Assembly: GCA_002070095.1 (NCBI GenBank)
Contig: MWCR01000014.1
Span: 1-36,582 of the forward strand
Source of the DNA: Parcubacteria group bacterium ADurb.Bin192
GTDB taxonomy: Bacteria > Patescibacteriota > Patescibacteriia > 2-12-FULL-60-25
Direction: 5' to 3'
DNA: 36,582 nucleotides
The notes beneath the pieces are model-generated. The model searched no databases and was not told where the DNA came from. It worked only from the letters and a program-made list of their open reading frames with translations. Shown here piece by piece: positions 1 through 36,582 of the stretch. A program made the translations under genes and the position numbers. Position 1 is the stretch's first letter. Every line of letters starts with the position of its first letter.

Positions 1-1
1 T

Positions 2-3000
2 TCGGAAGAGAACATGAGCTGTATGTGGTATGCCACGGAGCGCTATGCTTATGACGCGCAAACGCCCGATGGTTTATGGGTGGGCACGGCCACCACCGGT
101 CCGCGTCTGTATATGGATAACGGAGTCGAACCTTGTTCATCTGAAGGTTGTACCAAAGTCTATCAAACCGAATTCGGTAAGAGTGCTTTGAATTTGGTGG
201 CCAACTCTTCTTTTGAAAATGCGGTCACCACGGAAAACGCCGGAGTAACTCAATTTTTGTATTTTGATGCTTGGCAGAGCGAGGCGATTGGTCAGTGCCT
301 GGGATCAATCGAGTTAACATCTGAATCCAATTCAGGGGCTTATTCCAGCGGTTTGATTAATTCGGGCTTTAACGGTTGTTCGGCTCAAACCCAGATGGTG
401 AGCGTTTATCCAAACAGAAATTATACTTTGTCTTTTTATTACAAGGCTAAAGCCGGTTCGGTTTTGCCCGCCTTTCCGGCGACATCCTTTTTCATGAAAC
501 TCGTGGGTCAGGATTATCAAATCACAGGCAGTAACGTGACCACCTACGAGAATTGTTCTTGGGATGGTAATAGTCAGTCTTTGTTGTTTTCAGGTTTTGC
601 ACAAGATGATGATTGGCACAGATTAACATGTAATTTCATTTCGCCGAACGAGGCGGAAAAAATTTATCTCTCCTTTGAGATGAATTCCAATATTTATTTT
701 GATGACATTCAACTGGAAGAGAGCGAGGCGCCCACGCCGTTTATTGACGGCTTGGCCACTGGTTTGAAGGAAATGTATTTAAAGATTGCTCCGGATGAAT
801 ATAAGTGCACGGGCAATGATCAGACGGACCATCCGGCTTGCGCCCGTTTCGCGCGTGTTTGCAGTCAAATAGATGTGGGCTGCCAAGGTTATACGGAAGT
901 GGACAATCCTTGGTCGGTTGAGATTCCGGCCAAGCTGTCCGCGCAAGATTTATGTCCGCCTATTTGTGCCGGCTATGGCGAATATCGCAAGCTGGCTTCT
1001 TCTTTTGATCTGGTCAGGAATCCGGCTGATCCGGACTTTGATGACCCGGAGGATGAGACCGTGGCTTTCTTTATTCCTTCTTTGGCCGATAAATGCAGTT
1101 TGCAGGATGTGGGCTGTGAGCCTTTTACCAACATGGAGGCGGCTTCGGCCGGCGGGGAGAGCGTGGATTATTATAAAGATGTTCGTTTGTGCCAAAAGCC
1201 CAATGAAAAATCAGCCACTTATTTTACCTGGGAAGGTTCGGATGTCAGCGGTTATCAGCTGCGCACTTGGTCTTTGATTTCTTCGGCCACGGATCCGGCC
1301 CTGCTTGATTCGAGCGCGCCTTTGATTCAAGAGAGAGCTACGTTGCTGGGCTATATTAAAGATCCGGCCAATTGTAATGATTTGAGTTGGGAAGCCGGTT
1401 TGGATCCGGACTGCAGACAATTTTATGATGCGGCCGGCAATGTGCATTATGCTTATTATTCGCAGACCGTGTCTTCGGACGCACGCTGTACGGAATTCAG
1501 AAAGGACGAATCTTCTTTGGCTGATTGCCAAAAAACGGGCGGTGAATTCGTGGCTTCGGGCTCGTCTTGCACTTATCATGTCTTGCCTTCGGAAAGCCTG
1601 ACTTGCCCGTCCATAGCCGGCGGGTGTCGAGCTTATCTCGGTCCCACGGGCCGCAATGCCGTGAATGTGTTTGAAGATACTTTTGCCACGGGCACGAGTG
1701 TAGCCTTTGCCCCGCAAACCGGCTCCACCTTGGACATGCGTTTTTCGGATGAATCGGTTTTAGTGGGTGACAGATCTTTACGCTTGGAAGCTCCGGCCGG
1801 TCAGAACGTGGATGTGGTTTTGAAGCTGGCCCTGTCAACCGTTGATTCTTTAATGAGGGTATCTTTTTGGGCCAAGACCGACCACACTAAAGGCGCGGGG
1901 CACAGCCCGGCCGTGGTCAGAGTTGACGGTCAGGAAGTGGGTACTTTTTATCCGGATATCAATTGGGCCAGGTTTGAATTCGGTCCGTTCGCGCCCGGCG
2001 CCAATCCCATGGAAATTGAAATCATTTCTCCCAGCAATTTAAATCAGGATAATGTTTTGTTTATTGATACGTTTAGCGTGGATGAATTGCGTGATATCCA
2101 GTTTGTCAGAAAGAATCGCTGGGCCATACCTTTGGCTTGCGATGCCACGTCCGAAGGCACGCCTTTGCCTAGAGCCATGGTGGGCTGCCGTGCCTATAAC
2201 GACAGAGACGGGAACACGGCCTATGCCCGCAATTTCAGCGGTTTGTGCCGGGAGACGGCTATCGGCTGTAAGGGCTTCATAGATACGAACAGCGAGACCT
2301 ATACTTATCCCAGGACCTATAATGTGACGGGTACGCCCTTGCCTTCGGATTTTAATTCACCCAATTACCGCAAAACACAGGATGCTAAGAATTACGAAGA
2401 GCAATTTTACGGCGACTGGTCCTTTACCGGCCAAGGCTACCGCTATTATTACGCCATTGATGACTCACGGGCGCGCTGTACGGCCTCGGAGAACGGTTGC
2501 CGGGCCTATGGCAAACCTGTCTTCCGTCAAGACCGCCAGCAGTTGGAGACCGCGGGTTATGATATCAATCCCTCGGACATCAATGTTTATCAAAATCAAA
2601 CTCAAGCTTATAAGTTTGAAACGGTTTTGCTTAAACAGAATTTGGACGCACTCTTGGACGAGAACGGTGAACCTAATCTGGCTTGCCGCAAAGATGAGTT
2701 GTTCTGCGACCGTTTCCAGAGCGGCAACATCACCGAATATTTCCGCGATCCGGGCAATCAAAAATGCGTCTGGCACAAAGTCAAAAGACTGGAAAAGAAC
2801 GATGCTTACAACATTCCGGCCGACGGAGAATATTCGGGTTGGTTCAGAGAAGGCACTGACATCCCTTGCTATCCGTCTTTCCTGGCTTCGGGCAATGAGT
2901 ATTTGCTCAAATACTCGGCTGAAGACGCGTATGCCGGCTGGGTGGGCCAGTGTCCGCTCGATCAAAGCGAATGCACGGAGTTTGTGGACCCCAACGATAC

Positions 3001-6000
3001 TTCGGATACCAACCGTCCGGACGGCAGGCCGTATTACATGATCAACGGACCCAAACTGGATAAGCGTTCTTGCGGGGGCGTGGCTGATCCTTTATCGGGT
3101 TGTGTTTTGTTCAGAGATAAAAGTGTGGGTACTTTGGAGGCTAACAGCCGGGCCACGTATGAAAAAGTTATGTCAGAGCGCGGAGCTCCGCAAACGCCCA
3201 TTGATTGCGCCGGCGATCCTGAAAATGAGTTCTGTCAAAAAGTCGGAGCCGGTGTTTGCGAATCGCGGGACGTGAATTTTAACGGACTGCCTTGCCAGGA
3301 CAACGGCCAATGCGGAGGCGGGGTCTGTCAATTTAATGATTCCAACGTGGTCATCAAGGTTAAAATGGATCGCGAGTGCGCCCGCTGGATGGGCTGCCGC
3401 ACAGGTGAAACGGTTTATGATCCGGGCCAGCAAAAATTCGTCACACAATGCACTGATTTTGAGATTTGCCAAAAGAACGGCGGAAGCACGGAAGATATTT
3501 ATTGCGCCGAGTTTACGGACAGGGGCAAAGAAAACTATCTGACAATCGGCCAGTTCGTGACTCCGGAAAGTTACAGTTCCAGAGAAGTGGGTTTTGGCAA
3601 GCTGGATTATGCGGGTTATGTGGCGCCCAATCATTATTTGCTGGCCGATACGGTGGCCAGGTCCGTAGGCTTTGATTTGTTGGAAACAGAGCACGCGCAA
3701 TTGGCTGATAAATACAAAACAGATAAGCGCTTGATGGCGGCCATGCCTGTCGGTTTAATGCAGAATGTGATTGGTGAACGCTGTCAGGATCCGCGTACTG
3801 GCCGCACCGGCTACGTGAAAGATGGTAATTGCTATTTGCCCGTATCCGAAGCGGTTTCCTATTTGCAGGCCGCGCAAGGTCAATTAGTGGACACTAATTT
3901 GGACGCTGATCAGGTGCTGGAAGAATTGAAGAGAGGTATTAACATCAACAACGCCAGATTCCAAGCCGTGATGCCGGCCGCCGAATGTCAGATTTATCCG
4001 GAAGAGAGTTCGCCTTTGTCCACCTACTTTGTGCAGACTTGGAACATGGATACCAATCCGCCCACGCCCAAAGAAATGGTGCCGGGTTTCGCGTCCGCCA
4101 AGACCTGCGTGTACGGCGAAGACTGTTCTTGTTCATACCGCAAAGCCAGATACTCGGACGGCACGGAATTGTATTACGGTTTATACGGTGCTTCTCCCAC
4201 AGTGGGTATTTGCCAAGGCGGCACCAAAGCCGGACAACCTTGCGTTAACCGTCAGTTTATTCCCAATGCGGGCGGCAAGATGCTGTATTCCCAAGAAGTC
4301 TTGGGTGATTTTGAACCTTGCGGTCCGGGCGGTACCTGCCAGGAATTCCAAGACTTGGTTATAGTCAACGGCAAGTATGCTTATTGTTTTGAACGTGATT
4401 TGACCAGAACGGTTGACGCGCCTCAAGCTCTGGCTCCTTGTTTGACCTGGGCCCCGTTAAATCCGGTGGGTCGTTACAATCCGGCGCACAATGCCGTCAC
4501 CGCGGGCTACATGCCGCCGCAGGGCAGAGGTGAATATTTTTGTGTGGCCGGCACACAGAATCAAACAATCAGCGATTTTGATCATCAAACCAATGTTTAT
4601 AATTCAAGCTTGCGGGTCAACGAAGGTATGGATTTTCAGGCTCCCGGCTTTACCAGTAACTTGGCTTGTTCTTATAGGCGGGTTATGACTCAAAAAAGCG
4701 GGAGTGCTTACGCCAATACTTTCTTGCACGGCAATAATAATGTCGGAACTCAAAAAAATATCGGGGATAGTGTTTCATGGTTAAATATTCATGATGCTTG
4801 CCGCAGAACCATGCTTTGTCAGGGCAAAGTCAAAGAACATGTTTGTAGCGATGACGAAGGTTTGTGGATTCAAACTGGTCCAGATCATGAAAAGACATAT
4901 TCTGAATATTTTATCCCTTATAGACCGGCTTTGGAGAAATATCAAAATGAATCATATTATGATTATCATTATGGCATGTTCAGGTTCTTTCCGGTTAAAA
5001 CTCCGGATGCTTACAGTTGTAAATGGAACCCGGTTTGGATAGGTGAAAATCATGTCCCGCTGGCTTCCGATGGATTTAGTTGTTCGGGTTATTTGCAGGA
5101 GGTGCTGTCCAAGTCCAATCAGTTTTATCAAACTTTCACTGAAAAATTCCCGGGTATTTTGGATAGACGGAGCGAAGACTTTTTACGCGACTCTTCAGAC
5201 ACGCCTTTAAGATTGAGATGTCAATTTGAGGAAGCGGGGACGGGTAATGGTTGTTATTACAAATTTTGGGAAGTCAATTACAATGTTGAGTCCACTGACA
5301 GGCGTTTTTCTTATCCCAAAGACACCTATGAAGATCAGTTAGCCGTTTCCAATCCTATTAATCCCGCTTCTGATCCGGGCTTTCTTAATCCATCTAAGAT
5401 GAATGTGGACCGTTGTTCAGCGGATCATCCTTATTTTTCCATTAGGGCCATGTTCCAAAATGTGAATTTGATGGAAAATTCTTTATCCAGCAGTATGGCT
5501 GAAGATAGGGAAATGAATGGTCCGTGGCAATTTGTGGGTTTTTGGGTAACAGCCTGCGCGCCATACCAATTTTTATCCGGTGGTACCAGTTATACTTACA
5601 GTGACAGTGCCTTAATGTATCTCAAGTTGCAGGAAGTAAAAGTAGATGCTTGCAATTTTGTAGCTCAGACAGTAGATCCTTATTCCAGGGAGAGTATTCC
5701 ATTTGCTGACAGGGTTTGGTCGGGCGGAGCCTTTGTAGTGCCCTATATCGGCGCCAAATATTCTCGTATTAATGAACCTTTTGGTTCAGCTGTAGCGGCT
5801 GCGGTGATTGGCAAAGATCCCATGATCATGGGTGACTCCATACCCGCTTCGTCAGATCCGCGACGGTCACCCACTTTTCCGGACAGCGGCCAGGGCATGG
5901 CGGCGGATTTTGTGGGAACGGATATGGATTCTTGGTTTTCATTGACCAATTTATTTGCCAGAATTTACGGTATTTGGAAATGGGATACCAATCAAATATA

Positions 6001-9000
6001 TCCTGATACACCGGTTTGTGCTGATTGGCCTGATAAAAAAGGCACGGATTTAAGTTCCATGCCGGTTTGCATGTATACCAATTCAGCTACTCTAACCAAG
6101 GAGCAGGCTTTGGAGAATATCAAGTTGTGCTCGGGTTGGGATAGTGCCGTTGAAGTAAAAAATCCGGAAGATTTCGATGGTTTGTGGCGTTGCAATGCAT
6201 TATCGGGTGTCAATCGTGGATTGTCTTGCGGTCGTGACCCATCAAGTGATAAGAATACTGATCCTTTGTGTCATAATGCACCGGTCATGTTCTATTCATA
6301 TACTGGAGAAAAGGGGACTTTGAGATTGGAAAAAGAATTGTATGGTTCTTGCCAAGTGCAAATACAAAATAGTCGGCCAGTGGTGGCTATTCAGGGTTAT
6401 AATATTCACGGTGAAGGTATAAAAATGTCTCTTAATAGCAGAAAATCCCAATGTACCAGGGGATTGATACAGCAGGGTGAGGACGTGTGGATGCTGAAAC
6501 CGGATTTGAACTTGAATGTGCCTTGGACAACGATAACCAAGCAAAATATCACCATGACCGAGGATGAGTATAACAAAACAGGTGTGGGCGGTTATTATCA
6601 GGACTATCTTTACACGGCTGAAAATATACAAAAATTTGTTGATTTTTTGATTAATCGTTCATATGATGTAATTTTTCGTGACTGGTCTTTGGGTTTTGTT
6701 TTCTGTTCCAACGAAGCCTCCATTCCATACAAAGATCATGTTTATACTAAGATAAAAAACGAACAGCCGGTTATCGTGGACATCGGTCAGGTTGCTGAAT
6801 ATCTTTTGGATTATGTCAACGAGGCCCGGACAGCCAAAGTCACGGTAGAATCTTACGCGGAACGTCAGTCCACTGATCCTACGGCGCCTAACTTTGATAG
6901 TGTCTTGGGGCTTAATAATAATTTAGAAGCGCGTATTGCCAATGATATTGTTAAAGATTATTTTTCATCTCATATAGACGGTAATGGTAATTTGGTTTTG
7001 GATTCGGATGAGGTGCTGACCGTTAACATGAACCAGGTTATATCTGGATTTCCGCCGCAATTAACCACGCCTGATCCCAAGAAGGTGGGCACGCGTTCGA
7101 CTGAAAGATTGCTCGAAGTGATCGATGCCTTGGCCGGCACTGTCAGCCAATATAATAAGGAGGAATATCTGATTCCGAGAATGGTTAATTTTGGACCGTT
7201 TGATTATCAGAGTATTACCGGCCAGACCGGAGATAAGAGTCAGGACGCGCGTGTCTATGTGTGCGGCAGCGATTCGGTTGAACCGGGTCTAAGGTGCCGT
7301 CCCGATTATCAAAATCCTTTGGGTAATGGAATCTATGAATCGAAGGATTGTCCCAAGGTCATTAAACCTTCTCCTCATCAAACACTTAGCTTGGCCAACA
7401 TAGGAGATGTATTGGAAGTAAAAAATGTGGTGTTTAATGAAAATGCGGAGGGCGCGACCGGTTTGGGTATACCTTGGGATGTTAATTTCCCCAAGCAGGG
7501 CTTTTGTTTTAAGGGTTTGGCCAGCAATGGAGGTAATGTGAATATATCGCCCAGCGAGTTTTATAATTGGATATATCATACTGTGATGACAGATAATAAA
7601 AATACGGCCACTTACGCGGATGATCCGTATAAAGATTTTTTCCCAAATACCGGCTATTGCTTGGGCTTTAATACGGCCTCCAGGTGTGTCACTAATAACG
7701 ATTGCACCTTTAATACCAATCAATGGTGGGGTATGCACGACGAAACCGGAGGGCTTAATTCGAGTTATTACGCGGGTCTGAATGAATTAAAGATTTTTGA
7801 CGACAGTCAATCTTCCACTAACCCCACTCGAGCTGTGCGAACGGATGCCTTGAGTGTTAGATTGCCCACTCCTTATAAATCAGGCGCTATTAATAATCCG
7901 ACTTTTGAGCAAGTGGCGGAAAAGTTTACCATGGAAATAAAAACTCCACCCCTTGTTTTGAATAATTACCTTTTAAGAGATGCTTATTGGACGCTTAAGA
8001 GATTAGTGGTTGGAAGAATTGATACTGGCATGGAAGGACTTGACCCTGGCGGTGAAAAGGATATAGAGATTAATGAAATACAAATGAATGATCAGGTTTG
8101 CGGCTCCTCTGGTAATCGTCTATGCGTGTATTTTGAACAGCTGGAAGGCCTTTATGAAAAAGTTTCTTCGTGGCTGGATCACTATACCAGGAACGAGCTG
8201 GGTGAATGGAGTTTGTATTTTATTTGTAATGGTGATTGTTCTAATAAAGCTTATATATCATTTAGTTTTCAGGGATTTTTGGAAGCCATGGGATTTTTGT
8301 TAAGGACTTCTTATATACAGGTGCCCAATGAATATGCGGCTCGTTTTGAGGAAATCTATGCAGCTGCTTACGAGCATAATAAAGACCCGCAAGCTACTTT
8401 TGACCGGCGGGTTACTTTAGCTCCCTTTGTGGTTGATTTTTGGCCAAGATTCATAGGGTCTTTGGGTTATTCTGGTTCGGGGAATATCTACTACCACCCA
8501 GACAGTGAAATTGTGGGAGCTTGGGGAAATGATGATGCTGATGATTACGATATGGGTTGGAACGGTGGTTATGAAGGTTTGGTGTTCTACAATCAGGGAC
8601 AGATGTATTTGGCGAACCATCGTTATTTTACGGATGATGGTGAAGGGACATTATATTTAAAAGATATTATTCGAGAGCCGGATGGTAATTTGGCTTTGCC
8701 GGAGAAGATTAATCAAACCTTTTTCTGGAAGGGCATGAATTTTAGCAATGTTTTCAGTTCCCTTAAAGACGGAGCTTGTCATCAGGCTGACTTTAAGGCA
8801 AAGACGGGCACGGCTTGGCTCGTGAATATGTATAGCGGCTCTCGTATTGCAAGAGGGGGGCCGGATTTTGGTTGGCGGTTGAGTCAGTATTTTGATCTTT
8901 GTGATTATTTTGGCTTTGCGGATAAGTATCGCGGGGCGCTGGAAGATTTTATAAATCACAGATTGGATATTATCAATCAGTCCAGCTATACTTCGCAAGA

Positions 9001-11035
9001 TGCTTCAACCAGGATAGAGCTGGCTCGATCCAATTTGTTTTTATCTGATGCCAATCGCAATTCCATGCAGTATGATTATTACGATAAAGTGGGTTGGGGT
9101 TTGGTTATGCGTGAAGATCATGAGGCCTTTAATCTGTATCCCGGGGTTATTCCGGCGGGCGTAGCCGAAGATCCTAAGTACAATGTGTATTTGCCGGCTC
9201 ATTGCGAACCCGCGGTGGGAGCTATTGACGAATACTCCAAGTTTGAAGATTTTGCCGCGAATAATGATTTTCCATATACGGGCACTCTGGATGAATGGAA
9301 GAGTGAAGAAAATTGGTCAGACAGAGCGTATGATAACAATATTTGGCTTACCCCCAGAAAGACTAATCGAGCTTGGGATGCAACCTTGATTAGAGGACGA
9401 CTGTTTTTGATGCCATGGACAGATACATATCATACGGCTTCGGTCGAAGATTTTCATCCGGAGCATGGTTTAAGAATTGAAGAGGATGAATCAGCTTCTT
9501 TGTTCAAAGCTACGTATTCTTTGGCCGGTGAGAATCAACCTTTTACGGAGTCTGATTTTGTAGGAGTGATTAACGGCAATGAGCCGGCAGGATCGTTCCG
9601 CACCGCTTGGGAATGTTTAAGAACGGGTCATAAAGTCTTTATCAGCAAGGATGAGTGTAACCAGGATTTGATCGATAAAGGTTGGGATTATGATGAGTAT
9701 TATGACATGTTATCGCCTCAAAATGCGTTCATAGGCGATCCGGAAATAGCGGTTAGAGATTTGTGTACCTATACCAAGGATCTTCCCGAATGCACGGATG
9801 GTATGGATGGAACCTTTTTGCCGCCGGACTACGTGAGGGAATGTATTCCTAATTCCGCTAATCCGGATGAGGATTGCGATAGGTGTACCGCCTTACCCGG
9901 CTTTAAGTCGTTTGTCAATAAATACACGTCTTATGAATTGGGTAATCCTGTGTCAACTAATCGCAGGGCATCATCAGGCAATAAGACGACCATATTAAAG
10001 GAATATCCCTCAGCGACTGATGTGACCTCCGGCCTGGATGACTTTGAGTATTTAGCTGATTATTCCAATACATATCAAAAGGGAGAGCTGATAGCTTATT
10101 ATCAGCCCATGCCTCCCAGGGTGGCGGCTCCGGATGCTTTCAGATTAGCTAACAGCGCTAATGCCCCATCGGTGTATTATTTGGACACTTTTAGTGTTAA
10201 TAACAATATTCAAGGGGTTAGTTATCTGGGTTCTGATAAAGGTATGGCCACGGTGCGCTTTTACGCCTGGGCCGCGCACGATCAAGCGCCTTTGCGCAAG
10301 ATTGTGATTGATTGGGGTGACGGACAAACTACAGTCATCGATGATGCTAAGTTGAAAAATCGCAAACCAATTTGCAATACTGACAGAGAGTGCAGCCTGG
10401 TTCCTGGTTTGGCTTGCACTAGTGATGCTGATTGTCCGCCGGCTACCGGCTCTTGTTTGCGGACCGGCCGTTGCGAGGATACGGATGAATTCTGTTATGA
10501 GCAAAGCGGTTGTGGTTTAAATGCTCTATGCAAAACCAGAGTTCTCTTCGGCAACAGCAGTGAGGCTTGTCAGCAAGGCTATTTCGAGTTCACGCACGTT
10601 TACGAAACCAAGCCGGCTTTGCCTGATTGCGGTACTACAGCCCGGTGCCAGTATGAACCTAATAAATTTGCCGGCGATTGTCGTCCCGGAGAAGGTACCA
10701 ACGAACGCATGGCGCCGAAGGATGGCTGTTACGATGCTAATTTGAACATGGTACGCTACACACCCAGAGTCATGGTCATGGATAACTGGAATTGGTGTAC
10801 AGGCAACTGCAAGGAGCCGGTTGAACCCACGCCTTTCAACTTTAATAATTTGAACAGATATCCGATTCGACATCCCAATTTGGGCTGCTGGGACGGTACT
10901 TCGGTTAGATACAATACTGATCCTTCAGCTAAAGATTCGCCTTACCCCAATGAATGCAGTGAGAATAATGAGGTTGGCCGGCCATGGGTGGTTTTTCAAG
11001 GTTCGGTTGAGTTGAGCGTAATGGAAAATAATTAG
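2..11035 (+). CDS. Giant cysteine-rich extracellular protein, 5' end outside the window
   Basis: The reading frame is open to the left edge, so the true start and any signal peptide lie outside; the first ATG in view is at 14 and gives 3,673 residues. Numbered from that ATG, residues about 55-245 resemble a CBM4/9 (CenC-like) galactose-binding-fold module: NLVANSSFE at the start, YTLSFYYKA in the middle and IYFDDIQLEE near the end. A second module of this kind covers about 548-695. Between about 280 and 1035 a short motif C-x(5-14)-GC-x-x-[YF] recurs (for example CSQIDVGCQGY, CRETAIGCKGF, CTASENGCRAY). Around residue 2321 the loop DGNGNLVLDSDE resembles an EF-hand or dockerin calcium site. 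Near 3400-3530 is a PKD-like region (WGDG, then HVYE) interrupted by a cysteine-rich stretch. The C-terminus shows no membrane anchor or sorting signal. A disulfide-stabilised surface adhesin or sheath protein is inferred; substrate unknown. The next secreted-protein gene starts 31 bp downstream. Confidence 0.85.
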   Translation, partial: SEENMSCMWYATERYAYDAQTPDGLWVGTATTGPRLYMDNGVEPCSSEGCTKVYQTEFGKSALNLVANSSFENAVTTENAGVTQFLYFDAWQSEAIGQCLGSIELTSESNSGAYSSGLINSGFNGCSAQTQMVSVYPNRNYTLSFYYKAKAGSVLPAFPATSFFMKLVGQDYQITGSNVTTYENCSWDGNSQSLLFSGFAQDDDWHRLTCNFISPNEAEKIYLSFEMNSNIYFDDIQLEESEAPTPFIDGLATGLKEMYLKIAPDEYKCTGNDQTDHPACARFARVCSQIDVGCQGYTEVDNPWSVEIPAKLSAQDLCPPICAGYGEYRKLASSFDLVRNPADPDFDDPEDETVAFFIPSLADKCSLQDVGCEPFTNMEAASAGGESVDYYKDVRLCQKPNEKSATYFTWEGSDVSGYQLRTWSLISSATDPALLDSSAPLIQERATLLGYIKDPANCNDLSWEAGLDPDCRQFYDAAGNVHYAYYSQTVSSDARCTEFRKDESSLADCQKTGGEFVASGSSCTYHVLPSESLTCPSIAGGCRAYLGPTGRNAVNVFEDTFATGTSVAFAPQTGSTLDMRFSDESVLVGDRSLRLEAPAGQNVDVVLKLALSTVDSLMRVSFWAKTDHTKGAGHSPAVVRVDGQEVGTFYPDINWARFEFGPFAPGANPMEIEIISPSNLNQDNVLFIDTFSVDELRDIQFVRKNRWAIPLACDATSEGTPLPRAMVGCRAYNDRDGNTAYARNFSGLCRETAIGCKGFIDTNSETYTYPRTYNVTGTPLPSDFNSPNYRKTQDAKNYEEQFYGDWSFTGQGYRYYYAIDDSRARCTASENGCRAYGKPVFRQDRQQLETAGYDINPSDINVYQNQTQAYKFETVLLKQNLDALLDENGEPNLACRKDELFCDRFQSGNITEYFRDPGNQKCVWHKVKRLEKNDAYNIPADGEYSGWFREGTDIPCYPSFLASGNEYLLKYSAEDAYAGWVGQCPLDQSECTEFVDPNDTSDTNRPDGRPYYMINGPKLDKRSCGGVADPLSGCVLFRDKSVGTLEANSRATYEKVMSERGAPQTPIDCAGDPENEFCQKVGAGVCESRDVNFNGLPCQDNGQCGGGVCQFNDSNVVIKVKMDRECARWMGCRTGETVYDPGQQKFVTQCTDFEICQKNGGSTEDIYCAEFTDRGKENYLTIGQFVTPESYSSREVGFGKLDYAGYVAPNHYLLADTVARSVGFDLLETEHAQLADKYKTDKRLMAAMPVGLMQNVIGERCQDPRTGRTGYVKDGNCYLPVSEAVSYLQAAQGQLVDTNLDADQVLEELKRGININNARFQAVMPAAECQIYPEESSPLSTYFVQTWNMDTNPPTPKEMVPGFASAKTCVYGEDCSCSYRKARYSDGTELYYGLYGASPTVGICQGGTKAGQPCVNRQFIPNAGGKMLYSQEVLGDFEPCGPGGTCQEFQDLVIVNGKYAYCFERDLTRTVDAPQALAPCLTWAPLNPVGRYNPAHNAVTAGYMPPQGRGEYFCVAGTQNQTISDFDHQTNVYNSSLRVNEGMDFQAPGFTSNLACSYRRVMTQKSGSAYANTFLHGNNNVGTQKNIGDSVSWLNIHDACRRTMLCQGKVKEHVCSDDEGLWIQTGPDHEKTYSEYFIPYRPALEKYQNESYYDYHYGMFRFFPVKTPDAYSCKWNPVWIGENHVPLASDGFSCSGYLQEVLSKSNQFYQTFTEKFPGILDRRSEDFLRDSSDTPLRLRCQFEEAGTGNGCYYKFWEVNYNVESTDRRFSYPKDTYEDQLAVSNPINPASDPGFLNPSKMNVDRCSADHPYFSIRAMFQNVNLMENSLSSSMAEDREMNGPWQFVGFWVTACAPYQFLSGGTSYTYSDSALMYLKLQEVKVDACNFVAQTVDPYSRESIPFADRVWSGGAFVVPYIGAKYSRINEPFGSAVAAAVIGKDPMIMGDSIPASSDPRRSPTFPDSGQGMAADFVGTDMDSWFSLTNLFARIYGIWKWDTNQIYPDTPVCADWPDKKGTDLSSMPVCMYTNSATLTKEQALENIKLCSGWDSAVEVKNPEDFDGLWRCNALSGVNRGLSCGRDPSSDKNTDPLCHNAPVMFYSYTGEKGTLRLEKELYGSCQVQIQNSRPVVAIQGYNIHGEGIKMSLNSRKSQCTRGLIQQGEDVWMLKPDLNLNVPWTTITKQNITMTEDEYNKTGVGGYYQDYLYTAENIQKFVDFLINRSYDVIFRDWSLGFVFCSNEASIPYKDHVYTKIKNEQPVIVDIGQVAEYLLDYVNEARTAKVTVESYAERQSTDPTAPNFDSVLGLNNNLEARIANDIVKDYFSSHIDGNGNLVLDSDEVLTVNMNQVISGFPPQLTTPDPKKVGTRSTERLLEVIDALAGTVSQYNKEEYLIPRMVNFGPFDYQSITGQTGDKSQDARVYVCGSDSVEPGLRCRPDYQNPLGNGIYESKDCPKVIKPSPHQTLSLANIGDVLEVKNVVFNENAEGATGLGIPWDVNFPKQGFCFKGLASNGGNVNISPSEFYNWIYHTVMTDNKNTATYADDPYKDFFPNTGYCLGFNTASRCVTNNDCTFNTNQWWGMHDETGGLNSSYYAGLNELKIFDDSQSSTNPTRAVRTDALSVRLPTPYKSGAINNPTFEQVAEKFTMEIKTPPLVLNNYLLRDAYWTLKRLVVGRIDTGMEGLDPGGEKDIEINEIQMNDQVCGSSGNRLCVYFEQLEGLYEKVSSWLDHYTRNELGEWSLYFICNGDCSNKAYISFSFQGFLEAMGFLLRTSYIQVPNEYAARFEEIYAAAYEHNKDPQATFDRRVTLAPFVVDFWPRFIGSLGYSGSGNIYYHPDSEIVGAWGNDDADDYDMGWNGGYEGLVFYNQGQMYLANHRYFTDDGEGTLYLKDIIREPDGNLALPEKINQTFFWKGMNFSNVFSSLKDGACHQADFKAKTGTAWLVNMYSGSRIARGGPDFGWRLSQYFDLCDYFGFADKYRGALEDFINHRLDIINQSSYTSQDASTRIELARSNLFLSDANRNSMQYDYYDKVGWGLVMREDHEAFNLYPGVIPAGVAEDPKYNVYLPAHCEPAVGAIDEYSKFEDFAANNDFPYTGTLDEWKSEENWSDRAYDNNIWLTPRKTNRAWDATLIRGRLFLMPWTDTYHTASVEDFHPEHGLRIEEDESASLFKATYSLAGENQPFTESDFVGVINGNEPAGSFRTAWECLRTGHKVFISKDECNQDLIDKGWDYDEYYDMLSPQNAFIGDPEIAVRDLCTYTKDLPECTDGMDGTFLPPDYVRECIPNSANPDEDCDRCTALPGFKSFVNKYTSYELGNPVSTNRRASSGNKTTILKEYPSATDVTSGLDDFEYLADYSNTYQKGELIAYYQPMPPRVAAPDAFRLANSANAPSVYYLDTFSVNNNIQGVSYLGSDKGMATVRFYAWAAHDQAPLRKIVIDWGDGQTTVIDDAKLKNRKPICNTDRECSLVPGLACTSDADCPPATGSCLRTGRCEDTDEFCYEQSGCGLNALCKTRVLFGNSSEACQQGYFEFTHVYETKPALPDCGTTARCQYEPNKFAGDCRPGEGTNERMAPKDGCYDANLNMVRYTPRVMVMDNWNWCTGNCKEPVEPTPFNFNNLNRYPIRHPNLGCWDGTSVRYNTDPSAKDSPYPNECSENNEVGRPWVVFQGSVELSVMENN

Positions 11036-11066
11036 TTAAATATCTTTGATTAGTAACCCTCGCATT

Positions 11067-12563
11067 ATGAAATTCAACAAAACACTGCTCATCGCCTTGT
11101 TTTTGGCTATAGGCTTGCTCAACGCCGGCAGAGCACAGGCTCTTACCTTTTATCAATTCAGTTTTATCAAATTGCTCCCCGGTTTGAATCTGAATATCTC
11201 CATGATACCCAGGACCATCTTAACCAAAATGAGCTTTGGTTATAACTTAACCTCTTCCAGATGGTGCCAGGACAGCACCGTGGAGTGCAAACAGGAGTTG
11301 AATTTAAGCAACAACCGTTGTGACACGACTTACAGCCTATGTGTTTCCATGCAACAAGGCACGGAAGCCGGTTGCCAATATGTTAAGGAGAAGTGCTTGG
11401 CTAATAATCAAAAGGTATATGATGAATGTGTTAAAAGGTACGTAAGCAATGAAAATAGATGCTGGTTGACTTTGCCGGCCAAGACTTGTGATGATTCGGA
11501 TACCAAGGCTTGCAACACAGTCACCGGCGCTCCGGGCACGCAAACTGCGGATTATTGCAACACAGTCACCGGAGAATGGGTTTGGAGTGAATGTGTAGCC
11601 AATCCTCCGCCCCCGCCTCCACCACCACCTCCTCCTCCGCCTTCAAATAACTGTGTGCCCTTGTCACCGGAAACTCAAACTTTAAGCTGTCCGTCCGGCC
11701 AAACCGGCAGTATCACCCAGCAAAGAACATCTTCCTGCCCGGGTCCGGCCTGGAGCGCCTGGACGACTGTCAGTAATACTTGCGCCTCTCCCGGGTCAAG
11801 CTGTCCGGCTTTAGATCCTGACTGGCGCGTTTGTCAAATGCCTCCCGATGGATTAGGCGTGGGTCGTTGGGGCAGGGAATATGTTGATTATTGCAATGAA
11901 CAGACCGGTGAGTGGGTGTGGCGGCCATGCAATGTTTATCCGGCTTTGCAGCCTGTTTGTACGTCATTCACCTATTCGGCTTGGAGCGCTTGTTCCAGTG
12001 GCGAGCAAACCCGATCTATTACTGCCAGGGAACCATATGGTTGCGCAGGAGGTGATCCTGTGACCTTGCAAAGCTGTACCGTGCCATGCCAAGGCACGGC
12101 ACCGAGTTGCGGTTTGGGTTATGTGGGTTCGTATGTGTGTCAAAATGGCACTTGGGTAAATCAGTGCCAGGTAGCTTGTTCACAGCCTCCGCCGGCCTGC
12201 GCCACGGGTTGGACGGGCAGCTATAGCTGTATGCCTACATCAGGTGGGTATGTATGGATGAATACTTGCGTCCCATCAGGCACGCCTGGTTGTATGAAGG
12301 GAGTAGCCTATATACAGAGCGGGGCGGATATATGGGTTAAATGTGTGGGAGGTGGTTATACGGTCAATGGGATAACCTGCTACTTGAATGATTGCGGACC
12401 GTATCAGCCTTATAATAAATGGACAAGTCTCACTTCCTTGTCAGATTATATCGATGCCATCCTGATACCAGGCCGTAAAACCTATATCAATTCCAATAGC
12501 TGTACAGCGACCGATCATGTTTACTCTCAGACGCGCGTGGATGGAGTGGTCTGTCAGCCTTAA
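11067..12563 (+). CDS. Secreted cysteine-rich protein with proline linker and TSP1-like segments
   Basis: The ATG at 11067 is chosen over an in-frame TTG at 11046 because it starts directly with a clean Sec signal peptide (MKFNKTLLIALFLAIGLLNA, cleavage probably after GRAQA). The mature part has paired cysteines, then a run of 13 prolines (about 11610-11644) acting as a linker. After that come segments resembling thrombospondin type 1 repeats: PAWSAWTTVSNTC, and YSAWSACSSGEQTRSI followed by spaced cysteines. A short element, DYCNxxTGEWVWxxC, occurs twice, on either side of the proline run. Two further modules of the form G-[YW]-x-GSYxC end in a tryptophan/asparagine and cysteine. It follows the giant protein gene in the same direction and is probably co-transcribed with it, so the two may act together at the cell surface. 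No catalytic motif is visible and the function is unknown. Confidence 0.8.
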   Translation: MKFNKTLLIALFLAIGLLNAGRAQALTFYQFSFIKLLPGLNLNISMIPRTILTKMSFGYNLTSSRWCQDSTVECKQELNLSNNRCDTTYSLCVSMQQGTEAGCQYVKEKCLANNQKVYDECVKRYVSNENRCWLTLPAKTCDDSDTKACNTVTGAPGTQTADYCNTVTGEWVWSECVANPPPPPPPPPPPPPSNNCVPLSPETQTLSCPSGQTGSITQQRTSSCPGPAWSAWTTVSNTCASPGSSCPALDPDWRVCQMPPDGLGVGRWGREYVDYCNEQTGEWVWRPCNVYPALQPVCTSFTYSAWSACSSGEQTRSITAREPYGCAGGDPVTLQSCTVPCQGTAPSCGLGYVGSYVCQNGTWVNQCQVACSQPPPACATGWTGSYSCMPTSGGYVWMNTCVPSGTPGCMKGVAYIQSGADIWVKCVGGGYTVNGITCYLNDCGPYQPYNKWTSLTSLSDYIDAILIPGRKTYINSNSCTATDHVYSQTRVDGVVCQP

Positions 12564-12582
12564 TGGGAACTGAAAACGACTA

Positions 12583-12611
12583 TTGACTAGCTCTTAAGAG
12601 CTATGTATGAT
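12583..12611 (+). promoter_or_regulatory. nusA promoter with a palindrome in the spacer
   Basis: TTGACT at 12583-12588 and TATGAT at 12606-12611 are separated by 17 bp, matching a sigma70-type promoter. A perfect 16-bp palindrome, TAGCTCTTAAGAGCTA, occupies 12588-12603 and so fills most of the space between the two boxes, a typical position for a repressor site. A second -10-like box (TATAAA, 12660-12665) lies only 7 nt before the nusA ATG and could give a leaderless transcript. Confidence 0.6.
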
Positions 12612-12612
12612 A

Positions 12613-12651
12613 AACAAGTTGACTCGTTCTGGATGAACGGGTCTCTTTGTT
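12613..12651 (+). terminator. Stem-loop between the secreted protein gene and nusA
   Basis: The arms GACTCGTTC (12621-12629) and GAACGGGTC (12635-12643) pair with one G-U and a 5-nt loop; outer AACAA/TTGTT (12613-12617 and 12647-12651) extends the stem across an internal loop. It lies just downstream of the predicted nusA promoter start, so it may be the upstream gene's terminator, a nusA leader hairpin, or both. Confidence 0.4.
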
Positions 12652-12672
12652 AAATAATGTATAAATTTAAGT

Positions 12673-14145
12673 ATGGCATCACAAATAAGCCAGGCTATTA
12701 AGGCCATCTGTGACGAAAAATTGTTATCCGAAGATGCGGTGCTGGAAGCGGTCGAAGCCTCTTTGGCGGCGGCTTACCGCAAAGATTTTGGTAATCGCAA
12801 TCAAAACATCAAATGTCAATTTGATCCCGAGCAGTACGATGGAGCTACGGCCGGTATCCGTATTTTTGACGCTAAAGAAGTGGTGGCCGACATGGAACTG
12901 CCGGATGATTATTTCGAAAAATTCGAGGCGGCTCATGGCGGCAAAAAAGACAAACAAGCACAACCTGTCACCAAAGAAACAGACAAGCCGGCCAGTCCCA
13001 CTGAAAGCCCCCTTGCAGCGCCCCTCGTAGCTTCAGAGCGAAGTGGGGATAAAGGGGGAACCGAAGGGGGATTGGAAACCGAAGAAGAATTTGTTTTCAA
13101 TCCCAAGACCATGATTATGTTGTCGGACGCGCGCGATATCAAACCTGACGCGCAAATCGGAGAAGAGATTAGGGTGGAATTGAATATCCCGGCTGCTTTT
13201 GGACGCATGGCCGCGCAAACAGCCAAGCAAGTTATTATGCAGAAGCTGCGCGAAGCCGAGCGCAATGTTATTTATCAAGATTTCAAAGAACGTGAAGGTG
13301 AGCTTATGAACGTCACTGTCCAGCGCCGCGAAGGCCGGGTGGTTCTGATTGATTTGGGCCGGGCCACGGGCGTTATTCTGCCCGAAGATCAGATAGACAA
13401 TGAACGTTATTTTCCTGGCACACGCATCAAGGCTATATTGCGCGAAGTGACTTTAACCAATAAAGGTCCGGAAATTCGTTTGTCGCGTTCCAGCCCGGGC
13501 TTGGTGGCCGCTTTGTTCGCGCAAGAAATTCCCGAGGTGGCTAACGGTGTCGTGGAAATTAAAGACATTGCCCGCGAAGCCGGTTCTCGCACCAAAGTGG
13601 CCGTGGCTACCAATGATGAAATGATAGACCCGATCGGTTCGTGTATCGGTCAGCGCGGCACACGCGTGCAGACCATTATTCGTGAATTGGGCGGTGAAAA
13701 AGTGGATGTGGTGTTATGGAGCGACAATGAGGTGGAATATATCGCGGCCGCTTTGAGCCCGGCTAAAATTTCCGATGTGGAGCTTAAGCTGGCTGATCAT
13801 CTGGCGGTCGTGCATGTTACTCCGGATCAGTTGTCTTTGGCCATCGGCAAGGGCGGGCAGAACGTACGCTTGGCGGCCAAGCTGACCGATTGGAAGATAA
13901 CCATTTTGAATCAGGAATTGGGCGAAGTGGTGGCTGACTCTGAAGTGGGCGAGATTGGCGTGACGGTTGATGAAGAATCGGAAAACGCGGTGCCCAAGCC
14001 GGTTGAAGCGGTTGAAGAATCAGCGGAACAGGCGGACGTTGAAGGTGTTAAGGAACCGGTGGAGGCTGGAGCAGATGAAAGTGATGATGATAAAACCGAA
14101 CCGGCTGATGATCAAAAAACAGAAGAAGTCACGAAAGCAGAATGA
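12673..14145 (+). CDS. nusA: Transcription termination/antitermination factor NusA
   Basis: NusA binds RNA polymerase and nascent RNA and modulates pausing, termination and antitermination. The 490-residue protein has the RNA-polymerase-binding N-terminal domain (1 to about 90 and 135-200), an S1 domain (about 205-275: GELMNVTVQRREGRVVLIDLG) and two KH domains (IGSCIGQRGTRVQTI; then LSLAIGKGGQNVRLAAKL). The tail from about 425 is strongly acidic, as in many NusA proteins. An odd proline/glycine-rich insertion interrupts the N-terminal domain at about residues 95-138, and its DNA resembles an intergenic palindromic repeat. The usual neighbours rimP and infB are absent; the gene is followed by yidC. 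There is no SD; a TATAAA box ends 7 nt before ATG. Confidence 0.97.
   Translation: MASQISQAIKAICDEKLLSEDAVLEAVEASLAAAYRKDFGNRNQNIKCQFDPEQYDGATAGIRIFDAKEVVADMELPDDYFEKFEAAHGGKKDKQAQPVTKETDKPASPTESPLAAPLVASERSGDKGGTEGGLETEEEFVFNPKTMIMLSDARDIKPDAQIGEEIRVELNIPAAFGRMAAQTAKQVIMQKLREAERNVIYQDFKEREGELMNVTVQRREGRVVLIDLGRATGVILPEDQIDNERYFPGTRIKAILREVTLTNKGPEIRLSRSSPGLVAALFAQEIPEVANGVVEIKDIAREAGSRTKVAVATNDEMIDPIGSCIGQRGTRVQTIIRELGGEKVDVVLWSDNEVEYIAAALSPAKISDVELKLADHLAVVHVTPDQLSLAIGKGGQNVRLAAKLTDWKITILNQELGEVVADSEVGEIGVTVDEESENAVPKPVEAVEESAEQADVEGVKEPVEAGADESDDDKTEPADDQKTEEVTKAE
13008..13058. repeat. Repeat-like inverted sequence inside nusA
   Basis: A C-rich arm beginning CCCCCTTGCAGCGCCCC at 13008 faces a G-rich arm ending GGGGATAAAGGGGG at 13058 and pairs imperfectly with it; GAAGGGGG recurs at 13063-13070. 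This composition differs from the surrounding nusA coding sequence but resembles the C-run/G-run palindromes seen in bacterial intergenic DNA. It is translated in frame as a low-complexity stretch. Confidence 0.45.
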
Positions 14146-14182
14146 TCAAGTCTATCATTCGTAATTTTTAATTTTGAGTTTT

Positions 14183-14956
14183 ATGTTGTGGTTATATAAT
14201 GAACTATTGTTTCGGCCGATTTTGAACCTGTTGATTTGGTTGTATGGCGCTATCCCGGGGAGTGAATTGGGCGTGGCCATCATCGTGCTGACCGTGATCG
14301 TTAAACTGATTTTATATCCGTTTACGGTTTCTCAAATCAAACAACAGCGGGCCTTGCAGCTCATGCAGCCCAAGATGGCGGAAATACGTTCCCGTTTGAA
14401 AAACGACAAAGAAGCGCAAGCTAAGGAGTTGATGGAGTTATACCGCAAAGAGAAAGTTAATCCGGCAGCCTCCTGTCTGCCGTTGTTGATTCAATTGCCG
14501 GTTTTCATCGCTCTGTATCAGGCTTTGTCCGTAGGCTTAAAATCAGAGGCTCTGCCGGCCTTGTATTCTTTTGTACCCAACCCGGGAGTTATTCACGCCA
14601 CCCTTTTCGGTTTGACTGATTTGGCCAACCCCAATCATGTGCTGGCGGCTTTGGCGGCCGGTGTTCAGTTTTGGCAGTCCTGGATGATGATGAAAAAACC
14701 CAGTCCCACTACACCGCCTCCGCCTGAAGTGCAAGGTGATAAAGGAGCTAAAGACGAAGATATGGCGGCCATGGTTAACAAGCAGATGATGTATATCATG
14801 CCCATCATGACCTTGTTCATCGGCATCAAATTGCCCGGAGGCTTGACTCTTTATTGGTTGGTAATGAGCTTGCTGACGGTCGCACAGCAATATTGGATGA
14901 TGCGTCAGCCCATCCCGCCCGCGCCGGAAGCGCATATCACGCCACAAAACACGTAA
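14183..14956 (+). CDS. yidC: Membrane protein insertase YidC/Oxa1
   Basis: YidC inserts and folds proteins in the cytoplasmic membrane. The ATG at 14183 is preferred to an in-frame TTG at 14174 because it begins at the conserved short N-terminus before the first membrane segment. The 257-residue protein is the short form without a periplasmic domain. It has a first hydrophobic segment (ILNLLIWLYGAIPGSELGVA), the cytoplasmic helical hairpin rich in K/Q/R (QIKQQRALQLMQPKMAEIR, then DKEAQAKELMELYRKEKVNP), the typical CLPLLIQLPVFIALYQAL segment and a final hydrophobic pair with GIKLPGGLTLYW. It follows nusA by 37 bp, probably in one operon; the usual rnpA/rpmH/jag neighbours are not here. No SD is visible. 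Confidence 0.95.
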   Translation: MLWLYNELLFRPILNLLIWLYGAIPGSELGVAIIVLTVIVKLILYPFTVSQIKQQRALQLMQPKMAEIRSRLKNDKEAQAKELMELYRKEKVNPAASCLPLLIQLPVFIALYQALSVGLKSEALPALYSFVPNPGVIHATLFGLTDLANPNHVLAALAAGVQFWQSWMMMKKPSPTTPPPPEVQGDKGAKDEDMAAMVNKQMMYIMPIMTLFIGIKLPGGLTLYWLVMSLLTVAQQYWMMRQPIPPAPEAHITPQNT

Positions 14957-15014
14957 CATGTAACACGTAACAACAATTGTTACATGCTATGTGCTACATG
15001 TTACATGCTACATG
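14950..15014. repeat. ACATG/GTAAC-type simple palindromic repeat
   Basis: Interleaved units of the type ACATGTAACACGTAAC and TGCTACATGTTACATG occupy the gap after yidC and fold back on each other. Similar units recur at 22451-22486, 24664-24719, 31222-31300 and 34310-34366. Confidence 0.6.
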
Positions 15015-15018
15015 AAAT

Positions 15019-15327
15019 ATGTTTCGTTTTACTCCCAAATCTCGTTTGATGGCACAAACCAAAAGCGGCCTGGCTTTGGGCAAGGTTTTGGCTATCGAAG
15101 TCGATGAACAGACCGGCAGGATAGTGAATTTTTCGATTTCAGCTCATCGGGCCGTCCCGGCCATCATAGACAAAGTTTTATTGGTTGCCTGGGACCAGGT
15201 GGTGGATTGGAGAGCGGAGGTTTTAATTGTGGCTGACGCCGTGGTCGGTTCGCAGGCCTTGGCTTCTGCCGTCCTGCCCAACCCCGGAACATCCATCCAG
15301 ATGAACAAGGATATCAATCGGTCTTAA
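15019..15327 (+). CDS. PRC-barrel domain protein
   Basis: The 102-residue protein begins MFRFTPKSRLMAQTKSGLAL and continues GKVLAIEVDEQTGRIVNFSI, a PRC-barrel signature: a small beta-barrel found in RNA-processing and photosynthetic proteins and as stand-alone proteins of unknown role. It has no signal peptide or membrane segment. A second in-frame ATG at 15049 is possible, since the barrel begins just after it, but the ATG at 15019 is kept. It sits 9 bp before the next gene and probably shares its transcript. The domain assignment is fairly safe; the cellular role is unknown. Confidence 0.75.
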   Translation: MFRFTPKSRLMAQTKSGLALGKVLAIEVDEQTGRIVNFSISAHRAVPAIIDKVLLVAWDQVVDWRAEVLIVADAVVGSQALASAVLPNPGTSIQMNKDINRS

Positions 15328-15336
15328 ATCGATTTT

Positions 15337-16257
15337 ATGCGTGAGAGTATCATCAGGACGCTCGCTTTGAACGCGGCTTTGGGCTATTCACCCACGCGCG
15401 TGCAATTGTTGTTGGGTCTGGATGTTAAAGACTCGTCAATACCTGTTGATCATAAAATCGTTTTGTCGGTTTTGGATGAGCTGAAACAACAGAATTTGGT
15501 GGTTGAATTTCATGGCAGGCTGGCTTTATTTGATTATCAAGATCAGATAGAAGCAGGCAGGCTGAATGAACTATTTTTTCCGCGTAAATTACGGCGCGCA
15601 CGCTGGACGGCCGGTTACTTGAGCAAATTACCGTGGGTCAGAGCCGTGTCTTTGTGCAATACCACGGCCTTGGGTCAGGCCCGGGACGGGGGAGATTTGG
15701 ATTTTTTGGTCATCGTTAAAGCCGGTACCATCTGGCGTTCGCGTTTTTTTTCAGCTTTACCCTTCGCATTATTAAATGCCAGGCCCGCGGTTTTTGATAA
15801 AAGCAATGCAAAGAAGGATCCGGTTTGTTTATCGTTTTTTGTAACTGATGAAAATTTGAATTTATGGGATTTTAGTTTGCCGGAGGATGATCCGTATTTG
15901 AGACATTGGTTTCTTTCTTTGATGCCGCTTAAAGACGACGGAGTTATGTGTCATTTTTGGGATCAGAATCATGTGTTGCGGCAAAGACATCCTCTGGCCA
16001 AACCCTGGATCGCTTTATCCGGCCATGATTATTCAGCGGGCGGTAAACTCAAATACAGTCTTCAGAATTCTTGGCTTGAAGGTTTTTTAAAACGTTTGCA
16101 GTGGAAGAGATTCCCCAAGGTTATCCGGGAGATGGCCAATCAAGATACGCGTGTGGTCATCAATGACCGGGTATTAAAATTCCATGTTCAGGATCAAAGA
16201 GAAAAGTTCAGACAAGACTATCGGCTTATCTGCCAAAAGTATGGAGTTGATCCCTAA
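15337..16257 (+). CDS. Nucleotidyltransferase-like protein with N-terminal helical domain
   Basis: The 306-residue protein has a helical, winged-helix-like N-terminus (about 1-75) followed by a segment resembling the MNT-type nucleotidyltransferase fold: LCNTTALGQARDGGDLDFLVIV at about 105-126. The DLD pair is the metal-binding Asp-x-Asp of the family. The glycine-serine motif that normally precedes it (SGS) is replaced by CNT, so activity is uncertain. The following IWRSRFFSALPFALLNARP resembles the helix after the active-site strand in related proteins of unknown function. The C-terminal half is basic and rich in aromatic residues. It may be an orphan nucleotidyltransferase or a catalytically weakened relative. 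It ends just before a large repeat cluster. Confidence 0.6.
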   Translation: MRESIIRTLALNAALGYSPTRVQLLLGLDVKDSSIPVDHKIVLSVLDELKQQNLVVEFHGRLALFDYQDQIEAGRLNELFFPRKLRRARWTAGYLSKLPWVRAVSLCNTTALGQARDGGDLDFLVIVKAGTIWRSRFFSALPFALLNARPAVFDKSNAKKDPVCLSFFVTDENLNLWDFSLPEDDPYLRHWFLSLMPLKDDGVMCHFWDQNHVLRQRHPLAKPWIALSGHDYSAGGKLKYSLQNSWLEGFLKRLQWKRFPKVIREMANQDTRVVINDRVLKFHVQDQREKFRQDYRLICQKYGVDP

Positions 16258-16266
16258 CCCCCTCCT

Positions 16267-16332
16267 GTCATTCCCGTGAAAACGGGAATCCACGAAGCTC
16301 ACCCCGCGTCATTCCCATGAAAATGGGAATCC
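16267..16332. repeat. Two copies of the GTCATTCCC hairpin repeat
   Basis: GTCATTCCC at 16267 and again at 16308 each begin a hairpin in which ATTCCC pairs with GGGAAT across a short A-rich loop (25 bp per copy). The first has GTGAAAAC in the loop region, the second ATGAAAAT. The second copy forms the left border of the GIY-YIG nuclease gene. Confidence 0.85.
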
Positions 16333-16349
16333 ATGAGCTGATTGATACC

Positions 16350-16661
16350 ATGAAAACCGCCTACATCTACATCCTGTCATCTAAGAAAAATGGGACATTG
16401 TACATTGGCGTTACCAGTGATCTTCTAAAAAGAGTATATGAACATAAGCATGATTTGGTTGATGGTTTTACTAGTAAATACGGCGTACATGATTTAGTAT
16501 ATTTTGAGCAATGTGATTCCATGTATGCGGCAATTACCAGAGAGAAACAATTAAAAAAGTGGAATCGTGCATGGAAAGTCGAGTTAATCGAGGAGTTTAA
16601 TTCAACATGGGCTGATCTGTTTGATGATTTAGTGACTGGATCCCCGCCTACGCGAGGATGA
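16350..16661 (+). CDS. Small GIY-YIG endonuclease framed by palindromic repeats
   Basis: GIY-YIG domains are single-domain DNA nucleases. This 103-residue protein has the signature as YIYILSSKKNGTLYIGVTSD, the conserved Arg and His of LLKRVYEHK, and REKQLKKWNRAWKVELI with the catalytic-region Glu; it belongs to the small stand-alone URI/YhbQ-like group. The ATG at 16350 is chosen because upstream in-frame ATG codons (from 16317) lie within the left repeat and would add repeat-encoded residues. The C-terminus (GSPPTRG) and stop codon are themselves encoded by the right repeat arm (GGATCCCCGCC... at 16638). The gene therefore sits between the two arms of a repeat that occurs without it in the tandem array downstream. 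This suggests a mobile repeat-nuclease element; an unlinked housekeeping nuclease is the alternative. Confidence 0.88.
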   Translation: MKTAYIYILSSKKNGTLYIGVTSDLLKRVYEHKHDLVDGFTSKYGVHDLVYFEQCDSMYAAITREKQLKKWNRAWKVELIEEFNSTWADLFDDLVTGSPPTRG

Positions 16662-16670
16662 CAACCCTTT

Positions 16671-17120
16671 GTCATTCCCATGAAAATGGGAATCCACGAA
16701 GCTCAAGACATGGATCCCCGCGTTCGCGAGGATGACAAACATCAGTCATTCCCTTTGATCCCTCCGTCACTGCCTTTGACCCTTTCCGTCATTCCCATGA
16801 AAATGGGAATCCACGAAGCTCAAGACATGGATCCCCGCGTTCGCGAGGATGACAAACATCAGTCATTCCCTTTGATCCCTCCGTCACTGCCTTTGACCCT
16901 TTCCGTCATTCCCATGAAAATGGGAATCCACGAAGCTCAAGACATGGATCCCCGCGTTCGCGAGGATGACAAACATCAGTCATTCCCTTTGATCCCTCCG
17001 TCACTGCCTTTGACCCTTTCCGTCATTCCCATGAAAATGGGAATCCACGAAGCTCAAGACATGGATCCCCGCCTACGCGAGGATGACAACCCTTTGTCAT
17101 TCCCTTGAAAAAGGGAATCC
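16671..17120. repeat. 117-bp tandem repeat array
   Basis: Three identical-looking 117-bp units begin at 16671, 16788 and 16905, followed by a fourth, diverged partial unit at 17022 and a final hairpin fragment at 17096-17120. Each unit contains a left hairpin (GTCATTCCCATGAAAATGGG), a spacer, a right hairpin (GGATCCCCGCGTTCGCGAGG followed by ATGAC) and a linker with two further GTCA-type fragments. Because 117 is divisible by three, the array is open in one frame and would encode a spurious 39-residue periodic peptide. This array fills the 494-bp gap between the GIY-YIG gene and the next gene; no gene is seen in it. Confidence 0.92.
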
Positions 17121-17155
17121 ACGGAGCTTCATGCTACAGCGACAAAGAGTAATAT

Positions 17156-18457
17156 ATGCAATTACATCGTAAATTATTCGAAATATCGTGGCGGCTGGCG
17201 CTGTTGTCTTTGCCTTGGCAGACCAGAATTTTTTGGGATGCGCAACTGGCCGGGTGGCCTTGGGAGCAGGGCAGGATCTCTATTTATGCCTCCTGGCTGT
17301 TGGTGACCGCGGCCGTACTTTTGGGTTTAACCCAAAAGCAAAAAGTTTTGCAGACGGATTTTAAACGCACTATTTTTTGGTTTTTGTCGGCTTTGGCCGG
17401 TGTTACTTTGGTGGCCATGCCTTATCCCACAACAGCGGCCATTCAGTGGTGGTTGCAGGTCGTATTATTGCTGACTTTTGGTATAGTTTTGTTTAAAGCA
17501 CGAGTAGGTTTGGACAAAGTCTTTTTTTGGTTTGCGCTTGGCTTGATCCCGCAGGCTTTAATGGGCGTTTGGCAGTTTTTTGGGCAAACGGTTTTTGAAA
17601 GCAGGTGGCTGGGCATGGCCGGGCAAGATCCGGCTTTATTGGGTGTTTCGGTTGTCCAAACTCAAATGGGCAGATATTTAAGAGCGTATGGAGGTTCTCC
17701 GCACCCCAATATTTTTGGCGCTTGGATGAGCTTTGGTTTGTTGCTTGTTTTTTGGCTGGCGTCCATTAAGCGCACGGCGGTAGATCGTTGTCCGGCATGG
17801 TGTTGGCGGCTAATGGGAGGATTGTTTTCCATGGCTCTTTTTTATTCTTTTTCGCGTTCCGCCTGGTTGGCCTTGGCGGCGGGCGGTTTGGTTTTTGCGA
17901 TTTACAGCGGATTAAAAAATGGATTTTGGAAAAATAAATATTTATTACTGCCGGTTATTTTATTGATGATTCTATCTGTCATGCATCATGATTTGGTTTT
18001 TACTCGGCTGGGAAGTTCTAATCAGCGCCTGGAAACCAAGTCTGTTGTGACGCGCATGCAAACCATAAGAGATGGCGTTTTGATTTTTCAGAATAAACTT
18101 TGGTTTGGCACGGGGCCCAATTCAGAATTGCCCGTATTGGCGCGCATAAAACAGATTAATCAAAGTCCGGCGCCTTTGGAAACTACTCACTTGGTCTGGT
18201 TGCTTATATTGGTCAACTATGGGATTGTGGGTGGGTTGTTCGTTTTTGGCTTTGGCTTATTTATATTGAGACGGTTTTTGGATCAATGGAAACACATCTT
18301 GGTTTATGATAAGTCCATGATCATGAGTTTAGGGGCTTGTTTGGTGGTTCTGGGGTCTTTGGATCATCACTTATGGACAACTTGGTCAGGCCAGATAATG
18401 GCCGGTTTATTTTTCATGGCTCTGTTATCCGTCATTTATTCCGAAGAGGTTGAATAG
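17156..18457 (+). CDS. O-antigen ligase/polymerase family membrane protein
   Basis: The 433-residue protein is strongly hydrophobic with about ten or more membrane segments. It has features of the Wzy_C/WaaL family (PF04932): RAYGGSPHPNIFGAWMSFG before a membrane helix, the FSRSAWLALAAG motif, and an extracytoplasmic loop with arginines followed by KLWFGTGPN. Members ligate or polymerise lipid-linked polysaccharide at the outer face of the cytoplasmic membrane. No other glycan genes are nearby, so the substrate (a capsule-like or surface-protein glycan) is unknown. No SD is visible; ATG 17156 directly follows a TAATAT sequence. The assignment to the family is good; ligase versus polymerase cannot be decided. 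Confidence 0.85.
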   Translation: MQLHRKLFEISWRLALLSLPWQTRIFWDAQLAGWPWEQGRISIYASWLLVTAAVLLGLTQKQKVLQTDFKRTIFWFLSALAGVTLVAMPYPTTAAIQWWLQVVLLLTFGIVLFKARVGLDKVFFWFALGLIPQALMGVWQFFGQTVFESRWLGMAGQDPALLGVSVVQTQMGRYLRAYGGSPHPNIFGAWMSFGLLLVFWLASIKRTAVDRCPAWCWRLMGGLFSMALFYSFSRSAWLALAAGGLVFAIYSGLKNGFWKNKYLLLPVILLMILSVMHHDLVFTRLGSSNQRLETKSVVTRMQTIRDGVLIFQNKLWFGTGPNSELPVLARIKQINQSPAPLETTHLVWLLILVNYGIVGGLFVFGFGLFILRRFLDQWKHILVYDKSMIMSLGACLVVLGSLDHHLWTTWSGQIMAGLFFMALLSVIYSEEVE

Positions 18458-18484
18458 GGTCTATTTTTAGCTAAAAACTGACTA

Positions 18485-18578
18485 TTGACGGGTGCTGGAT
18501 TTGTTTATTATTATATTCTCACTTAATTAGCAGATAAAACTCAAGACTGCTAATTGAGAGATCTATTTTATCTATAAT
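18485..18578 (+). promoter_or_regulatory. groES promoter region
   Basis: A -35-like TTGACG is at 18485-18490, with AT-rich -10 candidates at 18506-18517. A better -10 box, TATAAT, lies at 18573-18578, 24 nt before the groES ATG. The CIRCE-like operator sits between them, so it would overlap the start of a transcript from the upstream promoter or the -35 region of the downstream one. Confidence 0.5.
18527..18553. promoter_or_regulatory. CIRCE-like operator (HrcA site)
   Basis: The sequence TTAGCAGAT, nine bases AAAACTCAA, then GACTGCTAA has exactly the 9-9-9 layout of CIRCE (TTAGCACTC-N9-GAGTGCTAA). The outer six bases of the left arm and eight of nine bases of the right arm match the consensus. 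It lies 50 bp before groES, the classic location for heat-shock repression by HrcA. No hrcA gene is in the window. Confidence 0.72.
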
Positions 18579-18602
18579 TCGTTAAATTTTTAATCATTCA
18601 TT

Positions 18603-18893
18603 ATGCAGTTAAGACCATTAAACGATCGTTTGATCGTCAAACCGCTTCCTAAGGAGGAAGTAACCAAATCGGGTATTATTTTGCCTGACACGATTGATAA
18701 AGAGCGTCCGGAGCAAGGCGAAGTGGTGGCCATTGGTCCGGGTAAATTAACACCAGAGGGCCAACGTTTGGAAATGTCGGTTAAAGTCGGTGACAAAGTG
18801 GTTTTTAAAAAATATTCACCCGATGAAGTTAAAGTGGATGATCAGGAATTTTTAGTCATCAGCGACAGCGATATTCTGGCGATCATTGAATAA
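18603..18893 (+). CDS. groS: Co-chaperonin GroES
   Basis: GroES caps the GroEL cylinder in ATP-dependent protein folding in the cytoplasm. The 96-residue protein has normal length and the conserved opening LRPLNDRLIVKPL, the mobile loop TKSGIILPDT that contacts GroEL, and the beta-barrel core (GEVVAIGPGK, VKVGDKVVFKKYS). It begins at ATG 18603 without an SD, 24 nt after a TATAAT box and 50 bp after a CIRCE-like operator, so heat-shock control by HrcA is inferred. groEL follows after 40 bp, the standard bicistronic arrangement. Confidence 0.98.
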   Translation: MQLRPLNDRLIVKPLPKEEVTKSGIILPDTIDKERPEQGEVVAIGPGKLTPEGQRLEMSVKVGDKVVFKKYSPDEVKVDDQEFLVISDSDILAIIE

Positions 18894-18921
18894 TTCGTAA
18901 CTATTAATTTGTAATTCGTAA

Positions 18922-20562
<1,641 letters not shown>

Positions 20563-20604
20563 GGGATAAATATCAAATATTCAAATATAAAATAATAAAT
20601 AAGG

Positions 20605-20635
20605 AAAGGCGGCTTTGGCCGGCCTTTTCTTTTTG
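20605..20635 (+). terminator. Terminator after groEL
   Basis: AAAGGCGGC pairs with GCC-G-GCCTTT across a small loop (20605-20627), followed by a T-rich tract TTCTTTTTG. Confidence 0.75.
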
Positions 20636-20690
20636 ACGCAATCGGGCTATCATGTGGGCACAATTTAAGGGCTTTAAACCCTCACAATTC

Positions 20691-20745
20691 GTCCCGACAC
20701 TTCGGTCGGGATCCCGATCAGCTATCTATGTGGTTGTGTCGGGAC
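20691..20745. repeat. Inverted repeat GTCCCGACAC / GTGTCGGGAC
   Basis: Perfect 10-bp arms at 20691-20700 and 20736-20745 enclose a smaller hairpin (CCCGACACTTCGGTCGGG). It lies in the 221-bp gap between groEL and the DUF4870 gene, followed by simple TTAATTCGTAATT repeats up to 20778. This resembles dispersed palindromic repeats; no gene is seen here. Confidence 0.7.
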
Positions 20746-20783
20746 AATTCTTAATTCGTAATTCTTAATTCGTAATTGATATT

Positions 20784-21140
20784 ATGTCAGAGACAAACGC
20801 TCCGGCCACGTCCGTCAAACCCAGTTTTGACTCCAAAGACGTGCAGGAAAACAAGATCATAGCCTGCCTTAGCTATTTGGGCATCCTGTGCTTAATTCCT
20901 TTGTTGGCTAAAAAAGATTCCAAGTTCGCTCAAGAACATGGCAAGCAGGGCTTGGTGTTGTTAATCGCCTGGATCGTGGTGGTGGTTATCGGCTGGATAC
21001 CGATTTTGGGCTGGTTGGTCGGCTTCTTTGGCAGTATCGCTTTGTTGATCGTGGCCTTGATTGCTTTCATTAAATGCTTGATGGGCGAGTTCTGGGAAGT
21101 ACCGGTGCTGGGTCAATATCGTGGTAAATTCAATTTGTAA
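20784..21140 (+). CDS. DUF4870/Tic20-like small membrane protein
   Basis: The 118-residue protein has a polar N-terminus, then the pattern NKIIACLSYLGILCLIPLL typical of DUF4870 proteins, a KFAQEHGKQGLVLLIAWIVV segment with the conserved H..QG..L, and a long hydrophobic stretch (GWLVGFFGSIALLIVALIAF) ending in the characteristic short tail. Three to four membrane helices are expected. The molecular role of the family is unknown; it shares a fold with the Tic20 import component. It is a single-gene unit between two terminators. No SD is present; the sequence before the ATG is AT-rich. Confidence 0.82.
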   Translation: MSETNAPATSVKPSFDSKDVQENKIIACLSYLGILCLIPLLAKKDSKFAQEHGKQGLVLLIAWIVVVVIGWIPILGWLVGFFGSIALLIVALIAFIKCLMGEFWEVPVLGQYRGKFNL

Positions 21141-21154
21141 ATTGATATATCCGA

Positions 21155-21188
21155 AAAACAAAAATGCCCGCAAGGGTATTTTTGTTTT
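21155..21188. terminator. Terminator after the DUF4870 gene
   Basis: A 15-bp stem with a GCAA loop (arms 21155-21169 and 21174-21188), including TGCCC/GGGTA and flanking A and T tracts. It would work in both directions. Confidence 0.9.
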
Positions 21189-21198
21189 AGCGGCAGAA

Positions 21199-21228
21199 CC
21201 CTCTCTTGAGTAAGAGAGGGCAGGGTGA
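21199..21228. repeat. CCCTCTC hairpin repeat
   Basis: CCCTCTCTTGAGTAAGAGAG followed by GGCAGGGTGAG forms a hairpin and belongs to the same class as the copy at 23802-23833 downstream of the DUF559 gene (CCCTCTCTT...GAGAGGGATGGGGTGAG). Confidence 0.7.
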
Positions 21229-21284
21229 GTTAGTCTACATGACTTACAAACAAGCTCGACACCGGCTCATTCTCAAGCTAACAT

Positions 21285-22421
21285 ATGTCTATGCTGGAAG
21301 ATATTAAACAACGCATAACTGACTTGCGCGCTAAGCTTGATCAGGCTTGGGAGATTTTGGATTTGCAGGCTCGCAAAGAAGAAATCGGCGCTTTGGAATA
21401 TGAGGTTTCGTCCCCGGATTTTTGGAATAATCCGGATAAGGCCAAGAGTGAAATGCAGAAGCTGTCTGATCTGAAAAAGGAATACGAGGATTGGTCCGGC
21501 TTGCGGGTAGAACTGATGGATTTACAGGAATTGATTGATATTGCGGACAAGGAGAAGGACTCTTCCTTTGAGTCCGAAGCCGAGAAAAAGCTGGTGGAAT
21601 TGGAAAAACGTTTCGCGGGCATGGAGTTTGCCATGTTGTTTAACGGGGAGTACGACGCGGCCAACGCGGTTATATCCATTCACGCGGGCGCGGGCGGCAC
21701 TGACGCGCAGGACTGGGCGGAAATGTTGATGCGCATGTATTTCAGGTATGCGGAGAAAAAGGTATGGAAAGTTAAATTATTGGATGAAAGTCGAGGTACA
21801 GAGGCTGGCATCAAGTCCGCTACTTTTATGGTTGAAGGCCGGCATGCTTACGGTCACTTAAAAGGTGAGGCCGGAGTCCATCGTTTAGTGCGTCTTTCGC
21901 CTTTTAATGCTGATAGCCTGCGCCAAACATCTTTTGCTTTGGTTGAAGTTTTGCCGGAATTAGACGATAAAGTGCAGATCGAAATTAAGCCGGATGATTT
22001 ACGGATTGATACTTTTATGAGCGGCGGCAAAGGCGGACAGTCGGTCAACACCACATATTCAGCCGTCAGAATCGTCCATTTACCAACTAAGATTACCGTC
22101 TCTTGTCAGAATGAACGTTCTCAAATGCAAAACAGAGAGATGGCCATGAAGATTTTAAAGGCTAAGTTGTTACAGCTTAAAGAACAGGAGGCTTTGCAGG
22201 AGCGTGAGCAATTAAGAGGCGAGTTTCATAGCGCGGAATGGGGCAGTCAGATACGCTCATATGTTTTACAGCCATATCGTATGGTCAAGGATTTAAGAAC
22301 AGGTTATGAAACTTCGGATACGGAAGGTGTGTTGGATGGAGATCTGGATGCTTTTGTGGAGGCTGAATTGCGTCAAGGAATCAAGCCCGGTTCTTTCAGG
22401 GAAGAGATGAATAGGGAATAA
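21285..22421 (+). CDS. prfB: Peptide chain release factor 2
   Basis: RF2 recognises UAA and UGA stop codons and triggers peptide release on the ribosome. The 378-residue protein contains the SPF anticodon-like tripeptide (VHRLVRLSPFNADSLRQTSF), which separates RF2 from RF1, and the catalytic GGQ (MSGGKGGQSVNTTYSAVRI). The N-terminal coiled-coil domain 1 (about 1-105) and the C-terminal helix (LREQ-type tail, FVEAELRQGIKPGS) are complete. There is no in-frame UGA or programmed frameshift near codon 25 as in E. coli prfB: the gene is one uninterrupted frame. Either ATG 21285 or ATG 21291 could be the start; no SD is seen. The presence of RF2 agrees with UGA being used as a stop here. Confidence 0.96.
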   Translation: MSMLEDIKQRITDLRAKLDQAWEILDLQARKEEIGALEYEVSSPDFWNNPDKAKSEMQKLSDLKKEYEDWSGLRVELMDLQELIDIADKEKDSSFESEAEKKLVELEKRFAGMEFAMLFNGEYDAANAVISIHAGAGGTDAQDWAEMLMRMYFRYAEKKVWKVKLLDESRGTEAGIKSATFMVEGRHAYGHLKGEAGVHRLVRLSPFNADSLRQTSFALVEVLPELDDKVQIEIKPDDLRIDTFMSGGKGGQSVNTTYSAVRIVHLPTKITVSCQNERSQMQNREMAMKILKAKLLQLKEQEALQEREQLRGEFHSAEWGSQIRSYVLQPYRMVKDLRTGYETSDTEGVLDGDLDAFVEAELRQGIKPGSFREEMNRE

Positions 22422-22759
22422 AGTTTATCGCGTACATAACGTACTGCGTCACATAACACATAACATGTAGCATGTAGCATGTAACAGCGTCCTGCGTCAG
22501 AGTTGTGCTCCTCCTTTCAGATGAGGAGGGGCGAGGGGGTGGTGTTGATGCTGATAAACTATTGATCATGTCACTTCGAGGTCGCCCTGTCATCCTGAGT
22601 GCTAATGAAGGATCTGGTGCGGGCGACCGTTACTCACCTGACAAGTTTTATGAAGGATCTGGTGCGGGCGACCGAACGCCGTGCTGTGGTACGGTACTCG
22701 CGAGTGCCGTACCAATCTCACTTAATAACTAACCACGTATAACGAAAAACAAAAATCAT
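22422..22759. repeat. Repeat-filled intergenic region
   Basis: No gene is seen in these 338 bp. From left to right: ACATAACACATAACATGTAG-type simple repeats (22427-22486); a CTCCTC...GAGGAG hairpin (about 22506-22530); a GTCATCCTGAG...AAGGATCT repeat (22589-22615); a 24-bp direct duplication beginning TGAAGGATCTGGTGCGGGCG at 22606 and 22651; and a 26-bp near-palindrome with a central TCGCGA (22688-22713). Confidence 0.8.
22688..22713. repeat. 26-bp near-palindrome with central TCGCGA, copy 1
   Basis: Arms GGTACGGTAC and GTGCCGTACC flank a central TCGCGA. The related copy at 34596-34621 has almost the same arms. Confidence 0.75.
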
Positions 22760-23374
22760 ATGAATGTAATCAAGCCAAATGATCCAAACGTGATTGAAAG
22801 AGCGATCAGCGTTTTAAAGGAAGGCGGTGTTTTGGCTTTTCCAACAGAGACAACTTATGGCTTGGGTTGCGACCCGCGTAATAAGCAGGCCCTGGGCAAG
22901 ATTTATCGTATCAAGGGCCGCGACCAATCCAAAGCTTTACCGCTGGTAGCTTGCTCACCGGAGCAGGTTGAACAATTTTTTAGTTATCCGGAGCAGGCGG
23001 ACCGGGTGGCTGATAAATATTGGCACGGCCCGTTGACCATATTGTTAGAGCCGATTGATATGAATGTCAGGCGTCAGATGCCGGTCTTTAAAGATGGTTT
23101 GGCCGCGGTGCGCGTTAGTTCGCATCCTTTGGTGCAAGCTTTAGCCTGTACTTATGGCTTTCCTTTGACGGCCACCTCGGCGAATTTGAGCGGTCAAAAA
23201 GCTTGCTTGTCAGCCGATGAAGTACTTGAGTCTTTTAAGGATTTGCCCAAAGATAGGCAGCCGGATTTGATGATTGACGGCGGCATTTTGTCGGAGAGTG
23301 AGCCGTCGACATTGATCAAAGTGGAAGATGATGGGAATATTAGCGTGTTAAGGCAGGGGGCGATTAGGTTATAA
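22760..23374 (+). CDS. tsaC: L-threonylcarbamoyladenylate synthase (TsaC/YrdC/Sua5)
   Basis: This enzyme makes threonylcarbamoyl-AMP from threonine, bicarbonate and ATP, the first step of tRNA t6A37 modification. The 204-residue protein has the YrdC signature: FPTETTYGLGCDPRNKQAL, the IYRIKGRDQSKALPLV motif, WHGPLTILLE, VRVSSHPLVQAL and TATSANLSG, ending with the conserved STLIKV and LRQGAI. It is the single-domain form without the Sua5 C-terminal domain. It starts at ATG 22760 without an SD. The partner proteins TsaB, TsaD and TsaE are not in the window. Confidence 0.95.
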   Translation: MNVIKPNDPNVIERAISVLKEGGVLAFPTETTYGLGCDPRNKQALGKIYRIKGRDQSKALPLVACSPEQVEQFFSYPEQADRVADKYWHGPLTILLEPIDMNVRRQMPVFKDGLAAVRVSSHPLVQALACTYGFPLTATSANLSGQKACLSADEVLESFKDLPKDRQPDLMIDGGILSESEPSTLIKVEDDGNISVLRQGAIRL

Positions 23375-23386
23375 ACTCCTCTAGCT

Positions 23387-23404
23387 CCTCTTAAGATTAA
23401 GAGG
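23387..23404. repeat. Left inverted repeat of the DUF559 gene
   Basis: CCTCTTAAGATTAAGAGG is a hairpin 25 bp before the DUF559 ORF. Its 16-bp core CTCTTAAGATTAAGAG is the exact reverse complement of the core of the right-hand repeat (CTCTTAATCTTAAGAG, within 23802-23825). Confidence 0.8.
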
Positions 23405-23429
23405 ATGACCGGCAAGCCGCTTTAATCAT

Positions 23430-23795
23430 ATGACCTTGATTTTAAATACACAAAAAATGAAGCTCATTAGAAAGGTTTTGCGTCATAATCAGACCGAGGC
23501 TGAACGATTATTGTGGCAAAAACTTAGGAATAAGCGATTGGCTGGTTTAAAATTTTATCGTCAATTTAGTGTCGGGCGTTATGTTTTGGATTTTTATTGT
23601 CCAGAACTGCGCCTTTGCATTGAGCTTGACGGCTCTCAGCATGTACGGGAAGAAACGATTGAATACGATAAAGAACGTACAAAGTTTTTAAATAGTTTAC
23701 GAATTAAAGTCATCCGGTTTTGGAATAGCGAGATTATTTCAAACATGAAGGGTGTCCTTGAAAGTCTACGCAAAGAATGCGATAGTTACCCATAG
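23430..23795 (+). CDS. DUF559 endonuclease-fold protein flanked by inverted repeats
   Basis: DUF559 (PF04480) proteins share the Vsr/restriction-endonuclease fold. The 121-residue protein has the family pattern: RHNQTEAERLLWQKLRNKRL, then LKFYRQFSVGRYVLDFYCPE (catalytic Asp) and LRLCIELDGSQHVRE (Glu-Leu-Asp-Gly and His). The full set of motifs suggests an active nuclease. The start is ATG 23430 or the second ATG at 23457, just before the conserved core. There is no SD. The gene is bounded by inverted copies of a CTCTTAA-type hairpin (23387-23404 and 23802-23825), and its stop codon lies 6 bp before the right-hand repeat. It interrupts the tsaC-rsmA interval and looks like an inserted unit. 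The biological role of these solitary DUF559 proteins is unknown. Confidence 0.88.
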   Translation: MTLILNTQKMKLIRKVLRHNQTEAERLLWQKLRNKRLAGLKFYRQFSVGRYVLDFYCPELRLCIELDGSQHVREETIEYDKERTKFLNSLRIKVIRFWNSEIISNMKGVLESLRKECDSYP

Positions 23796-23801
23796 ACTTC
23801 A

Positions 23802-23833
23802 CCCTCTCTTAATCTTAAGAGAGGGATGGGGTG
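23802..23833. repeat. Right inverted repeat of the DUF559 gene
   Basis: CCCTCTCTTAATCTTAAGAG continuing AGGG is a 24-bp palindrome (23802-23825), followed by ATGGGGTG. It belongs to the same class as the copy at 21199. Confidence 0.8.
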
Positions 23834-23844
23834 AGTTTATAACC

Positions 23845-24684
23845 ATGAACCCCTCACAAATAAAACAATTATTATTTGAACGTGGTTTGAGACCCAATAA
23901 GAATTTAGGCCAGCATTTTTTAATTGATAAAAATATTTTAGGTAAAATTGTCGACGCAGCCGATTTACATAAAAACGATCTGATCATGGAAGTCGGACCG
24001 GGCTTAGGTGTGTTGACCGAAGCTTTAGTGGAGCGCGGAGCCCATGTTAAAGCTATTGAGAAAGACAGGAATTTTATTGAACATTTGTCAGCCATCAAGA
24101 ATGTTGAGGTTGAGCCGGGGGATGCGGCCAAGCTTGATTGGAATGATTTGGTTAAAGGCAAACCATGGAAGTTTGTGTCTAATTTGCCGTACGCTATTAC
24201 ATCACTGGCGTTACGTAAGGCTTTGTACGAGGTTGATAAGGCCCCTGAATTAGTAGTGGTATTGATACAACGAGAAGTGGCGGAGAGGATCGCCCCACGT
24301 CGATCTTCTAACGTTACTCGTCCCAAAATGTCTTTATTGTCGCTTATGGTTGCGCTGGCCGCAAAAGAAGTCGCAATCGTCCATCGCGTGCCCGCCGGTG
24401 CTTTTTATCCTCCGCCGAAAGTGGAGTCAGCCATACTTAAAATCGTGCCAAGGTCTCATGTCGCTCGTCGCACGTTGTGGGGAATAGAGCCGGAGGAGGT
24501 TATGAAAACCGCTAAGCTGGGCTTTGCTCATCCGCGCAAGCTTTTGCAGAGGAATCTAAATATAGATAACTCCCGGTGGGAGCAGATGGTTCAGGAGATT
24601 GGTATTAACGGCAAAGCCAGGGCTGAAGAATTGTCCGTAGAGCAGTGGGTCAAACTCACAAAGCATGTAGCATGTAGCATGTAG
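23845..24684 (+). CDS. rsmA: 16S rRNA adenine dimethyltransferase RsmA (KsgA)
   Basis: RsmA dimethylates the two adjacent adenines of the 16S rRNA 3' hairpin (A1518/A1519 in E. coli), a late step of small-subunit assembly. The ATG at 23845 gives 279 residues; in-frame codons upstream run through the neighbouring repeat and are not conserved. Motifs: RPNKNLGQHFLID, the SAM-binding MEVGPGLGVLTEAL, GDAAKLDW and the catalytic NLPYAITS, then the C-terminal domain with GAFYPPPKVESAIL. The last residues (HVACSM) and the stop codon are encoded by a GTAGCAT-type repeat that begins inside the gene, so the natural C-terminus has been replaced or extended by repeat DNA. No SD is seen. Confidence 0.95.
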   Translation: MNPSQIKQLLFERGLRPNKNLGQHFLIDKNILGKIVDAADLHKNDLIMEVGPGLGVLTEALVERGAHVKAIEKDRNFIEHLSAIKNVEVEPGDAAKLDWNDLVKGKPWKFVSNLPYAITSLALRKALYEVDKAPELVVVLIQREVAERIAPRRSSNVTRPKMSLLSLMVALAAKEVAIVHRVPAGAFYPPPKVESAILKIVPRSHVARRTLWGIEPEEVMKTAKLGFAHPRKLLQRNLNIDNSRWEQMVQEIGINGKARAEELSVEQWVKLTKHVACSM

Positions 24685-24719
24685 CATTATTGTTACATGT
24701 TACAAGTTATATGCTACAA
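24664..24719. repeat. GTAGCAT heptad repeat hairpin
   Basis: Three head-to-tail ATGTAGC units (24665-24685) face GTTACATGTTACAAGTTATA and TGCTACA, forming an imperfect hairpin. It overlaps the 3' end of rsmA and lies between convergent genes. Confidence 0.75.
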
Positions 24720-24723
24720 GAAA

Positions 24724-24765
24724 TAAAAAAAAGCTCCCTGCAAGTGCTTCCTCCTCAGGGGGCTT
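24724..24765 (-). terminator. Terminator of the 24764-25084 gene
   Basis: Read on the minus strand, AAGCCCCCTG pairs with CAGGGAGCTT (one mismatch) and is followed by a run of T. The stem begins at the stop codon of the gene. Confidence 0.75.
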
Positions 24766-25084
24766 AGGCCGCCTGAGCCTGATGAGCCGCGGTCGCGGTC
24801 TCAAGGTCTCCGGCCAGCTTCTGAAGTTGTTGGGTGGCCTTCAGCGCCCTGCTCTCCAGGGCTGACGGCGCTTGAAAATATTTTTGTGCCTCTTGGTCTG
24901 TTTCCAGCCATCGGCGGGCATGTCGCCTAATTTTTCGGCTGAGAATACTGCCGGTGCGCTGGTCCTTGGCGCTCTGTATCAATTGTATTTTTTCGCGCCG
25001 AGTATACAGGCCTTCCCGGCCGACTCTTTCAGCCAGACTGAAAGGATCCTCGTGCGCTGCTTCTTTGCTGAAAAGGTTCGTCAT
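24764..25084 (-). CDS. Small helical protein divergent from the 16S rRNA gene
   Basis: I do not recognise a family. The 106-residue protein is predicted to be almost entirely helical: an N-terminal acidic part (KEAAHEDPFSLAERVGREGL), a basic centre (YTRREKIQLIQ, LSRKIRRHARRWLE) and a C-terminal helix rich in A, Q and L (LKATQQLQKLAGDLETATAA). There is no signal peptide, cysteine or membrane segment. It has one of the few strong SDs in the window (AAGGAGG at 25095-25089, 4 nt before ATG), a TTGACA promoter (25187-25182) and its own terminator, so a well-expressed single-gene unit is likely. It is transcribed divergently from the 16S promoter. The basic helical centre would suit nucleic-acid or ribosome binding, but this is only a guess. 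Confidence 0.75.
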   Translation of the reverse strand: MTNLFSKEAAHEDPFSLAERVGREGLYTRREKIQLIQSAKDQRTGSILSRKIRRHARRWLETDQEAQKYFQAPSALESRALKATQQLQKLAGDLETATAAHQAQAA

Positions 25085-25267
25085 ACTTCCTCCTTCACGC
25101 CCCTGGGGCGTTTAACGTCTGTGAACCTCAACTCGTCATTGGATTTGAGGAACCAGAGAACTTAGCAAAAAAATAGGTTTTTGTCAACCCTGGGGCCTGA
25201 ATTTAGCCTAAAATAAAATGGCTTAAATAAGCCTAAAATTATCCACATTTTTAATTCCGGGGTTTTC

Positions 25268-25296
25268 TTGACAAGGTTCGCGTCTTCGGCTAAACT
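25268..25296 (+). promoter_or_regulatory. 16S rRNA promoter
   Basis: TTGACA at 25268-25273, a 17-bp spacer and TAAACT at 25291-25296. This is a near-consensus sigma70 promoter about 260 bp before the mature 16S 5' end. Confidence 0.8.
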
Positions 25297-25398
25297 TCTC
25301 GCACCTTCGAAAACAGATAGCACAAAACATAAAACACAAGGCAAAAACCATTTGCTGTGTGTTATATGCTATATGTTTTATGAACGTTATTTGGACAA

Positions 25399-25426
25399 CA
25401 GAAGAGTGATCGTCAAAGGAAATACG
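25399..25426 (+). other. 5' arm of the 16S processing stem
   Basis: CAGAAGAGTGATCGTC (25399-25414) pairs over all 16 positions (two G-U) with GATGATCACTTTTCTG (27173-27188), and GGAAATACG (25418-25426) pairs perfectly with CGTATTTCC (27160-27168). The stem encloses only the 16S gene and is the expected RNase III substrate. Confidence 0.88.
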
Positions 25427-25553
25427 TTTATTCCAAAGGTTGCTTTTAAGTGACCTTGATTGCTTGAGCCTTATCGCTCAACAATCTAAAAAACTGACCC
25501 TGCATATCTACCAGGAATGCAGGGTGTGGTACTCGTCGCGTAAAGCTATGAGT

Positions 25554-27060
<1,507 letters not shown>

Positions 27061-27159
27061 CTAGGGAGATATTTCCCCAATGCGCAAGCTAAGGGGACAA
27101 TCCCGAGGTCGATGACATATCGGTTGGACGAAAGTCAAACAATGATGTCTTCATTTCGG

Positions 27160-27188
27160 CGTATTTCCGCATGATGATCACTTTTCTG
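27160..27188 (+). other. 3' arm of the 16S processing stem
   Basis: CGTATTTCC (27160-27168) and GATGATCACTTTTCTG (27173-27188) are complementary to the leader arm at 25399-25426, separated by a small internal loop. Confidence 0.88.
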
Positions 27189-27196
27189 AAGTTCAA

Positions 27197-27223
27197 AAAA
27201 AATCGGCTTTTAGCCGATTTTTT
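27197..27223. terminator. Terminator of the 16S rRNA unit
   Basis: AAAAAATCGGCT, loop TTT, AGCCGATTTTTT: a 12-bp perfect stem 137 nt after the mature 16S 3' end, ending the transcript before any 23S. Confidence 0.93.
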
Positions 27224-27230
27224 GGTTAAT

Positions 27231-27259
27231 AAAAAATGATTCGAGAGCTGCTCGAATCA
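27231..27259 (-). terminator. Terminator of the RCC1-repeat protein gene
   Basis: TGATTCGAG (27237-27245) and CTCGAATCA (27251-27259) form a 9-bp stem; on the minus strand it is followed by six T (27236-27231). Confidence 0.85.
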
Positions 27260-27284
27260 AGTGACTTGGCCCCCACGGAGCCTT

Positions 27285-29189
27285 TTACGGACATCCTGGA
27301 TAGACGGGTATCGGAATGCTTTGTGAAAATTCAGTACCGTCTCCCAACATGCCGTAGAAATTACTGCCCCAGCACCACAAGGAGCCGTCTAGCTTGATGG
27401 CGCAGGAGTGACCGCCTCCATACGTGTCATTTCCACCGCCCAAACTAAGGCTTGCGACCTGATTTCCCAGAGTGGTTACGGGTACCGGGGTGGATCTGAC
27501 AGTTGTTGTACCGTCTCCCAGCTGGCCATAGTAGTTGGCGCCCCAGCACCACAAGGTGCCGTCTTGTTTAATGGCACAGGCATGGCCGAGTTCTGACCAC
27601 CCGGTTCCGCTGGCCGTAGAGGATGGACTATTGGCCACAAAAATGGCTTGGTCGGTCAAATTCACTTGGACCGGAGATGGTTTGCAGACGTGTGTTTTGT
27701 TGTAACCGCAGGCTTGTCCGGTATTCGTTCCATCTCCCAGCTGACCTTGGTCATTGATGCCCCAGCACCAGACCGTGCCATTGCTCTTGAGCGCGCAGGT
27801 GTTGTAGGTCCCGCCGGCGATCTGCAAGACTTGCCCGCTTAAAGACGCTATTTGGACAGGTGTCAGCCGGCAGATTTTATAGCCGTACAAGCAAGATTCG
27901 CCTTGTTCATTAAGGGTGCTGTCACCCACTTCTCCAAAGTAATTGTGCCCCCAGCACCAGACCGTGCCGTCGCTCTTGAGCGCGCAAGAATGAAAAGCTC
28001 CGACCGTCACTTGGCTGACATTACTGCCCAGCGTTGTTACTTGTGTCGGCGGCAGATCTACGCCTCCAAAGGTTCCGTTACCGGCTACTTGGCCATACTC
28101 GTTGTTGCCCCAGCACCAAACCGTGCCGTCGCTCTTGAGGGCGCAGGCGTGCTCGGGTCCCATGGATATCTCGGAGACATTTGTTCCGAGTGTGTTTAGC
28201 TGAAAGATGCTTCTGTCCGGCTTGCCCCAGCACCATACCGTCTGATCTTGCTTGATGGCGCAGGAGTTTCTGTAACCCGTACTCACATACCGGATACCCT
28301 CTCCCAGAAAGCTGATCGGCAAAGGCGTTTCGTAGCTATTGTAATAGCCTGAGGGCAGAATTTGTCCGGCGTGGTTCGCGCCCCAGCAATACAGTTTTCC
28401 GTCTTGGCTAAGGCCGCAGGTATGGAATCTGCCGGCCGAGATCATCTTGGCTCCGGCCACGAAGTTGCCGTCGCAGCACAAGCAGGTGGCTGAAGAACAG
28501 ACATCGTCTTGCCAGGTATGGTTTGTACCGCAGGTCTGGGCGATGTTATTGTCACACCGCTTGTCCCCGGGCTGGCACTCACCCACACACTCGCCGTTCA
28601 GGCACTGGAACTCGCAGACAGTCTGATCCTCCCACTCATTCTGCTGACTGCAGAGCTGGGGAGTCAGGCCGTCACACCGCTTGTCTCCTGTCTGGCATTC
28701 ACCCACGCACTCGCCGTTCAGGCAGACGTACGGGCAGGTCTCAACTTCTTGCCAGATACGGTCAGAGTCGCAGAGCTGGGCCGTCAAGCCTGAGCACTTC
28801 TTGTCCCCGGGCTGGCACTCACCCACACACTCGCCGTTCAGGCACTGGAACTCGCAGACAGTCTGGTCTTCCCACTTATTCTGCTGACTGCAGAGCTGGG
28901 GAGTCAGGCCGTCACAGCGCCTGTCTCCGGCTTGGCATTCACCCAGGCACTCACCGTCAAGGCAGACGTACGGACAGGTCTCAACTTCTTGCCAGATACG
29001 GTCAGAGTCGCAGAGCTGGGCCGTCAAGCCTGAGCACTTCTTATCCCCGGGCTGGCAGCCTGTGGGGGCGGTTTCCTGTTCATCAGTACCCGCGTCCGTC
29101 GGTGCGACGGGGGATTTTTGCCCTTCGCCGGATCCGCAGTTGAGATTAGCCAAAATGAGCGCGAACAGGCAGAGAAGCATCTTACGCAT
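27285..29189 (-). CDS. Secreted cysteine-repeat and RCC1-repeat protein
   Basis: The 634-residue protein starts with a hydrophobic export signal (MRKMLLCLFALILANLNC); the cysteine at 18 could be lipidated, but the residues before it do not fit the usual lipobox. Residues 45-204 are four 40-residue cysteine repeats in an A-B-A-B order (CQPGDKKCSGLTAQLC... and CQAGDRRCDGLTPQLC...), with a fifth diverged copy to about 245. The A-B pair is duplicated at the DNA level with a 240-bp period. From about 250 to the end there are about seven RCC1-like blades of the form HSCALKSDGTVWCWG-NN-YGQ, probably a beta-propeller. Such combinations are well known in Myxococcota and relatives, so transfer is possible. 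An SD (AAGGAGG, 5 nt before ATG) and a TTGACT promoter distinguish it from most neighbours. A ligand-binding surface role is inferred. Confidence 0.88.
   Translation of the reverse strand: MRKMLLCLFALILANLNCGSGEGQKSPVAPTDAGTDEQETAPTGCQPGDKKCSGLTAQLCDSDRIWQEVETCPYVCLDGECLGECQAGDRRCDGLTPQLCSQQNKWEDQTVCEFQCLNGECVGECQPGDKKCSGLTAQLCDSDRIWQEVETCPYVCLNGECVGECQTGDKRCDGLTPQLCSQQNEWEDQTVCEFQCLNGECVGECQPGDKRCDNNIAQTCGTNHTWQDDVCSSATCLCCDGNFVAGAKMISAGRFHTCGLSQDGKLYCWGANHAGQILPSGYYNSYETPLPISFLGEGIRYVSTGYRNSCAIKQDQTVWCWGKPDRSIFQLNTLGTNVSEISMGPEHACALKSDGTVWCWGNNEYGQVAGNGTFGGVDLPPTQVTTLGSNVSQVTVGAFHSCALKSDGTVWCWGHNYFGEVGDSTLNEQGESCLYGYKICRLTPVQIASLSGQVLQIAGGTYNTCALKSNGTVWCWGINDQGQLGDGTNTGQACGYNKTHVCKPSPVQVNLTDQAIFVANSPSSTASGTGWSELGHACAIKQDGTLWCWGANYYGQLGDGTTTVRSTPVPVTTLGNQVASLSLGGGNDTYGGGHSCAIKLDGSLWCWGSNFYGMLGDGTEFSQSIPIPVYPGCP
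28561..29055. repeat. 240-bp tandem duplication inside the cysteine-repeat region
   Basis: The same sequence returns at a spacing of exactly 240 bp, for example GGCACTGGAACTCGCAGACA at 28601 and 28841, and the GATACGGTCAGAGTCGCAGA block near 28755 and 28995. 240 bp is 80 residues, one A-B pair of cysteine repeats. Confidence 0.88.
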
Positions 29190-29194
29190 GGCAT

Positions 29195-29283
29195 CCTCCT
29201 TGTGTTTTTGTCGAATGACGTTGGGATGTTAATAATAACATCCCCTTAATAAGGAAAAGTAGCATATAAAGCGGAATAGTCAA
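29195..29283 (-). promoter_or_regulatory. Promoter, leader hairpin and SD of the RCC1-repeat gene
   Basis: On the minus strand: TTGACT (29283-29278), 16 bp, extended TGC-TACTTT (-10 at 29261-29256), then a 9-bp stem-loop GGGATGTTA/TAACATCCC (29244-29223) in the leader and AAGGAGG (29201-29195), 5 nt before ATG. Confidence 0.7.
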
Positions 29284-29285
29284 TA

Positions 29286-29318
29286 AAAAATCCCGTACTT
29301 GATAAGTACAGGATTTTT
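29286..29318 (-). terminator. Terminator after tRNA-Pro
   Basis: AAATCCCGTACTT and AAGTACAGGATTT (29288-29300 and 29304-29316) pair with one mismatch, with T-rich sequence beyond on the minus strand. Confidence 0.8.
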
Positions 29319-29394
29319 GGTCGGGCTAGTGGGACTTGAACCCACGGCCTCATGCACCCCATGCATGCGCGCTAGCCAACTGCGCCATAGCCCG
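29318..29394 (-). tRNA. tRNA-Pro (anticodon GGG)
   Basis: Read on the minus strand: acceptor CGGGCTA/TAGCCCG with discriminator A, D arm GCGC-AGTTGGCTA-GCGC, anticodon arm CATGC-ATGGGGT-GCATG with anticodon GGG, T arm GTGGG-TTCAAGT-CCCAC. C1-G72 and A73 fit proline. The 3' CCA is encoded (29320-29318). Confidence 0.95.
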
Positions 29395-29519
29395 ATTGAC
29401 TCTGTTTAGGTAAAATTTTGTGCCCTAGTTATCTCATATTTTTCTGTAATAAGCAAGTATTACCACAGGATCGATACAGTATGTATAAAAAAGTCCGGCA
29501 GGTTGCCGGTTTGCTTGAG

Positions 29520-29864
29520 CTAGTCCAGCTGGATCCAGTTGGAAGAGCTGCAGATTGAGTTATCCGAATCATGGTCGTCTGATTCGGGCTGACGTCCGCA
29601 GCAGAGATACATATGGCGCACAGCCGGATCGGTTGGGTCCTCATCCAAGTAGTCGCAGTCGTACGGTTCTCCGGCCGGCGCGAAGAAAAAGAATTGAGCT
29701 TGAGTTCCCTGGTGCCCGCAGGTTCCGCATAAAAAGGTGCGGTGAGGGAAAATATCTTCGGAACGGCAGGCCGGGCACAGGGTGGATTGTTCCGAATCGT
29801 ATTGAACTTCCGAACTTGAGCCGTGCCAATCGCAGGCCATGCAGTGCCAAAAGCGGGTAGCCAT
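29520..29864 (-). CDS. Zinc-ribbon protein of unknown function
   Basis: The 114-residue protein is not assigned to a family. It has paired metal-binding cysteines: FWHCMAC (8-11) with LCPAC (30-33), and LCGTC (46-49) with a later LCCG (88-89), suggesting two zinc ribbons. Between and after these are acidic, aspartate-rich segments (DCDYLDEDPTDP, ESDDHDSDNS). There is no signal peptide or membrane segment, so a cytoplasmic nucleic-acid or protein adaptor role is possible but unproven. It is in the strong-SD class (AAGGAGG at 29876-29870, 5 nt before ATG) with a TTGACA promoter at 29915. It is followed on the same strand by tRNA-Pro. Confidence 0.72.
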   Translation of the reverse strand: MATRFWHCMACDWHGSSSEVQYDSEQSTLCPACRSEDIFPHRTFLCGTCGHQGTQAQFFFFAPAGEPYDCDYLDEDPTDPAVRHMYLCCGRQPESDDHDSDNSICSSSNWIQLD

Positions 29865-29869
29865 GTGAA

Positions 29870-29915
29870 CCTCCTTGTGCTTGACTTATCTTATCAATGA
29901 ACAGCCGGCTGTCAA
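29870..29915 (-). promoter_or_regulatory. Promoter and SD of the zinc-ribbon gene
   Basis: Minus strand: TTGACA (29915-29910), 16-bp spacer, TGA-TAAGAT (-10 at 29893-29888), then AAGGAGG (29876-29870), 5 nt before ATG. The leader is only about 15-20 nt. Confidence 0.7.
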
Positions 29916-29955
29916 TTGAGTTAACTGCGGACGCTGGACGCGGGACGCGGGAAGT

Positions 29956-29961
29956 TATAAT
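29956..29961 (+). promoter_or_regulatory. -10 box close to the malic enzyme start
   Basis: TATAAT ends 11 nt before ATG 29973; no clear -35 is seen. Transcription would begin about 3-5 nt before the ATG, giving an almost leaderless mRNA. Confidence 0.55.
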
Positions 29962-29972
29962 CTGTATTGACT

Positions 29973-31118
29973 ATGTCACAACCAACTATCGGCGAGCAAG
30001 CGCTCGAATTGCATAAAAATTTGAAGGGTAAAATTGAAGTTGTCAGCAAAAAACCGGTTAAAACCATGACCGAGCTGTCTTTGATTTATACGCCCGGCGT
30101 GGGCACGGTCTCCACACATTTGGCCGAGCATAAAGACCAGATTCGTGACTACACGGTCAAAAATAATATGGTGGCCGTTATTTCCGACGGATCGGCTGTT
30201 TTAGGTTTGGGCAATATCGGGCCGGAGGGAGCTTTGCCGGTCATGGAAGGCAAGGCGGTTTTATTTAAAGAATTGGCCGGCGTGGATGCTTTTCCGATTG
30301 TTTTAGACACTCAAGATACGGAAGAGATTATCCGGACCGTCAAAAATATCGCGCCCGTGTTTGGCGGAATAAATTTGGAGGATATTTCAGCTCCGCGTTG
30401 TTTTGAAATAGAGCGTCGTCTCCAAGAAATGTTGAATATACCGGTCATGCACGATGACCAGCACGGTACGGCCGTGGTGGTGTCGGCCGCCTTGATTAAT
30501 GCTTTTAAAGTGGTTGATAAGGATATGGGTGAAGCGACAGTCGTGGTGGTGGGCGCGGGTGCGGCCGGCAGTGCGGTGACCAAATTATTATTAGCCTTGG
30601 GCGTAGGCAATGTCATCATGCTTGACCGTCAGGGTATTATTTCGCGCGACAGAAGCGACATGAATGAATATAAAAAAGAAATCGCCGACTTGACCAATAG
30701 ACAAGCTTTAAGCGGTGACCTGGCCTTGGCTATGCGGGGAGCGGACGCGGTGGTGGGAGTCTCCGGCCCGGGGATACTTAAGGCTGAACATATCAAACTG
30801 ATGGCTGAAAAGCCGATTGTCTTAGCCTTGGCCAATCCCGTGCCTGAAATCATGCCCGAAGAAGCTAAAGCGGCGGGAGCTTATGTGGTGGCTACCGGCA
30901 GATCTGATTTTCCCAATCAAACCAATAACGCTTTGTGTTTCCCTGGGTTCTTTAGAGGTGCTTTGGACAATAATGTGCGTAAGATTACACAAGAAATGAA
31001 GTTGTCCGCGGCTCGTGCTTTGGCTTCAGTGATAGCTGAACCGACGCCTGAAATGATTTTGCCGACGGTCTTTGACCCTAAGGTTGTAGCCGCCATTTCG
31101 ACCGCCATCAAGGATTAA
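29973..31118 (+). CDS. Malic enzyme, NAD(P)-dependent, short form
   Basis: Malic enzyme oxidatively decarboxylates malate to pyruvate and yields NAD(P)H. The 381-residue protein is the short bacterial form without a phosphotransacetylase domain. Motifs: the substrate-site tyrosine in LSLIYTPGVG, the catalytic lysine region EGKAVLFKELAGVDAFP, the metal-binding NLEDISAPRCFEIE and MHDDQHGTAVV, the dinucleotide-binding VVVVGAGAAGSAV, and ANPVPEIMPEEA. ATG 29973 is chosen over an in-frame TTG at 29967 because the TATAAT box ends 11 nt before it. In a reduced metabolism it may supply pyruvate or reducing power; cofactor preference cannot be read with certainty. Confidence 0.96.
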   Translation: MSQPTIGEQALELHKNLKGKIEVVSKKPVKTMTELSLIYTPGVGTVSTHLAEHKDQIRDYTVKNNMVAVISDGSAVLGLGNIGPEGALPVMEGKAVLFKELAGVDAFPIVLDTQDTEEIIRTVKNIAPVFGGINLEDISAPRCFEIERRLQEMLNIPVMHDDQHGTAVVVSAALINAFKVVDKDMGEATVVVVGAGAAGSAVTKLLLALGVGNVIMLDRQGIISRDRSDMNEYKKEIADLTNRQALSGDLALAMRGADAVVGVSGPGILKAEHIKLMAEKPIVLALANPVPEIMPEEAKAAGAYVVATGRSDFPNQTNNALCFPGFFRGALDNNVRKITQEMKLSAARALASVIAEPTPEMILPTVFDPKVVAAISTAIKD

Positions 31119-31336
31119 AGCAAGGTTAATATTTTGGTGTTATGCACAGCCCGGCGGTCCGACCCTTGATTTTATTGGCTAAAATGCTTGCATGACTTTT
31201 TCGTCTCGAGTATACTTGGTCACATGTCATGTAGCATGCAGCATGTAGCATGTAGCAAAATTAAAATAATTTGTTACAAGATACAGGTTGCAGTTGCATG
31301 AAAAGATAAATCATTTATTTTTTTATACTTTGCATT
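31119..31336. promoter_or_regulatory. HU gene upstream region
   Basis: TTGCAT (31188-31193), 17 bp, TATACT (31211-31216) form a good promoter; a GTAGCAT heptad repeat hairpin follows (31222-31300); and a second -10-like TATACT (31324-31329) ends 7 nt before the HU ATG. Two starts, one nearly leaderless, are possible. Confidence 0.55.
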
Positions 31337-31618
31337 ATGGCAAAATTAACCAAGTCTCAAATTTTGAGCGACTTATCAGACAAGACGGGCCTTTCCAAAA
31401 AAGATGTGGGTGCCGTTATGGACGCGATGCTCGCCTTAGCTTATAAAGAGGTTAAGAAAAGCGGTGAGTTCACAATCAATGGCATGGGCAAGTTAGTTAA
31501 AGTAAAGCGCTCCGCGCGCATGGGCCGCAATCCGGCCACGGGTGAGACGATTAAAATTCCGGCCAAAACCGTGGTCAAGTTTCGCGTGGCCAAGGCCTGC
31601 AAAGAAGCGGTATTGTAG
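31337..31618 (+). CDS. hup: HU-family DNA-binding protein
   Basis: HU is a small dimeric nucleoid protein that bends DNA. The 93-residue protein has normal length and the conserved features: MAKLTKSQILSDLSDKTGLS helix, GEFTINGMGKLVKVKR, the DNA-contacting arm ARMGRNPATGETIKIPAKTV with the invariant RNP, and FRVAKACKEAV at the end. It has no SD; a TATACT box lies 7 nt before the ATG. A strong terminator follows directly and overlaps the promoter of the next gene. Confidence 0.97.
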   Translation: MAKLTKSQILSDLSDKTGLSKKDVGAVMDAMLALAYKEVKKSGEFTINGMGKLVKVKRSARMGRNPATGETIKIPAKTVVKFRVAKACKEAVL

Positions 31619-31631
31619 TTTTATGAATCAT

Positions 31632-31656
31632 AAAAGACCCGCTCGGCGGGTCTTTT
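31632..31656 (+). terminator. HU gene terminator
   Basis: AAAAGACCCGC, loop TCG, GCGGGTCTTTT: an 11-bp stem with a T tract, 14 bp after the HU stop codon. A TATAAT box for the next gene (31660-31665) begins 4 bp beyond it. Confidence 0.93.
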
Positions 31657-31659
31657 TGA

Positions 31660-31665
31660 TATAAT
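31660..31665 (+). promoter_or_regulatory. -10 box close to the start of the 31674 gene
   Basis: TATAAT ends 8 nt before ATG 31674, leaving room for almost no leader. Its -35 position falls within the HU terminator hairpin. Confidence 0.55.
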
Positions 31666-31673
31666 GGTCAAGC

Positions 31674-32852
31674 ATGCAAAATCCTTTCGCTGACAACGGT
31701 CAAGTGCCGTATACCTTGCAGGTCGCTTCCTTGCCCAAGGCTGTCAGAAAACAGCCGTCTTTGAGGACAGAGCCTTTGCCCTTGGCTCAAGCTTTGGCTG
31801 ACTTTGGCAGTCAGCTGGTCATGCAGGCGTCTGATGAATGTCGTGTTTTGCCGCATATATTACATTTGATTGGTAAAGGAGGGGAGCACATCGTCTTTGA
31901 AGATTTAATGTTTCCCAATTTTGTCTTAAAAGTCAATTTTATTGAAAGCCTGCCCCTGCTTCATGCTGTTTCACGCGGTACCGCGGCTTACGAAGAGGCT
32001 TTGGGTAAATTGAAGCTCAAGGCCGAGGAACATAACAAACGTCTAAAAATTTTGCAGAGCTATTTTCCCTCAGGATCCGTGCCTTTGGAGCTGGTTTCGG
32101 TTAAAGACATACCGCTTAATACCGAGGTGGTTTTGAGCGTGATGAAGGATAGGAATTTAGACATCCCCAAAAACTTAAAAGTGCCTGCTTCTTTGCCCTT
32201 GCTGTGCACCATTCAGAGGCGTATAGATTTGCCTAAGGACAACCGGGTTAATATTTATTCCAGTTACGCTGAATTGAATCGAACGATTTTGCCGGAATAC
32301 TACGTACAGGGGCATGATTTGTTGGTTGATACGGAAGAGAATCCTGTTTCTGACAGGGATGAGATGGAAAAAATAATTGCCTACATTTATCCCTCATTGA
32401 GGTTTTTGATCGAAAAAATAAAAGCGGATCAAGAACTGAAAGAAATTCTTTTTGATTATGTGGGCAGAGTAATTCAATATTCTTTGGACACGGAAGAGAT
32501 TGTGGATATGGCGGGCGGCGGCAATGTTTTATTTATCAAAAATCAAGAACAGCGCTGGCAGCCGTTTTTAATGGATGCTTTATCGCCGGCCGAGCTTAAT
32601 TTTAAATTATTGAAACAAGGTGCTCTATTGATCAAACATCAACAATCCGTGGACACTCACACTAAAGCCAATATTTTAAATGTCATCAACTACCTTCGTT
32701 TTGTTAATGCTTTGGCCATGTTGGGGGAAAATCCGGCTCGATTGGATGTGCCCGGGGTTAAAGATATAACTGCCATGCAATGGCGGGATGGCTTGATAAT
32801 TGAAAAATATTTGGATGTGTACACGCCTAAAAAAACCAAGCGAGCATCTTAA
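31674..32852 (+). CDS. Protein of unknown function, possibly kinase-fold
   Basis: The 392-residue protein is not assigned with confidence. Residues about 64-85 (HLIGKGGEHIVFEDLMFPNF followed by VLKVNF) resemble a kinase glycine-rich loop and strand carrying the ATP-binding lysine. A later segment (about 272-298: SLDTEEIVDMAGGGNVLFIK, then RWQPFLMDAL) could correspond to the Asn and Asp metal-binding positions of such a fold. The classic HRD motif is not evident. A long basic helix (KLKLKAEEHNKRLKILQSY) lies between. There is no signal peptide or membrane segment. It follows the HU terminator with its own promoter and has no SD. It could be an atypical or inactive kinase-like protein, or something unrelated. 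Confidence 0.65.
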   Translation: MQNPFADNGQVPYTLQVASLPKAVRKQPSLRTEPLPLAQALADFGSQLVMQASDECRVLPHILHLIGKGGEHIVFEDLMFPNFVLKVNFIESLPLLHAVSRGTAAYEEALGKLKLKAEEHNKRLKILQSYFPSGSVPLELVSVKDIPLNTEVVLSVMKDRNLDIPKNLKVPASLPLLCTIQRRIDLPKDNRVNIYSSYAELNRTILPEYYVQGHDLLVDTEENPVSDRDEMEKIIAYIYPSLRFLIEKIKADQELKEILFDYVGRVIQYSLDTEEIVDMAGGGNVLFIKNQEQRWQPFLMDALSPAELNFKLLKQGALLIKHQQSVDTHTKANILNVINYLRFVNALAMLGENPARLDVPGVKDITAMQWRDGLIIEKYLDVYTPKKTKRAS

Positions 32853-32896
32853 TCGTTGAATTTGTTTCTGGCATCTTTTGGTTCTTGTCATGCAAC

Positions 32897-32921
32897 AAAA
32901 AACACCGCTTAGGTGTTTTTT
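32897..32921. terminator. Terminator shared by tRNA-Val and the convergent gene
   Basis: AAAAAACACC, loop GCTTA, GGTGTTTTTT: 10-bp perfect stem with A and T tracts, working in both directions. On the minus strand it starts at the A of the tRNA CCA end. Confidence 0.88.
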
Positions 32922-32997
32922 GGTGGACGTTGCAGGATTCGAACCTGCGACCTTTCGAATGTGAATCGAACGCTCTAACCAACTGAGCTAAACGTCC
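32921..32997 (-). tRNA. tRNA-Val (anticodon CAC)
   Basis: Minus strand: acceptor GGACGTT/AACGTCC, discriminator A, D arm GCTC-AGTTGGTTA-GAGC, anticodon arm TTCGA-TTCACAT-TCGAA with anticodon CAC (reads GUG), T arm GCAGG-TTCGAAT-CCTGC. The CCA end is encoded (32923-32921). Confidence 0.96.
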
Positions 32998-33108
32998 TTA
33001 ATGTTACCCAATACTACTGATATTTAATGAATATGTCAATCGCTTAATGTCATGCAATGTTTGTTTATCGGCTATGGATGTGGATATGTTGATTGAGGAT
33101 TTTTGTGC

Positions 33109-33114
33109 TATAAT
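33109..33114 (+). promoter_or_regulatory. -10 box before the 33129 gene
   Basis: TATAAT ends 14 nt before ATG 33129, giving a leader of about 6 nt. An earlier ATG at 33117 would lie upstream of the expected transcript start. Confidence 0.5.
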
Positions 33115-33128
33115 TGATGCATAATTTT

Positions 33129-33599
33129 ATGCCAGTAATAAAAACCAGGGTCCGTAAAGCCGTCCGTCGTCCAAAGACAGGCAACAGTCCGTCTCCTTCG
33201 TCCATGGCGAGGCCGGATAAATTTGCGGCTTGCGGCCATTCGCATTGCGGTGAGACCTGCAAGGTTCGTTATATCGGTCCGGTTTCTCCCATCAGGGATC
33301 ACCATATCTGGCATGTGGCGCGCGGTGTTTCGCATATTTGGTCGGCCGTGATTATTGCCGGGCTGGCGGTTGTTTTAACCGGCACGGTGGCCTATTCCAC
33401 GGTGAACGCGGCCAATCAGACCAAGGAAGATCAGCGCAGTTTAAATTCCACGTCTTTGATTTTGAATAAGTTGGATGCCTTGGAATATCGTTTGTCCGCT
33501 TTGGAGCGAGATGTGCAGCAAAGCGCTTTAAAGAATACTTTGCCGGACAACAGCGAGCCGGTCAGCTTGGAGGCTTTGTTTCCGACGAATAATCAATAA
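33129..33599 (+). CDS. Single-pass membrane protein with coiled coil
   Basis: No family is recognised. With the start at ATG 33129 (chosen because it lies beyond the expected transcription start) the protein has 156 residues. The N-terminal part is basic and contains a compact cysteine/histidine cluster (CGHSHCGETC) that could bind metal. One membrane segment follows (SAVIIAGLAVVLTGTVAYS), then a helical, probably coiled-coil part (LNKLDALEYRLSALERDVQQ). The positive N-terminus suggests it stays in the cytoplasm with the coiled coil outside. It has no SD. The gene is convergent with tRNA-Val and precedes a structured leader and methyltransferase gene. Confidence 0.68.
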   Translation: MPVIKTRVRKAVRRPKTGNSPSPSSMARPDKFAACGHSHCGETCKVRYIGPVSPIRDHHIWHVARGVSHIWSAVIIAGLAVVLTGTVAYSTVNAANQTKEDQRSLNSTSLILNKLDALEYRLSALERDVQQSALKNTLPDNSEPVSLEALFPTNNQ

Positions 33600-33644
33600 A
33601 AAGACAGTTTAAATCAAGGTCTTTGCAAAAATCAGGCCTTTTGA

Positions 33645-33734
33645 TATAGTATTATCCACCGGGTGGGAGGCGAGTTCTACGAACGGGTTCGGCGAGGATT
33701 CCGTTCGAGATCTCACTTTCCATCCTGTTTTTTT
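33645..33734 (+). promoter_or_regulatory. Promoter and structured leader of the TrmH/SpoU gene
   Basis: TATAGT (33645-33650) predicts transcription from about 33657-33661. Just there begins a 65-nt hairpin: 33661-33674 pairs with 33712-33725 over 13 of 14 positions (three G-U, one C-A mismatch), and an inner CGAACGG/CCGTTCG arm extends it. A TGTTTTTTT run follows directly before ATG 33735. The hairpin plus T run looks like an intrinsic terminator placed inside the leader. Confidence 0.65.
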
Positions 33735-34286
33735 ATGTCTAAAACACATAATGATCATACCAGACTGTCTTCCTTGCCCGGAACCAGAGATGAAAGAATC
33801 GCCTTGATACAAAGTCGGCGCTGGCGGGATTTGGTATTGGTGGTTGAAGAAGTCGATGATCCGCACAATATCGGGGCTATTCTGCGCACTTGTGAGGCGG
33901 TGGGTATCAGTACGGTGCATTTAATTTATCAAAACAAATCCCCGCGTCTTAGAGAGTTGTCCACTTCGGCTTCTTCGGCTACCAAGTGGTTGGATTTGAA
34001 GCACTGGAGCAGTACGCAAGAGTGTGTTGATTTTTTACGCGATAATAAATTTAAAATTTTAGTTACAGCCCTTGATCCCAAGGGCAAAGCTCATTTTGCT
34101 TTTGATCTGACCGGACCGACGGCCATTGTTTTAGGCAACGAACAAAAAGGAGTGTCTGAAGTTATCAAAAAAGCAAGTGATGGCCTAATCGCCATACCCA
34201 TGCGGGGTTTTATTCAGTCTTTAAATGTGTCCGTGGCCGCGGCTGTGGTTATGTACGAAGCTTTGAGGCAAAGGAGATTTGAATAA
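33735..34286 (+). CDS. TrmH/SpoU-family RNA 2'-O-methyltransferase
   Basis: SpoU-family (SPOUT) enzymes transfer a methyl group from SAM to ribose 2'-OH in tRNA or rRNA. The 183-residue protein from ATG 33735 has all three family motifs: DDPHNIGAILRTCEAVGIST, AIVLGNEQKGVSE, and IPMRGFIQSLNVSVAAAVVM, which form the deep trefoil knot. Its length and the lack of an N-terminal substrate-binding domain are closest to TrmH (tRNA Gm18), but the exact target cannot be decided. An in-frame upstream start at 33663 would place the coding region in the leader hairpin and is less likely. There is no SD; the T run directly precedes the ATG. Confidence 0.9.
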   Translation: MSKTHNDHTRLSSLPGTRDERIALIQSRRWRDLVLVVEEVDDPHNIGAILRTCEAVGISTVHLIYQNKSPRLRELSTSASSATKWLDLKHWSSTQECVDFLRDNKFKILVTALDPKGKAHFAFDLTGPTAIVLGNEQKGVSEVIKKASDGLIAIPMRGFIQSLNVSVAAAVVMYEALRQRRFE

Positions 34287-34693
34287 CGTCCATCGCCTCC
34301 TTAACGTCCTCTCACGTACATCACGTACATAACGTCTGCATTCACAAAACATTTAACACGTAACATCGTCCCATGGGATGCTGTTCGCGAACGATCACCC
34401 AAGTCAAAACCAATACTGTCATTGCGAGCGAAGCGTGGCAATCTATTAATAACCCCTCCATCATCCTGTATTACTACCCTTGTCATCCTGAATTTACGTG
34501 CCCCTCGAAGTCGTAAGACATGGTGGGGGTTCAGGATCTCATCACTAAATAATTAAAACCACAACTATGTCATTGCGAGCGAGTCTGACGAGCGTGGTAT
34601 GGCGTTCGCGAACTCCGTACCGTGGCAATCTATAAATAACCAATCATCAAATCGGCAATCTAACTCAAATAACGAACAATTTATTCTGAAGGT
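34287..34693. repeat. Nested repeat region between the TrmH/SpoU and DHH genes
   Basis: These 407 bp contain no gene. In order: CACGTACATAACG/TAACACGTAAC simple repeats (34310-34366); a 26-bp near-palindrome centred on TCGCGA (34375-34400); GTCATTGCGAGCGAAGCGTG ending GCAATCT (34418-34444); a GTCATCCTGAA...TTCAGGATCT element (34482-34539); and a longer GTCATTGCGAGCGA...GTGGCAATCT element (34569-34631) with another 26-bp palindrome inside it. Confidence 0.8.
34596..34621. repeat. 26-bp near-palindrome with central TCGCGA, copy 3
   Basis: Arms GGTATGGCGT and ACTCCGTACC flank TCGCGA. The unit lies inside a GTCATTGCGAG...GCAATCT repeat, as if inserted there. Confidence 0.75.
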
Positions 34694-35821
34694 TTATAAA
34701 ATTTTTTTAATTTGCTCAATCGCAAAATCTTTGGCTTCGAGTAATGGCTTAGAAATAGCTCCGCTTGCTTTTTTGGCTGTGCCATCCAGGCCCAGCGAGC
34801 GGCCGATGACATTGGCTGCGTAAGGCGGTTGAGCGAAGAGAGCCATGCGTGTGGTGTAAGCGTCATGCTCAACAAAGACGGCGGTCAGTTTTGAATCCGG
34901 GGCAAAAGCGATCAATTCGTTGACCAGTTCATCCAAACGGGCTTCCGTGGTTCCGCTGTCCAAAATATCTTGTCTGGACAAAGTGGTCCAAATTAAACCC
35001 AGGTTTTTATCTTGTTCGATTCTGGATAAGGCGCGCCCCCACAACTTAAGAGTGTTGACCTGTCTTGATCTCCACAAGCCGTGGACAATGCTTTCTCTAT
35101 CAGCTCCCATGGCTATTAACTTGGAAGCTTTGTCTAAAGTTTTTGGAGAGACGTTGGCCGACCTGAAAGATTGGGTATTGGCAATCATGCCGGCTAAAAT
35201 GGCGGTCGCGATGGGTGCGTTGATTTTGGTCTCATCCCAATGTTCGAACCAGCTGAAGGCTGTTTCACTGATGGCTGTGGCCGTCAGGTCCACTAAATTG
35301 ATGGCTCCCCAGTGTTCGTTTTTAGGGTCATGGTCCAGGTTGATAATGGGCGCGTGATGGATCATGTCCATGGGCTGGCGAAAAGTGTTGTGCAATGATT
35401 GTCTGTCAGGAAAACCAATGGCCACGATTAAATCGTAACGATCGTCTCCATGAAGCAGGGACACGTCTTGAGTCTTCCATTCGCCGGCCTTGGGGCTAAG
35501 CACGATTTCCAACTTTCCGTCTTTGACATCATAGGCTAGTTCCTTGATAGGCACTTGGTTGACGTCCAGTTGAATTTTCAGATCGCGCAGAGAATTGATT
35601 TGAGGTTGGATTTTTTCGGTTGAGGTCAGATACAAAGGGAGTTTTTCAAGTTTAAGGTTGGGAATATGGCCATCAGCCGGAATATTATGAGCTTGTAAAT
35701 ACGCCAAAACAGCCGAAGTACTGGCCAAAGCATCATGGGTGGGATTTTCGGGCGCCAAAACCAGCGCGCGTTTAGCTCGCTTTAAAGCCTCAGTGGCTTG
35801 CTTTTGGGTTTCCCAGGCCAT
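34694..35821 (-). CDS. DHH-family phosphoesterase-like protein with altered catalytic motifs
   Basis: DHH proteins such as NrnA hydrolyse small oligonucleotides or phosphoadenosine phosphate using two metals bound by conserved Asp and His. This 375-residue protein has the family layout: ENPTHDALASTSAVLAYLQ (motif I), LIVAIGFPDRQSLHNTF (II), IINLDHDPKNEHWGAINLVD (III) and ILAGMIANTQSFRSANVSP (IV), then a C-terminal DHHA1-like region. Compared with the family, the usual H..PD.D in motif I is reduced to one Asp, the DHH is DHD, and the Asp expected in motif IV is Asn. It may be inactive or bind a different ligand. ATG 35821 is preferred to an in-frame TTG at 35836. It has only a weak SD-like AGGG. 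Confidence 0.82.
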   Translation of the reverse strand: MAWETQKQATEALKRAKRALVLAPENPTHDALASTSAVLAYLQAHNIPADGHIPNLKLEKLPLYLTSTEKIQPQINSLRDLKIQLDVNQVPIKELAYDVKDGKLEIVLSPKAGEWKTQDVSLLHGDDRYDLIVAIGFPDRQSLHNTFRQPMDMIHHAPIINLDHDPKNEHWGAINLVDLTATAISETAFSWFEHWDETKINAPIATAILAGMIANTQSFRSANVSPKTLDKASKLIAMGADRESIVHGLWRSRQVNTLKLWGRALSRIEQDKNLGLIWTTLSRQDILDSGTTEARLDELVNELIAFAPDSKLTAVFVEHDAYTTRMALFAQPPYAANVIGRSLGLDGTAKKASGAISKPLLEAKDFAIEQIKKIL

Positions 35822-36159
35822 ATATCTATCCCTCAATTTAGATTGAAAATCGTAAAAGCGGAATTGGATAACTTACGTGATTTTATTAAAATTGTCAATG
35901 TATTGACATGTTTATAAGTATATATTTTAGGTTAGCCAAGATTCAGTGTTATGTTCGTCTGACAAAAAAATGCGATTGGTTTTAGGCGATTGACAAAACC
36001 GCATTTTTATGCTATATTAGGCTGTTCTTTAAAGTGCCCAAACCGTACCCGGTATGCTGAATTCAATTGGGTGTTTCAGGCTTTGAGCTTGTAATTCCTG
36101 GTCGAATTCAGCATGCCAAGGTGGTGTGCTGTTATCCGCCTAAGGCGGAGGAGGTAGTC
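35822..36159. promoter_or_regulatory. Divergent control region and structured leader of the 36160 gene
   Basis: No protein gene is seen in these 338 bp. TTGACA (35990-35995), 17 bp, TATATT (36013-36018) is a near-consensus promoter. The predicted leader of about 135 nt contains a 14-bp inverted repeat (36051-36064 with 36104-36117; core ATGCTGAATTC/GAATTCAGCAT) and a TCCGCC-TAA-GGCGGA hairpin (36135-36149) whose 3' arm overlaps the SD GGAGGAGGT (36147-36155). The SD could thus be masked or exposed by folding. The left part (35822-35989) is AT-rich and shows no further clear signal. Confidence 0.65.
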
Positions 36160-36471
36160 ATGAAGTGCAAGACAAAACGACAGTACGCGCGGGCCGAAGC
36201 CCGCAAAGCGGCCAAGGCGCAAGCCGAAGCCGCGGCCAAACTCGTGGCTGGTGTGAAGGTTGAGCTCGCGGTCGAAGACCGTGACTCGATCGTCGCTGCG
36301 GTCAAGCAGCCGAGCGCAGCCAAGCTCCGCAAGGCTACTCGCCGTCAGCACGAAAACTCGTGCTCGCGCGGGCGCCAGGGCGCTCCGCGCGGCCCGCGTC
36401 GCAACGCGGCCACCGGCGAGCTCGATCCCCTCGACTGCAACGAGGCGCTGCTCCAGCGTGTCGCGGCCTAG
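36160..36471 (+). CDS. Small basic Ala/Arg/Lys-rich protein, unknown
   Basis: The 103-residue protein is not recognised. It is strongly basic and alanine-rich at the start (MKCKTKRQYARAEARKAAKA followed by more Ala/Lys), has a short central segment (VKVELAVEDRDSIVAAVKQP) and a second arginine-rich part (KLRKATRRQHENSCSRGRQG). There is no signal peptide or membrane segment; nucleic-acid binding is plausible from charge alone. Its DNA is far richer in G and C than most neighbours. ATG 36160 is chosen because of the strong SD GGAGGAGGT, 5 nt before it; an upstream in-frame start (36067) would lie in the structured leader. It is driven by a near-consensus promoter. Recent acquisition or a lineage-specific, highly expressed protein are both possible. 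Confidence 0.68.
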   Translation: MKCKTKRQYARAEARKAAKAQAEAAAKLVAGVKVELAVEDRDSIVAAVKQPSAAKLRKATRRQHENSCSRGRQGAPRGPRRNAATGELDPLDCNEALLQRVAA

Positions 36472-36500
36472 GGGGCATATGAACAACATTTCTTTTTTCA

Positions 36501-36540
36501 CTGCGTTGAACTACTATTACTTAACTCATGTTCAACGCAG
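36501..36540. repeat. 11-bp perfect inverted repeat after the 36160 gene
   Basis: CTGCGTTGAAC (36501-36511) and GTTCAACGCAG (36530-36540) enclose an 18-nt loop. A 27-codon frame from ATG 36479 (after AGGGGG) to 36562 overlaps it, but nothing supports it as a gene. Confidence 0.8.
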
Positions 36541-36582
36541 CCCGCCTCGGTTGTCGATCTAACCATCGAATCCCGAGGCGGG
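36541..36582. terminator. Inverted repeat at the window edge, possible terminator
   Basis: CCCGCCTCGG (36541-36550) and CCGAGGCGGG (36573-36582) are perfect arms with an inner TCGAT/ATCGA pair. It directly follows the preceding inverted repeat. The window ends here, so a T tract cannot be checked. Confidence 0.55.

Follow-up and report, generated by a model that had tools for sequence, protein, structure and literature searches.

The DUF559 nuclease gene found between tsaC and rsmA in a Parcubacteria group genome is, we propose, one copy of a nuclease-plus-repeat element, and DUF559 is probably the dedicated nuclease of the triplex repeats known as BoxC/TM. As far as it can be read from the sequences themselves, the case consists of an insert, its inverted ends, empty sites in relatives, copies of the repeat alone and a near-universal linkage of DUF559 genes with such repeats; linkage, co-transmission and insertion are all supported by these facts. 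The analysis started from a window of 36,582 nucleotides, i.e. the whole stretch of contig MWCR01000014.1 from Parcubacteria group bacterium ADurb.Bin192 that was analysed.

BoxC/PIT/TM repeats have been known in Escherichia coli since the 1990s. DUF559, for its part, is a large family whose function is not settled. It had been described just as a predicted nuclease (PMC1189080), and our search of open-access full text found no paper in which repeats, palindromic or triplex, are tied to DUF559, PF04480 or ycjD. The BoxC/PIT/TM repeats are described as intrastrand-triplex repeats present in more than 260 genomes and always intergenic in E. coli (PMC4666352).

Results

The insert between tsaC and rsmA

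An insert of 474 nt bearing the DUF559 gene splits the overlapping tsaC-rsmA pair and leaves both genes intact, the TAA stop codon of tsaC being at the same time the first bases of the left end of the insert (Table 1). Nothing separates the two genes in four congeners, nor in several further genera of the family, where they overlap as ATGA; among the genomes compared only that of the window contains the insert. The empty junction of the congeners carries no repeat at all, so the unit appears to have arrived together with its repeats. A first-pass annotation of the window had likened the gene to an inserted cassette and called for orthologous sites without it; these sites exist in the congeners and strongly support the cassette, which leaves no room for tsaC-DUF559-rsmA as an ancient conserved order.

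Table 1. Coordinates of the features of the DUF559 locus and of the nearby solo repeat copy in the window.
Feature	Position	Strand	Description	Match
tsaC (Sua5/YciO/YrdC)	22760..23374	+	left neighbour	Pfam PF01300, E 5e-45
Left repeat unit	23369..23405	+	outer end TTATAAACTC; third-strand block AACTCCTC (23374-23381); palindrome TCCTCTTAAGATTAAGAGGA (23386-23405)	
DUF559 nuclease gene	23430..23795	+	121 aa, Vsr-like PD-(D/E)XK (EDxHD) fold	PF04480, E 7e-36
Right repeat unit	23802..23842	-	inverted relative to the left unit; palindrome CCCTCTCTTAATCTTAAGAGAGGG (23802-23825)	
Right unit, outer blocks			third strand GGGTGAGTT (23829-23837); outer end GAGTTTATAA (23833-23842)	
rsmA	23845..24684	+	right neighbour	PF00398, E 1e-41
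Solo repeat copy, same class, without nuclease	21199..21231	-	CCCTCTCTTGAGTAAGAGAGGG + GGGTGAGTT	

The same annotation had described exact reverse-complementary palindromes on the two sides of the gene, and both position and a shuffle test bear this out: the 16-mers CTCTTAAGATTAAGAG (23388-23403) and CTCTTAATCTTAAGAG (23806-23821) are exact reverse complements, two occurrences being found where shuffled sequences gave an expectation of 0.30. These 16-mers are the cores of longer palindromes (TCCTCTTAAGATTAAGAGGA and CCCTCTCTTAATCTTAAGAGAGGG), of which the left one ends 24 nt before the ATG and the right one begins 6 nt past the stop. The distances of 25 and 6 bp proposed earlier mix the boundaries of core and extended repeats. 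The outer block AACTC...(Y) had been overlooked; in terms of a triplex motif, it represents the third strand, with mirror symmetry. The gene-free copy announced at 21199 is indeed present; its palindrome spans 21199-21220 and its third strand matches at 9/9 positions.

The outermost ends of the insert are the inverted 10-mers TTATAAACTC and GAGTTTATAA. Both the loop and the TTATAAACTC end recur in a solo copy elsewhere (L009) that has no nuclease, and the outer TTATAA, inverted and itself palindromic, is present beside this copy too. This end may therefore belong to the repeat and is unreadable as a target duplication. No clear target-site duplication could be read at the ends of the insert, which counts against a mobile element.

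Further repeats were seen in the window. Another Y/R palindrome, with a long common tail (GAGGAGGGGYGAGGGGGTGGTGTTGAWGCTRATAAAC), lies upstream of tsaC (22508-22560) and recurs at locus L232. Short intergenic ACATGTAACATGTAGCA repeats occur in both orientations at 14928-15019, 22442-22486, 24658-24718, 31213-31257 and 34320-34366. At 27334-29157 there are tandem repeats, whose periods range from about 120 to 220 nt; these are probably the coding sequence of a repeat protein on the minus strand.

A three-block repeat unit

The complete unit is made of a Y arm, a loop, an R arm, a short linker and a mirror-symmetric third strand. The further block lies outside each palindrome, as in AACTCACCC-nn-[CCCTCTCTT..AAGAGAGGG], TAACCACCCCCAA-[CCCCTCCT..] and AAATCCCCCTTGG-[TCCCCCTTT..], and on the purine strand it mirrors the R arm: G stands over G, and either A or T over A, as in the purine-motif rule for triplexes. 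By this rule (G.GC, A/T.AT), the left unit of the window matches at 8/8 positions and the right one at 9/9. Among 209 palindromes flanking DUF559 genes, 157 match at 8/9 or better and 114 at 9/9; with tails swapped between loci having different arms, the corresponding means were 34 and 5 (maxima 48 and 10), and with shuffled tails 10 and 0.5. In the window's own genome, 14 of the 15 other fetched copies score 9/9, and the fetched solo copies of E. coli match at 10/10 positions. The putative third strand therefore co-varies, at the level of sequence, with the stem. The consensus of the unit reads TAACTCACCCYRCCCTCTCTTnnnnAAGAGAGGGTTCTGA.

Linkage of DUF559 genes with the repeats

We surveyed 97 DUF559 loci for a polypyrimidine-polypurine palindrome (stem of at least 8, loop of at most 8) within 200 nt of the gene. 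Twenty-seven loci came from the window's own GTDB family and 70 from genome_contigs (Patescibacteria, Bacteroidota, Chloroflexota, Nitrospirota, Desulfobacterota, Cyanobacteria, Proteobacteria, Zixibacteria, Acidobacteria and others); the latter were picked by the protein motif DFYC, not by their flanks, and cover one large DUF559 clade. Such palindromes were observed at 90/97 loci from about ten phyla (23/27 in the family, 67/70 in genome_contigs) and on both flanks at 62/97 (17/27 and 45/70, respectively). The same test gave 0/26 for GIY-YIG genes and 2/24 for rsmA, and windows displaced along the same loci gave 99/2308 for any side and 1/2308 for both sides. Fisher tests of the DUF559 loci against controls gave 1e-20 and 3e-96. 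The suspected association between DUF559 and the repeats is therefore strongly supported, and the distances between repeat and gene are not random. The DUF559 genes of Neisseria, Azospirillum, Sinorhizobium and Sphingomonas likewise adjoin such palindromes.

The two flanks of a locus are usually alike, while differing between loci. Nuclease identity and repeat-arm similarity are correlated, with a Mantel rho of 0.20 overall and of 0.17 when only cross-phylum pairs are considered (0/500 permutations), so that the co-variation is statistically clear but weak.

The broader proposal, that small solitary nucleases in general are associated with palindromic repeats, fails, since none of the 26 GIY-YIG loci from the same genomes has this kind of repeat. 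Strong palindromes of any kind on both sides are about as frequent around GIY-YIG genes (5/26) as around rsmA (4/24). The GIY-YIG gene of the window (16317-16661) lies among seven ATTCCC..GGGAAT palindromes of the CGTC-REP kind (16259-17130), and a minority of the congeneric GIY-YIG genes have matching palindromes on both sides (L163, L180, L181, L185). The CGTC-REP class is said to be without transposase (PMC3733652).

Repeats and nucleases in the own genome and in the family

The window's own genome (1.44 Mb, 69 contigs) contains 20 copies of the strict pattern CCTCTYTT-N-AAGAGAGG vs 0 of the reversed control pattern, and 4 of these 20 copies lie within 200 nt of one of its three DUF559 genes (binomial P ~2.5e-8). 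Two of these genes have a CCTCTYTT-class repeat on either side; an elp3-like gene contains the third, in frame and between inverted copies of another class, CCCTTTGACAAGGG and relatives. Solo copies and inverted pairs are dispersed (pairs at L002, L222 and L224, and also at phnK-phnL of E. coli). Within a genome, the loops of solo copies are often those flanking the resident nuclease, for instance GTTT in G030 and CCAAA in G038.

We then compared 41 genomes of the family, which are also the order-level sample, by per-genome correlations that ignore relatedness. The CCTCTCTT class is present in 10 of them, and DUF559 in 8 of these 10 vs 9 of the 31 genomes without the class (p 0.0065). The copy number of the CCCCCTTT class (class-2) follows the number of clade-2 nucleases, with a rho of 0.61 (p 3e-5) over the 41 genomes and of 0.65 (p 0.06) within the genus. 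In one congener (G032), 22 copies of the repeat were counted but DUF559 gave no match, so repeats can persist or spread without a resident nuclease.

DUF559 units are mostly intergenic, the in-frame cases being elp3 and tatD. The linker of elp3 contains a full unit in frame in three congeners (L003, L190, L205) and a repeat-like translated peptide in two, and it is empty in three; in genome G035, a DUF559 unit lies in frame inside tatD (L239). A nuclease working with its repeats would offer an explanation for such insertions of repeats and nucleases into conserved genes. In genome G031 (L030), a RecQ helicase carries at its N-terminus a fused DUF559 domain from which catalytic residues have been lost, and no repeat flanks it; this degenerate domain is a single natural control.

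ycjD and the repeats of E. coli

In E. coli K-12, the DUF559 gene is ycjD, located between sapF and fabI with a repeat on its right side only, and the genome has about 20 such repeats. The gene is present in 3,365 of 5,426 complete E. coli genomes. Repeats were counted in an even sample of 59 genomes: the median number of repeat places is 18 in the 37 with ycjD (range 9-27) vs 5 in the 22 without it, among which 7 O157/O55-like genomes have 12-17 and 15 have 2-6 (Mann-Whitney, p 2e-9). The contrast follows phylogroup and, phylogeny being uncontrolled, it is suggestive only. We also considered the strains lacking ycjD as clean empty sites and rejected them, sapF being followed there by an efflux operon, as likewise stated in PMC12817139.

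Copies near ycjD and at phnK-phnL have T-T-A and C-C-G linkers and form inverted pairs; the phnK-phnL pair has one linker of each kind, which is the type A/type B arrangement of PMC4666352. At phnK-phnL, most strains have a classical REP pair, whereas ST2747 and A1_181 have an inverted BoxC/TM pair at this site (L258 and L260 vs L259 and L261-L263), so that repeat content is polymorphic within E. coli.

The DUF559 protein

The window protein matches PF04480 with 122.8 bits (gathering score 20.6), and its AF2 model has a pLDDT of 90. A Foldseek search retrieved 3hrl (E 2e-8, 40% identity), I-Bth0305I (3r3p, E 5e-4) and Vsr (1vsr, E 0.03). Over 78 sequences, E25, D54, E65, D67 and D80 are invariant and H71 is at least 90% conserved; the protein is a predicted EDxHD PD-(D/E)XK nuclease whose catalytic residues are conserved. 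Phage carriage was rejected as its main source, a related protein being present in only 3 of 50,697 phage records.

Discussion

We propose that DUF559 would recognize the three-block unit, probably in the form of a triplex or hairpin that becomes exposed when replication or repair leaves the DNA single-stranded, and would nick or cut at the foot of the unit. Host repair could then copy or join the gene-bearing element into new sites, and repeat-only copies likewise, in trans. From comparing sequences we infer that DUF559 binds the repeat and cuts it, that it does so by recognizing the triplex or hairpin, and that its cut causes spread, hence mobility, and not merely deletion or conversion. PD-(D/E)XK nucleases alone are, to our knowledge, not known to transpose DNA. 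Other observations count against an element: the repeats of G032 without DUF559, the 12-17 copies in O157/O55-like strains devoid of ycjD, and the one-sided repeat of ycjD itself. In addition, triplex formation has been shown only in vitro, for the E. coli repeat TMECO, and footprinting in E. coli cells revealed no stable triplex (PMC4666352).

The strongest rival explanation is a homing-type selfish nuclease. DUF559 would then cut gene-free alleles having a repeat or a repeat pair, its gene would be copied in by double-strand-break repair, and the repeats would be target sites or landing pads, spread by another route, instead of the ends of an element. The nearest solved structure of known function is indeed that of a homing endonuclease, I-Bth0305I, repeat-only and gene-bearing alleles exist at the same elp3 linker in congeners, and a genome without nuclease can be repeat-rich, as G032 is. 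However, the tsaC-rsmA junction of the congeners has no repeat that could have served as a landing pad, and matching flanks that differ from locus to locus do not fit well either, so we hold homing to be unlikely. Rather less probable in our opinion is that the triplex repeats are recombination hotspots between which DUF559 was captured by homologous recombination, as a passenger that does not act on them. BoxC/PIT/TM repeats have been linked to genome instability (PMC4666352), and in Legionella both DUF559 segments and genes of the GIY-YIG type are hotspots of recombination within the genome (PMC12308824). Nevertheless, no such capture is seen in the same genomes for GIY-YIG (0/26), rsmA (2/24) or IS200-type genes (0/5), and the co-variation of nuclease clade and repeat type, across phyla too, would not be expected from a passenger.

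The hairpins near both ends of the gene in the window could also be only transcription terminators or regulators of DUF559. This is very improbable: the same units stand alone throughout genomes, far from any DUF559 gene, and in frame inside protein genes, they conserve a third strand which terminators do not need, and earlier assays of BoxC/PIT/TM repeats in E. coli detected neither promoter nor terminator activity (PMC4666352). We give just as little credit to DUF559 being a mismatch-repair nuclease (VSP repair) with coincidental neighbours. This role has been proposed for VsrA of Caulobacter, which has a DUF559 domain and is reported to cause a DNA-damage response, with SOS induction upon loss of a cytosine methylase (PMC12907096). 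On the other hand, no cytosine-C5 methylase (PF00145) was found in five DUF559-bearing genomes of the genus (G000, G028, G030, G034 and G035, with 3, 4, 4, 1 and 5 DUF559 genes, respectively), which makes VSP repair unlikely as a general role, and the flank survey (90/97 vs controls) excludes coincidence. The least credible idea of all is that the repeats are ordinary REPs moved by RAYT (a Y1/HUH transposase) with DUF559 riding along. Y1_Tnp genes do exist in 14 of the 41 family genomes, including G000 and G032, where strict repeats are most numerous, but the Y1 gene of G000 encodes a TnpA of the IS200 type and the stretch fetched around it contains no such repeat, none of 10 fetched Y1 loci has this kind of repeat, Y1_Tnp gave no match in 7 of the 10 genomes with repeats, and the repeat consensus lacks GTAG/CGTC tags.

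Coming back to the nuclease-plus-repeat element, it would join two unknowns, namely the spread of BoxC/PIT/TM repeats and the function of DUF559, in a concrete enzyme-substrate hypothesis that can be tested with ycjD of K-12. The pairing of DUF559 with such repeats, seen in E. coli as well as across about ten phyla, suggests that a repeat common among bacteria has a nuclease as its partner. One would also wonder whether DUF559 and the triplex repeats form a widespread and unrecognized class of prokaryotic mobile DNA, which created BoxC/PIT/TM from E. coli to Patescibacteria; this is a real possibility, on which we would not yet insist. If true, the ends on which a Vsr-like PD-(D/E)XK nuclease operates would be triplexes or hairpins, and ycjD of K-12 would lend itself well as a model.

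A parallel can be drawn with several known systems. Like BoxC/PIT/TM (TMECO), the present repeat is a three-block purine-motif unit with a stem, a short linker and a mirror third strand, dispersed in multiple copies and partly in inverted pairs. The Patescibacteria units are however less G/C-rich, and where the survey of PMC4666352 reported no mobility genes near these repeats, DUF559 is found here within 200 nt in most of the surveyed loci, E. coli ycjD included. As for the enzyme, 3hrl (Neisseria NGO0050) is a DUF559/YcjD-like PF04480 protein of the same family as the window protein. I-Bth0305I and Vsr have in common with it the fold and catalytic residues; the window DUF559, unlike them, is not in an intron or intein, has no link to a cytosine methylase and is framed by structured repeats. 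The closest organization is that of REP/REPIN and RAYT (TnpA_REP), the 'REPtrons' (PMC3733652): there too, one small enzyme gene lies between palindromic repeats in inverted orientation, copies of the repeat alone are numerous, inverted pairs occur, and enzyme and repeat co-vary. In contrast, the DUF559 element has neither a HUH/Y1 enzyme nor a GTAG/CGTC tag; its fold is the unrelated PD-(D/E)XK one, and its repeats have an extra mirror-symmetric third block. If right, our proposal would describe a second system comparable to REP/RAYT but not homologous to it, whose substrate is possibly a triplex, working in a RAYT/REP-like manner without the defining enzyme and tag of that family, and possibly, should mobility be demonstrated, a wholly new class.
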